Shown here piece by piece: positions 1 through 64,000 of a stretch of 64,000 nt of DNA (its first letter is position 1; every line of letters starts with the position of its first letter). The position numbers and the translations under genes were made by a program. Origin of the DNA: Gammaproteobacteria bacterium (GTDB taxonomy: Bacteria; Pseudomonadota; Gammaproteobacteria; Chromatiales; Chromatiaceae); contig JAJFJN010000040.1 of the NCBI GenBank assembly GCA_021773975.1, positions 1 to 64,000 on the forward strand. Direction: 5' to 3'. The notes below the pieces were generated by a model. It did not search any database. It was not told where the DNA came from and was given only the letters and a program-made list of their open reading frames with translations.

Positions 1-247
1 CCTTAATGGCGCTTCAGCAGGCGTTATGCAGGCCAGTTGCAGTGAGGCTTACATGCGGGGATTTTCGAAGATTTTTACGCAAAAAGCGTGTCAAGTACTT
101 TTTTGTGTTTTTTGAAAAAACAGGTACCTGAATAGTTACAAAATATGCAACAAAGCATGCCCCTCTTCTCACACTATTTGCAATTGCTGGCGGGATGACG
201 TAGTTATTCAATCATCATCTTGCTAAATCCCAACACTGGTGTCTCAA
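1..247. other. Window edge, no gene recognised
   Basis: On the plus strand a reading frame is open from base 2 to a TGA at 113-115, so this may be the last part of a gene that begins before the window. Its roughly 37 residues match nothing I recognise. A minus-strand frame across 14-211 has no recognisable protein character. The rest should carry the promoter of the rhodanese gene, but no clear -10/-35 pair stands out. Confidence 0.3.
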
Positions 248-559
248 ATGAAAAAACTATTATTTTTATTTTTCACCCTTATTTCACTCGTAGTTACTAC
301 GCAAGCCAGTAATGCTCCTGATGAAATATGGGTTGATGTACGCACAATTGCCGAGTATCAACAAGGACATAAGGAAGGTGCTATTAATATTCCACATACG
401 GCTATTGCTCAAAAGATAGCAAAAGTCGCTAAAGACAAAATCACAAAAATACATCTCTATTGTGCTGCTGGTGTACGTGCAGGCATTGCCAAAAGCACGC
501 TTGAACGCCTGGGATACAGTAACGTTACTAATGAGGGTGGGTTATCTGATGTGCAATAG
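248..559 (+). CDS. Periplasmic single-domain rhodanese (PspE-like)
   Basis: This 103-residue protein starts with a signal peptide (residues 1-20, cleavage after TQA). A single rhodanese domain follows, with the WVDVRTIAEYQQGH entry motif and an active-site loop CAAGVRAG whose Cys72 would carry the persulfide. The family moves sulfane sulfur between small donors and acceptors. Size and layout match E. coli PspE, with a slightly shorter C-terminus (GGLSDVQ). A GTG at 239 could add three residues, but the ATG at 248 places the basic MKK directly before the hydrophobic core. It appears to be a single-gene unit followed by a hairpin. The exact substrate is unknown. Confidence 0.85.
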   Translation: MKKLLFLFFTLISLVVTTQASNAPDEIWVDVRTIAEYQQGHKEGAINIPHTAIAQKIAKVAKDKITKIHLYCAAGVRAGIAKSTLERLGYSNVTNEGGLSDVQ

Positions 560-684
560 CTGACAGCACTAAACGGAAGAACGGGGACACAGCCAGGGAT
601 CAGTATGAAGTGGCAATTTCAAGACGCTTAGTTAAGCAAGCCGTTGCTGGCATTTGCTGATCTTAACAGCACTTTCGGTGGTAC

Positions 685-722
685 CCGCTGCCACTATCTC
701 TGAAGATAGCGGCAGCGGTTTT
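685..722 (+). terminator. Rho-independent terminator after the rhodanese gene
   Basis: A 15-bp inverted repeat (685-699 with 704-718, one mismatch, 4-base loop) is followed directly by TTTT on the plus strand. It lies about 125 bases after the rhodanese stop. The minus strand has no T-run after the hairpin, so it would not end the nirT-like gene as efficiently. Confidence 0.65.
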
Positions 723-768
723 ACATGCCTTCTAATCCCTGTGTTTTTAAAGCTACAGGTATCAGTGG

Positions 769-3528
769 CTATTGAGCCGTGGCATTAACCTCGGTCTCGG
801 CATTATCAAAGCCCAGCTTATAGCCCAAAGAGACATGGTGATAACGGCCGTTCGTGTGATCATCATGAATAGCAAAGCCAAGATTATAGACTTTACCCAT
901 AGCCAGACTCAGATCACCAGGCTTGTCAGAAGCTAGCTTACGCTGCATAACCACAGTCCATGTACTGCCATCTAGCGTAGCACTGGCAGAGAGCGCTTGG
1001 CCGCCTTCCATTATGCGGTCTTCAAGGATGTGTCCATTCTCTGTCTGGCCTGTACCCGATTTGACCCGCAGAAGATCCATGTAGTGGCCTGCAGTCAGCT
1101 CACCTTGGGTCTCGGCATCTGGCTTGCGCTTATCCCAACCACCCCGCTTCTTGCCGCGCTTACCCTTGATCTCAATCTTGGTGCGGCTCTCAGTGATGTA
1201 TTTGGTAACATCCTTGCCCTCTGGCTGATGCGGCATGGCATTCAAGTCATGATGACAGGTGCCCCAGCAGCCGGCCTGAGAGGCATACTCCACATCATCT
1301 GTCGCCAACATCACGGCCAGCTTGATGGGGTTTTCTGGATCCATCTTGCCACCATCAACAAACGGGGCCGGAGTGTGATCACTTGCGTCCCACTGAAAGC
1401 GCAGATAGAGGTTCTCTTTATCGTGAGTTGCCTCAACTTGAACTGAGAAGGCACCACGTTTACCTGGGATGACCGTAGGCTCAGTCACATTCTCGTGCTT
1501 GCCCTCAATAATCCGCGGCCCCATATCGAGGGCCTCATTATCGTGACAGTCAAAACAACGATCACCACTCTTGGTGAAGGCGCGTGCGCCACCATGATTC
1601 TTGCCGGTTAACACCCACTCCATAGAGGCTTGCCCAGGATAAAAAATATTGATTTCACGGCCTGACGCCTTGCTCCAGTCAACACTGCTTGCAACAGCTG
1701 CTCCACCACCGCCGGCGGCTTTTGGTGCGGCTGAGGCAGCAGCTGGCGCACCAGCAGGAGCTGCCTTGACATCACGTTTGACCACATTAACCTCAGCTTC
1801 AGCATTATCAAAACCTAGCTTGTAGCCCAAAGATACATGGTGATAACGGCCGTTTGTGTGGTCATCATGGACTGCAAAACCAAGATTATAGACCTTATCC
1901 AGAGCCAGACTTAGATCGCCAGCTTTGCCAGAGGTCAGCTTACGCTCCATGACCACGGTCCAGGTACTGCCATCCAGTGTAGCACTGGCTGTCAGTTCCT
2001 GGCCGCCCTCCATTATCCGGTCTTCCAGGATGTGACCATCCTCGGCTTGGCCGGTACCAGACTTGACGCGTAGAATATCCATGAAGTGGCCGGCGCCCAG
2101 CTCGCTCAGTATCTCTGCATCAGGTTTGCGCTTATCCCAACCACCCCGTTTCTTACCGCGCTTACCCTTGATCTCAATCTTGCTGCGGCTCTCTGTGATG
2201 TACTTAGTAACTTTTTGCCCTTCTGCAAGATGAGGCATACCGTTCAGGTCGTGGTGGCAGGTGCCCCAGCAGCCGGCTTGAGATGCATACATCACATCAT
2301 CTGTGGCGAGCATGACGGCCAGCTTGATGGGGTTTTCTGGATCCATCTTGCCGCCATCCACAAATGGGGCTGGGGTATGGTCACCAGCTTCCCACTGGAA
2401 ACGTAGATAGAGGCTCTCACCATTATGAGCAGCCTGCACTTGAACAGGGAAAGCACCTCGTTTACCCGGGATGACCGTAGGTTCGGTTACATTTTCATGC
2501 TTGCCACCGACAATCCGTGGCCCCATATCCAGGGCCTCTTTATCGTGACAGTCAAAACAGCGGTCACCACTCTTGGTAAAGGCGCGGGCGCCACCATGAT
2601 TTTTACCGGTTAGCACCCACTCCATGGAGGCTTGCCCCGGATAGAAGATATTGATTTCGCGGGCAGGCACGTCAGCCCAGTCTGGGCCAGCTGTAGCAGC
2701 ACCAGCTCCTCCGGTTGCTACAGCACCGCCGCCAGCTGCGGCAGCAGCAAGGGCATCTGTTACTGCTTTATCAATGCGAGCCTTCTCAGCCTCTTTGGCT
2801 GCTTTCTTTGCCGCACGTTCTTTCTCTTTGTCAGCCTGCTTTTTAGCTTTTTCATCAGCTTCAGCTTTTTCAACCTCAGCCAAGCCATCCAGATACATCT
2901 GCGGCACTTCGCGAATCATATCTGGGTTTGGTGCTTCCAGCGCCTCCAGCTCCTCTTCTGTGAGTTGGTTACGTACTTCCTTGTGTGCGATACCCTTGTG
3001 GCAATCGATACAGGTTTGTCCGGTCTTGAAAGCATTCAGGTGCTGTTTCCGAGCCCGTGGGCGCTGAAATTTAGGATTCATTGCATCAAAGTGGTGACAG
3101 TTCCGGCACTCACGGGAATCTGTCGTTTTCATGGTATTCCAAACGCGCTTAGCCAATTGCAGGCGCTTGCCATCGAATTTTTCAGGGGTATTTACTGTAC
3201 CCATAATCTTGTGGAAGACTTCGCCACTAGCTTGAACCTTACGGATCATCTTTGCAATCCAAGGGCGCGGGACATGGCAATCAGGGCAGCCTGCCTGTAC
3301 GCCACTGCGATTCCCATAGTGGATGGTAGGCTTGTATTCCTGATAGACGTTCTCTTCCATCTCGTGGCAGCCAATACAGAACTGCATTGTATTGGTGGCT
3401 TCCATGGCCGTATTAAAACCAGCCCAGAAAAAAACACCGACAATGAAGAAGACAACTGCACTGCCGACCGTAGTCCCCATCACAATCCTTCGAGAGAAAA
3501 AATTCGGTTTTTTTAATGGCTCAACCAT
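769..3528 (-). CDS. NapC/NirT tetraheme quinol dehydrogenase fused to two tandem EB_dh-type heme domains
   Basis: This is a 919-residue membrane-anchored multiheme cytochrome. Residues 15-37 form one N-terminal membrane helix. A NapC/NirT domain follows with four CXXCH sites (Cys51, 81, 141, 173), the family that takes electrons from quinol and passes them to periplasmic reductases. An Ala/Lys/Glu-rich linker (about 217-255) leads to two copies of an ethylbenzene-dehydrogenase-gamma-like domain, residues 290-580 and 624-914. Each copy holds one CFDCH and one CWGTCH, a three-residue spacing. The copies differ at only 36 of 291 positions by my count. Single EB_dh fusions to NirT are known in sulfur-oxidising proteobacteria; a doubled one is odd. 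It lies just downstream of nirS1 behind a terminator, so nitrite reduction is the inferred role. The ATG at 3528 was chosen; a GTG at 3543 lacks a ribosome site. Confidence 0.85.
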   Translation of the reverse strand: MVEPLKKPNFFSRRIVMGTTVGSAVVFFIVGVFFWAGFNTAMEATNTMQFCIGCHEMEENVYQEYKPTIHYGNRSGVQAGCPDCHVPRPWIAKMIRKVQASGEVFHKIMGTVNTPEKFDGKRLQLAKRVWNTMKTTDSRECRNCHHFDAMNPKFQRPRARKQHLNAFKTGQTCIDCHKGIAHKEVRNQLTEEELEALEAPNPDMIREVPQMYLDGLAEVEKAEADEKAKKQADKEKERAAKKAAKEAEKARIDKAVTDALAAAAAGGGAVATGGAGAATAGPDWADVPAREINIFYPGQASMEWVLTGKNHGGARAFTKSGDRCFDCHDKEALDMGPRIVGGKHENVTEPTVIPGKRGAFPVQVQAAHNGESLYLRFQWEAGDHTPAPFVDGGKMDPENPIKLAVMLATDDVMYASQAGCWGTCHHDLNGMPHLAEGQKVTKYITESRSKIEIKGKRGKKRGGWDKRKPDAEILSELGAGHFMDILRVKSGTGQAEDGHILEDRIMEGGQELTASATLDGSTWTVVMERKLTSGKAGDLSLALDKVYNLGFAVHDDHTNGRYHHVSLGYKLGFDNAEAEVNVVKRDVKAAPAGAPAAASAAPKAAGGGGAAVASSVDWSKASGREINIFYPGQASMEWVLTGKNHGGARAFTKSGDRCFDCHDNEALDMGPRIIEGKHENVTEPTVIPGKRGAFSVQVEATHDKENLYLRFQWDASDHTPAPFVDGGKMDPENPIKLAVMLATDDVEYASQAGCWGTCHHDLNAMPHQPEGKDVTKYITESRTKIEIKGKRGKKRGGWDKRKPDAETQGELTAGHYMDLLRVKSGTGQTENGHILEDRIMEGGQALSASATLDGSTWTVVMQRKLASDKPGDLSLAMGKVYNLGFAIHDDHTNGRYHHVSLGYKLGFDNAETEVNATAQ
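787..1659 (-). repeat. Intragenic tandem repeat, copy 2 (C-terminal EB_dh domain)
   Basis: This 873-base unit encodes residues 624-914 of the NirT-EB_dh fusion. It is a direct copy of 1789-2661, with scattered mostly synonymous differences at DNA level and 36 amino-acid changes in 291. An Ala/Gly/Pro-rich linker separates the copies. Confidence 0.95.
1789..2661 (-). repeat. Intragenic tandem repeat, copy 1 (first EB_dh domain)
   Basis: This unit encodes residues 290-580 of the NirT-EB_dh fusion and pairs with 787-1659. Both copies begin at REINIFYPGQASMEWV and end at GYKLGFDNAE. Both keep the CFDCH and CWGTCH sites and a strongly basic KIEIKGKRGKKRGGW segment. Confidence 0.95.
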
Positions 3529-3584
3529 AGTCTCACGCCCCACGTTTGGACTTAATTTTGTTAATTATACGAAGTAAAAAACGC

Positions 3585-3626
3585 AAAAAAAAGCGGACAC
3601 GAATACAGAATATCCATGCCCGCTTT
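3585..3626 (-). terminator. Rho-independent terminator of nirS copy 1
   Basis: On the minus strand, arms at 3625-3611 and 3605-3591 pair over 15 positions, counting G-T wobbles, around a 5-base loop. A run of U residues follows (A-run at 3585-3590 on the plus strand). Its arm AAGCGGGCATGGATA resembles the terminator arm of nirS copy 2 (AAGCGGGGATGGA). Confidence 0.85.
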
Positions 3627-3652
3627 ATTTAGACAATGTCTACACGGACTTA

Positions 3653-5308
3653 TTAGGTCACGTGGTTGGTGCGGTTATAGACATTGAACTTACCTGTTGG
3701 TGTTGACAGGCCTTTGATGCGTTTGATCTCTTTAAGAGTCTTGGCATCATAGATCACGATCTCACCTTTAGGCTTCATGTTGTCTTTACGGTTCCAAACA
3801 GAAACCCAGACTTCAGTACCATCTTTGTTGAACTCCATATGGAGAACAAGCATCTTCTCTTCTTCGGTGACGCGGATGGTTTTTACGATCTCACGGGTCT
3901 TCTTGCTAATGACCTGCACACTCTGCTGAACTTCAACCTCAGGGTGCTTAAGTTGGTCAGCCCAGTAGTAGTCGCTCTTTGGATGGGTACGAATGAATGC
4001 ACCAGCACCATCAGTCTCGACTTCGTAGCAGAGTTTCCAAGCCTGATCAGGATGTCCTTTTGGATCGCTGCCCCATACGGAGACTTTGCCGACACCCAAG
4101 TGAGTGGTTCCGCTAACAGGTCCACACTTAGGGTCGTCCCAGTTTGCACCAGGACCTGGATGAGGTTTCTTATCCACATCAATCATGGCTTCCAGTGTTC
4201 CGCCATCTTTGGTGTCAATAATAACCATCTTGTTTGATGCGTTAGCAGCAATCTGGAAGTAACGACCGGTGGTATCAAAGAAACCATCGTGCAAGTACTT
4301 CGCTGAGTTGATCATGGAGATCTTCAGATTTTCCAGATCGGTGTAGTCAACCTGCCACATCTGACCCAGCTCTTTAGCAGCAACCAGGAATGCAGACTCA
4401 TTAGGTGTGGTGTAGATAGCAGCAACACGAGACTCGTTGACAAACTCACCATCGACATTAATACCACGGGTTGAAACCACTTTAATAGGCTTCATGGTAT
4501 CGGCATCAACAAGGACGAAGTGACCAGGCCAGTAACCGCCTGCGATAACGGTTTTACCGTCACCAGATACAGCTACGTCGCGAGCGTCATAAGCGATCTG
4601 GGTTTCAGCAACCAGCATTTTGTCTGGAGTCTGCCACAGGTCATACTTGTTCAGCTTGCCATCACGACCAATGGAGTACCAAAAGCGACCAGGGGTCTTG
4701 GCGTGATCTTTGGAATGATGCTCAGTAGCTTTGATAACGTGTACAGCATAGCCAGCATTCAGGTGAGCAACGATCTCTTTCTTGTCACCATCGATGATGG
4801 CCACCTTACCGACATCACGCTCGATAACTACGAAGAAGTTCTCCCAGTTACGGCCATGCATCGGCTTGGTAGGGTAGTCTTTAACTTCAATGTAGACTTT
4901 GGTACGTTCCTGCATCATTGCCAGAGACATCTCAGGTGGAACAGGTGGCTCCATCTGGATGTAGGTGGCCAACAGACTGATCTCATCTTTCGAGAAGATG
5001 TCGTCAAAGTTGTTCATGCCGCCTTCGGTACCAAGACCAATGATCTTCTCCAGACGCTTCTGCCCCAGCTTGAGAGTACCCTTGTCCTTGTTCTTTTTGT
5101 TAGGTTTAGGCTCCAGATTGGGGCCGGTAGCACCTACACGCAGAACGCCGTGACAACCAGCACAACGTTGGAAGTACATGGTCTTTGCTTTTTCAAAGTC
5201 AGCTTCTGAAAGAGTAGGAGCTCCCGCAGTAGCCACAGATGCTGCACCAGACATAGCCAAACCCATGGCCAGGCCTAGAGCAGATATTCCAAAACGTGAT
5301 TTCTTCAT
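3653..5308 (-). CDS. nirS: Cytochrome cd1 nitrite reductase NirS (copy 1)
   Basis: This periplasmic enzyme reduces nitrite to nitric oxide and is 551 residues long. Residues 1-28 are a signal peptide ending at ATA-GAP. The cytochrome c domain carries CAGCH (Cys49, Cys52, His53). The eight-bladed heme d1 propeller follows. By family alignment, His190 in GYAVH is the proximal d1 ligand, and His340 (YLHDG) and His403 (TTHLG) are the active-site histidines. The start at ATG 5308 is supported by AGGGGAAATAGG just upstream and the signal peptide; an in-frame upstream extension is not needed. It is preceded by an FNR/DNR-like box at 5427-5440 and followed by its own terminator. A second nirS lies at 44431-46059. 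Confidence 0.97.
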   Translation of the reverse strand: MKKSRFGISALGLAMGLAMSGAASVATAGAPTLSEADFEKAKTMYFQRCAGCHGVLRVGATGPNLEPKPNKKNKDKGTLKLGQKRLEKIIGLGTEGGMNNFDDIFSKDEISLLATYIQMEPPVPPEMSLAMMQERTKVYIEVKDYPTKPMHGRNWENFFVVIERDVGKVAIIDGDKKEIVAHLNAGYAVHVIKATEHHSKDHAKTPGRFWYSIGRDGKLNKYDLWQTPDKMLVAETQIAYDARDVAVSGDGKTVIAGGYWPGHFVLVDADTMKPIKVVSTRGINVDGEFVNESRVAAIYTTPNESAFLVAAKELGQMWQVDYTDLENLKISMINSAKYLHDGFFDTTGRYFQIAANASNKMVIIDTKDGGTLEAMIDVDKKPHPGPGANWDDPKCGPVSGTTHLGVGKVSVWGSDPKGHPDQAWKLCYEVETDGAGAFIRTHPKSDYYWADQLKHPEVEVQQSVQVISKKTREIVKTIRVTEEEKMLVLHMEFNKDGTEVWVSVWNRKDNMKPKGEIVIYDAKTLKEIKRIKGLSTPTGKFNVYNRTNHVT

Positions 5309-5426
5309 TAACCTATTTCCCCTGAATTTTATTATCAGATGTAGAAACTGAAACCGCAAGGACGATACCCACGGTAACGCGACAAACTGTCGTGGCGTAA
5401 TGTGATGCTTCTGTCGCTTAGCGTCT

Positions 5427-5440
5427 TTGACCTAAATCAA
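5427..5440 (-). promoter_or_regulatory. FNR/DNR-like box for nirS1
   Basis: The minus-strand sequence is TTGATTTAGGTCAA, one mismatch from TTGAT-N4-ATCAA. It lies 119 bases before the nirS1 start codon, exactly the spacing seen for nirS2. Sequence just after the box (AAGACGC) is also shared with nirS2 (AAGACCC). Confidence 0.75.
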
Positions 5441-5485
5441 AATTTTCTTCTCAGCACAATAAATCTTATCCGTGCAGATTAACTC

Positions 5486-5499
5486 TTGATGTAAGTCAA
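5486..5499 (+). promoter_or_regulatory. FNR/DNR-like box, divergent to hemerythrin
   Basis: The sequence TTGATGTAAGTCAA has one mismatch to TTGAT-N4-ATCAA. It sits 46 bases from the nirS1 box and 133 bases before the hemerythrin start. It could serve either gene, because no convincing -10 sits 22-23 bases downstream on the plus strand. Confidence 0.55.
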
Positions 5500-5632
5500 T
5501 AAACTATACCGAAATCTCTGTCACCCTTTGGCATAACTATGAACGCATCTGAACGGTGCACCGGCTCCAACGCAGAGATTCTGCGAGCAAACATAACCCT
5601 TAACAATACAAGCTCAGAAATAAGGTAGATAA

Positions 5633-6268
5633 ATGAAAGCCATAAAGATGTTACTCCAGGCCATGCTATTTGGCATGTTAGCAATTGCTACGATCGTCGC
5701 CTTCGTATCCTTTGGTATGTTGCATCCTGCCCCATGGGTAACACTCGCAATCCTTATTGGCGTGCCTATCCTTAACAATAAGCTTGAGGCGCGTGCATAC
5801 GTAAAGTGGAAGGATCAGTACAACGTTGGCGTCGACCTGATTGATGAAGATCATCAAAAGCTGATGAACCTAATCAATAAGTTGAAGATGGCTGTTGAAT
5901 ACCACACTGGCGAGTGTTTTGAAAAGCAGGCCATGGATGAGCTGGCCGAATGGACAAAAAACCACTTCGCTCGAGAAGAAATATTAATGCAGCGTCACGG
6001 CTATCCAGGATATGAAGCGCATAAAAAGATACATGACGATATGCTTGCCCGAGTTGCCGCCTCCATCGAGGATTATGACCAGCGCGGACATGATGCCCTG
6101 CTTGACGTCGCCCCAATGGCTCGCGACTGGCTGGTTAACCACATCTACAAGGTTGATCAATCCTATGCGCGCTTTCTCAAAGAGAAAGGGTTGCTTGATA
6201 ACGAAGAGATCAAAAGATGTTGCTGTGAGGATGAAAATTCAGCATGTGGATCTGCCAAGGATGAGTGA
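5633..6268 (+). CDS. Membrane-anchored bacteriohemerythrin
   Basis: This 211-residue protein has two N-terminal hydrophobic segments (about 8-29 and 33-48) and then a cytoplasmic hemerythrin domain. The full canonical di-iron ligand set can be read: His74, His111, Glu115, His130, His134, His170 and Asp175. Such domains bind O2 and some bind NO. The tail ends with CCC (196-198) and Cys205, which is not part of the fold. The start has AAGGT upstream. It is divergent from nirS1 across a gap with two FNR/DNR-like boxes and is followed by a terminator, so it is a single-gene unit. I infer a role in O2 or NO handling during the switch to nitrite respiration; this is untested. Confidence 0.88.
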   Translation: MKAIKMLLQAMLFGMLAIATIVAFVSFGMLHPAPWVTLAILIGVPILNNKLEARAYVKWKDQYNVGVDLIDEDHQKLMNLINKLKMAVEYHTGECFEKQAMDELAEWTKNHFAREEILMQRHGYPGYEAHKKIHDDMLARVAASIEDYDQRGHDALLDVAPMARDWLVNHIYKVDQSYARFLKEKGLLDNEEIKRCCCEDENSACGSAKDE

Positions 6269-6303
6269 TTCTTAATCACCTGCTTGCTCTTTTAACCCCA
6301 TTT

Positions 6304-6339
6304 AAAGCCGCTACATCCTACCGATGAAGCGGCTTTTTA
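6304..6339 (+). terminator. Rho-independent terminator of hemerythrin gene
   Basis: Arms AAAGCCGCT (6304-6312) and AGCGGCTTT (6328-6336) pair around a 15-base loop and are followed by TTTTTA. It lies 35 bases after the stop, between convergent genes. It may also help end holA transcription. Confidence 0.8.
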
Positions 6340-6400
6340 TTGCCCATAAAAAGTCGACAAGTTGTTATTCAGGCATGATAAAAATAACAGGAAAGATCGG

Positions 6401-7426
6401 TTAGCGCGAAATCGGCAAAGGACGAAGACCCGCCATAGTTGTGGCGATACGCTCCAAAACCTCCCAAGGGTCGCCTTTCTCTTGCCCCTTGATAGTTCGA
6501 TCACCTCGCGCACACAACGCAAGCAGTTGCTGCCAGCGCCTACATCGCAATCGATTAAGCCCTTGACCTACAACAGTCTTACGTTGATTCCAAATCCGGT
6601 GGGCTGTCATTGCTTGATCAGCTGACTGACCTCGCTCCATCGCAAAAGCCATACTCGCCAACTGACGAATCTCACGCGCAAGCGCCCAAAGCACCACGGT
6701 TGAAGGCACACCTTCGGCACGCAATCCTCTTAACATACGGACCACCCTTACCGACTGACCTTTCAATGCACTATCGACTAAACCAAAAACATCAAAGCGT
6801 GCACTGTCGGCAACAGCCTCTATCAGGTTTTCAACTGTGATGATTCCAGGGCCATTTAACAGTAACAGCTTTTCAATCTCTTGAGCTGCAGCCAGCAGAT
6901 TCCCCTCAACCCGCTCAGCCATCATGGGTACAACTTCAGCTTCAGGAATCAACCCATTTTTCCGCAATCGCCGTTCAATCCAAGGCTGTAATCGTTGATC
7001 ATCAATTGGCCAAATCTGAACAACCACACCTGCACTATCCAATGCCTTAGCCCATTTACTACTCTGCTGAGAACGATCCAGCTTAGGGCAGGTAACGAGC
7101 AACACTGTGTCTGTCGGTAGCCTTTGTGCATATTCGATAAATGCCATACTGCCATTACGCCCTATGGCAGCGGAAGAGAGGCGAAGATCAATAACGCGCT
7201 TCTCTGAAAACAGAGAGAGGCTGTTAGCCTTAGCGGCCAACTCATTCCAATCAAAACCCTTACCTACATCTAGAATTTCACGGCTATCATAGCCCGCCTC
7301 TTTTGCTGCTCTGCGCACAGCATCCGCTGCCTCACCCAGTTGAAGAGGTTCATCACCTGTTAGAAAATAGATAGGAGAAAGCGTTTTTTCCAACTGCGAA
7401 TCAAGTTGATCAATACGTAAACGCAT
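6401..7426 (-). CDS. holA: DNA polymerase III delta subunit
   Basis: This 341-residue protein is the delta subunit of the clamp-loader complex, which opens the beta clamp and is essential for replication. Length and the N-terminal IYFLTGDEPLQLGEAADAVR motif match HolA. The AAA-like fold continues with GVVVQIWPIDDQRLQPWIERR and the C-terminal helical collar domain. It lies 60 bases downstream of lptE on the same strand, the conserved leuS-lptE-holA order of enteric and related bacteria. nadD, the usual next gene, is elsewhere here (55752). The start is ATG. Confidence 0.95.
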   Translation of the reverse strand: MRLRIDQLDSQLEKTLSPIYFLTGDEPLQLGEAADAVRRAAKEAGYDSREILDVGKGFDWNELAAKANSLSLFSEKRVIDLRLSSAAIGRNGSMAFIEYAQRLPTDTVLLVTCPKLDRSQQSSKWAKALDSAGVVVQIWPIDDQRLQPWIERRLRKNGLIPEAEVVPMMAERVEGNLLAAAQEIEKLLLLNGPGIITVENLIEAVADSARFDVFGLVDSALKGQSVRVVRMLRGLRAEGVPSTVVLWALAREIRQLASMAFAMERGQSADQAMTAHRIWNQRKTVVGQGLNRLRCRRWQQLLALCARGDRTIKGQEKGDPWEVLERIATTMAGLRPLPISR

Positions 7427-7486
7427 GGCGATTAAACGCGATAAAACAGAGCGGAACTCATATTCAATACCTGTTGATATGTGCTT

Positions 7487-7993
7487 TTATCGAAGCTGTT
7501 CCTGCATTCGACTCACAATACGCTGAATTAAATCAAGGCGAAGGTCCCGGCGCAACAATGACTCTTCCTGGTTTTTCCCCAAAATGTCTGTCTCACTGTT
7601 TTCATAAGCTCGCTGCGAACCAACCGATTGATTTTCTATTAGTTGGGTTCCACTCGCATTCAACAACTCAAAATCCAACCCATGGTGAATTTCATATTCA
7701 ACGGCCTTACCTCGACTATCAACAGACAATACCCGACGATTCTGACTCTGTTTAGATATTTTAAGTATGCTGTTGGCCTTTGATTGGTCAGTAACCAGCT
7801 GAACATTTGCACTATCAAAAACCTGTCGAAACTCCCTATGCAGAGGGTCATGCTCACCCACACCTGAAAGATAGATAGGGCTAATGGAAGATGGGAGCTT
7901 AGCCACGTTACGCAGATGAAAACCACAGCCTTGCAAACCAGCCAGCAGTATAGCCACCGACATCCAAATAAATAAGCGGGATTTTCTGTGCAT
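7487..7993 (-). CDS. lptE: LPS assembly lipoprotein LptE
   Basis: This 168-residue outer-membrane lipoprotein plugs the LptD barrel and helps deliver LPS to the cell surface. The signal peptide ends in a lipobox LQGC (Cys23), followed by GFHLRNVAKLP, which is typical of LptE/RlpB. It sits between leuS and holA, as in E. coli. The start ATG at 7993 puts a short basic head before the hydrophobic core. LptD is not in the window; LptA, LptB and LptC are at 19.5-21.3 kb. Confidence 0.93.
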   Translation of the reverse strand: MHRKSRLFIWMSVAILLAGLQGCGFHLRNVAKLPSSISPIYLSGVGEHDPLHREFRQVFDSANVQLVTDQSKANSILKISKQSQNRRVLSVDSRGKAVEYEIHHGLDFELLNASGTQLIENQSVGSQRAYENSETDILGKNQEESLLRRDLRLDLIQRIVSRMQEQLR

Positions 7994-8051
7994 TGTTTTT
8001 CAGCTCTTATTTCTGTTTTAACCAACCAGCAACGGAATCATGATTACTATG

Positions 8052-10637
8052 TCACTTCGCTACCACGTTTACCAGCTTACCGGGCACCACAATCACCTTG
8101 CGCACCAGGGCATCGCCAATAAAACGCTGAACACACTCATCAGCAAGCGCACTCTTTTCAATCTGTGCTTTATCGGCATCTGCTGATACCTGAATACGGG
8201 CACGCACCTTGCCATTAACCTGCACCACAACCTGAATAGTCTCCTGCTTCAGTGCATCTGGATCAAACCGAGGCCAGCTGGCAGCCAAAATATCTTCGCC
8301 ATAACCCAACTCACACCACAAGTGGTGGGTAACATGTGGTGCAATAGGCCCCAGCAAGGAGAGCACAATACCCATCCCCTCATGCAATATCACACGATCA
8401 GACTCTGTCTCACCCAGCTTATAAAGCGTATTTACCACTTTCATACAGGCAGACACGACGGTATTGAACTGTTGACGACCATAGTCATGGGTTGCCTGTT
8501 TGAGTGCAGAATGAATCTCACGACGCGCTAGCTGCTGGGCATCGTCAAGGTCAGAAAACTCACCTGCACCTGCTTTAATACGATCAGCATTATTGGTGGC
8601 CAACGCCCACAGCCGCTTTAAAAACCGATAAGCACCCTCAACCCCATCATCCGACCACTCTAGTGATTGCTCAGGTGGCGCAGTAAACATGGTATACAAA
8701 CGTACGGTATCAGAGCCGTAACGATCGATTAGCTGCTGTGGGTCAACGCCATTATTTTTAGATTTGGACATCTTCTCGATGCCACCAATCTCCACAGGCT
8801 GGCCATCTGACTGGCTGACTGCTGCAATCGGATGCCCTTTGTCATCACTCTCAACATCAACCTCTGCCGGATTAAACCACTCTTTACCGCCACTTGACTC
8901 ATTGCGATAAAAGGTCTCTGCCACAACCATGCCTTGTGTCAGCAGTTTTTTTATCGGCTCATCTGAGGTAACCAGCCCCACATCACGCATCAACTTATGG
9001 TAAAAACGAGCATAGAGAAGATGCAAGATTGCATGCTCAATGCCACCAACATAATGGTCAACTGGCAGCCAGTAATTAGCACGCTGATCCAACATCATGT
9101 CATCGGCATCAGGGCATGCATAACGGGCGTAGTACCAGGATGACTCCATAAAGGTATCAAAGGTGTCGGTTTCGCGTTCAGCCTTACCACCGCACTCAGG
9201 GCAGGCTGTATTGCTGAACTCCGGCATTTTTTTGATGGGGGAGCCACCAGAGGCATCAAAGGCCACATCTTCAGGCAGCACAACAGGGAGGTCGGCTTTT
9301 GGTACGGGCACAATCCCGCACTTCTCACAGTGAATCATGGGGATAGGCGCACCCCAATAGCGTTGACGGGAGACCCCCCAATCACGCAGTCGATAATTGA
9401 TCTGCTTGCCACCTTTACCTGCTTGCTTCAAGTAATCAGCAATGGCATCAAAAGCGGCTTCAGAGGTTAATCCATCAAAGGGGGCAGACTGTTTCAGTAT
9501 CCCTTTTTCAATATAGGCAGCTTCAGCAACTGAGCAGTTGCCATCATCTTTAGCAAAAATCACCTGCCGGATGGGAATGCCATATTTGGTAGCAAATTCC
9601 CAATCTCGCTGATCATGTGCCGGCACGGCCATTACAGCACCGGTGCCATAGCCCATCAGCACAAAGTTAGCGGCAAAAACCGGCACCTCTTTTCCAGAGA
9701 CAGGATGGACAACAGATAACCCTATGGGCATACCTTTTTTCTCAATTGTCTCTATGTCAGCTTCAGATGTACCTCCCTGTCGGCATTCATCAATAAAGAC
9801 CTGTAACTCTTGACTGTTTTCGGCTGCCTTGAGAGCCAGCGGATGCTCTGCGGCTACCGCTACATAGGTCACACCCATCAAGGTATCAGGGCGCGTGGTA
9901 AATACAGTCAGGGCATCATTTGATTCAGGAATAGCAAAATCAAGTTGCACACCCTCTGATCGACCAATCCAGTTGCGCTGCATGGTGCGCACCTGCTCTG
10001 GCCAACCTTCCAGGTTGTCCAACTCAGCCAAAAGTTCATCTGCATAGGCGGTAATCTTGATAAACCACTGAGGAATCTCTCTGCGCTCAACCAAGGCACC
10101 AGAGCGCCAACCCCGGCCATCAATAACCTGCTCATTGGCCAATACGGTTTGATCCACCGGATCCCAATTGACTACTGCATTCTTTCGATAGACCAGCCCT
10201 TTTTTATATAGCTCAGTAAAAAGCCACTGCTCCCACTTGTAATAATCGGGTTGGCAGGTTGCCAACTCACGCGACCAGTCATAGCCAAAACCCAACCGCT
10301 TCAGCTGCTCCCGCATATAATCGATATTGGAATAGGTCCAACGGGCTGGTGGCATATTATTTTTAATAGCCGCACCCTCTGCTGGCAGACCAAAGGCATC
10401 CCATCCCATAGGCTGCAATACATTCTTACCCAACATGCGTTGCTGTCGAGCAATAACATCACCTATGGTGTAATTGCGCACATGCCCCATATGCAGTTTG
10501 CCACTGGGATACGGAAACATAGCAAGACAGTAAAACTTCTCTTTATCACTCTTTTCTATGGCGCGGAAGGTATTATTGGATATCCAGTAATTCTGGACAT
10601 CCTGCTCGATTATTGCTGGATTGTAGGTTTCTTGCAT
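8052..10637 (-). CDS. leuS: Leucyl-tRNA synthetase
   Basis: This 861-residue class I aminoacyl-tRNA synthetase charges tRNA-Leu. The HIGH-type motif appears as HMGH in [17 protein letters not shown], and the KMSKS loop as EKMSKSKNN. The CP1 editing domain lies between them ([16 protein letters not shown]), as does a zinc-binding-like cluster (CEKCG ... CPECGG). The length is normal for bacterial LeuRS. It is the first gene of leuS-lptE-holA and is divergent from the zinc-ribbon gene at 10785. Confidence 0.98.
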
Positions 10638-10784
10638 CTTTATAACAGTAGTGGGAAATTAACCGCAAAAGGATACCTTAGGAGCCTGCCTGATAACCAG
10701 CAAATATTGCCATCTAAACACTTGCTTACAGGCAAAAATAGGTCACACTTAAGCTAGTATATTTATATCAACAGGGAGATCATC

Positions 10785-11303
10785 ATGACACTGAACAATC
10801 AAAAAGACACCCTAGAGCACCTTATCGAAGCCTATGACATCATGCTTAAAAGGGTAAGCGATGCAATTGAAAAGGCGGAACAGACCACTATCCCGGCATT
10901 AAAAAAGAATATTGAGCATGCCCGTGAAACAGCTATTGAAGTGGGTGAATTAACCCGTGATGAAGCAGAAAAAATCGCCGCTTATCTTGAACGGGATATG
11001 CACGATGCAGCTGATTTTCTCTCAGAGACTGGCAAGGAGTTCAAAGACTGGGGGAAATTTGATCTGAAATTAATCGAAAGCCGACTACTTGAGATGTTTG
11101 CCAATGTCGCTGATAAAACCCGACTCGAATTGGATGCGTTAGCAGAGCAGGCGCGACGTGCCTCCATGTACCACACAGGGGAAGTCACCGGCCCTGGAAC
11201 CCTAGTCTGTAATTCTTGCGGAAAAGAGGTGCATTTTCACAAAACAGGGCACATTCCACCTTGTGCAGGGTGTCACGGCACAAAATATCGACGCGCAAGT
11301 TAG
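10785..11303 (+). CDS. YbeL-family zinc-ribbon protein (DUF1451)
   Basis: This 172-residue cytoplasmic protein is mostly charged helix. It ends in a zinc ribbon with Cys142, Cys145, Cys160 and Cys163 (CNSC ... CAGC). Length, the helical body and the ribbon match the YbeL/DUF1451 family, whose gene also lies divergently beside leuS in E. coli. Its function is not known. GGGAG sits eight bases before the ATG. It converges with mgtE, with a shared hairpin between them. Confidence 0.85.
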   Translation: MTLNNQKDTLEHLIEAYDIMLKRVSDAIEKAEQTTIPALKKNIEHARETAIEVGELTRDEAEKIAAYLERDMHDAADFLSETGKEFKDWGKFDLKLIESRLLEMFANVADKTRLELDALAEQARRASMYHTGEVTGPGTLVCNSCGKEVHFHKTGHIPPCAGCHGTKYRRAS

Positions 11304-11320
11304 ACAGTATAAAACAACGA

Positions 11321-11352
11321 GGTTGGCTACAGCAGGAACAGTGTAGCCAACC
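11321..11352 (-). terminator. Hairpin at the 3' end of mgtE
   Basis: GGTTGGCTACA (11321-11331) and TGTAGCCAACC (11342-11352) form a perfect 11-bp stem that overlaps the mgtE stop. On the minus strand it is followed by TCGTTGTTTTA, so it can work as a terminator for mgtE. It may also stop the convergent zinc-ribbon transcript. Confidence 0.6.
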
Positions 11353-12688
11353 CAAGGAATGCAAGAAAGCCCACTACATCCGTCACAGTAGTCAGGAGAA
11401 CACCGCCTGCAAGCGCAGGGTCAATGCCTAGCCGCTCAAGCGCCATAGGTAATGCAGCACCTGTCATTGCAGCGAACAACAAATTGATCGTCAACGCCGC
11501 CCCAATCACTAGTGCGATGTCACTGCTATCAAACCACAATCCAGCAACCACACCCACAACAACAGCCCAAATCAGACTATTGAGCAGACTGACAGCCAAC
11601 TCCTTCATCATTAAGCTGCGCGCACTTTTATCCGTTAATTGCCCCAGTGCCAGACCCCGAATAACCAGCGTTAACGTTTGGCTCCCCGCCACGCCACCCA
11701 TACTAGCAACGATAGGCATCAATACCGCCAGCGCAACAATCTGCTCAATGGTATGTTCAAATAGTCCAATCACCCAAGAAGCAAGAAATGCAGTCATCAA
11801 GTTCACACCCAACCAGAGCGCTCGCCGCCTGGCACTCACAATCACTGGAGCAAACATATCGGCATCTTCTGTCAGACCTGCCTGCCCCATGAATTGATGC
11901 TCACCCTCTTCACGAATAACATCCACTACATCATCCACCGTGATACGACCAACCAACTTACCATCGTCATTGACCACGGGTGCAGAGACTAGATCGTGCT
12001 GCTCAAATCGATTGGCTACTTTACGTTCAGACCAGGAGGCAGGTATGGGTTTCAGATCCAGTGACATCACCTCAGCGACCGTATCGGAAGGCTCATGGGT
12101 CAGTAGATTGGTAAGAGAGAGTACCCCCAGGTATTTATCATCCCGATTTACTACAATCAGACTATCCGTCTGTGATGGGATCTTATCCTTGCGGCGACGC
12201 AGATAGCGCAGAACAACATCCAGCGTCACCTCTGCCCGCACCGTTAGGGTGTCGGTATTCATCATGCCGCCAGCGGTATCTTCTGGATAGTAGAGAACCG
12301 ACTCCAGCCGTTCACGCCGCTGCTTATCCAGGGAGTTAATCAGCTCCCAGGTTATCGCCCGGGGAAGATCCTGAACCAAATCAGCCAGATCATCCGTATC
12401 CATCCCTTCGGCTGCAGCCAGCAACTCCTCCTTATTCATCTTGCTGACAAGATCTGTGAAGACCTCATCAGCAAGCTCTACTAGAATCTCACCCTCACAA
12501 TCATCTTCCACCAGCCCCCAAACGATCTCACGCTTCTCAAGCGGCAGTCCCTCCAGCAGATGTGCAATTTCAGCCGGGCGCAATGCATTTAACATGCGCG
12601 CAACCTGCTGTAAGGTGCCGCTATCCAGCGCCTCATGCAGTTTTTGCAGACCTGTCTGGTCGTTATGGTGTTCTGATTGAGTGGCCAT
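11327..12688 (-). CDS. mgtE: MgtE-family magnesium transporter
   Basis: This is a 453-residue Mg2+ channel/transporter of the inner membrane. It shows the full layout: an N-terminal MgtE_N helical domain (about 15-125), a pair of CBS domains (about 135-255) that gate the pore by sensing Mg2+, and five C-terminal membrane helices (about 285-453) with the signature GVAGSQTLTLVIRGLALG. It follows the PTS genes on the same strand, 70 bases after EI, as in several proteobacteria. It could be co-transcribed with them or have its own promoter. Confidence 0.95.
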   Translation of the reverse strand: MATQSEHHNDQTGLQKLHEALDSGTLQQVARMLNALRPAEIAHLLEGLPLEKREIVWGLVEDDCEGEILVELADEVFTDLVSKMNKEELLAAAEGMDTDDLADLVQDLPRAITWELINSLDKQRRERLESVLYYPEDTAGGMMNTDTLTVRAEVTLDVVLRYLRRRKDKIPSQTDSLIVVNRDDKYLGVLSLTNLLTHEPSDTVAEVMSLDLKPIPASWSERKVANRFEQHDLVSAPVVNDDGKLVGRITVDDVVDVIREEGEHQFMGQAGLTEDADMFAPVIVSARRRALWLGVNLMTAFLASWVIGLFEHTIEQIVALAVLMPIVASMGGVAGSQTLTLVIRGLALGQLTDKSARSLMMKELAVSLLNSLIWAVVVGVVAGLWFDSSDIALVIGAALTINLLFAAMTGAALPMALERLGIDPALAGGVLLTTVTDVVGFLAFLGLATLFLL

Positions 12689-12761
12689 AATGGCCTAACC
12701 TACCTATGGTAAAACGATTAATCGCAAGTTTAGCAGGCGGAACGTAGGGGCGGGCGGTTTT

Positions 12762-14510
12762 TCAGTGCATTACAGAAGAAAGTTGTTTGACCCGCTGAAC
12801 AATGTCTTCTTCATCAAGATGACTCATCAGATTGGCAACCTGTTTTGTCAAAGATCCAATATCACTTGCACGAATAATACGCTTGGCCTCTAACAGCACG
12901 CCGGGTTGCATACTAAATTTACGCAACCCCATGCCCAACAGTAACGGAATATAGAGGGGATTACCCGCCATTTCACCACACATACTAACCGCTTTGTCCG
13001 CTTTGTGACCTGCCTGAATAACCAGTTGGATCAACTTGAGTATCGAAGGATGAAGCGGGTCATAAAGGTAGTTCACCTCGTCATCTACCCGATCAACTGC
13101 CAGGGTATACTGAATCAGGTCATTGGTACCAATGGAGAGAAAATCCAGATGTTTAGCAAAGCTATCTGCAGCTAAAGCTGCCGCAGGCACCTCAATCATG
13201 CCGCCAACAGGAATATCTGGATTAAAGCTATGCCCCTCATCCTTCAACTCTTGCTTTAGCTCTTCAATAATCGACTTTACCGCATGCAGCTCCTGTAGGC
13301 TGGATAACATAGGGATCATAATGCGAACCGGCCCATAAGCAGAAACACGCAAAATGGCACGTAGCTGAGGACGAAATAGCGTTGGCTCTTTCAAACAGAG
13401 GCGTATAGCACGCAATCCAAGGGCTGGATTGCTAGCAGGTTGAATCTCATGGCAACAGCTATCCATCTCTTTATCCGCCCCTAAATCGAGGGTGCGAATA
13501 GTGATAGGTATACCATTCAGCCCTTCCACAATCCGCTTGTAGCTGGCCAAGTGCTCCTCTTCATTGGGCGGTTGAGCACGATTCATATAGAGAAATTCGG
13601 TACGATATAACCCAACACCCAGCGCCCCAACGTCATTCGTTGCTTCAATATCCTCGGGCAACTCAATGTTTGCCTTCAGGGTGATATCTATCCCATCAAC
13701 ACTCGTAGCAGGCTCATTAACCAAGGCACGCAGACTGGCAATATGCGCCTGCTCATCACCCGACTTGTTACGGTAATGCTCTAGTGTGCGTTCATCAGGG
13801 TTTGCCAGCACAACACCCTGCTCAGCATCCATGATCAATAACTCACCATGCTTCAAATATTGCGTAACGCGATGAACACCAATAACAGCCGGTATACCCA
13901 AGCTCCGCGCTAAAATGGCAGTATGTGACATAGGGCCGCCAAACTCAGTAACAAAGGCCGCAACACCCTGATTTCGCATCAGAATAGTATCTGCCGGAGT
14001 CAAATCCTGAGCTAGGATAATCTTGCCTTTAAGATCTTCCTCTATTGCTGTCGAACTACCCTGCTGGCCCAATAGATGCTTTTGAATCTGTCCAACAACA
14101 TGATCCACATCATCCTTGCGTGTGCGCAGGTAGGGGTCTTCCATTGCATCAAATATTTTCACCAGCTCATTACGACGCAACTGCAACGCCCACTCAGCAT
14201 TGCAGCGCTGTGATTGGATGGTTTCAATGGGCGCCTCTACCAAAGCCGCATCCTCCAGCATCAGAAGATGGGTATCAATAAATGCATAGATATCGGTAGG
14301 TGTGGCTTTTGGAATTTGATCTCGAACAGCGTTTAAATCTTGGCGAGCACCGAGAACAGCTTGTTGATACCGAGCGGTTTCATGCTCCACGTCTTCTGGT
14401 GCAATTGTTCGTCTACGTGCCTCTGCCTGGCCACATTGCAGATGATAGGCTTCACCAATAGCAATGCTAGAGGTAACACCAATACCAATGCCTGTGCAGG
14501 TCAGCGTCAT
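12762..14510 (-). CDS. ptsI: PTS enzyme I (phosphoenolpyruvate-protein phosphotransferase)
   Basis: This 582-residue enzyme I moves phosphate from PEP to HPr. The phospho-histidine is His196 in GGPMSHTAIL. The PEP-binding barrel follows with RTEFLYMNR, and the C-terminal catalytic loop is MCGEMAGNP. It lacks the N-terminal GAF domain of PtsP. Its start overlaps the HPr stop by four bases (ATGA), so the two are translationally coupled. The upstream genes are HPr, an EIIA(Man) and hprK. With no EIIB/EIIC nearby, a regulatory rather than sugar-importing phosphorelay is inferred. Confidence 0.95.
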   Translation of the reverse strand: MTLTCTGIGIGVTSSIAIGEAYHLQCGQAEARRRTIAPEDVEHETARYQQAVLGARQDLNAVRDQIPKATPTDIYAFIDTHLLMLEDAALVEAPIETIQSQRCNAEWALQLRRNELVKIFDAMEDPYLRTRKDDVDHVVGQIQKHLLGQQGSSTAIEEDLKGKIILAQDLTPADTILMRNQGVAAFVTEFGGPMSHTAILARSLGIPAVIGVHRVTQYLKHGELLIMDAEQGVVLANPDERTLEHYRNKSGDEQAHIASLRALVNEPATSVDGIDITLKANIELPEDIEATNDVGALGVGLYRTEFLYMNRAQPPNEEEHLASYKRIVEGLNGIPITIRTLDLGADKEMDSCCHEIQPASNPALGLRAIRLCLKEPTLFRPQLRAILRVSAYGPVRIMIPMLSSLQELHAVKSIIEELKQELKDEGHSFNPDIPVGGMIEVPAAALAADSFAKHLDFLSIGTNDLIQYTLAVDRVDDEVNYLYDPLHPSILKLIQLVIQAGHKADKAVSMCGEMAGNPLYIPLLLGMGLRKFSMQPGVLLEAKRIIRASDIGSLTKQVANLMSHLDEEDIVQRVKQLSSVMH

Positions 14511-14776
14511 TCATCCTCTCCAAAACGCTCTGCTATGACTGTTTTTAACGCTTGAATGGTCTCTGCTTCATCTTCCCCTTCCACTCTCAACAAGAGTTCT
14601 GAGCCTTTGGCTGCAGCCAGCATCATCACACCCATAATGCTTTTGCCATTAACCTCCTGGCCATTAAATCTCAACTGCACAGCACTGGAAAACTGACTGG
14701 CACAGGTGACCAGCTTGGCTGCGGCCCTAGCATGCAGCCCCAGTTTATTCACAATGGTTACGCTCTGCTCAATCAT
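14507..14776 (-). CDS. ptsH: HPr phosphocarrier protein
   Basis: This 89-residue protein carries phosphate between EI and EIIA proteins. The active-site His15 lies in KLGLHARAAAKL. Ser46 lies in NGKSIMGVMML, the site that HPr kinase would modify; hprK is present at 16076. It could equally be called NPr/PtsO, since proteobacteria with this cluster use it mainly for regulation. It overlaps the EI gene by four bases and follows the EIIA gene after a 39-base gap. Confidence 0.93.
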   Translation of the reverse strand: MIEQSVTIVNKLGLHARAAAKLVTCASQFSSAVQLRFNGQEVNGKSIMGVMMLAAAKGSELLLRVEGEDEAETIQALKTVIAERFGEDE

Positions 14777-14815
14777 TAACTGTTCTAATGGAAAAGTTTA
14801 AAAGTAATGTTTTGA

Positions 14816-15199
14816 TTAGCATATTCTGATACCACAATGCCCTCCGCTTTCAACCTTTTCAGCCAATGTGGTTAGATCCAGCTGTGGGTAATTCAATACT
14901 TTAACCAACATAGGGAGACTCACTCCAGCAACAACCGCCACTCGACCCTCCTCAATCATGCTGCAAGCAATATTACTGGGGGTGCTACCGTACATATCAG
15001 TCATCACCAATACTCCCTCCCCCTGATTTAGCTCATCAACCATCGCTTTAGCTCGTTGACGCTGTTCATCAGGATCACAATCTGACCTGACATCCATGGC
15101 CTTGGCTTGGAGCGGGCAATAGCCCAGCATCGTTTCTGCCGTATCCAATAGCTCTGCACCAATACGGTTATGTGTTATCAACAGCAGCCCAATACTCAT
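14816..15199 (-). CDS. PTS EIIA component, mannose family (ManX-like)
   Basis: This 127-residue stand-alone EIIA domain has its phospho-accepting His10 in LLLITHNRIG and the conserved MTDMYGSTPSNIA loop. Transport-type members are fused to IIB or sit beside IIC/IID, and none is seen here. It overlaps rapZ by four bases (ATGA) and precedes HPr. Related proteobacterial clusters use this protein as a phosphorylation-state signal; the target here is unknown. Confidence 0.9.
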   Translation of the reverse strand: MSIGLLLITHNRIGAELLDTAETMLGYCPLQAKAMDVRSDCDPDEQRQRAKAMVDELNQGEGVLVMTDMYGSTPSNIACSMIEEGRVAVVAGVSLPMLVKVLNYPQLDLTTLAEKVESGGHCGIRIC

Positions 15200-16059
15200 G
15201 GCAACTCCCTATGCCTTGTTAGTATATTTCGCCCCTGTGACTGAAAATACTGTGCTAACTGTTCTACTAGATAAACTGATCTGTGCTGCCCACCTGTGCA
15301 ACCAATAGCAACGGTCAGATAACTTCGTCCCTCTTCTTCAAAAGCAGGTATCCATGATTCTAAAAAATAAGTAATGTGCTCAAGCATCTTTTGAACCTGC
15401 TTATCCTTTCCCAAGAAATCAATAACCGGCTGATCACACCCAGTATAAGGGCGCAGTTCTGCTACCCAATGAGGATTTGGCAAGCATCGCACATCGTAAA
15501 CAAAATCAGCATCCCTGGGGATACCGTGTTTATGGCCAAATGATTGAAATAAAATAGACATCTCCTTCGACGGCTTTGATGCAATCGCTAGCCGCTGTCG
15601 GATAGTGCTGCGAAGCTCATGGATATTGCTATGGGTGGTATCCACCTTCAAATCCGCATGGCTCAAAAGCGGCTCCAACAATGTGCGCTCAAGCTGCACA
15701 GCCTCAGCCAACGGCACATCAGGCGCTGTTAGCGGGTGTTTGCGTCGGGTTTCACTAAAGCGCCTAAGAAGCGTTTCATCCTGAGCTTCAAGGAATAGGA
15801 TTTCACAATCAATGCCCCGTTTACGCAAATCCTCTACAACGGCAGGGGCTTTCACCAGGCAGTCAGATCGATTACGCGCATCAACACCAACAGCAGTTAG
15901 TTGATAGGCCAGATCACCCGATTGCGCCAACTCTTTACCAAAAGACTCAAGCATGAATACGGGGAGATTATCCACACAGTAGTAGCCCATATCCTCCAGT
16001 GTGTGCAACGTGGTGCTTTTACCTGAACCTGACAAGCCTGTGACGATAATTAGCTTCAT
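15196..16059 (-). CDS. rapZ: RNase adapter protein RapZ
   Basis: This 287-residue nucleotide-binding protein has a P-loop GLSGSGKST at residues 8-16. The C-terminal ligand-binding domain contains GCTGGQHRSVY. In E. coli, RapZ senses glucosamine-6-phosphate and guides RNase E to the sRNA GlmZ; in other proteobacteria the role is less clear. It lies in the ptsN-hprK-rapZ-EIIA-HPr-EI cluster, a conserved setting. The start is ATG at 16059, 16 bases after hprK ends. Confidence 0.95.
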   Translation of the reverse strand: MKLIIVTGLSGSGKSTTLHTLEDMGYYCVDNLPVFMLESFGKELAQSGDLAYQLTAVGVDARNRSDCLVKAPAVVEDLRKRGIDCEILFLEAQDETLLRRFSETRRKHPLTAPDVPLAEAVQLERTLLEPLLSHADLKVDTTHSNIHELRSTIRQRLAIASKPSKEMSILFQSFGHKHGIPRDADFVYDVRCLPNPHWVAELRPYTGCDQPVIDFLGKDKQVQKMLEHITYFLESWIPAFEEEGRSYLTVAIGCTGGQHRSVYLVEQLAQYFQSQGRNILTRHRELP

Positions 16060-16075
16060 CTAAATGGCGCTCAAT

Positions 16076-17056
16076 TTAGTGGGGACCTGGAGGGGCTGTT
16101 TTTTGTTTTTTTGCTTCGTTTTGAAAGATCATTTTTTGCTGGCGCTCTATAAAGTCCTGCCCCGCATCATAGCCTTTGCGGCGTTGAATATGCTGCCTTA
16201 CTGCTGTTTCCACCAAGATAGCCAAACTGCGCCCTGGCGCAACAGGAATGGTCACCTCAGCTGTTTTCACACCCAACAGTTCCCGAGTGGAATAACTGCC
16301 CTGCAAACGATCTATCTGCACCAGCTCCTCTTCACTTAACCGCTTCAGATTAACGATAAGGCGTAGATATTTCTCTTTTTTGATAACGCTATCACCAAAC
16401 ATCGCACGAACATTGAGTATACCCAGCCCTCTCACCTCTAAAAATTCCTGTAAGAGCGGTGGGCAACTACCGGTCAATATATCGGGTGCCATGCGGGAAA
16501 AATCAGGCGCATCATCTGCAATCAGTCGGTGCCCACGGGTAATCAACTCCAGTGCTAACTCACTTTTACCCACGGCGGAATCACCTGTGAGCAAAACCCC
16601 CATCCCCAGTACCTCCATAAAAACACCATGGATAGTAATACTGTCAGCCAACGCACGGGAGAGGTAATACTGAAGATTGCTTAACAGCTTGTTATCAGGC
16701 AGCGGTGAACGCAGTAGCGGTGTATTGGTGCGATCAGCGTAGGCAATAAACTCACTACCCACTTCCGCATCATTAGCTAATATTACGGCAGCTGGCAGCC
16801 CCCAGAACAACTTATCCATCACATCCTGATGGGAGTTTTTACCCAGCGTAGCGAGATAAGATAACTCAGCAGGGCCAATAACCTGTATGCGGTTAGGGTG
16901 GATGTTATTCAACTGCCCTGCCAGGGGCTGATTCTGCGCCTCAGGCAACTTACCTTTTAAATGACGGCTACCACCCGCCTCTCCAGCCACCCACTCCAGT
17001 GCCAACTTACCCTTGAGGGTATCAAACAGGTCACGGACAGTAGCAGGAACACTCAT
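16076..17056 (-). CDS. hprK: HPr kinase/phosphorylase
   Basis: This 326-residue bifunctional enzyme phosphorylates and dephosphorylates HPr at Ser46. The P-loop GDSAVGKS is at 158-165. The HPrK signature follows in LEVRGLGILNVRAMFGDS. In Gram-negative bacteria it belongs to a regulatory PTS and often acts on sigma-54-linked or envelope functions. Here it sits directly between ptsN and rapZ, all on one strand with short gaps, and the target serine is kept in the local HPr. Confidence 0.95.
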   Translation of the reverse strand: MSVPATVRDLFDTLKGKLALEWVAGEAGGSRHLKGKLPEAQNQPLAGQLNNIHPNRIQVIGPAELSYLATLGKNSHQDVMDKLFWGLPAAVILANDAEVGSEFIAYADRTNTPLLRSPLPDNKLLSNLQYYLSRALADSITIHGVFMEVLGMGVLLTGDSAVGKSELALELITRGHRLIADDAPDFSRMAPDILTGSCPPLLQEFLEVRGLGILNVRAMFGDSVIKKEKYLRLIVNLKRLSEEELVQIDRLQGSYSTRELLGVKTAEVTIPVAPGRSLAILVETAVRQHIQRRKGYDAGQDFIERQQKMIFQNEAKKQKTAPPGPH

Positions 17057-17064
17057 ATGCAGCC

Positions 17065-17520
17065 CTAACCATCAGCCTGCTGGATGAGTGTCATAGCCTC
17101 ATCGCAATCCTTCACCTTCCTAAGCTGGTCACGAAATGATTCTTTGCTAAAGAGTGATGCCAGCTTAGCTAGCAATTGAAGGTGCTCTTGCGTAGCATCA
17201 TGGGGAACGAGCAGCCCGAAGAGCAGGTCTACAGGTTGACCATCAATCGCATCATAATCAATACCTGACTCTAAACGCACTAGAACGCCACAAGCTTGCT
17301 CAATACCTTTCAAGCGCGCATGCGGTAACGCGACGCCATGCCCTAAACCAGTACTGCCCAGGCGCTCGCGCTCCAGCAATTGCTCAAATATCTCTTCTTG
17401 TGACAGGTTGGGAGCTGCTGTTGCCAGCAGCTCCCCAACCCGTTCTAACGCGCGCTTTTTGCTGCCTGCTTTGCAGTTGCAATCAACCCGTGTGGTAACA
17501 ATAAAGTTAGCGGGAAACAT
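17065..17520 (-). CDS. ptsN: PTS EIIA-Ntr regulatory protein
   Basis: This 151-residue EIIA of the nitrogen PTS has active-site His67 in GVALPHARL and the family length. EIIA-Ntr accepts phosphate from HPr/NPr and regulates K+ transport and other functions through protein contacts. It lies downstream of rpoN and hpf, the classical rpoN-hpf-ptsN order. The N-terminal residues (FIVTTRVDCNCKAGSKKRAL) fit the usual helix that precedes the fold. Confidence 0.94.
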   Translation of the reverse strand: MFPANFIVTTRVDCNCKAGSKKRALERVGELLATAAPNLSQEEIFEQLLERERLGSTGLGHGVALPHARLKGIEQACGVLVRLESGIDYDAIDGQPVDLLFGLLVPHDATQEHLQLLAKLASLFSKESFRDQLRKVKDCDEAMTLIQQADG

Positions 17521-17568
17521 AAATCTCTCTAAACAGATTGCATAGCTAACCTAAATTTAATTCCAACT

Positions 17569-17889
17569 TTAGGTTGGGCTCTCTGTTGGCTCCAAATTAG
17601 CACGGTGGTTTTTTGTTTTTTCTTTATGCTTTTTCACCTGCCGATCCAATTTATCAACCAAGGAATCGATAGCGGCATACATATCTTCCTGCACTGACTC
17701 TGCAAATACATCTACTCCATTCAGATGAAGTGTAGCTTCTGCTTTTTGACGTAGCTTTTCAACAGTAAGAATGACATGCACATTTGAAACATGATCAAAG
17801 TGTCGTTCAAGCCGCTCAAATTTGCTTTCTACACAGTTACGTAAAGAATCGGTAATATCGATGTGGTGTCCGGTCAGGCTAATCTGCAT
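17569..17889 (-). CDS. hpf: Ribosome hibernation promoting factor, short form
   Basis: This 106-residue HPF/YfiA protein binds the 30S decoding region in stationary phase. It has the N-terminal ISLTGHHIDITDSLRNCVESKF segment and a basic KLDRQVKKHKEKTKNHR helix near the end. It lacks the long C-terminal domain, so it is the short gammaproteobacterial form. It lies 24 bases after rpoN on the same strand. Confidence 0.94.
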   Translation of the reverse strand: MQISLTGHHIDITDSLRNCVESKFERLERHFDHVSNVHVILTVEKLRQKAEATLHLNGVDVFAESVQEDMYAAIDSLVDKLDRQVKKHKEKTKNHRANLEPTESPT

Positions 17890-17913
17890 TGTAAACTCCT
17901 GATTGTGTAATGC

Positions 17914-19380
17914 CTACATTAGGCGTTTGCGTTCATTCGATGGCGGAATCGCCATGGATTCCCGATACTTGGCAACAGTACGTCGAGCGACCTTGATGCC
18001 TTGATCTGAAAGTATGGACGCGATTTTATTGTCACTGAGCGGCTTGTTAGGCGCTTCAGCAGCAACCAACTTTTTGATGAGCGCACGAATTGCTGTCGCT
18101 GAGCACTCACCCCCTCCATCTGTACTCACATGACTGGAGAAAAAGTATTTGAATTCTAAAGTACCACGCGGCGTATGCATATACTTCTGTGTCGTAACAC
18201 GAGAAATAGTTGATTCATGCATCTCCAGCTCTTCTGCCACATCCCTAAGTACCAAGGGTTTCATAGCCTCTTCACCATAATCAAAAAAGGGACGTTGAAA
18301 CTCCACAATTTTAGTCGCCACTTTAAGCAAAGTGTCATTGCGACTCAATAGACTCTTAATAAACCAGCGCGCTTCCTGCAGGTGATTTTTTAAACAATTG
18401 TTATCATCGCTATTGTCAGCCCGTTTAATCAGGCCCGCATATTCATTATTGACTCGCAAGCGTGGTGTAGACTCTGGGTTAAGCTCAACACGCCAAGCAC
18501 CATCTTTCTTAAACACAAAGACATCTGGGACGACATAAGGGGATGGTGATTCAGTTATCAGGTTGCCTGGGTGCGGGTTAAGCGTACGGATAAGATGATT
18601 GATTCCTACAACATCTTCATCAGAAATCTTGAGCGCCTGTTTGATTTTGACCTGATCCTGCCGTGCCAATAAATTAAAATGCTTATCCACAAGTTGAATC
18701 GCAAGAGCCAACAACGGCGTCTCTGTAGGCAGCTGCTTAAGCTGGAGCAACAGGCACTCCTGAGGGTCTTTGGCGGCAACACCTGGCGGATCAAAGGTCT
18801 GAATTCGATGCAAGACTGCCTCAACCTCAGGAAAATCTATCTCTTCATCCTCCAGACCTTCATAAATCTCTTCCAAGCTACAAGTTAGATAACCATTCTC
18901 ATCCACTGCATCAATAATTGCGATGGCAATCATCAGGTCAGTCTCACTGAACAACGATAGATTCATCTGCCATATAAGATGGTCATTCAGTGTCTTGGTA
19001 AGGTTTTTGTGTAAGAGAAACTCTGTGTCACCATTTTCACGCTGGCTACCAGACTGAGGAGCAGCGATGCTGTCGTAGACATCATCCCAAGCACTATCGA
19101 CGGGAAGCTCTTCTGGCATGCTATCTGATGCCCCGTTAACCTCCTGCTCACTATTTGAAGTATCCTGAGAAACCTCTTTATTTGCCCGTTCAGTTTTATC
19201 GGAGAGTTCACGAGAGGCACTGTTTTCTTCCTCAATCTCAAGCATTAGGTTTGAATCAAGGACATCCTGTATCTCTTGTTTAAGATCCAAGGTAGAGAGT
19301 TGCAATAGCTTTATAGCCTGCTGCAACTGCGGGGTCATCGTGAGGTATTGCCCGAGACGAAGCTGAAGTGTCTGCTTCAT
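17914..19380 (-). CDS. rpoN: RNA polymerase sigma-54 factor
   Basis: This 488-residue alternative sigma factor requires an AAA+ enhancer-binding protein. Region I is Gln/Leu rich (LGQYLTMTPQLQQAIKLLQLS), an acidic region II spans about 55-115, and core-binding and HTH segments follow. The C-terminal RpoN box reads ARRTVAKYRE. It follows lptB and precedes hpf and ptsN, the usual order. No sigma-54 activator is encoded in the window. Confidence 0.97.
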   Translation of the reverse strand: MKQTLQLRLGQYLTMTPQLQQAIKLLQLSTLDLKQEIQDVLDSNLMLEIEEENSASRELSDKTERANKEVSQDTSNSEQEVNGASDSMPEELPVDSAWDDVYDSIAAPQSGSQRENGDTEFLLHKNLTKTLNDHLIWQMNLSLFSETDLMIAIAIIDAVDENGYLTCSLEEIYEGLEDEEIDFPEVEAVLHRIQTFDPPGVAAKDPQECLLLQLKQLPTETPLLALAIQLVDKHFNLLARQDQVKIKQALKISDEDVVGINHLIRTLNPHPGNLITESPSPYVVPDVFVFKKDGAWRVELNPESTPRLRVNNEYAGLIKRADNSDDNNCLKNHLQEARWFIKSLLSRNDTLLKVATKIVEFQRPFFDYGEEAMKPLVLRDVAEELEMHESTISRVTTQKYMHTPRGTLEFKYFFSSHVSTDGGGECSATAIRALIKKLVAAEAPNKPLSDNKIASILSDQGIKVARRTVAKYRESMAIPPSNERKRLM

Positions 19381-19462
19381 GCGAGCCTATTACAGGAGAA
19401 CTGGTGCATTTCTTGTTTTGATCCCATCATTGACATTCTAGTCCAAATTCAAGGCCGTGAGC

Positions 19463-20188
19463 CTACATACTGAAATCTTCCCCAAGATAAACAGTGCGAA
19501 CCCCATCATGCGCCAAAATATCATCTGGCGAGCCTTCTGCTAACACCATGCCCTCACTCACAATATAGGCTCGATCACAGATACCCAGGGTTTCCCGAAC
19601 ATTATGATCTGTAATCAAGATACCTATCCCAAGCGTTGCCAGATGCTTGATAATCTTCTGAATATCTACCACAGAGATAGGGTCAACCCCAGCAAAAGGC
19701 TCATCCAATAGAATAAAGCGGGGCTCCATTGCCAATGTACGGGCAATCTCCAATCGCCGTCTTTCACCACCAGAGAGGCTCATAGCAAGGCTTTCACGAA
19801 GATGGCTGATACTCAGCTCTTGCATCAGATTCTCACACTTTACCTCACGCTCTTCACTGGATAGCTCCTTACGCGTCTCCAGGATAGCCATTATATTGTC
19901 TCGCGTACTTAGCTTTCTAAAAGTCGATGGCTCTTGCGCTAAATAGCCCAATCCCAGCTGAGCACGGGCATGCATTGGAAGCAGTGTAATATCATGATGA
20001 CCAAGAGAAATAGCCCCCTTGTCTACCGGAACCAACCCCACGATCATGTAAAAACAAGTGGTCTTACCCGCTCCGTTTGGACCAAGCAGTCCCACTACTT
20101 CGCCATTGGCAATCTCCAGTGAGATGCCGTTCACAACGGAGCGCTTATTGTACTGCTTAGTCAGCCCTTTAGCTGAAAGGGTGATCAT
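19463..20188 (-). CDS. lptB: LPS export ATPase LptB
   Basis: This 241-residue cytoplasmic ABC ATPase powers LPS extraction by LptFG. The Walker A motif is GPNGAGKTT, the signature is [14 protein letters not shown] and the Walker B segment is [12 protein letters not shown]. It overlaps lptA by four bases (ATGA). LptF and LptG are not in the window. Confidence 0.97.
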
Positions 20189-20739
20189 TTTGTAGCGGCA
20201 CTTTTCTTGTGAGGAGTCAGTATGGTTTTAACCCGCCCAGGTTTTCCTGCTTTTTTTCCGCCCTTCACTGCCGCACCCGCCTTCATAACCGCCTTGACCC
20301 TATCGTAGGTTATACGCTGGCTAGTCAGCTTATTTCCATCACCAGGGAAGAGCACGGCATTTCCAATCATATAAAGCAGCTCACTGTTTGTATTATATTC
20401 AATGCGCGAGGCATTACCCTTTACATCCTGATCCTTACCATCTGGGCGCTGCTGGAAATAGGCGGGAGTGCCTTCGGCCTCTAAACGATCTGTATTGCCT
20501 TCGCTTTGAAAAATAAAAACCTTGTCCGCTTTTAATATAATGCTGCCTTGAACCACCACGACATTTCCACTGTAGGTAGTCATACCTTTAGCTTCATCGA
20601 TCTCCATGCCATCAGCCTCAACCTGTATCGGTTGCGCCTTATCTGAGGATAGCGCAAGCACTTCACCGCTCAATAGAAGCGACAGGCTTAATATCAATAA
20701 TTGTTGCCAGCCACTGTTCAACCATTTAGTGGGTTTCAT
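20185..20739 (-). CDS. lptA: Periplasmic LPS transport protein LptA
   Basis: This 184-residue periplasmic bridge protein passes LPS from LptC to LptD. It has a signal peptide (about 1-29) and an OstA-like beta-jellyroll with [14 protein letters not shown]. The ATG at 20739 was chosen because GAGG precedes it and it begins a clean signal peptide. That start overlaps the lptC stop by 14 bases. The basic Lys-rich tail ([13 protein letters not shown]) is a family-variable part. Confidence 0.93.
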
Positions 20740-21292
20740 AATATCCTCGTACCTTTGATAGAAATTTAAGCCGTATCGGTTTATTAAGCCATGCTTGCAT
20801 GCCAATTGATGTTTGAACATCATTCAAACTGCGAGCCCTTACTTTCTCATCTGTCTCGGCATAGCTCTCTTTTGGACGCACTCGCAAATTACGCGTTGTA
20901 ATATGCATCGGACGAACCCCTGGAGCTGCCACCCGGTCGATTTTAACCACCCCATTCAACAGCACTAACTGCCCATCACCTGAAACCCACCCGGTTTCTG
21001 ATTTTATTTTCCAGGGTGGCGCTCCCTCTTCATAAATAATCAAATGGGGATCTGTTAGCTCAGTGCTGTCATCATCAGGATAGTGCAACATTCGCTCTGC
21101 GGATAAGGTTTGTTTAAGCTTGCCATCAATATCCATATCGGTGACAGTAAAATCCTCTACAAAATAGTCGGGGGAGTGCTCAACCTTTATTTTTACATCC
21201 TTTTTTTTGTCGGTCATCTGCAGCAACAGAGCGCTACCTGTAGCTAACAGAATAAACAGTGTTCCGACAACAACTCTTCTACGGCTTAGCAT
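20726..21292 (-). CDS. lptC: LPS export protein LptC
   Basis: This 188-residue protein has a single N-terminal membrane helix (about 5-25) and a periplasmic LptC/YrbK jellyroll with DFTVTDMDIDGKLKQTLSA. It links the LptB2FG transporter to LptA. It follows kdsC after eight bases and overlaps lptA, so the kds-lpt genes form one unit. Confidence 0.92.
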   Translation of the reverse strand: MLSRRRVVVGTLFILLATGSALLLQMTDKKKDVKIKVEHSPDYFVEDFTVTDMDIDGKLKQTLSAERMLHYPDDDSTELTDPHLIIYEEGAPPWKIKSETGWVSGDGQLVLLNGVVKIDRVAAPGVRPMHITTRNLRVRPKESYAETDEKVRARSLNDVQTSIGMQAWLNKPIRLKFLSKVRGYYETH

Positions 21293-21300
21293 CTATCGTT

Positions 21301-21825
21301 TTACTCAAGATAAGCTTGATATGCCTCATCGAGCGTGCCTTGCGCTTTCATAAGCAATTCACAAACCTCTCGTACAGCACCTCGACCGCCTGCTGAAGGA
21401 GTCTGCCAATGGGCATGCTGTTTGACCAATGAGTGGGCATCCTGAACCGCAACCGCAAACCCCGTCCGGCGCATTAATGGCAAATCAATCAGATCATCCC
21501 CCACATAAGCTACCTGCTCTGGCTGAAGCCCTAGTTTTGTTACTAGCTCTTGATAAGCAGGAAGTTTCTCATGTCGCCCCTGATACACATGCTGAACGCC
21601 CAGGCTCTCCATCCGCTGTGCAACCAAAGTAGAACTACGGCCGGTAATAACGCCAACCTCCACACCAGACTGCATCAGCAGCTTTATACCCAAGCCATCT
21701 TTGATATTGAAGGTCTTGAGCTCTTCGCCACTGTTACCCAGATAGAGGCTGCCATCAGTCAATACGCCATCGACATCCAAAATAACCAGGCGGATAAGGC
21801 TCGCTTTTTCTAAAACATCTTGCAT
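21301..21825 (-). CDS. kdsC: KDO-8-phosphate phosphatase
   Basis: This 174-residue HAD-superfamily phosphatase makes KDO for LPS. The motif I nucleophile lies in LDVDGVLTDG and the C-terminal aspartates in YVGDDLIDLPLM. It lacks a cap domain, as expected for KdsC. It lies between kdsD and lptC, 11 bases after kdsD. Confidence 0.95.
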   Translation of the reverse strand: MQDVLEKASLIRLVILDVDGVLTDGSLYLGNSGEELKTFNIKDGLGIKLLMQSGVEVGVITGRSSTLVAQRMESLGVQHVYQGRHEKLPAYQELVTKLGLQPEQVAYVGDDLIDLPLMRRTGFAVAVQDAHSLVKQHAHWQTPSAGGRGAVREVCELLMKAQGTLDEAYQAYLE

Positions 21826-21836
21826 CGTTTTTAGTC

Positions 21837-22835
21837 CTACACCACACCTGCACGTAACAGGTCATGCATATTAAACGCACCCACTAAACGCTGTTGATCA
21901 TCCAGCACCAGGAATGCATTGATTTTTTTCTCTTCCATCATCTGTAGTGCCTCTGCTGCCAGTTGATCTGCACGCACCGTGGTACAACCGACTGTCATCA
22001 CCTCTTGCATTGTGCTGTTATGAATATCCAATCCTCGATCAAGCACCCGCCTGAGATCACCATCAGTAAAGATACCAACCAGCCGCCCTTGGTCATCTAC
22101 TACGGCAGTCATACCCAATCCTTTATTGGTCATCTCCAGTAGCGCATCAGACAATAATGCCTGAACATTGACCTGCGGCACCCTCTCTCCCGTGTGCATA
22201 ATGTCGCCAATAAGCAGTAACAGCCGCCGACCCAGTGCCCCCCCAGGATGAGAGTGTGCAAAATCCTCCTCAGTAAACCCACGCGCTTCCAGCAACGCAA
22301 TAGCCAAGGCATCACCCATCACCAAAGCTGCTGTGGTACTGGATGTGGGAGCCAGATTCAGCGGACAGGCCTCTTGCTCAACACTGACATCAATATGAAC
22401 ATCCGCCTTTTGAGCCAACGTGGAATTTGGCTTGCCCGTCATTGCAATCAACGGCACGCCCAAGCGTTTAATCAGCGGAAGAATGGTCAACAGCTCTGTC
22501 GTCTTGCCTGAATTAGAGAGTGCCAGCACGACATCTTTGGAGGTAATCATCCCCAGATCACCATGACTGGCTTCACCTGGGTGGACAAAGAATGCCGGTG
22601 TGCCCGTACTGGCCAAGGTGGCAGCAATCTTGCCACCAATATGGCCAGACTTGCCCATGCCCGTCACTACAATACGCCCTTCACATCCCAGCATATAGCC
22701 GCAGGCTGTTGCGAAATCCCCATTGATACGGCTACTCAGTGCCTCAACAGCTCGTGCTTCAGTTTTGATAACAGCCAGCCCCAATGCCTGAAGCTGTTCA
22801 ATCTGAGCCGATGGGAGATCTATTGATTTAGTCAT
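21837..22835 (-). CDS. kdsD: Arabinose-5-phosphate isomerase
   Basis: This 332-residue enzyme converts ribulose-5-phosphate to arabinose-5-phosphate, the first step to KDO. An N-terminal SIS domain carries GMGKSGHIGGKIAATLASTG, and two CBS domains follow (about 210-330). It overlaps the exchanger gene by four bases. Confidence 0.96.
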   Translation of the reverse strand: MTKSIDLPSAQIEQLQALGLAVIKTEARAVEALSSRINGDFATACGYMLGCEGRIVVTGMGKSGHIGGKIAATLASTGTPAFFVHPGEASHGDLGMITSKDVVLALSNSGKTTELLTILPLIKRLGVPLIAMTGKPNSTLAQKADVHIDVSVEQEACPLNLAPTSSTTAALVMGDALAIALLEARGFTEEDFAHSHPGGALGRRLLLLIGDIMHTGERVPQVNVQALLSDALLEMTNKGLGMTAVVDDQGRLVGIFTDGDLRRVLDRGLDIHNSTMQEVMTVGCTTVRADQLAAEALQMMEEKKINAFLVLDDQQRLVGAFNMHDLLRAGVV

Positions 22836-23851
22836 ACTTTAATTTCATCCAACACGCGAACGATCGCTGTTTGTTCGACTGGCTCATCAACCTCAATAAA
22901 GAGAAATGCTTGATAGGCCACAAAACAGAACACTAATAGCAGCCCTTCAAAACGATTGATTCTACCATTGCCACCAAAACCATAGCCCGTAATAAAAATA
23001 GCCAGCGTCAGGCCAATCATAACGGGTAGATCGCGGCTCAATACTTCTGGTGCAAATATACCCGGCATGATAATACCCGGCACAGCGAGGACGGCCAACA
23101 GGTTATATATATTTGAACCGATAACATTACCAATAGCGATGTCATGTTCATTTTTTAACGCACTGGTAATAGAAGCGGCCAGCTCAGGCAGACTGGTACC
23201 CAATGCAACAATGGTAAGACCAATAACCAAGTCACTAATCCCAAAAGAGACCGCAATATTCACCGCCCCCCAAACCAACATGCGCGAACTAAGCAACAGC
23301 ACGCACAACCCAATCACAAACCAAAGGAGAGCCGTTTTGGTGCTGATAACTTCAGACATTTCTGCCTCATATTCAGCCTCCATAGGATCTTTTTCCGTTC
23401 GGCTTCGAAGCGCAATTCTTGCTAAACCAAAGATAACCAGTACCAGGGCGACCATCAAAATCACCCCATCCACACGCCCCAGCGCCCCATCCAGCATCAG
23501 CACCAACACCAGCATGCAGATCGCCAACAGGATGGGGTATTCCCGCCGTAGCGCATCAGAGCAGACTGTGAGCGGCACGATCAGTGCTGTAACACCAAGA
23601 ATTAGCCCGATATTGGCAATATTTGATCCCAGCGCATTGCCGATGGCCAAACCCGGATTACCTTGAAAAGAGGCCATGACAGAAACCAGTATCTCTGGCG
23701 CCGAAGTGCCAAGCCCTACAATCGTCAGGCCTATCAGCATGGGAGATAGGCCCAAATTACGGGCAATAGAAGATGCACCCAAAACAAAACGGTCTGCCCC
23801 CCAAACCAGCAAAGCAAAGCCAACAACAATTGCAGCAATATTTAGCAACAT
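22832..23851 (-). CDS. yrbG: YrbG-like Na+/Ca2+ exchanger (CaCA family)
   Basis: This 339-residue inner-membrane antiporter has about ten helices in two inverted halves. Each half has a G-x-G-T-S-x-P-E type repeat: TIVGLGTSAPEILVS and TIVALGTSLPELAAS, with GNALGSNIANIG and GNVIGSNIYNLL. It heads the minus-strand kds-lpt block, as yrbG does in E. coli, and is divergent from mla. The ion specificity is predicted only. Confidence 0.92.
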   Translation of the reverse strand: MLLNIAAIVVGFALLVWGADRFVLGASSIARNLGLSPMLIGLTIVGLGTSAPEILVSVMASFQGNPGLAIGNALGSNIANIGLILGVTALIVPLTVCSDALRREYPILLAICMLVLVLMLDGALGRVDGVILMVALVLVIFGLARIALRSRTEKDPMEAEYEAEMSEVISTKTALLWFVIGLCVLLLSSRMLVWGAVNIAVSFGISDLVIGLTIVALGTSLPELAASITSALKNEHDIAIGNVIGSNIYNLLAVLAVPGIIMPGIFAPEVLSRDLPVMIGLTLAIFITGYGFGGNGRINRFEGLLLVFCFVAYQAFLFIEVDEPVEQTAIVRVLDEIKV

Positions 23852-24051
23852 AAATTAAGGAAACTCATAGTAGGATAAACCACATGTAAGATGCGCGCAT
23901 TTTTCCAGACCTGAACTCGATTGTCCAAGGCCGCTTGACCCCATACAGTAGAAGAGGTGAAAATACGCCGTTTTGAATAATTAACAACTCACCAGCATCA
24001 TAATTATTCCGCACAATCCAGGTGCAGAATTCAGCGGTCAATCAAAAACTT

Positions 24052-24870
24052 ATGCCACTACACCCCAACGACAACAATGAACCACTGGTCAAGATCCGAG
24101 GTTTGCGCTTCTATCGCGGCAACCGGGCAATCTTTGATGGTATAGACATCGATATCCCCAAGGGTTCAATTACCGCTATCATGGGGCCTAGCGGCACAGG
24201 CAAGACAACCCTGCTCAAATTAATCGGCGGGCAACTTCGCCCAGATGGTGGCACCATCCATGTTAATGGACAAAATGTCCATCAACTCAACAACAAAGAT
24301 CTGTACAAGCTACGCATGAGCATGGGCATGCTATTTCAAAGTGGTGCCCTACTAACGGATATCGACGTATTTGATAATGTAGCCTACCCTCTGCGAGAGC
24401 ATACAAAGCTACCCGAATCCATTATCCGCAAGCTTGTGCTGATGAAGCTAGAGGCCGTTGGCCTACGCGGCGCACGTAATCTTATGCCATCAGAACTGTC
24501 CGGCGGCATGGCACGACGGGTTGCACTGGCTCGCGCTATCGTATTTGATCCGGAAATGGTTATGTACGATGAGCCCTTTACCGGACAGGACCCCATATCT
24601 ATGGGCGTACTGATAAAGCTTATTCCACGGCTCAACAAAGCCAGTCAACTAACCAGTATTGTTGTCTCACACGATGTGGAAGAGACCTCTAACATTGCAG
24701 ATGTTATCTATGTTATCTCAAATGGCAAGGTGATCGCTGGCGGCCCAAGTGAGCAGGTTGCCAACTCTGATTCACCTTGGGTACGTCAATTTATGGATGG
24801 CCAGGCCGATGGCCCCGTACCCTTCCATTTTCCAGCTGAGCCGCTGGAAACCGATATATTGGGGAACTGA
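24052..24870 (+). CDS. mlaF: Phospholipid transport ATPase MlaF
   Basis: This 272-residue ABC ATPase belongs to the MlaFEDB complex, which moves phospholipids between outer and inner membrane to keep the outer leaflet asymmetric. The Walker A is GPSGTGKTT, the signature is LSGGMARRVALAR and the Walker B ends in MYDEPFTGQDP. A GTG at 24022 would add ten residues; neither start has a strong ribosome site, and the ATG gives the usual length. It is divergent from yrbG and begins the mla-murA operon. Confidence 0.94.
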   Translation: MPLHPNDNNEPLVKIRGLRFYRGNRAIFDGIDIDIPKGSITAIMGPSGTGKTTLLKLIGGQLRPDGGTIHVNGQNVHQLNNKDLYKLRMSMGMLFQSGALLTDIDVFDNVAYPLREHTKLPESIIRKLVLMKLEAVGLRGARNLMPSELSGGMARRVALARAIVFDPEMVMYDEPFTGQDPISMGVLIKLIPRLNKASQLTSIVVSHDVEETSNIADVIYVISNGKVIAGGPSEQVANSDSPWVRQFMDGQADGPVPFHFPAEPLETDILGN

Positions 24871-24917
24871 GTGACCATAACAAAACACCCATCTATAAAG
24901 AGAAGGGCGAGCTACTG

Positions 24918-25694
24918 ATGGAGCAACTAGCCCAACTTGGACGAATTGGCATCAGCACCCTGGAACGTCTGGGGCGTGGGCATGTCTTATTGCTGCACAT
25001 GCTCTCAGGGGTTACCGCCCTTCTCGTCCGGCCAAAGCTGTTGATTGCACAGATCCACTCAGTAGGCGTGCTCTCCATGCTGATCATCACCGTGTCCGGC
25101 CTATTTGTCGGCATGGTATTAGCGCTTCAAGGGTATTATATACTTTCCCAATTTGGTGCTGAAGAGACCCTGGGTGTCATGGTGGCAGCATCACTGGTGC
25201 GAGAATTAGGCCCCGTAGTTACTGGGCTGCTCTTTGCAGGCAGGGCTGGTTCCGCTCTAACGGCTGAGATTGGATTAATGAAAGCCACAGAGCAGCTATC
25301 TGGACTGGAGATGATGGCCATCGACCCCATCAAGCGGATACTGACACCCCGCTTTATGGCGGGGCTAATCTCCATGCCCCTGTTGGCCGCACTGTTTAGC
25401 GCCATTGGCGTGATAGGCGGCCATTTTGTAGGGGTAGGGCTACTAGGTGTTGATGATGGTGCCTACTGGTCACAGATGCAGGCCAAAATCGACCTGCATG
25501 AAGATATTTTTAATGGTGTAATCAAAAGCATAGTATTTGGCTTTGTCTGCACCTGGATCGCGCTTTTTCAGGGGCATGACTGCGTTCCAACATCGGAAGG
25601 CGTTAGCCGTGCAACCACCCGCACGGTTGTACATTCAGCCCTGGCCGTACTCTGTTTGGATTTTGTGCTTACCGCACTGATGTTTGGGGAATAG
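24918..25694 (+). CDS. mlaE: Phospholipid transport permease MlaE
   Basis: This 258-residue inner-membrane permease has about five helices and the family motifs GMVLALQGYY and ELGPVVTGLLFAGRAGSALTA. Together with MlaF it forms the core of the Mla transporter. It lies 47 bases downstream of mlaF. GAAGGGCGAG lies upstream of the start. Confidence 0.95.
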   Translation: MEQLAQLGRIGISTLERLGRGHVLLLHMLSGVTALLVRPKLLIAQIHSVGVLSMLIITVSGLFVGMVLALQGYYILSQFGAEETLGVMVAASLVRELGPVVTGLLFAGRAGSALTAEIGLMKATEQLSGLEMMAIDPIKRILTPRFMAGLISMPLLAALFSAIGVIGGHFVGVGLLGVDDGAYWSQMQAKIDLHEDIFNGVIKSIVFGFVCTWIALFQGHDCVPTSEGVSRATTRTVVHSALAVLCLDFVLTALMFGE

Positions 25695-25697
25695 CAA

Positions 25698-26174
25698 ATG
25701 GTACAGATGAGAACCATGGAAATTATGGTCGGAGCCTTTATGGCTGCTGGCTTTGTTGCGCTGTTTTTTCTGGCCATGCAGGTCAGCAATCTAAGCGGCC
25801 TGAACGGAGGCGAGGGTTACCACATCACCGCCCGTTTCGATAATATTGGTGGCCTCAAAGTCCGCTCACCGGTCTCAATGGCCGGTGTACGTATTGGTCG
25901 AGTGAGTGATATCTCATTTGATAACACCACCTATGAAGCTGTCGTTACTATGCTGGTTGATAGCAACCACAAAACCATCCCCGACGATACCTTTGCCAAG
26001 ATATATACCGCCGGCCTTTTAGGTGAACAGTATATTGGTCTCGATCCCGGCGGCAGCGAAAAATTCCTTACTGAAGGTGGCAAGGTTTCACTCACCCAAT
26101 CAGCGCTGGTGCTAGAGGAGATCATTGGTCAATTTCTATTCAGTAAAGCAGAGGAAGGCGGCAACAATGAATAA
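25698..26174 (+). CDS. mlaD: MCE-domain lipid-binding protein MlaD
   Basis: This 158-residue protein has one N-terminal membrane helix (about 5-28) and a periplasmic MCE domain with FDNIGGLKVRSPVSMAGVRIG. MlaD forms a hexameric ring on MlaE that takes lipid from MlaC. It starts three bases after mlaE and overlaps mlaC by eight bases. Confidence 0.95.
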   Translation: MVQMRTMEIMVGAFMAAGFVALFFLAMQVSNLSGLNGGEGYHITARFDNIGGLKVRSPVSMAGVRIGRVSDISFDNTTYEAVVTMLVDSNHKTIPDDTFAKIYTAGLLGEQYIGLDPGGSEKFLTEGGKVSLTQSALVLEEIIGQFLFSKAEEGGNNE

Positions 26175-26771
26175 ACTAAAATGGATACTGTTTTTAGCTG
26201 CCATGGTAGGCATGCAATCCAGCTGGGGCGCTATGCAGAACCCTTTGGATCTAGTGCGGGAAACATCCAGCCAAGTGCTGGCAAAAGTTACTGATAGAAA
26301 ACAAGAACTCAACGAATCACCAGAGAAGATAGCTGATCTGGTCACTGACATTATAGTGCCTCACTTTGACTTCAAGCACATGTCACAACTGGTACTCGGC
26401 AAGCATTGGCGCAAAGCCAGCGACACACAAAAAACCGCATTTATTGAGCAGTTTCAGACACTACTTATCCGCACCTATGCCATTGCACTACTCAACTATT
26501 CTGACCAGGCCATTGAGTATCTCCCCCTACACGAACGGGCTGATACCACTGAAGTAACAATAAAAACAGAGGTCAAATCCAGTGGCGCACCTGCCATCCC
26601 CATCAACTATCGCCTGCGTCTAAACGGAGGATGCTGGAAGGTATACGATGTCATTATTGATAACATCAGCCTGGTATCCAACTACCGTACCGGATTTTCA
26701 AATGAGATCCGCCGTGAAGGTCTGGGCAGCCTTATTGCGCAGCTGAAGAAAAAGAATAGCAAGGTTACTCA

Positions 26772-26775
<4 letters not shown>
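26167..26775 (+). CDS. mlaC: Periplasmic phospholipid shuttle MlaC
   Basis: This 202-residue periplasmic protein has a signal peptide ending near SSWG-AMQ. It carries lipid between the MlaA-porin complex and MlaD. The toluene-tolerance Ttg2D fold is recognised from VLGKHWRKAS and FQTLLIRTYAIALLNYS. The ATG at 26167 was chosen because it starts the signal peptide. MlaA is not in the window. Confidence 0.93.
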
Positions 26776-28336
<1,561 letters not shown>

Positions 28337-28373
28337 CCTCAGACATCAATATTCTAGAGAACAGGATTGATAC

Positions 28374-29039
28374 GTGAAATTTGACGGCCGCATCACCATT
28401 GCACTCTCCAAAGGGCGCATCTTTAAAGATACCCTGCCACTGCTGAGTCATGCCGGAATCATACCTATAGATGACCCAGAGACCAGTCGCAAACTGATAT
28501 TGGATACCAATCACCCACAGATCAAATTGGTGATAATTCGCGCATCTGATGTACCCACCTACGTACAGTATGGTGCAGCCGACCTGGGTGTTGCAGGCAA
28601 AGATGTCCTGCTGGAGCACGGCGGTGGCGGCCTCTACGAACCACTGGATCTACAGATTGCCAAGTGCCGCCTGATGGTTGCTGGCGTAAAGGACGCACAG
28701 TTAAGCGAGAACCGCCTGCGGATTGCCACCAAATTCGTCAACAGCACACGCCGCCACTTCGCCACCCAAGGCAAACAGGTTGAGATTATTAAGCTCTATG
28801 GCTCCATGGAGCTGGCACCACTCGTAGGACTGTCCGACTTGATCGTCGATGTAGTGGATACCGGCAACACCTTAAAAGCCAACGGCTTAATGCCACTGGA
28901 ACATATCAGTGATATCAGCTCCCGATTAGTTGTCAACAAAGCTGCCTGGAAGATGAAACACAAAGGCATCACGGAGTTGGTTGGCGCACTCAGCATGGCG
29001 GTCAAAGAACGCAGCACGGAGGGGAAAAACAATGACTGA
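28374..29039 (+). CDS. hisG: ATP phosphoribosyltransferase, short form
   Basis: This 221-residue enzyme starts histidine synthesis by joining ATP and PRPP. The PRPP-binding segment reads [18 protein letters not shown]. It lacks the C-terminal regulatory domain, so it is the short form that normally needs HisZ; hisZ is not in the window. The start is GTG at 28374. Its end overlaps hisD by eight bases. Confidence 0.95.
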
Positions 29040-30393
29040 CATCCAGCAACTGACAACTACTGATTCTGATTTTAGACAGCAACTAGACGCACTACTCGCC
29101 TGGGAATCGGTCTCCGACCAACAGGTCAATCAGACAGTAAACGGGATCATTGCTGATATTCGCAGCCGGGGTGATGCCGCACTACTGGAGTACACTCACC
29201 GCTTTGATCGCTGGGAGCCCAGCAATACAGCAGCGCTGGAGATCGCCTCTGATCAATTAGAGCGCGCCTACAACTCGATCCCCGCAAAACAGCGTGACGC
29301 CTTGGAATACGCCGCACAACGCATCCAGGCCTACGCTGAACGCCAAAAGATAGAATCCTGGTCATACACCGAAGAGGACGGAACTCTCCTCGGCCAGCAG
29401 GTTACACCACTGGATCGAGTCGGCCTCTATGTGCCAGGCGGCAAGGCAGCATATCCATCCTCTGTACTCATGAATGCCATCCCAGCCAAGGTGGCAGGCG
29501 TCACAGAACTTATCATGGTTGTACCCACGCCCGATGCCGAACGCAATCTACTGGTGCTAGCCGCTGCTCATATTGCCAAGGTAGACCGCGTATTTGCCAT
29601 CGGCGGCGCTCAAGCCGTAGCGGCTCTGGCCTATGGCACTGAATCCATCCCCGGTGTAGACAAAATTGTCGGTCCCGGCAATATCTATGTTGCCACTGCA
29701 AAACGAGCTGTTTTTGGCCAGGTTGGCATCGATATGGTCGCAGGTCCTTCTGAGATATTGGTGGTCTGTGATGGTCATACCAACCCAGACTGGATTGCAA
29801 TGGACCTCTTCTCTCAAGCTGAGCACGATGAAGATGCTCAATCCATTCTGATCTCAGCTGATGCTGAATTTATTGAGAAAGTAAAAGCAAGCATCAAGCG
29901 CCTGCTTCCGGAGATGGAGCGCAAAGAGATCATCGAAACCGCCCTACGCAAACGAGGAGCCATCATTCAGGTAAGAGATCTGGATGAGGCCGTAGAGGTA
30001 ATCAATACCATTGCACCAGAACATCTAGAGCTTTCCGTAGGTAAACCGGAGGCCATGGCTAAAAAAATCCGCCACGCCGGTGCGATTTTTATGGGACGCT
30101 ACACTGCTGAAGCACTGGGTGACTATTGTGCTGGCCCCAATCACGTACTGCCTACCTCACGCACTGCCCGCTTCTCATCACCACTGGGGGTCTACGACTT
30201 TCAAAAGCGTTCCAGCCTGATCATGGCCTCTGCTGAAGGCGCATCCTATCTGGCAGACACCGCTTCTGTGCTAGCACGTGGTGAAGGGCTTACCGCCCAT
30301 GCCCGCTCAGCTGAATATCGCAAAGATAAAAACCACACCGACACCACACCATCAGATGATGAGTGCTGCGGTAACGGCTGTTGTTCGACCTAG
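29032..30393 (+). CDS. hisD: Histidinol dehydrogenase with Cys-rich tail
   Basis: This 453-residue zinc enzyme makes the last two oxidations to histidine. The family signature covers [21 protein letters not shown] and the catalytic [11 protein letters not shown]. The ATG at 29032 has GGAGGGG ahead of it. After the normal end of the enzyme (HARSAEYR) there is an extra tail with [12 protein letters not shown], four cysteines in nine residues, which is not part of the HisD fold. It might bind metal or a cluster; this is inference. The next gene, hisC, starts four bases later. Confidence 0.95.
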
Positions 30394-30396
30394 CCA

Positions 30397-31479
30397 ATGA
30401 ATATTCAACAAGCCATTGACCACTGGGTGCGCCCGGAGATTAAAGCGCTCTTCGCCTACCATGTGCCGGATTCCAGCGGCCTGATCAAGCTGGATGCCAT
30501 GGAGAACCCCTACACCTGGCCAGAATCACTGCGTCAGGAGTGGCTGGAGCTTCTGCACAGAACCGATGTTAACCGCTATCCCGATCCACAAGGCAGTGAG
30601 CTAAAACAACGCCTGCGTATCAGCATGGATATACCCGAAGATGCTGGCCTGCTGCTAGGCAATGGCTCTGACGAGCTGATCCAGATGCTGGCTCTCACCC
30701 TAGCCGGACCAGACCGAGTGGTGCTCTCAGTTGAACCCAGCTTTGTCATGTATCGGATGATTGCCCTCTTTGCTGGCATGCCCTACCAGGGCGTACCACT
30801 GAAGAGCGAAGATTTCAGCCTGGATCTCCCCGCACTGCTGACCGCTATTGAGCAACATCAGCCTGCCATCATCTACCTGGCATACCCCAATAACCCCACT
30901 GGCAACCTGTTTGATGCCGCTAAAATCAAACAGATTATTGAAGCAGCCCCTGGATTGGTCATTGTCGACGAGGCCTACGCACCTTTTACGGATGCCAGCT
31001 TTATGGGCGAGCTAGGGCACTACCCGAACCTACTGGTCATGCGCACTCTCTCAAAACTGGGCCTCGCCGGACTACGTCTGGGGCTACTCGCAGGGCCAAA
31101 ACCCTGGCTGGACGAGATCGACAAAACCCGCCTACCCTACAACATCAACACACTGACCCAGGTAAGCGCAGAGTTTGCGCTACGGCATGAATCTGTATTT
31201 GATAAGCAAACCACCCTTATCTGCCAAGAGCGCAACCAGCTATTTGCTGCACTAGATAATATCGATGGCCTCTCCCCCTACACCAGTGATGCCAACTTCA
31301 TCCTGGTACGCATGCCAAATGGTCAGGCCAACCAGATTCATACAGCCATGAAAGAGTCAGGTGTACTGGTTAAAAATCTCAATGGCAGCCATCCCAAGCT
31401 GGCCGACTGCCTACGCATCACCGTAGGCAAACCAGAAGAGAATCAGGCCGCCATCAACGCCCTGAAGGCAGCACTCTAA
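30397..31479 (+). CDS. hisC: Histidinol-phosphate aminotransferase
   Basis: This 360-residue PLP-dependent class I aminotransferase belongs to histidine synthesis. The PLP lysine lies in RTLSKLGLAGLRLG, and the cofactor-binding segment in YLAYPNNPTGN and VDEAYAPF. It is the last his gene here, four bases after hisD. Its stop shares a base with the start of the cytochrome gene. Confidence 0.95.
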   Translation: MNIQQAIDHWVRPEIKALFAYHVPDSSGLIKLDAMENPYTWPESLRQEWLELLHRTDVNRYPDPQGSELKQRLRISMDIPEDAGLLLGNGSDELIQMLALTLAGPDRVVLSVEPSFVMYRMIALFAGMPYQGVPLKSEDFSLDLPALLTAIEQHQPAIIYLAYPNNPTGNLFDAAKIKQIIEAAPGLVIVDEAYAPFTDASFMGELGHYPNLLVMRTLSKLGLAGLRLGLLAGPKPWLDEIDKTRLPYNINTLTQVSAEFALRHESVFDKQTTLICQERNQLFAALDNIDGLSPYTSDANFILVRMPNGQANQIHTAMKESGVLVKNLNGSHPKLADCLRITVGKPEENQAAINALKAAL

Positions 31480-32321
31480 TGATCAGATCACTATTGTTTG
31501 GTTGTACCCTCATCCTGCTTTTAGGCAGCGGAACCACTCAGGCTGAGGTGGAAAAAATCACCATCAAAATACCTCCCGTCTCACTGGCACAGTGGTACAA
31601 ACCTGCAAATAAACGTCAGGTGTGGCTACACACCATGTTTCGGCTACGCAGAGAGATGCAAGCAGTCAATGAATATGCCAGACAGAAAGATGCTATTGGC
31701 ACCAAAAAGTGGGGGCAGCGCCTAGCCAAGAGCTATCGCACCATCCCAGAGATGGTGCCTGAATGGAAAAAAGAGGTACGCCTGGATTGGGCGGGCATAC
31801 TAGAGACAGCCGCAGTAGAAGGGGATTTCAAACAGGTTCTTCACGCCTATGACAAACTGGATGCCAGCTGCAACCTATGCCATCAGGATTTTCAAGCCCT
31901 GGCAGCGACTCTCTACCGCTCACCTGATTTCAGCACAGAGCAAGTGGCATTCAATGGCGAAACAATCCACTACGACAAATTTATGGAACTGCTCACACAG
32001 ACGGTCAACCGCCTCAAGATTGCCACAGAAGATCAACACCCACAGGCTGCAGAACGATCTTTAACGCAGCTTAAAAACCAACTTCAAGCCTTAGAGCCAG
32101 GCTGCGCTAACTGCCATCGGGATGAAAGACCCAAAGAGCGCATCCTGGGTGCAAACACCCAAGAGATACTCCGGCATCTTGAAGAGAGCATCCAAAACAA
32201 TCAACCCAAACAGACCGGACGGTTTCTAGGTGAAGCAGCTGTTGCCATCTGCGCCCGCTGCCATGGTGTGCATCGTACCCTTAGTGACCTAAAGCAATTT
32301 CTGATGCCCGCACAATTTTAG
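31479..32321 (+). CDS. Secreted triheme c-type cytochrome
   Basis: This 280-residue protein has a signal peptide (about 1-22, ending TQA) and three heme c sites: CNLCH (131-135), CANCH (209-213) and CARCH (258-262). Two helical segments each end near a CXXCH, which suggests a doubled cytochrome c-prime-like four-helix arrangement plus one more heme. I do not recognise a named family. It is directly coupled to hisC (shared base) but has no link to histidine synthesis. It may be a periplasmic electron carrier or sensor; the partner is unknown. Confidence 0.75.
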   Translation: MIRSLLFGCTLILLLGSGTTQAEVEKITIKIPPVSLAQWYKPANKRQVWLHTMFRLRREMQAVNEYARQKDAIGTKKWGQRLAKSYRTIPEMVPEWKKEVRLDWAGILETAAVEGDFKQVLHAYDKLDASCNLCHQDFQALAATLYRSPDFSTEQVAFNGETIHYDKFMELLTQTVNRLKIATEDQHPQAAERSLTQLKNQLQALEPGCANCHRDERPKERILGANTQEILRHLEESIQNNQPKQTGRFLGEAAVAICARCHGVHRTLSDLKQFLMPAQF

Positions 32322-32497
32322 TCTAAAAAAGCAGTTAATACTCATTGCTAAAAGCAACAAACTTAGTCAAATCCAAATGCCAGCAATCCAGCGTTTGCGG
32401 TCATTCAGAGGAAAATAGATAGATCCTCTTTTCCCTTCTTTCCTGAGTGAACTCTCCACCCCTATTATTTGGCTGTAGCTCTCAGCGGCCTTTGGCG

Positions 32498-35494
32498 CTA
32501 TCTTTTTGGTCGTCGTATCGCATGGCGCCAGCCGCCCATACCACCACAGACCCAGCTTGGGCAGATGCCATCTGTTGGATCAAGATCGTTTTGAAACTCC
32601 CAAAGGTTGTTTAGGCCATCATTATCTTGATCCAGTTGAGCATCTGAATTGTCTAAAGGGCTTAGAAAACCATACCTATTTTCATAGCCATTTGGCAAGC
32701 CATCGCCATCACTATCATTGTCGCAGGCATTACCTAGGCCATCATTATCCATATCAGCCTGCTCAGGGTTAGCTATGAGCGGACAGTTATCTGTCTTGTC
32801 ACCCTCATTATCTTGATCAGTATCTGCATTTAGTGGGGCTGTGCCCAAAGCTTTCTCTTCAACATCTGAAAGACCATCATTATCATCATCATTGTCACAG
32901 GTATTACCCAGGTTATCGTTATCCGCATTAGCTTGGTTAGGATTGGCTATGACCGGACAGTTATCTGTGTTGTCACTTATTCCATCCTGGTCGGTATCAG
33001 CTTTTAGGGGATCTGTGCCTAGGGCTGCTTCTTCAGTATCTAAGAGACCATCATTGTCATCATCTGAATCATTGGAATCCAAGATACCATCACCATCACT
33101 ATCTGGTACTGCACTACTTTGACCAAAATCACCATACCCCCAACAAGTCACTCCATTATCATCCAGGGCGCAGGTGTGCCAGCCTCCTGCTGATATCTGG
33201 TAAGAATTAACTAAGCCATCTGGTAGGGCGGTTTGACCGCCGTAATTGCTTCCCCAACAGACCACCCCGTTATCATCCAGAGCGCAAGTATGCGACTCTC
33301 CCGCAGATACTTGCCGGGGGTTGACCAAAGTTTGGGGGACTGTGATTTGACCATATTCATTATCCCCCCAACAGATTATTCCATTATCATCTATGGCACA
33401 GGTATGTGAGTCTCCCGCTGATACCTGCTGGGGATTGAGCAAACTATCAGGTGGTGTGCTTTGGCCATGCCAATTATCTCCCCAACAAGTTACTCCAATT
33501 ACAGAGTCATCCAGTGTGCAGGTGTGGGAGTAGCCTGCAGATACTTGGCGGGGATTAACCAAACCATCTGGTGCTTCACCACCATTGCCATTAGCCCCCC
33601 AACAGGTTACTCCATTGTCATCCATAGCACAGGTATGGGCACCGCCTGCGGACACTTGACGGGAATTAACCAAATCATCTGGTACTGTGCTTTCGCCACT
33701 CCAATTATCCCCCCAACAGGTTACTCCATTGTCATCTAGGGCGCAGGTATGGGAACTGCCCGCAGATACATGGTGAGGATTAACTAAACCATCTGGTACC
33801 GTACTTTGATCACTCCAATTCCCTCCCCAGCAAATTACCTCATTCTTGTCTATGGCACAGGTATGCCTACTACCTGCAGATACTTGGCTTGGATTTAAGC
33901 CCACAGGCGTTTGGGCATCTTTATTACCCCAACAAACCACTCCAGTATCATCCAGTGCACAGGTGTAGTGTTTATTTGCTGATACTTGGCGAGGATTAAT
34001 CAAACCACTGGGTACACTGCTTTGGCCATTGCTATCATTTCCCCAACAGGTTACGCCATTGCTGTCTAGAACGCAGGTGTGGAGTGTTCCTGATACCACT
34101 TGACGAGGATTAACCAAACCATCAGGTACTGTACTTTGGCTATAGTTGTTACTTCCCCAACAGGTTACCCCTTTTGTTGAGTCATCTAATGTACAGGTGT
34201 GAGCATAGCCTGCCGATACCTGCCGAGGATTCATAAGGTTATTTGGCACTGATATCTCACCATTCCAATCGGAACCCCAACAGGTTATTCCATTTTCTGA
34301 GTCATCTAAGGCACAGGCATGTTCATCTCCGACTGATACTTGTCGGAGATTGTCTAAGCTATTAGGCGGTGTACTTATAGCCCCCCAGCAGGTCACTCCA
34401 TTTTCTGAGCCATCCAATACGCAGACACTATCAAAAAAACCAGCTGATATTTGGCGAGGATTAACCAAATTATTGCGGCTCGGTACTTGGAAACCCAATC
34501 CGCCCCAACAGATTGCATCATTGCCATCTATAGCACAGCTATGATAGCTGCCGGATGAAATTTGCCAGGGATTATCTAAAATTGGTACCGCAATTTGGCC
34601 ATGTTCATTATCTCCCCAACAGGTGGCTCCGCTATTATCGATTGCGCAGGTATGGTATTTGCCAACTGCTAACATATCGTTACCTGGTGAATTCATTACC
34701 ACATGTGTGGTATCTGTTCCAGCAAGGCCATTATTATCAGTGACTGTCAAAGTTACTTTATAGGCACCACTGTAGGCATATGCATGGCTTGGTGTCAGAC
34801 TGCCTGTGGCTGTATTACCGTCACCAAAATCCCAACTATAGGTATGACTATCTCCTGCATCCAGATCAGTAAAAGTGCCAGAGAAAGTTACAGTTTGCCC
34901 TGCATTAACCGTTTGATATGGTCCTGCCTCGACTATTGGGGCTGAATTTAGAGCATCTATAGCGAAAGATATCGGATCACCGGCAGGGCCATTTGCAAGG
35001 CTAAAACTAGAGAACGCACCTGCTGCTGAATTAAAATCATTCAGGTTGATATGAGTTGGCAAAGCATCTGTTGTCAAGACTGTGGCAGCTGGCTTTAGAT
35101 TAGAAAATAGAATATCAATATCAACATTGTTACCTGAAGCAGTGGGGTCTGGCATACCAGCTGCAATATTAATACTTGTGGCCGTAGTTACAGACATTGA
35201 TGTGCCTGAATCGAACGTAAGTGATCCGCTTGGGAGTGCAATCTTTAGCGGGTGAGGGGGAGCAGAGTCATATTCCCCGTTTGTGGTGTCGGAGGGGTTA
35301 CTATCTGATGTTGAAGTATCGTAGGAAAAGTTGCCACTTATCGTATCACCTAGTGAGGCGCTAACACCCGCAATACTCCCAGCGTCGGTAACAGTACCAG
35401 TAAATTCATAGGTTACTATTGCAGCTTGTAGCGACATGGATACAAGCGCAGCTACACAGGCAAAGAGAGTCCCAAACAAACGTGGCTTTTCCAT
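32498..35494 (-). CDS. Secreted PKD / RCC1-like 14-repeat / thrombospondin-3 protein
   Basis: This 998-residue secreted protein begins with a signal peptide (1-24, SLQA-AIV). A beta-rich domain (25-185) resembles the front part of PEP-CTERM-type proteins. A PKD domain follows (186-268, YSWDFGDG). Next are 14 RCC1-like units of about 37 residues (274-795), each close to VSAG.SHTCALDDNGVTCWG with two cysteines. Calcium-binding thrombospondin type 3 repeats cover 797-985 (DSDGDGILD, DNCP.IANP.Q). Fourteen units suit two seven-bladed propellers. The end is basic (RHAIRRPKR) with no membrane helix, so no known sorting tag is evident. The role is probably surface or extracellular; the ligand is unknown. 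Confidence 0.8.
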   Translation of the reverse strand: MEKPRLFGTLFACVAALVSMSLQAAIVTYEFTGTVTDAGSIAGVSASLGDTISGNFSYDTSTSDSNPSDTTNGEYDSAPPHPLKIALPSGSLTFDSGTSMSVTTATSINIAAGMPDPTASGNNVDIDILFSNLKPAATVLTTDALPTHINLNDFNSAAGAFSSFSLANGPAGDPISFAIDALNSAPIVEAGPYQTVNAGQTVTFSGTFTDLDAGDSHTYSWDFGDGNTATGSLTPSHAYAYSGAYKVTLTVTDNNGLAGTDTTHVVMNSPGNDMLAVGKYHTCAIDNSGATCWGDNEHGQIAVPILDNPWQISSGSYHSCAIDGNDAICWGGLGFQVPSRNNLVNPRQISAGFFDSVCVLDGSENGVTCWGAISTPPNSLDNLRQVSVGDEHACALDDSENGITCWGSDWNGEISVPNNLMNPRQVSAGYAHTCTLDDSTKGVTCWGSNNYSQSTVPDGLVNPRQVVSGTLHTCVLDSNGVTCWGNDSNGQSSVPSGLINPRQVSANKHYTCALDDTGVVCWGNKDAQTPVGLNPSQVSAGSRHTCAIDKNEVICWGGNWSDQSTVPDGLVNPHHVSAGSSHTCALDDNGVTCWGDNWSGESTVPDDLVNSRQVSAGGAHTCAMDDNGVTCWGANGNGGEAPDGLVNPRQVSAGYSHTCTLDDSVIGVTCWGDNWHGQSTPPDSLLNPQQVSAGDSHTCAIDDNGIICWGDNEYGQITVPQTLVNPRQVSAGESHTCALDDNGVVCWGSNYGGQTALPDGLVNSYQISAGGWHTCALDDNGVTCWGYGDFGQSSAVPDSDGDGILDSNDSDDDNDGLLDTEEAALGTDPLKADTDQDGISDNTDNCPVIANPNQANADNDNLGNTCDNDDDNDGLSDVEEKALGTAPLNADTDQDNEGDKTDNCPLIANPEQADMDNDGLGNACDNDSDGDGLPNGYENRYGFLSPLDNSDAQLDQDNDGLNNLWEFQNDLDPTDGICPSWVCGGMGGWRHAIRRPKR
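33110..34675 (-). repeat. Fourteen tandem RCC1-like repeat units
   Basis: Units of about 111 bases repeat 14 times within the large secreted protein gene. Each encodes H-T-C-A-[LI]-D ... [VI]-x-C-W-G and ends in a V-N-P-R-Q type linker. The middle and later units (8 to 14) are the most alike. Confidence 0.9.
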
Positions 35495-35910
35495 GGTAAG
35501 TTTCCGTGTATTTATTCACTACTACCGATTGTTTACTTGTCTAACTATCCAGGATTTACATCCTACAATAAAATCTTACCACTTATAGAGATATTTAGCG
35601 GGATCTTGCAACAATCATCGGTTTAACAGAATGGAATGCACAACTCAAATAACACAATGTTCACTTTGCCGCATAATTATGTGAAATTGCTTTCTTACCC
35701 ATCTACCCTCCATTCCGGCTGCCCTCAAAGGATCGATTGATCTTGTATTTTAATATAGTGAACAGTGGAAATGCATCGCTGGACAGCCAATTACTACTTA
35801 TTTCAAATGACTGCTATGTGTATGGAGCAGACATTGTCTATCCACACCATCAACAACTCTGACAATCAGGTGCCATTAAAAAAGGGCGGTTGAAAACCGC
35901 CCTTATTATA
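35495..35910. other. Non-coding gap between the repeat-protein gene and cysG
   Basis: This 416-base AT-rich stretch should hold the promoter of the minus-strand repeat protein gene. GGAAAC lies shortly before its ATG. At its right end is the cysG terminator (35878-35904). I see no gene, RNA or FNR box in it. Confidence 0.5.
35878..35904 (-). terminator. Rho-independent terminator of cysG
   Basis: The minus strand reads AAGGGCGGTT-TTC-AACCGCCCTT followed by TTTT, a perfect 10-bp stem with a 3-base loop. It begins seven bases after the cysG stop codon. Confidence 0.92.
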
Positions 35911-37371
35911 TCAATTGCTCACCGCCCGTTCTGGTTCAGGCCATGCCTTTGGTTCAAAGATAAGTGCCTCTTCAGTGCCGCTTTCACCTGTTTGATACCA
36001 ATTCAGCTTGTCGCGTAACTTAACCACTTCACCAACAATGATCAGAGTGGGAGGCTTGGGTTTATATTTTTCAGCAATACCCGGTAGCGTGGCAAGGGTT
36101 CCGGTGTAGACCTTCTGCTGAGGGGTAGTGCCTTGTTGTACCAGCGCAGCAGGTAGATCCGCAGACATGCCGTGGGCCTGAAGCTCGCGGCAGATATGTG
36201 GCAAACTCATAAGCCCCATGTAAAACACTACGGTCTGTTTGGGTTGTGCCAGCGCCGTCCAGTTGAGGTTCAGGCTGTCATCCTTCAGATGACCCGTTAC
36301 AAAGACGACTGATTGCGCATAGTCTCTGTGAGTCAACGGGATACCCGAGTATGAGGCACAACCTGAGGCAGCGGTAACACCGGGTACTACCTGAAATGGA
36401 ACACCCTGTGCAGCAAGGGTATCAATCTCTTCTCCGCCACGCCCAAAAATAAAGGGATCGCCACCTTTGAGTCGCACAACCCGTTTACCCTGTTTGGCCA
36501 GATCAGCCAACAGCTGGTTAATGTCTTCCTGGCGCATAACGTGGTGGTTATTCTCCTTACCCACGTAAACGCGCTCTGCATCCCGTCGTGTCATCTCCAA
36601 TATTGGTTTTGAGATAAGACGATCATAGACCACGACATCAGCCTGTTGCATCAGGCGCAGGGCACGAAAAGAGAGCAGATCCGGATCACCGGGACCGCCT
36701 CCGACCAGGTAGACTTCACCCATGCCATCTGTGGTCAACGAGGTCTCCGCCAGCGCTTGTTCCATCAGTTGATTGGCCTCTTCATGATGACCAGAGAACA
36801 CGCGCTCTGCCACGCCGCCTTGCAGAACACTCTCCCAGAAACGGCGACGATCAGTAGGATCTGTAAAGCGCGCCTTCACTCGATCCCGGAAGCTACTGGC
36901 CAACTCTGCCAAACGTCCATAACCAGAAGGAATCAATGACTCCAGACGACCACGAATGAGCCGTGCCAATACAGGCGAAGCACCACTGGTAGAGATGGCA
37001 GCAATCACCGGAGAGCGATCAATAATAGAAGGCATGATAAAGCTACAAAGCTCTGGCTGATCCACCACGTTGACAGGGATACCACGTGACTGAGCCTCTT
37101 CGGAGATCTGCCTATTCACCTCAGAATTATCCGTGGCTGCAATCACGAGACGAGCCCCTTGCAGATCTCCCTGGCAGTACTCACGTGCCTTATGCTCAAT
37201 CTCATTCTGTTCTTTCAGCGCTGATAGGCTAGGACCCAGCTCCGGCGAGATCACACAAATGGATGCATGCGCATTTTGCAGAAGCGCTGCTTTTCGGCTG
37301 GCAATTTCACCCCCACCAATGACAATGCAGGGCTTAGCTTTTATATCAAGAAATATTGGTAAATAATCCAT
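35911..37371 (-). CDS. cysG: Siroheme synthase CysG
   Basis: This 486-residue trifunctional enzyme makes siroheme from uroporphyrinogen III. The N-terminal half is precorrin-2 dehydrogenase and ferrochelatase (Rossmann motif VIGGGEIASRKAALL). The C-terminal half is the SAM-dependent methyltransferase (VYLVGGGPGDPDLLSFRALR and VVRLKGGDPFIFGRGGEE). Siroheme is the substrate of the NirDLGH heme d1 route encoded just upstream. No separate nirE is present, so CysG probably supplies that step. It ends in its own terminator. Confidence 0.96.
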   Translation of the reverse strand: MDYLPIFLDIKAKPCIVIGGGEIASRKAALLQNAHASICVISPELGPSLSALKEQNEIEHKAREYCQGDLQGARLVIAATDNSEVNRQISEEAQSRGIPVNVVDQPELCSFIMPSIIDRSPVIAAISTSGASPVLARLIRGRLESLIPSGYGRLAELASSFRDRVKARFTDPTDRRRFWESVLQGGVAERVFSGHHEEANQLMEQALAETSLTTDGMGEVYLVGGGPGDPDLLSFRALRLMQQADVVVYDRLISKPILEMTRRDAERVYVGKENNHHVMRQEDINQLLADLAKQGKRVVRLKGGDPFIFGRGGEEIDTLAAQGVPFQVVPGVTAASGCASYSGIPLTHRDYAQSVVFVTGHLKDDSLNLNWTALAQPKQTVVFYMGLMSLPHICRELQAHGMSADLPAALVQQGTTPQQKVYTGTLATLPGIAEKYKPKPPTLIIVGEVVKLRDKLNWYQTGESGTEEALIFEPKAWPEPERAVSN

Positions 37372-37443
37372 CAGCTGACTTCTTTATACATAATTTTAAA
37401 CAATGATTGCATTTTACCCCAGGAAAACCACAAACGCCCGAGG

Positions 37444-38007
37444 TTAATTTGCCAAACCACTCCAAGCGATAGCCGTTGAACGACGCTCTCCCCATAGCCC
37501 TCGCTTTGATGCAATGGCCTCCGATTCAAGCTTCTCCAACCGGCCCTTCAAATCTGCTTCAACAGCCCCATAGCGTGTCATGATTGCATAACCATTCTGC
37601 ACCATAAGTTCATTGAGTGATTTTCCAGCTGCATCCACAGCTGCAACCAGGATACGACCATAGCGATCACGTTGATCAAAGTTGCCACTCATCTGCAAGC
37701 TATCCCCTGGTTTTACCAGTGAGCGCAGATGCTGGGTTGCTGCCACACCCAATGGCAACAGTGCTGCGCTACCCAAGCCGGTCACCTTGATATCACGCGT
37801 CAACTTGGCATTCTCTACATCCTCAGGCGCATCGATGCCTTGTAGTTGTAGCCGCTCTGATTTGCCTTTTAGCGTAACAACAATGGTGTCACCATCCTCA
37901 ACTTTTTCAACCACCAGCGACAAGGTCTCTGCCGATACCGTTGTTACGGCAAACAGTAGCGTAAAAAGCAATGTCGAAGAAGAGAGATAGATCGTACTTT
38001 TTCTCAT
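37444..38007 (-). CDS. Secreted thermonuclease-like (SNase) protein
   Basis: This 187-residue protein has a signal peptide (about 1-26, ending VSA) and a staphylococcal-nuclease-like fold: VEKVEDGDTIVV, LQLQGIDAPE, RDRYGRILVAAV and KRGLWG. The Arg of the RYGR motif and the DGD and DAPE acidic positions are kept, so nuclease activity is plausible. It lies between nirN and cysG with short gaps (17 and 72 bases), inside a locus otherwise devoted to heme d1. Why it is there is unknown. Confidence 0.82.
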   Translation of the reverse strand: MRKSTIYLSSSTLLFTLLFAVTTVSAETLSLVVEKVEDGDTIVVTLKGKSERLQLQGIDAPEDVENAKLTRDIKVTGLGSAALLPLGVAATQHLRSLVKPGDSLQMSGNFDQRDRYGRILVAAVDAAGKSLNELMVQNGYAIMTRYGAVEADLKGRLEKLESEAIASKRGLWGERRSTAIAWSGLAN

Positions 38008-38024
38008 TAATTTTTCCGTTAACT

Positions 38025-39596
38025 CTAATGACTGGTTCCGCTGGAACGGGTTAGTTTGTTATGCACGTTATACTTGCCTGATGGCTTACTCATGGGAAGT
38101 CGCTTCACCTCTTCCAGGGTTTTTGCATCATAGATAATCAATGCGCCCTCTTTATCCCAGATACTGAGCAGGGCATACGAGCCATCCTTAGTAAATTCAA
38201 TATGGGCAGAGGTCTTTCCTGGCATTGGCTTTAGGGTCTTAACAATCTCCAGCGTGCGTTTATCGATGACATGCATGAGATCCTTGTTGGGGCCGAAAAA
38301 GACATCCACCCAGGCGTAGGGGCTATTCTCATGGCTGCGCATAAAGAAGCCGGGGCCATCGGTTTTGATCTCCTTCACTACCTTCCAGCTCTGCATGTCG
38401 ATAACGGTGACCAATCCCTCTTTGATATTGGGCGTAGCCATCACGGGATGACCTTTGTACTCCCAAGTAATGGCTGAACTGAGGTGTGGCATGCCCGGTA
38501 GGGTAACTGCTTTGACTGCTCGTCGTAGATCAAGATCCACTACCTGACCACCACCACTGCGGGAGGTACCAATGATCTGGGTGTAGTCCTGATTCATAAA
38601 GAAATCATCCAGATAATCATCAGTCTTGACCCGTCGCACCGCAAATTGCTGCTCTTGATTACCTTCACCACCCTCTGGGTTGTAGTCATGCATCCAGCCT
38701 GAAAAGCCCATCGGCGGCTGATCGGCATAGCTGATCTCCCACACCTCTTTGATATCCTTCATGGCGGCGAAAAAGCTCTCACGCGGAGCGGCTGTGTAGA
38801 CAGCACTTACCCGGGAGGTCTGTCCTTTATCATCAACGGCAGAGATAACCTTAATAGGTTTAAGATCATTGGCATCCAATACTGTTAGCGTATGTGGCAG
38901 ATAGTTGGCCACAATGACATAACGACCATCTGCCGAGACCGCCAGATTGCGGGTATTGATCCCGGCCCGCACCTCCGCCACATACTTCAGGTTGTAGATA
39001 TCAAACTTACTGATCCAGCCATCGCGCGAGGCAAAGTAGACATAACGCCCATTCGGACCATATTTCGGGCCACCGTGCAGGGCAAAGCGGGTAGGAAAAC
39101 GTTTGATAGACTCAAAGGTATCGCCATTCAATAGGGTGGCGTGATGATCACCCAGCTCCACCACCACGAACAGGTTATCCATTGTGGCTTTAAAAATGGG
39201 CTTATCGGAGAGGGTTTCAGGCTTGTTTGGCACCAGATGACTGGCGTGGATCTGCTCCATGCCCCACTCTGGAATAGTCTCCAGCGGCATGTAGACCAGA
39301 TCAACCAACGCCTGGATCTCTTCACTTTTTAGCTTGTCACCAAACGCTGGCATCTGGGTAGCAGCACGCCCTTTGGTGATGACCTTAACGGCTGATTTCT
39401 TACGCAGGCGTTTTAGGTTTTGTGGCAGCAGCGCTGGCCCCATCTTCCCCAGCCGGTCAGGGTTGTGGCATTCAGAGCAGTGCGTCTTATAGAGTGCTTT
39501 GGCATCAATGGCCGCCCCACCAACTACGGTGCCACTAAAGATCAGAGCCAGCAGTAAAAAAGCCCATGTAGGTTTATTTGTAGCCATCTGCAGCAT
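38025..39596 (-). CDS. nirN: NirN, heme d1 protein with cytochrome c domain
   Basis: This periplasmic NirS paralogue converts dihydro-heme d1 to heme d1 in the last maturation step. With the ATG at 39596 it is 523 residues long, with a signal segment (about 8-27), a c-type heme site CSECH (Cys40-His44) and a d1 propeller starting near FKATMDNLFVVVELGD. A start at 39587 is equally possible, and neither has a strong ribosome site. It begins directly after the nirJ stop. It differs from NirS by a shorter linker and lack of the GYAVH motif. Confidence 0.92.
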   Translation of the reverse strand: MLQMATNKPTWAFLLLALIFSGTVVGGAAIDAKALYKTHCSECHNPDRLGKMGPALLPQNLKRLRKKSAVKVITKGRAATQMPAFGDKLKSEEIQALVDLVYMPLETIPEWGMEQIHASHLVPNKPETLSDKPIFKATMDNLFVVVELGDHHATLLNGDTFESIKRFPTRFALHGGPKYGPNGRYVYFASRDGWISKFDIYNLKYVAEVRAGINTRNLAVSADGRYVIVANYLPHTLTVLDANDLKPIKVISAVDDKGQTSRVSAVYTAAPRESFFAAMKDIKEVWEISYADQPPMGFSGWMHDYNPEGGEGNQEQQFAVRRVKTDDYLDDFFMNQDYTQIIGTSRSGGGQVVDLDLRRAVKAVTLPGMPHLSSAITWEYKGHPVMATPNIKEGLVTVIDMQSWKVVKEIKTDGPGFFMRSHENSPYAWVDVFFGPNKDLMHVIDKRTLEIVKTLKPMPGKTSAHIEFTKDGSYALLSIWDKEGALIIYDAKTLEEVKRLPMSKPSGKYNVHNKLTRSSGTSH

Positions 39597-39597
39597 C

Positions 39598-40782
39598 TTA
39601 TTGATTACCCACGGGGTTGTTATCCATATCCCTCGTCTCATTTCCAATGCCAATCTCAGCATCGGTGAGATAACAAGCCGGGTCTTCAGACCAGGGATCA
39701 CCCGTCAGCTGCATGGCCCGCACTCGGGTATTACCACCACAGATGCCGAAATGCTTACACTGGCCACAGCGGCCTGAAATAACCCTTGGGCTTGCCTTCA
39801 GGCCTGCCATTATAGGGTCAGAGGTATCCATCCAGATCTCTGAAAAGGGACGTTTTTTTACATTACCCAGATCATGATTCCACCACATGGTGTCCGGATG
39901 CACATGGCCCAGGTTATCAATATTGGCCACATTTACCCCAGAGCTGTTGCCGCCCCACTGGTTTAGTTTGACCTCCATATGTGCCGCCTGCTCCGGGTAA
40001 TTTTTCTTGATCCACTGCAGCATGTAGACGCCATCTGCATCGTTATTACCCGTGACAAATTCCGTCTGCCTGCCTGCACGCACGTCAGCCAGCGCATGCT
40101 CAAACAACAGCTCCATGGCCCAGCGGGTGGTCTGCAGGAAGACATCCGTTTCACGGTTTTTGTTACCGCGCCCAGCATAATTAAGATGGGAGAAGTAGAA
40201 CTTATCAACACCCTCGTCATCCATCAGTTGTAGCAGCTGCGGAAGTTCCTCGGCATTATCCTGGGTCATGGTGAAGCGCAGCCCCACCTTCATGCCCCGA
40301 TCACGGCACATGCGCAGACCATTCAGCGCGGCATCAAACCCACCCTTCATGCGGCGAAACTCATCGTGCGTATCTTTGATGCCATCGATGCTGATGCCGA
40401 CGTAGTCGTAGCCGATCTCATTGATGGCCTCGATATTCTCATCACTGATCAGCGTACCGTTGGTGGAGAGGGCGGTAAAAAAGCCCATCTCTTTGGCGTG
40501 GTGGGAGATCTTGAAGATATCTGGGTGCATCAGCGGCTCACCACCCGAGAGGATCAGCACCGGCACGCAGAACTGCTTGAGGTCATCCATCACGGTATAG
40601 ATTTGATCAGTGCTCAACTCACCGGGAAAATCAGTATCCGCAGAGATGGAGTAGCAGTGTTTGCAGGTCAGGTTGCAGCGGCGGATCAGGTTCCAGATAA
40701 CCACTGGGCCTGGCGGGTTACGTTTTGGACCCAAAGGTTTTGGATTCACCAACTCATTCATGTATTGCGAAATACGAAACAT
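39598..40782 (-). CDS. nirJ: Radical SAM heme d1 synthase NirJ
   Basis: This 394-residue radical SAM enzyme removes the propionate side chains during heme d1 synthesis. The cluster-binding motif CNLTCKHC has Cys36, Cys40 and Cys43. The C-terminal SPASM-type cysteine region reads CGQCKHFGICGGN. It is cytoplasmic. It sits between nirH and nirN in the standard nir order. Confidence 0.96.
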   Translation of the reverse strand: MFRISQYMNELVNPKPLGPKRNPPGPVVIWNLIRRCNLTCKHCYSISADTDFPGELSTDQIYTVMDDLKQFCVPVLILSGGEPLMHPDIFKISHHAKEMGFFTALSTNGTLISDENIEAINEIGYDYVGISIDGIKDTHDEFRRMKGGFDAALNGLRMCRDRGMKVGLRFTMTQDNAEELPQLLQLMDDEGVDKFYFSHLNYAGRGNKNRETDVFLQTTRWAMELLFEHALADVRAGRQTEFVTGNNDADGVYMLQWIKKNYPEQAAHMEVKLNQWGGNSSGVNVANIDNLGHVHPDTMWWNHDLGNVKKRPFSEIWMDTSDPIMAGLKASPRVISGRCGQCKHFGICGGNTRVRAMQLTGDPWSEDPACYLTDAEIGIGNETRDMDNNPVGNQ

Positions 40783-40808
40783 CTTTGTTGTCTCTTTGTA
40801 GCTGATTC

Positions 40809-41306
40809 CTAGGAACCAGGAATTAGCCTTAATCCGGTCTTCTTTAATATACGAGTACTGAAGAGTACCTCATGCGCCCGGTTGTCTTCGCCCAGCATCT
40901 CGGCTATAGCATCAATTTTGTGCTTGAGTTCATCCCGATTGGTGCCATGCACCATGGCGAAGAGATTGTAACGCCATTCGGGCAGGAAGCGTGGGCGATG
41001 ATAGGCGTGGCTGACAAAATCCAGCGCACCGATCTTCTCACCATACTCCACCACCTTCTCATCCGGCACATCCCAAACGGTCATACCATTGCCACGAAAA
41101 CCCAGGGTGTAGTGATTTGGCACGGCACCAATACGGCGGATAATGCCGCTCTCCAGCATGCGCTGCATGCGCTGCATCACATCCTCTGCGGTTGTTCCCA
41201 GCTCCTCGGCAATCTGCTGATAGGGTTCGGCAACCAGCGGCAAACCTGCTTGGGTGGCGACCACAATCTGCCGATCCAGCTCATCCAGTTTAATATCATC
41301 ACTCAT
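40809..41306 (-). CDS. nirH: Siroheme decarboxylase component NirH
   Basis: This 165-residue AsnC/Lrp-like protein is one part of the NirDLGH complex, which decarboxylates siroheme to didecarboxysiroheme. It has an N-terminal winged helix and the active-site type segment RFLPEWRYNLFAMVHG. The assignment to H rests on order (fourth of four) and likeness to NirL. It lies five bases after nirG. Confidence 0.88.
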   Translation of the reverse strand: MSDDIKLDELDRQIVVATQAGLPLVAEPYQQIAEELGTTAEDVMQRMQRMLESGIIRRIGAVPNHYTLGFRGNGMTVWDVPDEKVVEYGEKIGALDFVSHAYHRPRFLPEWRYNLFAMVHGTNRDELKHKIDAIAEMLGEDNRAHEVLFSTRILKKTGLRLIPGS

Positions 41307-41311
41307 GCCAA

Positions 41312-41755
41312 TCAGACCTCAAACTTCAGGCCGACAAAAAATTCCTGCTTCTTCGGCATATTGTAAACTTTATAACCCGTGGCCTTTTCAATCTCTTGGC
41401 AGGTCTCTTCAACCCGCTCTGGGGTCTCTGTGCCCAACACAAACCACATGCTAAATTCGTGATCACGTGCATAGTTATGCGCCACTTCAGGGAAGGCGTT
41501 GACCTGTTCAGTGACTCGCTCAAAATCTGCCTCCGGCACACGCATGGCACAAAGACTCAGGCCACCACCCAGCCGCTCAGCGTGATACATGGGGCCAAAG
41601 CGGGAGAGTTGCTTTTTCTCCAGCATCTGTTGCAGGCGATTGTGCAGATCTGCCTCATCAATACCCAGCTGCTCGGCCACCACGGCATAGGGATGGTCGC
41701 AGATGGGAAATCCACCTTGCAGGTTATTGATAATGCTGCGGTCTATATCATCCAT
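41312..41755 (-). CDS. nirG: Siroheme decarboxylase component NirG
   Basis: This 147-residue AsnC/Lrp-like protein is third in the nirDLGH series. It has SRFGPMYHAERLGGGLSLCAMRVP and NYARDHEFSMWFVLG, the pattern shared by NirG and NirD. An ATG at 41755 follows an in-frame GTG at 41758. The gene abuts the nirL stop. It acts with the other three subunits in the cytoplasm. Confidence 0.87.
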   Translation of the reverse strand: MDDIDRSIINNLQGGFPICDHPYAVVAEQLGIDEADLHNRLQQMLEKKQLSRFGPMYHAERLGGGLSLCAMRVPEADFERVTEQVNAFPEVAHNYARDHEFSMWFVLGTETPERVEETCQEIEKATGYKVYNMPKKQEFFVGLKFEV

Positions 41756-41757
41756 CA

Positions 41758-42234
41758 CTACTGGTACCGCGCGCCGCGCTGTTTGAAGCGCTGACCACTA
41801 AATAAAATCTCATGCGGGAGATCACCCAATTCCAGCTCATCCACCAGCTGTTCCACCTGCGCAGTAACACGCCCCTGGCTACGACCATGGATCATACTGA
41901 ATAGGTTATAGGGCCACTCAGGCAATCGTCGGACACGTTGGTAACAGAGGGTAACGCAGGCTTGTTCAGCCAACGCTTCGCCCACTACATCCAGTCGCTG
42001 ATCTGGCACATTCCACACCACCATCGCATTAGCGGTGTAACCCAGCTCATGATGACGCACGATGACACCAAAACGCTTAATGATTCCGCTCTGCTGCATC
42101 TCACCAATGCGAGTGACCACCTGATCTTCCGACCAGCCAATCTGCTTACCCACCTCAGCATAGGGATGACGCACCAGTGGCAGCCCCCCTTGAATAGCAG
42201 CAATCAGCTGGCAGTCCTGCTCACTCAGCACCAT
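41758..42234 (-). CDS. nirL: Siroheme decarboxylase component NirL
   Basis: This 158-residue protein is second in the nirDLGH series. It carries IKRFGVIVRHHELGYTANAMVVWNVP, whose RHHE histidines match the family's substrate-binding pair, and RRLPEWPYNLFSMIHG. It overlaps nirD by ten bases, so translation is coupled. Confidence 0.88.
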   Translation of the reverse strand: MVLSEQDCQLIAAIQGGLPLVRHPYAEVGKQIGWSEDQVVTRIGEMQQSGIIKRFGVIVRHHELGYTANAMVVWNVPDQRLDVVGEALAEQACVTLCYQRVRRLPEWPYNLFSMIHGRSQGRVTAQVEQLVDELELGDLPHEILFSGQRFKQRGARYQ

Positions 42235-42701
42235 AATGGAAAACCCAGGTCGATGTGAAAGTGCTTCATCAGTGGCAGGTAGAGTACAGGCTGACCGCTG
42301 TACGCCTCTATCTCGGCCAATACCTCATCCACCCGCAGTTGATTAGGTGCGGTTATAACGAACCAGAGATTCAAACGATGTAGACGCTCGTAGTTATGAT
42401 TAACCTCATCAAAGCCACTGACATAGGCTGCAACAGATTCTAATGATTCCGGCGGTACAGCAACCGCTGCCAGCGTACTGGCTCCTGCCCGCTTGGGCTT
42501 AAATACGGGGCCAACACGACTGATAAACCCTTGTTCCTGCATATCACTGAGGATACGCAGCACCTCATCCTCTGTTGTACCCAGATGCTGTGCGATATCT
42601 GCAAAGGGTGTCACAGAGAGCGGCAACCCCTGCTGATACTCATTGAGCAAGCGTTTCTCCAGCTCCGTCAGCAACTCTGGATTTACAGCCTTCGCCAGCA
42701 T
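42225..42701 (-). CDS. nirD: Siroheme decarboxylase component NirD
   Basis: This 158-residue AsnC/Lrp-like protein is first in the nirDLGH series. The segment SRVGPVFKPKRAGASTLAAVAVP and the NHNYERLHRLNLWFVIT pattern are typical of NirD. Its start shares a base with the nirF stop and its end overlaps nirL. Confidence 0.88.
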   Translation of the reverse strand: MLAKAVNPELLTELEKRLLNEYQQGLPLSVTPFADIAQHLGTTEDEVLRILSDMQEQGFISRVGPVFKPKRAGASTLAAVAVPPESLESVAAYVSGFDEVNHNYERLHRLNLWFVITAPNQLRVDEVLAEIEAYSGQPVLYLPLMKHFHIDLGFPLWC

Positions 42702-43873
42702 TACAAGCCCGTCTTGTGCGCGCGCGAGGTAAAAAAGATGCCACTGGGTTTGTCTACTGGCAGACTACCAATCTGTTCCAGTGTGGTGGTGTCAAAGATC
42801 TTGACCTGATCCAGATCACGGATAGAGATCCACACCTCTTCGCCACGTGGAGAGAACTCCATATGCAGCGCGCCCTTGCCTGGCTTCAGGGTTTTAACAA
42901 TCTTCAGGGTTTCGGTATCAATTACTTGAATGGTGTCGTTATGAGGGAAGGCAAAATTGACCCAAACCTGTCGCCCATCAGGACGAGCGATAGCGAATAC
43001 GGGCTGCCCATGAACGGGGATACGCCCCGTAGGTTGCCAACTATTGTGGTTTACCACCAATACCTCATGGTGGCCAATAGCCGGTAGGAAGGCCTGGTTA
43101 CCTGCAACAGCCCACCCTTCCAGATGTGGCATCTTATAGACTGGCAACTGTTTTTTGCCTTTACCATAATGGTTCAGGATGCGGGTCGGTCCTTTTTCAA
43201 CATGCCAAAGATCCAGCAGGGTCAGGCCATCCTCACCAAACAGACCTGCAATATAGTAACGACCATCCGGTGTAATCAAACCATCATAAGGCTGGAGGCC
43301 AGCATCTTTGAATTGGGTAAGTTTAGGGGATTTGGGATCACTCATATCAGCAATCCAAATCTCATGGGTGTCGTAAAGGCCAAAGACAAAACGCTGCCCC
43401 GGCGCATCCACCAGCCCAACTGTTTTGGAGCCTTTGCCTTTGGGTGTTTGAGTGGCTGGAATATCCGCCACCAGTTCCAATGTCTCCGCAGAGAAGACCT
43501 TAACCCCACCTGGCTCATAATTAGAGACCGCAATCAGTCGTCCATCCTGTGAGATAGCGCCGCCGATACTATTGCCACCCTGCACTACACGCTTAACCAG
43601 CGTACCACAGAGGATATCCACCTTTGAGAGTCCACCATCACGCCCAAAAACATAGGCATAACGTGCATCACGGGAATAGACCACTGAGGCATGCGAGAGA
43701 TCACCCAGCCTCTTAACTTGAAATAGTTCTTTACGGTTAGTGGTATCCATCACCTTTACACTACCTGCTGCTCGCTCAATGATGATGCCAAGATCACCTG
43801 TGCCACGAGTCAAACACTCAGCGGCCTGTGCAACAGAGGAAACCAGAAAAAGCGCAACAAAAATGAATCTCAT
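42701..43873 (-). CDS. nirF: Heme d1 biosynthesis protein NirF
   Basis: This 390-residue periplasmic d1-type propeller protein has a signal peptide (about 1-17, ending AQA) and no cytochrome c domain. NirF produces dihydro-heme d1 before NirN acts. The propeller shows GNSIGGAISQDGRLIAVSN and HMEFSPRGEEVWISIRD. It overlaps nirC by four bases (ATGA). A Cys at residue 20 is not within a convincing lipobox. Confidence 0.93.
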   Translation of the reverse strand: MRFIFVALFLVSSVAQAAECLTRGTGDLGIIIERAAGSVKVMDTTNRKELFQVKRLGDLSHASVVYSRDARYAYVFGRDGGLSKVDILCGTLVKRVVQGGNSIGGAISQDGRLIAVSNYEPGGVKVFSAETLELVADIPATQTPKGKGSKTVGLVDAPGQRFVFGLYDTHEIWIADMSDPKSPKLTQFKDAGLQPYDGLITPDGRYYIAGLFGEDGLTLLDLWHVEKGPTRILNHYGKGKKQLPVYKMPHLEGWAVAGNQAFLPAIGHHEVLVVNHNSWQPTGRIPVHGQPVFAIARPDGRQVWVNFAFPHNDTIQVIDTETLKIVKTLKPGKGALHMEFSPRGEEVWISIRDLDQVKIFDTTTLEQIGSLPVDKPSGIFFTSRAHKTGL

Positions 43874-44193
43874 AGCTTAATACCTTTTTTTAGTAGCCCA
43901 GCTAACCAGAGAGCTTCTTGTTCCGTTAGAAAAGGATGCCATGGAGGCATAGGAGTACCCGGGCGACCATGCAGAATAATTATCGCCAGCTGTTCTTCAG
44001 TAAAAGGTTTGAGTCGCTCAGGTAGCAGCGAGGGTCCCAGCCCACCCTGCAATGTCATGCCATGGCAGGAGCCACAATCATGCTTCAATAGATGAAGTAT
44101 CTCTGTCTTTCGCTGAATTGCAGAGTCCGCAATGCCCGCCAGACTAAACAGTGCCAAAGCGACACCCACCATCAGTGACTTACCGTTAAACAC
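43870..44193 (-). CDS. nirC: NirC small monoheme cytochrome c
   Basis: This 107-residue periplasmic cytochrome has a signal segment (about 8-24) and one heme site CGSCH. The PMPPWHPFLTEQEALWLAGLL end is typical of class I cytochromes in nir loci. It is thought to supply electrons during d1 maturation or to NirS. The start is GTG at 44193 with AGGAG upstream; an ATG seven codons on is weaker. It is the first gene of nirCFDLGHJN, behind an FNR/DNR-like box. Confidence 0.85.
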   Translation of the reverse strand: MFNGKSLMVGVALALFSLAGIADSAIQRKTEILHLLKHDCGSCHGMTLQGGLGPSLLPERLKPFTEEQLAIIILHGRPGTPMPPWHPFLTEQEALWLAGLLKKGIKL

Positions 44194-44340
44194 CTAAGCT
44201 GCCGCTCCTAAAAATTAGAAAACTACGCGTGCGGATCATGACATGGACATTGATCAGCCTCAATAATAACAGCCCATCAATGTTGTACTGCGGAACCCTT
44301 CACCTATGTACAAAATATCAATATCGCCCCATTTAAGACC

Positions 44341-44354
44341 TTGATATTGGTCAA
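44341..44354 (-). promoter_or_regulatory. FNR/DNR-like box for nirCFDLGHJN
   Basis: The minus-strand sequence is TTGACCAATATCAA, one mismatch from TTGAT-N4-ATCAA. It lies between the nirS2 terminator and nirC, 148 bases before the GTG. An AT-rich GATATTGATATTTT stretch starts near the expected -10. This supports separate transcription of the maturation genes. Confidence 0.65.
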
Positions 44355-44373
44355 AGGTGCGCTTTTAGCCCAC

Positions 44374-44418
44374 AAAAGAAAAAGCGGGGATGGATATTAA
44401 ATTTCCATCCCCGCTTTT
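44374..44418 (-). terminator. Rho-independent terminator of nirS copy 2
   Basis: Arms at 44417-44404 and 44394-44381 form a perfect 14-bp stem (AAAGCGGGGATGGA) with a 9-base loop. The minus strand then has TTCTTTT. It begins 13 bases after the nirS2 stop and resembles the nirS1 terminator. Confidence 0.9.
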
Positions 44419-44430
44419 AATCAAACCCTA

Positions 44431-46059
44431 TCAGGTAACATGATTAATGCGATTGTAAACATTAAACTTACCTGTTGGTGTCCGTAACCCTTTAATTCGC
44501 GCCTTTTCCCGCAGGGTTTTGGCATCATAGATAACAACATAACCACTATCATTACTATAGTCTTTACGGTTCCAAGCCGAAACCCAAACCTCAGTACCAT
44601 CCTTGTTGAATTCGATATGCACCGCAGCAAAACCAGGATTCTTGGTAACACGAATGGTTTTAACAATCCGCCCCGTCTTCTTGCTGATAACCTGCACACT
44701 CTGTTTAACTACCTGTTCAGGGTGCATCAACTGATCTGCCCAAACAAAATCACTTTTCGGATGAGTACGAATAAATGAACCCGCACCATCCACCTTGATT
44801 GTTTTACAAATCTTCCATGCCTGTTTTGGATGCCCCACAGGATCATTGCCCCAGGTTATTACCTTCGCCGAACCCAGATGCACAGTACCGCCAACAGGGC
44901 CGCACTCTGGATCAACCCAGTTGGCACCTGGCCCCGGATGAGGCTTTTTTGCCACATCAATCATGGTTGTCAGCTTTCGGGTCTCGGTATCAATGATTAC
45001 CATCTTGTTTGAGGCATTTGCTGCCACCTGAAAATAACGACCGGTAGGATCAAAAAAGCCATCATGCAGATAGCGCGCAGCATTGATCTTATCTACACGC
45101 AGGTTATCAAGATCTCGATAATCCACTTGCCAAACCTGACCCAACTCCTTTGCTGCAACCAAAAAGGTCGACGCATTTGGCGTGGTATCTACTGTAGCCA
45201 CACGCGATTCATTAATAAAAAAGCCATCGATATTTGCACCGCGGGTTGAAACCACCTTGAGTGGGTTCATTGTTTCTGCATCAATAATGACAAAATGCGG
45301 CGGCCAATAACCACCTGCAATCAGGTATTTGCCATCACCAGAGACTGAGATATCACGCGCATCATAGGCAATTTGAGTTTCAGCAACCAGCATGCGTTCC
45401 GGTGTTTGCCAGAGATCAATCTTCTTTACTCGGCCGTCTCGGCCAATGGTGTACCAAAAACGCCCCGGATTTTTCACACTCTCTGTAGCATGGCGTTCTG
45501 CTGATTTGGCCACATGCACTGCATAACCCGTATTAATGTGCTTTACGATCTCATGCTTGTCACCATCAACAATCGCCACCTTCCCAGCATCGCGCTCAAT
45601 AATGATAAAAAAGTTTTCCCAATTACGATCATGCTGGGGCTGCGTGGGATAATCTTTTGGCTCGACAAAAACCCGAGTACGCTTCTGCATTGTCTCCAGC
45701 GACATCTCAGGCGGAACAGGTGGATCTAACTGAATGTATTTAGCCAGCAGAGTGATTTCATCTCGCGTAAAGATGTCATCAAAGTTGTTCATGCCACCTT
45801 CTGTACCAAAGGCAATAATTTTCTCTAAACGCCGCTGCCCCTTCTTTTTCGTGCTCTTTGGCTCAAGATTCTTGCCCGTTGCTCCTTTACGCAAAGCGCC
45901 ATGACACCCAGCACAACGCTGGAAGTAGAGTGTTTTTGCTTTTTCAAAATCAACCTCTGAGAGCACGGCCCCACTTGAAGCCAACACAGGAAGAGCGCCT
46001 ACTATCGTCATACTGAAAGCCATACTCAATAGAGCCATTTTAAAGCTTAATTTATTCAT
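44431..46059 (-). CDS. nirS: Cytochrome cd1 nitrite reductase NirS (copy 2)
   Basis: This 542-residue periplasmic nitrite reductase reduces nitrite to nitric oxide. A signal peptide spans about 1-28, and the heme c site is CAGCH (Cys49, Cys52, His53). The d1 ligand is His182 in GYAVH. Active-site histidines His332 (YLHDG) and His394 (TVHLG) are present, so it should be active. Compared with copy 1 it has a shorter Lys-rich insert after heme c. The leader TTCAGGCGAAAAGG resembles that of copy 1. It is divergent from a hemerythrin gene and heads the maturation locus. Confidence 0.97.
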   Translation of the reverse strand: MNKLSFKMALLSMAFSMTIVGALPVLASSGAVLSEVDFEKAKTLYFQRCAGCHGALRKGATGKNLEPKSTKKKGQRRLEKIIAFGTEGGMNNFDDIFTRDEITLLAKYIQLDPPVPPEMSLETMQKRTRVFVEPKDYPTQPQHDRNWENFFIIIERDAGKVAIVDGDKHEIVKHINTGYAVHVAKSAERHATESVKNPGRFWYTIGRDGRVKKIDLWQTPERMLVAETQIAYDARDISVSGDGKYLIAGGYWPPHFVIIDAETMNPLKVVSTRGANIDGFFINESRVATVDTTPNASTFLVAAKELGQVWQVDYRDLDNLRVDKINAARYLHDGFFDPTGRYFQVAANASNKMVIIDTETRKLTTMIDVAKKPHPGPGANWVDPECGPVGGTVHLGSAKVITWGNDPVGHPKQAWKICKTIKVDGAGSFIRTHPKSDFVWADQLMHPEQVVKQSVQVISKKTGRIVKTIRVTKNPGFAAVHIEFNKDGTEVWVSAWNRKDYSNDSGYVVIYDAKTLREKARIKGLRTPTGKFNVYNRINHVT

Positions 46060-46177
46060 TAACCTTTTCGCCTGAATTTATTCTAGTTAACAGTGATCGC
46101 TCAACACCCGCAAACAACCGCTCTGTTTATTGAAGCAACATCAATATACACGATGATTATCGTGTCATACAGGGTCT

Positions 46178-46191
46178 TTGATTCAAATCAA
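46178..46191 (-). promoter_or_regulatory. Perfect FNR/DNR box for nirS2
   Basis: The minus-strand sequence is TTGATTTGAATCAA, an exact match to TTGAT-N4-ATCAA. It lies 119 bases before the nirS2 ATG, the same distance as the nirS1 box. Confidence 0.85.
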
Positions 46192-46343
46192 TAACCTACA
46201 TCACACATGGTTACTCATGCATGTAATCCATTATACAGATGCGCCCTGGCCCTCATGATTGTACTTGCAAACACCCTTATTAAAAAATATCGTAAAAAAT
46301 GGGGGATAAATATTATGCCGCACACATCCCTCCAGTTCTTTAT

Positions 46344-46357
46344 TTGACTGATATCAA
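46344..46357 (+). promoter_or_regulatory. FNR/DNR-like box for HHE hemerythrin gene
   Basis: TTGACTGATATCAA has one mismatch to consensus. A CATACT -10-like element starts 23 bases after the box (46381-46386), the normal class II FNR arrangement. This places the transcript start near 46393, about 30 bases before the ATG. Confidence 0.7.
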
Positions 46358-46423
46358 TGACTCAATTTCGTCATATCTCACATACTCATTCCAATTATCT
46401 TTTAAAGCCAACCGGAAATTCGT

Positions 46424-46858
46424 ATGCCAACAATTACAGATACCATGTCCGCCGATCACAAACGGTGCGATGAATTATTTGCATCAGCAGAGGATGCAGT
46501 CTCCAAAGGGGATTGGGAGGCCGGCGCGACCTCTTTTAGTGATTTTCATGATGCTACAGAACAACATTTCTCCAAGGAAGAGGCGGTACTATTTCCCGCT
46601 TTTGAGCAAAGTACCGGCATGACATCCGGCCCAACCCAGGTGATGCGCATGGAGCACATGCAAATGCGCCAGCTGCTTGCAGACATGAATGAGAGCGTTG
46701 AAGAGAAAGACCAGGAAAAATACCTTGGCCTATCCGAGACTCTGATTATGGTCATGCAGCAACATAATACCAAGGAAGAGCAGATCGTTTACGTTATGGC
46801 TGACCAGTCTCTGCGTGAAAAAGCAGATGATGTTCTGACTCAAATGGGCATGAACTAA
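46424..46858 (+). CDS. HHE-type hemerythrin domain protein
   Basis: This 144-residue soluble protein has a hemerythrin HHE fold. Likely iron ligands are His12, His48, Glu52, His78, His114 and Glu118 (DHKRCDE, QHFSKEE, MEHMQM, QQHNTKEEQ). It belongs to a different branch from the 5633 protein and has no membrane segment. CGGAAA lies upstream of the ATG. It is divergent from nirS2 and followed by DUF2249 and a polytopic membrane protein, a grouping seen in denitrifiers. A role in NO or iron-nitrosyl handling is inferred. Confidence 0.85.
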   Translation: MPTITDTMSADHKRCDELFASAEDAVSKGDWEAGATSFSDFHDATEQHFSKEEAVLFPAFEQSTGMTSGPTQVMRMEHMQMRQLLADMNESVEEKDQEKYLGLSETLIMVMQQHNTKEEQIVYVMADQSLREKADDVLTQMGMN

Positions 46859-46932
46859 AATTTTTTACGAGCCTTAGAGCTGGTGCTCTAAGGCTCACAC
46901 CTCTCAGACAATTCAAATTTACATATTCAATT

Positions 46933-47181
46933 ATGGAGCACAAACTTAATGTCAGTGGCCTAGAGCCACCTGAGCCCATGGAGCGTATCTTGCTAGCCAT
47001 TGAAGGGCTCAATACCGGTGATTATCTCTACGTAATACATCGCCGCGAGCCGCGCATGATCTATCCTATGTTAGAAAATATGGGCATAGCCTGGATTACA
47101 CGCCCAGGCGGGCCAGAGGGCTATGAGATTTTTATCTGGCGTAAGGATGACGATATTGCCAAAGCCACGATTCCAGCATAA
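46933..47181 (+). CDS. DUF2249 domain protein
   Basis: This 82-residue protein is recognisable as DUF2249 from SGLEPPEPMERILLAIEGL, the LNTGDYLYVIHRREPRMIYPML core and the GYEIFIWRK end. The fold is TusA/SirA-like but lacks the TusA cysteine. The family commonly neighbours hemerythrin, Nor and NnrS-type genes. Its biochemical role is not established. No ribosome site is evident, so it may depend on the upstream hemerythrin transcript, 74 bases away. Confidence 0.8.
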   Translation: MEHKLNVSGLEPPEPMERILLAIEGLNTGDYLYVIHRREPRMIYPMLENMGIAWITRPGGPEGYEIFIWRKDDDIAKATIPA

Positions 47182-47280
47182 ACGCTAACTGACCATAGTC
47201 AGCTTAAAATCCACTCTTCGCCTAGTAGCACACATACTTGCAACCAGGCATCAATCCACAATCACACACGTACAGCACAT

Positions 47281-48618
47281 ATGACGGCAAGTCGATCCAG
47301 TCTCTCCTTAGAGCAAGCTCCCCCTCTTTCGGTCCCCTTTAGGTTTTTCATAACCGCTCCAATTTTCGGGCTGCTTGCGGCCTTATTACTCGCGATTTAT
47401 GGCCCAGAAATACTGAGCAACCGGTGGACTCCCGCCACACTGGCTTTAACCCACCTAATCACCCTGGGGTTTCTGGGAATGATTATGTGTGGCGCCATGA
47501 TGCAGATGCTACCCGTCTTAGCTGGCTCACCTGTACCCAAGGTAAAGCCTGTTGCTACTGCGGTACATATACTGCTAACCATCGGCATCCTTGCATTGGC
47601 TTCTGGTTTTCTCAGCGGCATTGCCGGGCTATTCCACCTTGCACTCACCACACTAGGGCTTGGCTTTCTAATATTTATTATCGCCATCTCTATTGCATTG
47701 GTACGTATAAGAACACCCAATGACACCATTCACGGCATGCGTCTGGCAATTGCATCACTGGCAGCAACAGTTATACTCGGACTGACGATTGGCGCGGGTT
47801 TCTCTGGCATGACCTCTTTAAGCCTACTCATCCCTCTGACTGATATTCACCTGGGATGGGGCATATTGGGCTGGATTGGCCTGCTCGTTGTTGGCGTTGC
47901 CTACCAGGTTGTCCCCATGTTCCAACTGACACCTGAATACCCAAAAAAACTCACCACCCCACTAAACTGGGTGATATTCGCCACCCTGATAATTTGGACT
48001 CCACTTTATCTGGCATGGGGCAATGGCCACCTATCAAAATGGGTGCCTAATCTTTGGATCCTACTTCCAGCCATTGGATATATCCTGTTTGCAGGAACCA
48101 CGCTATGGCTGCAACATAAACGGCGTCGACGCGTCTCTGATATCACCCTGCTCTTCTGGCGCACAGGCATGATCTTTATTGCTGCCTGCCTGTTACTCTG
48201 GCTAATTGGTTTTACTCCAGTGGCAAAATCACAGCCTATCTTTCCCCTACTACTAGGCATCTGGCTACTGTTTGGTGTTGCCACTTCAGTTGTTAATGGC
48301 ATGCTGTATAAAATAGTCCCATTTCTTACCTGGTTTCACCTACAAAACCGCCAGGTTGCGCTGATGAGCATGGGCAAGGTGAAAGTCCCCAATATGAAAG
48401 AGCTCATGCCCGATAGGCTGACACGAAGACAACTATATGCACACTTAGCCACCCTGCTGCTACTCACACTGGCGCCATTTTGGCCTAGCCCACTGGCTAA
48501 CATTGCCGGGCTTAGCTTTGGGTTATCCTGCTCACTATTACTGCTTAACCTTCTGCAAGCAGCACGCCGCTACAGTCAAGTCAATCAAGAGCTTTCTGAT
48601 TTTGAAGCATCCAGGTAG
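47281..48618 (+). CDS. Polytopic membrane protein, heme-copper-oxidase-I/NnrS-like
   Basis: This 445-residue inner-membrane protein has about 12 hydrophobic segments. Conserved-looking histidines lie in ALTHLITLGFLGMI, IHLGWGILGWIG and FLTWFHLQNRQ. The pattern resembles the membrane proteins related to heme-copper oxidase subunit I and NnrS that accompany hemerythrin and DUF2249 genes in denitrifiers. The copper-site motifs of true oxidases are not evident. It may bind heme and protect against NO; this is inference. A Crp/Fnr regulator follows 136 bases downstream. Confidence 0.6.
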   Translation: MTASRSSLSLEQAPPLSVPFRFFITAPIFGLLAALLLAIYGPEILSNRWTPATLALTHLITLGFLGMIMCGAMMQMLPVLAGSPVPKVKPVATAVHILLTIGILALASGFLSGIAGLFHLALTTLGLGFLIFIIAISIALVRIRTPNDTIHGMRLAIASLAATVILGLTIGAGFSGMTSLSLLIPLTDIHLGWGILGWIGLLVVGVAYQVVPMFQLTPEYPKKLTTPLNWVIFATLIIWTPLYLAWGNGHLSKWVPNLWILLPAIGYILFAGTTLWLQHKRRRRVSDITLLFWRTGMIFIAACLLLWLIGFTPVAKSQPIFPLLLGIWLLFGVATSVVNGMLYKIVPFLTWFHLQNRQVALMSMGKVKVPNMKELMPDRLTRRQLYAHLATLLLLTLAPFWPSPLANIAGLSFGLSCSLLLLNLLQAARRYSQVNQELSDFEASR

Positions 48619-48754
48619 AATGCGCCGCTGATGACAATCATTTTACTTAACGTTACGCCCTGCTTTTAACTACACTGAACAAATAGCGGTAAATAATTAC
48701 ACGATAGTGTTAGAGTGCATAACAAAGTTCCAGCTTTAGACATGAGAATCGTTA

Positions 48755-49495
48755 ATGCCAGTCGAATTACGAGATACCTACCTCTTTACAACACTGACAG
48801 ATGTTCAGCTGGAGCAGGTTAAAACACTCTCCCGAAAGATCAGCCTAGGTGAAGACGAGGTGCTCTTCGAATGCGGCACACCCGCCTCCCGTTTCTTTCT
48901 CATGCTCAGCGGTCAAATCAAGTTATCCCGCTTATCTATGGATGGCAATGAAAAGGTTATTGGCATTGTCCATCCAGGAAATACCTTCGCTGAAGCCTTG
49001 ATGTTTCAAGAGCAACCCAGCTACCCCGTCACCGCCACTGCCATCAAAGACTCCGAACTGTTTGGATTCGACAACCAGCAATTCTCACATATGCTTCGCG
49101 GCTCAGTGGAGAGCTGCTTCCGTATGATGGGAGACATGAGCCAACGCCTGCGCTCACTAATCAAAGAGATTGATGACCTGACTTTACAAAACGCAACCAA
49201 TCGCGTTGCCGGACTGCTCTATCAATACCAGCTGATGAGAGAGGCCGAAACCTTCACTCTGGATGCCCCCAAAGGTGTTCTGGCTTCACGTCTCTCTGTA
49301 AAACCTGAAACCTTCTCACGCATACTTCATCATCTCAGCGACAAAGAGATCATCAAAGTCAAAGGCAACAAGATAACCATCTTGAATTCAGAAGAGCTAC
49401 GCGAGCTATCACATGAAGATCCATTCACCGGAACCAAAAAAATCAATATCCCCGGTGGAGTCTGCCCTTTAACCGGCAATAAACGCTGCTTGTAA
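48755..49495 (+). CDS. DNR/NnrR-like Crp/Fnr family regulator
   Basis: This 246-residue protein has a cyclic-nucleotide-like sensor domain (about 10-125), a dimer helix and a winged helix (about 170-210). The recognition helix KPETFSRIL keeps Glu185, Ser188 and Arg189, the E..SR set that reads TTGAT. The N-terminal cysteine cluster of FNR is absent, which favours an NO-sensing DNR type over an Fe-S FNR. The tail is longer than usual and ends GGVCPLTGNKRCL, with Cys237 and Cys245. It probably controls the nir promoters in this window. Confidence 0.85.
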   Translation: MPVELRDTYLFTTLTDVQLEQVKTLSRKISLGEDEVLFECGTPASRFFLMLSGQIKLSRLSMDGNEKVIGIVHPGNTFAEALMFQEQPSYPVTATAIKDSELFGFDNQQFSHMLRGSVESCFRMMGDMSQRLRSLIKEIDDLTLQNATNRVAGLLYQYQLMREAETFTLDAPKGVLASRLSVKPETFSRILHHLSDKEIIKVKGNKITILNSEELRELSHEDPFTGTKKINIPGGVCPLTGNKRCL

Positions 49496-49735
49496 CAAGG
49501 AAATGTATCTCCCTCCAGCCCTTAAACAGACTCCATCAATACCACAACAGATCAACAGCGCTTAAAAACAACCTAGCTTGATAGCACTCAGCTCAGGCTA
49601 TTACATAGCCCAATCTTAATTTTCATCTGTCAGCACCCCATTTATTCCTGTAAGCCTGCACCATCAGGAGTATGCTTGTAATAAAGATCTGTCTTGAAAA
49701 CACGTCATATCACGCAAGAAGCAGGAGAGGAGACA

Positions 49736-50647
49736 ATGACTGACCAGCAAAACCCAGAGTTCATCCATTTTAATAATAATGAGATTAAAACAACTGAACT
49801 ATTAGAACGCTTCCAACAGCTGCAAGATGAATGTGAAACTTTAAAAAGGAATGACCACAAAGCAATACAACGCTTCCGTAGAGAGAATGCTCTCAACCCT
49901 CTTCAAGCAGAGCTGATTCGCATGCAGCAGTACCTTGAGCAGTCAAAAACACGCATGATCATCCTGTTTGAAGGGAGGGATGCAGCTGGGAAAGGAGGAA
50001 CCATCCGACGTGTGACTCGCTACATGAACGAAAAACATTATCGGGTAGTCGCTCTCAGCAAACCCACACAGACCCAAATGTCAGAGTGGTACTATCAAAA
50101 ATATATAGCCAAATTCCCTCGTGGCGGTGAAACGGTGCTGTTTGACCGCAGCTGGTACAACCGAGCCTGCGTGGAACGTGTCTTTGATTTTTGCTCTAAC
50201 AAAGAGTATGAGGATTTTATGCGTGGCGTGAGCGGCTTTGAACGCGACCTCATTCGTCAAGACACTATCCTGGTCAAACTTTACTTTAGCGTAACCAAAG
50301 AGGAACAAGCACGTCGATTTGACCGCCGTAAAAACGACCCACTGCGCCAATGGAAATTGAGCGAGGTAGATCTTCAGGCTCAGGATCGCTGGGATGATTT
50401 TACCCATCAAAAATATGAAATGCTCAAACGCACCAATACCAACCATGCACCCTGGATTGTCATCCGTTCCGATAACAAACATCTGGCACGCATGAATGCG
50501 ATGAAGGTAATCTTAAATGCTGTTCCCTATGAACGCTTAGACCCTAAGCTGAATTTTGTCCCTGACCCTGAGGTCGTCATCTCAGGAGCCAGAGAGCTTG
50601 AACTGATGGAGGCACAACGCCTCCATAGTGGAAAATTTGTCGGCTAA
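49736..50647 (+). CDS. ppk2: Polyphosphate kinase 2 (PPK2), first of a pair
   Basis: This 303-residue PPK2 enzyme transfers phosphate between polyphosphate and nucleotides. The Walker A is GRDAAGKGG (80-88) and the Walker B with lid is DRSWYNR (137-143). Class I enzymes favour making nucleoside triphosphate; direction and specificity cannot be read here. The ATG at 49736 has a strong GGAGAGGAG ahead, so an upstream in-frame start is rejected. A charged N-terminal helical extension (15-50) precedes the domain. It converges with a second PPK2 gene. Confidence 0.93.
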   Translation: MTDQQNPEFIHFNNNEIKTTELLERFQQLQDECETLKRNDHKAIQRFRRENALNPLQAELIRMQQYLEQSKTRMIILFEGRDAAGKGGTIRRVTRYMNEKHYRVVALSKPTQTQMSEWYYQKYIAKFPRGGETVLFDRSWYNRACVERVFDFCSNKEYEDFMRGVSGFERDLIRQDTILVKLYFSVTKEEQARRFDRRKNDPLRQWKLSEVDLQAQDRWDDFTHQKYEMLKRTNTNHAPWIVIRSDNKHLARMNAMKVILNAVPYERLDPKLNFVPDPEVVISGARELELMEAQRLHSGKFVG

Positions 50648-50667
50648 AGGCATCTACAAAAGGCCGA

Positions 50668-50693
50668 CCAGAGCTCTAAGGATAGAGTTCTGG
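50668..50693. terminator. Shared hairpin between convergent ppk2 genes
   Basis: CCAGAGCTCTA (50668-50678) pairs with TAGAGTTCTGG (50683-50693) with one wobble and a 4-base loop. It overlaps the 3' end of the minus-strand gene. The minus side has CTTTT a few bases on. A bidirectional terminator is possible, without a classical T-run. Confidence 0.4.
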
Positions 50694-51470
50694 AACAAAG
50701 GTCTGATCAGAGATGGGCGGCCTAACATAGCCTTGACTCTCATTTCGCTCAGGCAACTCAATCGGCTCAGGTGTCAGGTCTTCGTAGGGAATCATGCTTA
50801 GCAGGTGCGCTATACAGTTCAGGCGCGCATGCTTTTTGATGTCTGATTTCACCACATACCAGGGGGCCTGCTTGATATCCGTATGTGCAAACATAATATC
50901 CTTGGCCTTAGAATATTCAACCCAGCGGCAGCGAGACTCCAGGTCCATTGGACTCAGCTTCCAGCGTTTATGTGGCTCTATAAGGCGGCTCTGAAAACGG
51001 CGCTCCTGCTCTTCATCAGAGACTGAAAACCAATATTTGACCAAAACAATACCCGAGCGAACCAACATACGCTCAAACTCTGGGCAAGAGCGCATAAACT
51101 CTTCATGCTCATCTTCCGTGCAAAAACCCATCACTTGCTCAACACCGGCTCTGTTGTACCAACTTCGGTCAAACAACACCATCTCTCCCGCAGCAGGCAA
51201 TTGCGCAGCGTAGCGTTGAAAATACCACTGGGATTGCTCCCGCTCAGTAGGCGCGGGTAGCGCAGCAATACGGCAGATACGAGGGTTAAGATGCTGGGCA
51301 ATACGCTTAATAACGCCGCCTTTTCCGGCAGCATCCCGTCCTTCAAATATAACCACCACCTTTAACCCTTTGAGCTTGATCCACTCCTGGAGCTTCACCA
51401 ATTCCAGTTGAAGCCTGAACAGCTCCTTTTCATAAACACGTTTTGCTACTTTGGCAGGTTTTGATGTCAT
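50676..51470 (-). CDS. ppk2: Polyphosphate kinase 2 (PPK2), second of a pair
   Basis: This 264-residue PPK2 enzyme has Walker A GRDAAGKGG (44-52) and DRSWYNR (101-107). It lacks the long N-terminal extension of the neighbour and ends with a proline-rich tail (YVRPPISDQTFVPELYP). The ATG at 51470 has GGGA upstream; a GTG at 51479 would add three residues. It faces the first ppk2 across 28 bases. The two proteins differ widely outside the motifs, so this is not a recent tandem copy. Confidence 0.93.
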   Translation of the reverse strand: MTSKPAKVAKRVYEKELFRLQLELVKLQEWIKLKGLKVVVIFEGRDAAGKGGVIKRIAQHLNPRICRIAALPAPTEREQSQWYFQRYAAQLPAAGEMVLFDRSWYNRAGVEQVMGFCTEDEHEEFMRSCPEFERMLVRSGIVLVKYWFSVSDEEQERRFQSRLIEPHKRWKLSPMDLESRCRWVEYSKAKDIMFAHTDIKQAPWYVVKSDIKKHARLNCIAHLLSMIPYEDLTPEPIELPERNESQGYVRPPISDQTFVPELYP

Positions 51471-51573
51471 TTTTCCCACAGCTATACCCCTATGTAGAAT
51501 ATCAGTCGACCCAGTTTACCCACTGGTTATCCTGGTATTGTACTACAGCCAACCTAACACTGACGCAGTATGC

Positions 51574-51613
51574 AAAAAACCGCATAGCGCCTGATCCAGG
51601 CACTATGCGGTTT
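51574..51613 (-). terminator. Rho-independent terminator of thiC
   Basis: On the minus strand, arms AAACCGCATAG and CTATGCGGTTT flank an inner GCCTG/CAGGC stem, and the hairpin is followed by TTTT. It lies about 30 bases after the thiC stop, before the PPK2 promoter. Confidence 0.85.
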
Positions 51614-51644
51614 CTGCACATCTTGATGCTATGTATGACTGAAC

Positions 51645-53546
<1,902 letters not shown>

Positions 53547-53736
53547 TCAACTACTGCAACATAAAAAACACTGGCTACAGGCAACGCTAGCCAATACGAT
53601 GGGACTTAATATACCAATATACTCAAGAAATATCCGAAAAACAGCTGAATCTTTTGTTCATAGACTTGCCTGCTACAGCCAAAATACGTAGGCTAAGCGC
53701 CCAATCGATTTAATATTAGTCAGGCAGGGGAATTCC

Positions 53737-54405
53737 ATGGCCGAAAACAACATCGAACAAGCCCGTTTTAATATGGTTGAGCAACAGGTCCGCCCTTGGG
53801 AGGTGCTAGATCAGCAGGTGCTCGATATACTTTCTACTGTGCCACGCGAGGCCTATGTGCCAGATGCCTACAGCCAGCTAGCCTTTGCAGATACAGAGAT
53901 CCCGCTTGGGCATGGCGCACAGATGATGAAACCTGTTATTGAAGGCCGCATGTTGCAAGCTCTAGATATTGACCCTACCGATAAGGTGCTTGAGATCGGC
54001 ACAGGCAGCGGCTTTATCACCGCCTGCCTAGCTGAACTTGGCCATCAGGTTATCAGCCTGGAAATTCAACCAGAGCTCGCTGAACAAGCCATCGCCAAAC
54101 TTAGCGCACAAGGTATCGACAATGCCTCGGTTAAAATAGCTGACGCCTTGGTAACTGCCTCAACATACGGCACCTTTGATGCTATTGCAGTAACCGGTTC
54201 ACTACCACAGGCAGAAGCCGCAGATAGTCTAAAAACCCTCTTGAATACGGGTGGCCGGATGTTTGTAGTCATCGGTAACGGCGTGATCATGGAAGCCTGC
54301 CTGATTACCCGTACTGGCGAAAATCAATGGACTAATGAATCACTGTTTGAAACTGTACTGCCTCCACTCGCCAGCGAATCAAATAAAAACGCCTTCCAAT
54401 TCTAA
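53737..54405 (+). CDS. Protein-L-isoaspartate O-methyltransferase-like protein
   Basis: This 222-residue SAM-dependent methyltransferase is of the Pcm family. The SAM motif I is VLEIGTGSGFITACLAELG. The N-terminal helix (ARFNMVEQQVRPWEVLD) matches the Pcm subgroup common next to envelope or proA genes. Repair of isoaspartate is the family role; this subgroup is less studied. GGCAGGGG lies 8-10 bases before the ATG. proA follows 56 bases later. Confidence 0.88.
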   Translation: MAENNIEQARFNMVEQQVRPWEVLDQQVLDILSTVPREAYVPDAYSQLAFADTEIPLGHGAQMMKPVIEGRMLQALDIDPTDKVLEIGTGSGFITACLAELGHQVISLEIQPELAEQAIAKLSAQGIDNASVKIADALVTASTYGTFDAIAVTGSLPQAEAADSLKTLLNTGGRMFVVIGNGVIMEACLITRTGENQWTNESLFETVLPPLASESNKNAFQF

Positions 54406-54461
54406 ATTAAACTGGGATTTGGCCTGCTAACCTGCCGGGCCAATGGCTCGGCAGGATTAAC

Positions 54462-55733
54462 ATGTCAGAAACCATATTAGATATTTCCAAATACATGAAC
54501 AGTGTTGGCCAACAGGCTCGCACTGCCTCCCGCGCCCTGGCTCGCGCCAGCACAGCTACAAAAAACAGCGCACTGATAGCCATTGCCACTGATCTTGATA
54601 ACAATCGAGAACAGTTGATAACCGAGAACAGAAAAGATCTTGCAGCAGGTGCCGCAAAAGGGCTGGATGCTGCACTGCTGGATCGACTGGAACTAACACC
54701 TGCGCGCATCGACAGCATGATCGAAGGACTACAGCAGATTGCCGCCCTGCCAGATCCTATCGGCGAAATTACCAATCTCAAATATCGCCCTACCGGCATT
54801 CAAGTAGGAAACATGCGTGTGCCTTTGGGCGTAATCGGCATCATCTACGAATCCCGTCCCAATGTTACAGCCGATGCCGCTGCACTCTGCCTTAAATCAG
54901 GCAATGCTTGTGTGCTGCGTGGCGGCTCTGAGGCCTTCCACTCCAATCAGGCCATCGCTGCCAGCGTCCGTTGTGGCTTAGAGCAAGCGGGTCTGCCTGC
55001 GGATGCTGTGCAGGTCATTGCAACAACCGATCGCGCTGCCGTTGGCGCACTGATTACCATGCCTGACTATATTGATGTCATTATTCCTCGTGGCGGCAAA
55101 AGCCTGATTGAACGCATCAGCAGCGAAGCACGTGTGCCTGTCATTAAACATCTGGATGGCATCTGCCACATCTACATTGACGACGATGCTGACATAGAAA
55201 AAGCACTACAGGTCACCTTTAACTCCAAGACACAACGCTATGGCACCTGCAACACCCTTGAGACACTGTTGGTAGCCGAAGAGATTGCCGAAAGCGTCTT
55301 GCCTGAGCTGGGTGGCATGCTACATGAAAAAGGGGTAGAGATACGTGGTTGCGCCACCACCTGCAGCATCCTGCCAAAGGCCGTAGCGGCTACAGAAGAG
55401 GATTGGGACACCGAATACCTAGCTCCAATACTTGCCGTGCGTATCGTTAAAGATCTGGATGAGGCGATTGACCACATCAATCGACACAGCTCACAGCATA
55501 CCGAATCCATCATCACCGAAAACTACTCAAAGGCACGATGCTTCCTGCGAGAGGTAGATTCCAGCTCCGTCATGGTCAATGCATCAACCCGATTCGCCGA
55601 TGGTTTTGAATACGGCCTGGGAGCAGAGATTGGCATCAGCACCGATAAATTCCATGCGCGTGGCCCTGTGGGGCTAGAGGGGCTAACATCGGTAAAATAC
55701 ATTGTGCTCGGCGATGGCCACATAAGAAAATAA
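54462..55733 (+). CDS. proA: Gamma-glutamyl phosphate reductase
   Basis: This 423-residue NADPH-dependent enzyme makes glutamate-5-semialdehyde for proline. The aldehyde-dehydrogenase-like fold shows [26 protein letters not shown], and the catalytic Cys lies in [13 protein letters not shown]. proB is not in the window. nadD follows 18 bases later on the same strand, a common proteobacterial pair. Confidence 0.97.
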
Positions 55734-55751
55734 CCCGTTGCGATTAACCTC

Positions 55752-56369
55752 ATGCTCGGCATATTAGGCGGCACCTTTGACCCTATCCACTTTGGTCACC
55801 TGCGCCCCGCACTGGAGGTGCAACAGGCCCTGGGGTTAGATGAGGTTCGCCTGATTCCCCTACGCGATCCACCTCACCGCAATCAGCCACTCACCACAGT
55901 CAATCAACGCCTACTCATGTTACAGGCAGCCGTCAAAGGGCTGCCTGGCTTTAGCATAGACACCCAAGAGCTGGAACGAAACGGGAAATCCTATACCGTT
56001 GAAACCTTACGCTCTTTGCGCAAAGAGGTAGGAGAAACGCCCATCTGCCTACTGATTGGCAGCGATGCCTTTCAGCAGTTTCATAACTGGCACAAACCCG
56101 ATGAGATTTTGCAGCTGGCTCACCTAATTGTGATGCAGCGTCCTGACGACTCAGAAATCAATCCAGTGTCACTAACCAAAGATAAAATCACCCAATCACC
56201 CAAGCTACTCAACACCTCACCCGGTGGCTCTATTTTATTTCAACCTGTCACACAACTTGATATTTCATCAACATCCATTCGAGCATTAATACGCAACCAT
56301 CAAAGCCCACGCTACCTACTACCAGATGATGTATTAGAGATCATACAAACAGACCAGCTATATAAATAA
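55752..56369 (+). CDS. nadD: Nicotinate-nucleotide adenylyltransferase
   Basis: This 205-residue enzyme makes deamido-NAD from nicotinate mononucleotide. The nucleotidyltransferase HxGH motif reads GGTFDPIHFGHLR and the second motif ISSTSIR. It is usual in size. It lies after proA rather than next to holA as in E. coli. The rsfS/rlmH genes often seen downstream are not here. Confidence 0.95.
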   Translation: MLGILGGTFDPIHFGHLRPALEVQQALGLDEVRLIPLRDPPHRNQPLTTVNQRLLMLQAAVKGLPGFSIDTQELERNGKSYTVETLRSLRKEVGETPICLLIGSDAFQQFHNWHKPDEILQLAHLIVMQRPDDSEINPVSLTKDKITQSPKLLNTSPGGSILFQPVTQLDISSTSIRALIRNHQSPRYLLPDDVLEIIQTDQLYK

Positions 56370-56488
56370 CCACAAAAAAAACAGAAGTTAATTCCCAAAA
56401 TCTCAAGTCAACTAAAGTCATACAGCCTGCCTGACGCTACTGTTGTTAAGGCATGCTTGACTACCACTTGAAATATACGGGGATATAA

Positions 56489-56980
56489 ATGCTTAGAGAA
56501 GGACAAGGTGCACCTGAATTTTCTTTGCCCGATGCAGATATGATGCTGGTATCGTCTGCTGAATTTAAAAACTCAAAAAATATTGTCCTGTTTTTTTATT
56601 CACTAGAAAATTCTGCAGAGTGCACCATCAAGGCCATCGAATTTTCAGATATGATTCATGACTTCAGAGTAGAAGATACAGCGGTGATCGGCATTAATAC
56701 CGACTGCTGCGGCTGCCATGCCAAGTTTCGGGATAAATATGGCTTAAGCATTATGCTTCTATCTGACTCCACAGGTAAGACATGCAACGCATACAACGTT
56801 TGGCAAAATGACTCCGCCAATAAGCAAAAAACATGGAAGAAATGCATTAAAGACGCTACCTTTATTATTGATAAAAAGGGAATCATCAAACACATCATGT
56901 ACGACATAAACCCAGTAGGACACGCTGCAAATACTCTTGATATTATTCGATCAATGAGAGAACCTTCAGCGGCAGCATAA
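56489..56980 (+). CDS. Atypical peroxiredoxin (AhpC/TSA-Bcp-like)
   Basis: This 163-residue thioredoxin-fold protein resembles bacterioferritin-comigratory peroxiredoxins (GAPEFSLPDADM, the peroxidatic loop, LLSDSTGKTCNAYNVW, ATFIIDKKGIIKH). The peroxidatic segment reads YSLENSAECT, with the usual Pro and Thr changed to Ser but the Cys kept. A cluster of cysteines follows (DCCGCH, residues 71-75). It has no signal peptide. GGGG precedes the ATG. Peroxide reduction is likely but not certain. It stands alone between nadD and zapE. Confidence 0.75.
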   Translation: MLREGQGAPEFSLPDADMMLVSSAEFKNSKNIVLFFYSLENSAECTIKAIEFSDMIHDFRVEDTAVIGINTDCCGCHAKFRDKYGLSIMLLSDSTGKTCNAYNVWQNDSANKQKTWKKCIKDATFIIDKKGIIKHIMYDINPVGHAANTLDIIRSMREPSAAA

Positions 56981-57010
56981 CCACACTCATAACAACGACA
57001 CAAAAGTGCA

Positions 57011-58141
57011 ATGCATATCCACACAGACACGCAAGCACACGGATCACCACAGCAAGCTTATTCAGCACAGTTGCAACAGGGATCATTAGAAGAAGATGAT
57101 GCACAACGTACCGTTATAGATGCGCTGCAAAAACTACACAGTGAGTTACTGCGCCCTACAACGACCAAATCACTATCACTATCTGAACGGCTCTTTTCCC
57201 GAAGCAAAGCAGAAACAAACGTCTCATCCCATGGGCTTTATATATGGGGTGGCGTAGGTCGGGGGAAAACCTGGCTAATGGATCTTTTTTTCAATAGTCT
57301 TGAGTTTGAAGATAAGCAGCGCCTGCACTTCCACCACTTTATGCGCACAATACACAGCGAGTTGGCGCAGTTAAAAGGGCAGAGTGACCCACTGCATATC
57401 GTTGCTGCCAACCTGTCACACCGTACAAAGATACTGTGCCTGGATGAACTGTATGTATCTGATATTGGCGATGCCATGCTGCTTGGCCAACTGTTAAAAG
57501 GTCTTTTTCAGCATGGCACTATCTTGGTGGCCACTACAAACATGCCACCCGATCATCTCTACCGGGACGGACTGCAACGCATGGCTTTTCTTCCCACTAT
57601 CGCATTGATTAAAGAAAATATGCACATAGTTGAGTTAAGTGGCAGCACCGACTACCGCCTTAAATACCTAGAGTCAGCAAAGGTATATCACACACCGCTA
57701 AATGAAAATTCAAACCAACTGCTGCATGAAGAGTTCAACCACCTGGCAATATCACAAACTCAAGTCGGCGGCTCTATCTCTATAGAGGGACGAAGCATAC
57801 CTGTCATTTCACACACCAATGACATCATATGGTTTGACTTCACCGTGCTTTGCGGTGGACCACGAGCATCTGCAGACTACATTGAAATTGCGCGTCAATT
57901 TCACACCGTTATCCTATCCAATATCCCTATCATGGCAGATGAACAGACCGATCATGTAAGACGCTTTATGACGCTTATTGATGAGCTTTATGATTGCAAT
58001 GTAAAAGTCATCATCAGTGCGGAGAGCACGCCTGATAAACTGTATCAAGGCGGCCAACTTGCCTTTGAATATCGACGTACTGCCAGCCGCTTGCAAGAGA
58101 TGCAATCAAGAAGATATCTTGCAAAAAAGCACCAGCTTTAA
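57011..58141 (+). CDS. zapE: Cell division ATPase ZapE (AFG1-like)
   Basis: This 376-residue P-loop ATPase destabilises FtsZ polymers under low oxygen or heat in E. coli. Walker A is GGVGRGKT (80-87) and Walker B LCLDELYVSDIGDAM. The segment DYRLKYLESAKVYH is typical of the family. It is followed by slyX after 92 bases. Near-identical domain layout to mitochondrial Afg1 gives high certainty for the family. Confidence 0.93.
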   Translation: MHIHTDTQAHGSPQQAYSAQLQQGSLEEDDAQRTVIDALQKLHSELLRPTTTKSLSLSERLFSRSKAETNVSSHGLYIWGGVGRGKTWLMDLFFNSLEFEDKQRLHFHHFMRTIHSELAQLKGQSDPLHIVAANLSHRTKILCLDELYVSDIGDAMLLGQLLKGLFQHGTILVATTNMPPDHLYRDGLQRMAFLPTIALIKENMHIVELSGSTDYRLKYLESAKVYHTPLNENSNQLLHEEFNHLAISQTQVGGSISIEGRSIPVISHTNDIIWFDFTVLCGGPRASADYIEIARQFHTVILSNIPIMADEQTDHVRRFMTLIDELYDCNVKVIISAESTPDKLYQGGQLAFEYRRTASRLQEMQSRRYLAKKHQL

Positions 58142-58233
58142 CCTCAAAATCAATCACACACAAACCCAACTGATCTTTCCAGAATTATCCGTTAAACTCA
58201 GTGATACTTGCCTTACAACCCACACAAAAACAG

Positions 58234-58437
58234 ATGAATGATCAACTAACAGACCTACAGACACGCTTGGCTTTTCAAGAAGAGAGCATAGATGCCCTAA
58301 ACGCCACCGTGGCCCGACAGGCGCAGGAAATCAGCGAATTGCAACAGGCCTTTAAAGAGATTGCTAAACGGCTCTACTCACTTTCAGACTCTGATGCCGC
58401 CAGCGAAGCAGAAGAGACTCCACCACCTCACTATTAA
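58234..58437 (+). CDS. slyX: SlyX-like coiled-coil protein
   Basis: This 67-residue protein is a single coiled coil (LQTRLAFQEESIDALNATVARQ) with the signature PPPHY end. The function is unknown. The ATG at 58234 was chosen by comparison with the family length and N-terminus; an in-frame start further up would add residues with no likeness. It converges with the methyltransferase gene, 15 bases apart. Confidence 0.85.
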   Translation: MNDQLTDLQTRLAFQEESIDALNATVARQAQEISELQQAFKEIAKRLYSLSDSDAASEAEETPPPHY

Positions 58438-58452
58438 TGCATATACCTTCGG

Positions 58453-59547
58453 TCACGCTATAGCAAGTTCGAAGTTATGCCCTTTTTCAGTGCCAATATA
58501 ATTAATTCTGATTTTCCCAGATATTGAGCTTCTAATACTTTTGGCAACTGCATATGCTAATCCGCATGGCACAGCATTACCTATTTGAGAATAAATCTTG
58601 CTACTAGGGCCACAAAACACATAGTCAGAGGGGAACGATTGAAGTAGCGCAGCCTCATTTATGGTCAAACGTCTCAAATAAGAAGGAGCATCATGCATCC
58701 CCTGTGATTTGCCACCTGCCATTAAATGACGGTGGTATTCTTCTACCCAAGAAGCCCTACCTTCATACAAATGATTATTATCTATTATTGGTGTTCTATT
58801 ACCACCCATGCTTGCTGGTAACGTACTAGCCCAACCATCAGGGTTTAAAGGCCTGCCTTGTCCATTGAAAAGCATTCCTGCATAAGGTGATTTTCTAAGC
58901 ACTGGCTTGGCTGCTAGCGTAACCTTTGCATTACAAACATGGTTGTTATTTTCAGTACCTGGTTTGCCTAGCGGTATCAAAATATCCCGGAGTGTAGGGG
59001 CTTGTTTTCTGTACTTTTGAAAATGCGCTGAAAAAATAGGCTGGTACTCATTTTTAACACCAATAAAAAACACCCTTTCTCGAGATTGTGGCACACCAAA
59101 TTCTTTGGCATTGAGTATATGTACAGTAACGGTGTATCCTGCCTTCTGAAAACGTGAAACAAGTGTATTTCGAACTTTTTCAAATTTCGCTAGTGAACCA
59201 AGGGATTTGACATTCTCCATAACGAATCCTTTAGGCTTGATCTGCTCAATAACAGAGCAAAAACTAAAGATCAACTTACTTCTTGGGTCGTCAGGGTCCA
59301 TCTTTCCGGCTACTGAAAATCCTTGACATGGCGGCCCTCCAAAAACAACATCTATTCCTTTAAATTTTGAGAATTCAGCTCTCAGTTCATCAATATCCCC
59401 TTCAAAGAGTGCTGTGTTTGGATGATTGGCCCTAAACGTAACGCAAGCATGCTTATCCAGTTCATTCGCAGCTATGACCTGAAATCCCGCGTCTCTAAAT
59501 CCCACATCCATTCCACCAGCCCCACTGAATAAAGAAATGGCCTTCAT
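58453..59547 (-). CDS. DNA (cytosine-5) methyltransferase of an R-M system
   Basis: This 364-residue m5C methyltransferase has motif I ISLFSGAGGMDVGF, motif IV GGPPCQGFSVAGK (catalytic Cys74), motif VI MENVKSL, motif VIII QSRERVFFIG and motif X IGNAVPCGLAYAVA. The target-recognition region lies between VIII and IX (about 190-270) and is of moderate size; the recognised sequence cannot be read from it. It is divergent from an XRE regulator and a probable endonuclease. The start at 59547 gives the normal N-terminus MKAISLFSGAGG. Confidence 0.92.
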   Translation of the reverse strand: MKAISLFSGAGGMDVGFRDAGFQVIAANELDKHACVTFRANHPNTALFEGDIDELRAEFSKFKGIDVVFGGPPCQGFSVAGKMDPDDPRSKLIFSFCSVIEQIKPKGFVMENVKSLGSLAKFEKVRNTLVSRFQKAGYTVTVHILNAKEFGVPQSRERVFFIGVKNEYQPIFSAHFQKYRKQAPTLRDILIPLGKPGTENNNHVCNAKVTLAAKPVLRKSPYAGMLFNGQGRPLNPDGWASTLPASMGGNRTPIIDNNHLYEGRASWVEEYHRHLMAGGKSQGMHDAPSYLRRLTINEAALLQSFPSDYVFCGPSSKIYSQIGNAVPCGLAYAVAKSIRSSISGKIRINYIGTEKGHNFELAIA

Positions 59548-59585
59548 GAAAATATTCCCGTTTCGAATAATTTGCAAATCATACC
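59548..59585. promoter_or_regulatory. Compact divergent control region of the R-M system
   Basis: Only 38 bases separate the methyltransferase start from the first regulator start. They contain the palindromes TTCGAA (59562-59567) and ATTTGCAAAT (59570-59579). These could be operator sites for the XRE protein. Confidence 0.4.
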
Positions 59586-59858
59586 ATGATGCGCCATATG
59601 AAAAAAATCAAGACAATCCATGATCAACGGTATCAGCAGTTTATCTCTGAACTCGCTAAAGAGCGTATTCGCCTGAGCATTTCACAAGCAGAGATTGCTA
59701 CTCTAGTTGGACTTAATCAATCTGATATATCTAAAATTGAAAAGTTTGAGAAACGACTTGATGTTCTTGAATTAACGATGATTTTAGAGGCTTTACGTAT
59801 TTCTGAAAACTCTAAACTCCAGAAAATAGTCACCACGTTTGTTGGGGTGCCTGTATGA
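59586..59858 (+). CDS. XRE-family regulator of the R-M system (C-protein-like)
   Basis: This 90-residue protein has a lambda-repressor-type helix-turn-helix (SISQAEIATLVGLNQSDISKIEKFEKRLDVLEL). It is the size of controller proteins of type II R-M systems. Such proteins delay endonuclease expression until methylation is complete. A start at 59598 is equally possible, and neither has a ribosome site. It overlaps the next gene by four bases (ATGA), which couples their translation. Confidence 0.78.
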   Translation: MMRHMKKIKTIHDQRYQQFISELAKERIRLSISQAEIATLVGLNQSDISKIEKFEKRLDVLELTMILEALRISENSKLQKIVTTFVGVPV

Positions 59859-60943
59859 ACGAAATAGCTGAACGTAATGGTGATGGTCAATACTATGTAA
59901 ATACTCGGCTTGAAGTCGCAAAAACCAAGAAAGAGAAGGACTTTCCAGAATTTGATCCTTCCACAGAAATACATCAATTATTGACAGCACTTATCGAAGT
60001 AAATGCCAAGGGTTTCCGTGGTGTAGTTGTTACTGCATTGACTGGCTTGCATTTAAATGCAAGCTACGATCCTCTAAATAATTTCTATGGTTGCAATCCA
60101 CGATCTATTTTTGAGGGCGGCATTTGGTACGCACTTCAAGAGAATGGTGTCCCCTGTGGTAAATCTGATCCATTAAATGTTGCAAAGAACGTAGATCAGC
60201 TGAATGAAGACTGGGCAAAGGGAAGAAGACCACAATCTGCAGCAATGGCTGCGGTTAACTTCCTCAGAACAGTAGTAAAATCAGGCAAAACAAAGAGAGC
60301 TAGGCTAATCGATTATTTCTTTTTTCGCCTTTGGAAATACGCAGAAAGCGTAACTAGCTTCCAAATTGCGGAAATAGTCGCCTCAACTGAATCGAGACAA
60401 ATCCTGGGAAACAAGCTTGTTGAGTTTACTCTCAGATATCCAGAATCAGGAAATTTACCCCAATTTCTTGTTTCACAACTTCTCAGCACCGCATTTCGCA
60501 CATCTGCTATTGAAGTTATCGGGGGGTCTGAGAGTGTTTTTGGCACCAATACAACACCAAAAAAACCAGCCGATATATGGTTAGAAGTCGAGGGTATCGA
60601 AACAAATTTGTATGAGATTACTGTTAAGCCTGTTACTAAGAAGAGACTAGATGACAGCCTTGACGCGCTCCATTCCACTGGCCACCTAAACCATTCAGTT
60701 ACTTTTATATGCAGGATACCTAACGATGTGGCGGAACTTGATGTTGTTCATGGTAGTTATACATATAAAGGCAAAAGTTTTGATTTCATAGATTACCATG
60801 CATTTTGCTGCTCACTTAGTGCCGTTCTCAGTAATGAAGAGTTTTCATCTGTACTAATGAACACTGCTGAATTTGTGCAAGACATGCATATCTCAATGAA
60901 AACAAAAGCTGGTTGGAATGAGTTCTTTGGTAAAGATATCTAA
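59855..60943 (+). CDS. Probable type II restriction endonuclease
   Basis: This 362-residue protein matches no family I can name with certainty. Position and coupling to the regulator and methyltransferase argue for the cognate endonuclease. A possible nuclease core lies at KKPADIWLEVEG ... LYEITVKPV: Asp240, then Glu254 and Lys258 on a following strand, close to a PD-(D/E)xK site but with Thr at the usual acidic place. The C-terminal part is mixed helix and strand. Recognition site unknown. Confidence 0.65.
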   Translation: MNEIAERNGDGQYYVNTRLEVAKTKKEKDFPEFDPSTEIHQLLTALIEVNAKGFRGVVVTALTGLHLNASYDPLNNFYGCNPRSIFEGGIWYALQENGVPCGKSDPLNVAKNVDQLNEDWAKGRRPQSAAMAAVNFLRTVVKSGKTKRARLIDYFFFRLWKYAESVTSFQIAEIVASTESRQILGNKLVEFTLRYPESGNLPQFLVSQLLSTAFRTSAIEVIGGSESVFGTNTTPKKPADIWLEVEGIETNLYEITVKPVTKKRLDDSLDALHSTGHLNHSVTFICRIPNDVAELDVVHGSYTYKGKSFDFIDYHAFCCSLSAVLSNEEFSSVLMNTAEFVQDMHISMKTKAGWNEFFGKDI

Positions 60944-60975
60944 TAATCACACCAACTTGAACTGTGTAACTATAG

Positions 60976-62187
60976 CTACAGCACCTCTCGGTCACGCACA
61001 CCCAGCAGATAAAGAATTCCATCCAACCCCAGTGTAGAGATCGCATGCTGTGCATTCTCCCGCACAATGGGTTTTGCATGAAAGGCAACGCCTAATCCAG
61101 CCAGACCCAGCATGGGTAGATCATTGGCACCATCGCCTACGGCAATGGTCTGTTCCAAACCTATACCCATTTTGGCTGCCATCTCCTGTAGCAGTTCCGC
61201 TTTCTTCGCGCCATCTACAATGTCGCCTTTAACGATGCCGGTGAGCTTGCCATCTTCAATATCCAGCGTATTTGCCCCTACAAAGTCGATACCCAGCTTT
61301 GTTTGCAGGTAGTTGGCAAAATAGGTAAAACCACCGGAGAGGATACCCACCTGATAACCCAGTTTTTTCAGGTTGGAGATGAGGCGATCAGCACCTTCGG
61401 TGATAGGCAGTGATTCAGCAATCTCTTGCAGTACCGATTCATCCAGCCCTTTGAGCAGCCCCAGCCTGCGATGGAAGCTCTCTTTAAAATCGATCTCTCC
61501 ACGCATGGCAGATTCTGTAATGGCTGATACCTGTTCACCAATGCCCGCAGCACGTGCCAGCTCATCAATCACTTCAACCTGGATCAGTGTTGAGTCCATA
61601 TCAAATACAATCAGACGGCGATTACGGCGATAGAGATTATCCTCCTGAAAGGCAATATCCACGGCTTCATCACGTGTAATCTCTAATAAATCTTCCCTTA
61701 GTTTTGCAATATCTTCGGGCACACCACGCAGAGAAAACTCAACACAAGCTCGCTGATGCGGATTTTCATCCTGCAATGAAAAACGCCCAGAGAGCCGCGT
61801 CATCTCATCAATATTCAGTTGGTGATCAGCCACCACCTGTGCAACCCGGGAGATATTGCTGGCCGTTAATTTACGGCCCAACATGGTGACGATATAGCGC
61901 GGTTTACCCTGCAACCCGACCCAGTGTTCATAGTCTGCTGCTTCAATGGGAGTGAAGTTGATATTTAGCCCCAGTCGATGCCCTTCAAATAGCAGATCCT
62001 TCATCACGATTGAAGATGCTTCCTGGGATGAGATCTCCAACAGCATGCCCAGCGAGACATGCTCATGAATAACGGCCTGACCAATGTCCAGAATATTAAC
62101 GTTATGATGCGCCAAGACATCAGCAAGTGCTGCTGTAAGTCCAGAATGGTCTGGCCCTGTAACATTTAGCAGGATAATTTCACGCAT
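60976..62187 (-). CDS. serB: Phosphoserine phosphatase SerB
   Basis: This 403-residue enzyme catalyses the last step of serine synthesis. N-terminal ACT domains (about 1-170) precede a HAD phosphatase domain with FDMDSTLIQVEVIDELA (Asp196, Asp198), LSGGFTYF and GDGANDLPML. The long form with ACT domains is usual in this group. It lies on the minus strand and converges with the endonuclease gene. Confidence 0.96.
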   Translation of the reverse strand: MREIILLNVTGPDHSGLTAALADVLAHHNVNILDIGQAVIHEHVSLGMLLEISSQEASSIVMKDLLFEGHRLGLNINFTPIEAADYEHWVGLQGKPRYIVTMLGRKLTASNISRVAQVVADHQLNIDEMTRLSGRFSLQDENPHQRACVEFSLRGVPEDIAKLREDLLEITRDEAVDIAFQEDNLYRRNRRLIVFDMDSTLIQVEVIDELARAAGIGEQVSAITESAMRGEIDFKESFHRRLGLLKGLDESVLQEIAESLPITEGADRLISNLKKLGYQVGILSGGFTYFANYLQTKLGIDFVGANTLDIEDGKLTGIVKGDIVDGAKKAELLQEMAAKMGIGLEQTIAVGDGANDLPMLGLAGLGVAFHAKPIVRENAQHAISTLGLDGILYLLGVRDREVL

Positions 62188-62278
62188 ATGGATCAGCCTA
62201 TTTATCGGTAGGATGTATAGAAGTTATTTAGCTCTTTGGGTGATTGCTCTTTCGGTTATAACAATAGAAGAGCCGCCT

Positions 62279-62575
62279 CTAATCACCACGATATAGCTTT
62301 GCCTGGATATCTGGAGGCATTTGTAGATGAAACCCCTGCTCACGCAGATTGGCCATAACCTTTGCAATATCTTGCCGTGCCAGATCTCGCTCGGGGTGAA
62401 GCTCAAGCTCCATTACCAACACCGCATGTCCAAAACGATCCAGCAACGGTTGGGGGATATTTTCAAAATCGTCTTCCTGTGCCAGAAAGAGATACATCTC
62501 ATTCTTACGGCTGCTTCGGTAGATCCAGCAAGGAATAACACCATCTTTAGGGTTGGTCATAACTACATTCAGCAT
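62279..62575 (-). CDS. YcgL domain protein
   Basis: This 98-residue protein belongs to the YcgL family, recognised by CWIYRSSRKNEMYLFLA, a QEDDFENIP segment, VMELELHPERDL and the end HLQMPPD. The function is unknown. It lies 91 bases upstream of serB on the same strand. An alternative start five codons on is possible. Confidence 0.9.
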   Translation of the reverse strand: MLNVVMTNPKDGVIPCWIYRSSRKNEMYLFLAQEDDFENIPQPLLDRFGHAVLVMELELHPERDLARQDIAKVMANLREQGFHLQMPPDIQAKLYRGD

Positions 62576-62651
62576 AAAACTAAAGGGCGGGTATTGTAGC
62601 GGAAACCGCTGATAAAGCTATGGTATCTGGGGCAGATGCTACACTTCCAGT

Positions 62652-63236
62652 ATGAGTACCATTCAACACCGCTACTGCCTATCTGCACTCATAGTGACTG
62701 CCATGCTACTGGCTGCTTGCGCCAGCAATATACCCGATGCAATCCGTATCGCTCCAGATAATGGGATTTCAATCAAAGCAGTACAGTCTTCACCCAACAG
62801 CCATATTGATGCTCAAGTGCGCTGGGGCGGAGCGATTATTTCAATCGATAACAAACCCAACGAAACATGGATTGAGGTGCTGGCTCGCCCATTAGACTAC
62901 GAAGGTGAACCCAATTCAAAAGCGGCTGACCTGGGGCGCTTTTTGGCACGAACCAATAGGTTTCTTGATCCTGCAATCTATGCACCAGAGCGAAAGATTA
63001 CAATACGAGGCCGACTGGAAAACACTATCGTGCGCCTCATTGGCAAGCACCCCTATCGCTTTCCACTCATACAAATCCAAGCCCACCACCTTTGGCCAAA
63101 ACCACCAGAAATCACTGATCCATGGCACGACCCATGGTATCCCTATCCCTATCGACATGACCCTTTCTATGATGCCCGCTCACCCTACTATTGGGATCCC
63201 TACTTTCCACACCCAAGGAATCGCCGACGGCATTAG
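62652..63236 (+). CDS. Slp-family outer-membrane lipoprotein
   Basis: This 194-residue lipoprotein has a signal peptide ending in a lipobox LAAC (Cys23). The Slp domain follows (VRWGGAIISIDNKPNETWIEVLARPLD, GRFLA, GRLENTIVRLIGKHPYRFPLIQ). It should sit in the outer membrane. The tail (about 145-194) is rich in Tyr, Pro, His and Trp with DPWYPYPYRHDPFYD, which is longer than in E. coli Slp. In E. coli it is a stress and acid-response protein. Confidence 0.88.
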   Translation: MSTIQHRYCLSALIVTAMLLAACASNIPDAIRIAPDNGISIKAVQSSPNSHIDAQVRWGGAIISIDNKPNETWIEVLARPLDYEGEPNSKAADLGRFLARTNRFLDPAIYAPERKITIRGRLENTIVRLIGKHPYRFPLIQIQAHHLWPKPPEITDPWHDPWYPYPYRHDPFYDARSPYYWDPYFPHPRNRRRH

Positions 63237-63259
63237 ATCGCAATTAATTATTTTGGGGG

Positions 63260-64000
63260 CTAACATTGCCCCTTAGCTGGAATTTTCTCCATCTTCCAAA
63301 TTTCATTGTTGTATTCACTGATTGTGCGATCTGAAGAGAATCGACCGCTCGTGGCAGTATTCATAATACTGCTGGCAACCCAGCGATCCTGATCCTTATA
63401 ACAGGCTGCTGCACGCTCCTGCGCTTCAATGTAGCTGGCAAAATCAGCCGCCACCATCCAAGGGTCATGTGGGCTACGAAGGGAGTGTGAAATAGAGTTG
63501 AACAGCCCTGCTTCAAATTGGTTGAAGTGACCACTTTCCAACAGATTCATTACACGTGAGAAATCCTCATCCTGCTCAATAATTTGGTGTGGATTATAGT
63601 GAGCGCGTGATGCATGCACTTGCTGCTCCGTGAGGCCAAACAGGAAGAAATGCTCATCACCCACCTCTTCACGAATCTCAATATTAGCGCCATCGAGCGT
63701 GCCGATAGTCAGTGCACCATTCATCATAAACTTCATATTACCAGTGCCTGATGCCTCTTTACCTGCCGTTGAGATCTGTTCAGACAGATCAGTACCCGGG
63801 CAGATCACCTCCATTGCTGAGACTCGATAGTTCGGGAGAAAAGCAACCCTGAGCAACCCTTCTGTAGCAGGATCTGCATTAATTCGTTTTGCAACATTAC
63901 AGATCAATCGAATAATCAGCTTAGCCTGCGCATAACCCGGCGCTGCCTTGCCACCAATCAGCACACAGCGGTTGACCCAGTTATCTGTCTGTCCCGCCTT
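63260..64000 (-). CDS. glgP: Glycogen/alpha-glucan phosphorylase, C-terminal part
   Basis: The frame is open to the window edge, so the 5' part is missing. About 246 residues are seen. They include the GGKAAPGY motif, ISTAGKEASGTGNMKFMMNGALTIGTLDGAN (PLP lysine in the EASGTGNMK segment) and the C-terminal SDRTISEYNNEIWK. The enzyme releases glucose-1-phosphate from stored glucan. It converges with slp across 23 bases. Confidence 0.93.
   Translation of the reverse strand, partial: KAGQTDNWVNRCVLIGGKAAPGYAQAKLIIRLICNVAKRINADPATEGLLRVAFLPNYRVSAMEVICPGTDLSEQISTAGKEASGTGNMKFMMNGALTIGTLDGANIEIREEVGDEHFFLFGLTEQQVHASRAHYNPHQIIEQDEDFSRVMNLLESGHFNQFEAGLFNSISHSLRSPHDPWMVAADFASYIEAQERAAACYKDQDRWVASSIMNTATSGRFSSDRTISEYNNEIWKMEKIPAKGQC

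Follow-up and report, generated by a model that had tools for sequence, protein, structure and literature searches.

A probable nirT-nirB-nirB fusion gene lies directly downstream of nirS

The window analysed here, which comprises the first 64,000 nucleotides (nt) of contig JAJFJN010000040.1 of a Gammaproteobacteria bacterium, carries a single open reading frame without interruption at 769..3543 (−), which encodes 924 aa from a GTG codon; an in-frame ATG at 3528 is likely the true start and would give 919 aa. Based on the ORF listing and Pfam, this gene is best read as a fusion of nirT with two copies of nirB. The NapC/NirT module (2974..3465 (−), residues 27-190) matches PF03264 at 235.6 bits against a gathering cut-off of 24.1 and contains four CXXCH motifs at residues 56, 86, 146 and 178, while its score of 257.5 against NCBIfam TIGR02161 (napC_nirT subfamily) lies below the cut-off of 310.6, and the protein is not filed there. 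Its N-terminal membrane anchor appears as a hydrophobic stretch in the sequence and as a helix in a low-confidence model. A charged, Lys/Glu/Ala-rich linker (2734..2901 (−)) leads from NapC to the first NirB and is predicted as a single long helix (model residues 210-265), in which the confidence of the ten-residue blocks of this low-confidence model drops from 82 to 63 and is 42 in the last block.

Pfam and motif searches place the first NirB/EB_dh domain, which was also modelled as a domain, at 1786..2673 (−) with CXXCH at residue 329 and CX3CH at 425, and the second at 784..1671 (−) with CXXCH at 663 and CX3CH at 759. The two are joined by an Ala/Gly/Pro-rich linker (1672..1785 (−)), the end of which, VDWSKAS, was identified as the lead of copy 2 by the lead comparison described below. 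PF09459 (EB_dh) was found in two stretches of the whole protein with 214.5 bits (cut-off 33.3), and each copy alone passes the same cut-off with 108.1 and 102.1 bits. These matches and the N-terminal anchor bear out an earlier note on this DNA, which had described a membrane-anchored fusion of NapC/NirT with two EB_dh copies, and a motif scan of the whole fusion protein returned the six CXXCH and two CX3CH sites which that note had counted. The repeat starts at residues 295 and 629 and has 40 differences over 296 residues, four of them in the last four positions; the earlier count of 36 differences in 291 residues agrees with this once the four end positions are set aside. At the DNA level, 783-1082 and 1785-2084 are 83% identical at a spacing of 1002 nt and, judged from its length, such an in-register match is not a chance match.

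With about 17% of bases differing between the two copies, and this layout also present in other assemblies, including those of named strains (L010, L012 and L013) and a 4.1 Mb scaffold (L020), an assembly artefact, which the earlier note had kept in view, was ruled out. A pseudogene copy was likewise ruled out for the window protein, because both copies retain all heme residues and dN/dS between them is about 0.08. One homologue, sampled twice as L022 and L093, has an in-frame stop inside its second copy.

Linkage to nirS and a conserved hairpin in the intergenic gap

Upstream of the fusion gene lies nirS1 (3653..5359 (−)), encoding a cytochrome cd1 nitrite reductase that matches PF02239 and the solved nitrite reductase 1bl9 (E 1.7e-125). 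To be testable for this linkage a fused locus from the genome collection had to have at least 1800 nt upstream, and 23 ORFs were excluded because of truncation or a contig end nearby; nirS was found within 800 nt upstream on the same strand in all 58 testable loci (18 double and 40 single).

The gap between nirS1 and nirTBB holds a terminator-like hairpin (3590..3626 (−)) of 17 pairs with a T tail, the longest stem among eight sites found by a terminator scan of 500-5700, in which 4.2 were expected from shuffles. Such hairpins were found in 51 of 62 homologous nirS-nirT(B) gaps, compared with 5% of shuffled gaps, the shuffles preserving base composition only. The hairpin is therefore probably a conserved attenuator, and its conservation suggests that NirS may be made in excess, with the donor produced by read-through.

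Two FNR/DNR-like boxes were found by motif scan upstream of nirS1, one at 5427..5440 (+) with one mismatch and another at 5486-5499, and a perfect TTGATNNNNATCAA box, a type that we take to be FNR/DNR-like, is located at 46178-46191 (+) upstream of a second nirS. In the whole window eight such boxes were counted against 3.8 expected, a weak excess that 5 of 100 shuffles reach. The second NirS (44431-46059 (−)) is 70% identical to nirS1, lies about 39 kb from nirS1/nirTBB and heads a heme d1 cluster, which further includes 42701-43873, 39598-40782, 38025-39701 and 35911-37371 and contains two more cd1-propeller proteins (putatively NirF- and NirN-like), NirJ (TIGR04051 above cut-off) and CysG. 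A hemerythrin-domain gene is positioned divergently upstream of each nirS (5633-6268 (+) and 46424-46858 (+)). No second full-length nirTBB was found in the genome, and the same genome encodes a further EB_dh protein of another type, in which cytochrome c domains precede EB_dh (L169:3675-5264).

NirB as the most likely identity of the EB_dh domain

In the accessible text of PMC13086519, NirT is described as a tetraheme and NirB as a diheme cytochrome, encoded directly after nirS, with NirT required for nitrite reduction. Gene order, motifs and these published descriptions together make NirB, which is the diheme cytochrome encoded in nirS-nirT-nirB clusters, the best identification of the EB_dh domain, and the window protein is best called NirT-NirB-NirB. 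The order nirS-nirT-nirB is kept both where the pieces are fused, after nirS in each of the 58 testable loci, and where they are separate genes, as in a locus of the same class (L156) whose standalone EB_dh protein has one CXXCH and one CX3CH. Each NirB domain has two heme motifs: CXXCH, CX3CH and two further histidines are invariant across 43 aligned domains, standalone ones included, and both heme motifs are also invariant in the 70 copies from 35 doubled proteins. Given the invariance in the 43 domains, eight c-hemes are likely in the whole protein, and the heme at CX3CH would be covalently bound.

For six of the seven standalone EB_dh proteins, the stretch retrieved around the gene contains no nirS (one of these stretches is only 6 kb long), and in five of these six (L152-L155 and L158) nirT adjoins. 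Rhodocyclus reportedly produces NirB although it has no nitrite reductase (PMC8954225, accessible part). Thus, NirB can serve something other than NirS.

A model of the NirB domain built from 43 sequences reached a pLDDT of 88. Its top structural match was the gamma subunit of ethylbenzene dehydrogenase (2ivf_C, Z 14.9, 185 aligned residues, rmsd 3.5), followed by subunit C of nitrite oxidoreductase (7b04_C, Z 13.1), the next row having only Z 9.2. Foldseek returned the same two entries (2ivf_C, E 1.1e-9; 7b04_C, E 7.5e-8), its own alignment with 2ivf_C being loose (TM 0.44/0.61, rmsd 8.1), and a profile search of the PDB with the domain gave 7b04_C (5.9e-5), 2ivf_C (0.009) and cytochrome c'', the last probably by chance. 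The single-domain sequence had only weak, unrelated matches in the PDB, and the NirT part had none at E 0.001. Both 2ivf_C and 7b04_C are subunits of molybdenum enzymes and have the EB_dh fold in common with the NirB domains, from which they differ in that the latter carry two c-heme motifs per domain and are fused to NapC/NirT. As the whole-protein model was poor (pLDDT 60, pTM 0.35), heme distances or a heme wire were not taken from it.

The doubled form is widespread among relatives

Counted by eye as matches reaching into the second copy, the doubled form is present in 48 of 210 genomes of the order, a count that includes one case truncated at its start where the contig ends (G206), one with an internal stop (G078) and three whose matches stop before the end of the query (G084, G089 and G128), and that leaves out G134, which is doubled but split across two frames. 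About 15 other genomes of the order have, also by eye, NirT and a single NirB in one frame. Within the window's genus five of six genomes carry the doubled form, one of the five being cut by a contig end, and it was not found in the sixth (G205). Named carriers include Sedimenticola selenatireducens, S. hydrogenitrophicus and the symbionts of Lamellibrachia and Escarpia.

In a sample of 369 genomes of the class, 40 match the domain at E 1e-10, and doubled proteins with open frames of 924-998 aa occur in six of these 40, other family codes (f99 and f85) among them; two copies are also present on a contig-end fragment (L160, f154). Standalone EB_dh proteins in this sample have frames of about 326-369 aa. 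Loci labelled alphaproteobacterial have one copy, as do the Azospirillum and Ruegeria plasmids (two of five plasmid records found). The rarity implied by the earlier note was therefore not seen: the doubled layout is old and widespread among relatives, tubeworm symbionts included, and is no recent oddity.

The closest published systems have a single NirB. Stutzerimonas NirT and NirB resemble the window protein in being a tetraheme NapC/NirT protein and a diheme cytochrome encoded right after nirS (PMC13086519 and PMC8954225, accessible parts), but they are two proteins with one NirB, whereas the window has one chain with two NirB domains. The fused NirTB, reported in Halomonas sp. 2A (PMC13086519, same part) and found on the Azospirillum and Ruegeria plasmids, likewise joins NirT and NirB in one chain beside nirS, but with one NirB domain instead of two. 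That single-domain fusions are known, as the earlier note held, is thus in print, and within the literature searched it is the doubled NirB that is new. The note had also asked whether the doubled layout is common and already described; it proved common, and no description was found in the literature searched, which largely excluded subscription papers, where one may exist.

A probable single old duplication followed by homogenisation of the cores

In the window protein the two copies have a dS of 0.83-0.96 and a dN/dS of about 0.08, the comparison across the genus giving a dS of 0.92 and a dN of 0.067 for this pair, and both copies are under purifying selection. A recent duplication, as had been proposed earlier, was ruled out by this dS, and in several species of the genus first copies cluster with first copies and second with second. 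Among five species of the genus, dS ranges from 0.26 to 1.16 within a protein and from 0.60 to 1.68 for the same copy between species. Sites common within a protein outnumber sites common by copy in 19 of 21 comparisons, which cover the genus and two species from a neighbouring one (the window and L003, for instance, give 60 to 8), the exceptions being a tie between L005 and L015 (29 to 29) and a reversal between L005 and L006 (36 to 43). The differences between copies are patchy along the domain, and cores within one protein are 70-93% identical (32 pairs).

The leads preceding the cores behave differently. A P-type (Pro) lead precedes copy 1 in all 35 complete doubled proteins, which include close relatives and are hence not 35 independent cases, and a K-type lead precedes copy 2 in 36 of 36; L023 was counted as single in this comparison because a contig end cuts its second copy. 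Moreover, 19 core columns are copy-specific above the permutation limit, such as VQAAH versus VESTH. In a tree of 70 copy cores, 17 changes of copy label are needed, at least 14 of them forced by starred branches, and the labels nonetheless cluster beyond chance expectation, shuffled labels needing 23.7 changes on average and reaching so low a number in 2 of 500 runs. Since the copy-specific leads hold without exception and yet the core tree requires 17 label changes, most likely one old duplication took place and the cores were then repeatedly homogenised by gene conversion or unequal exchange, of which gene conversion is probably the process at work. The gene conversion that the earlier note had offered as its other option is thus supported, in the form of repeated, patchy homogenisation of cores. 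Fresh exchanges do occur, as in L159:4318-7311, a doubled protein with a partial third tail at its C-terminus, where 833 of 834 core bases agree between the copies.

We infer a single origin of the doubled NirB. The doubled proteins lie scattered over a tree of NirS plus NapC with 62 rows, which implies 5 changes, of which at least 4 are forced, so that losses, transfers or further origins are needed. The window's row was absent from this tree because its locus cut NirS short, L003, L005 and L006 standing for the genus, and L022 was labelled double by hand. A NapC-only tree, which included truncated near-duplicate rows, was weakly resolved (9 single/double changes, at least 3 forced). The NirS plus NapC tree parts the window's genus (L003, L005 and L006) from L004/L021, while the NirB domain trees join them; this disagreement may mean that nirS and nirTBB were exchanged independently of each other.

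Two other histories would account for parts of these data. Independent recent tandem duplications in each lineage would explain why, in the core trees, the two copies of a lineage fall together, why doubled proteins are scattered on the NirS plus NapC tree and why L159 has near-identical cores with a third tail, but the same copy-specific leads in all 35 complete doubled proteins, the 19 copy-specific columns common to doubled proteins and the clustering of core labels beyond chance speak against them, and we regard them as unlikely. We think it equally doubtful that the tandem arose without duplication, by the joining of two already distinct NirB lineages bearing the P- and K-leads. The 73 single fusions do comprise 21 P-type and 8 K-type proteins (44 being neither by the patterns used), and the FastTree tree places several K-like singles (e.g. 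L034, L041, L042, L044 and L061) next to the second copies of L007 and L099; these singles, however, could equally descend from a doubled ancestor that lost copy 1, and the 70-93% identity of cores within one protein speaks against separate lineages. One old duplication with later homogenisation of the cores is the simplest history and the one we prefer.

A putative eight-heme conduit from quinol to NirS

Taken together, we read the window protein as NirT followed by two tandem NirB domains, probably with eight c-hemes, which acts as a quinol-to-NirS donor and derives from one old duplication, with purifying selection on both copies and homogenised cores; we place the probability of this reading as a whole at about 0.82. 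In the accessible text of PMC8954225, the presumed path runs from NirT to NirB and from NirB to NirS. Following family knowledge and what is accessible of PMC13086519 and PMC8954225, the NirT module would oxidise membrane quinol, and electrons would pass from its four hemes to those of NirB and on to the NirS c-heme, after which NirS would reduce nitrite to NO. The linker, charged and probably helical, could serve as a stalk that holds the NirB domains out in the periplasm, away from the membrane.

The adjacent NirS was already proposed as the acceptor in the earlier note, and the position of nirS upstream of all 58 testable fused loci makes this likely at the level of gene order. The same linkage weighs against the possibility that the protein is a general periplasmic quinol dehydrogenase serving another acceptor, its association with nirS being regulatory only. 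NapC-type proteins are promiscuous, nirT-nirB pairs exist without nirS nearby, and the second nirS lies 39 kb off with no second full-length nirTBB found, all of which would fit another acceptor; nevertheless, with nirS directly upstream throughout and NirT published as needed for nitrite reduction (PMC13086519, accessible part), we give this possibility little credence, somewhat less than either alternative history above.

Two NirB domains may have been kept because they let the protein reach further, store more electrons or dock on the two halves of the NirS dimer. NirS is a homodimer, and one might speculate, on a distinctly slim chance, that the NirB pair acts as a bivalent donor which engages both halves at once, with recurrent conversion keeping the two surfaces matched and a small copy-specific patch (residues 68-90, 220-231, 248 and 283 of the domain) setting which copy is proximal and which distal. 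If true, this would be concerted evolution within one protein, driven by a symmetric partner.

Single NirTB fusions were known before, which limits the impact, but these results provide a concrete identity for proteins that carry no annotation beyond "NapC/NirT family cytochrome c". They point to an eight-heme quinol-to-nitrite-reductase conduit in relatives of Sedimenticola and in tubeworm symbionts, and the long-lived tandem with homogenised cores offers a tractable system in which to study concerted evolution within one bacterial protein.
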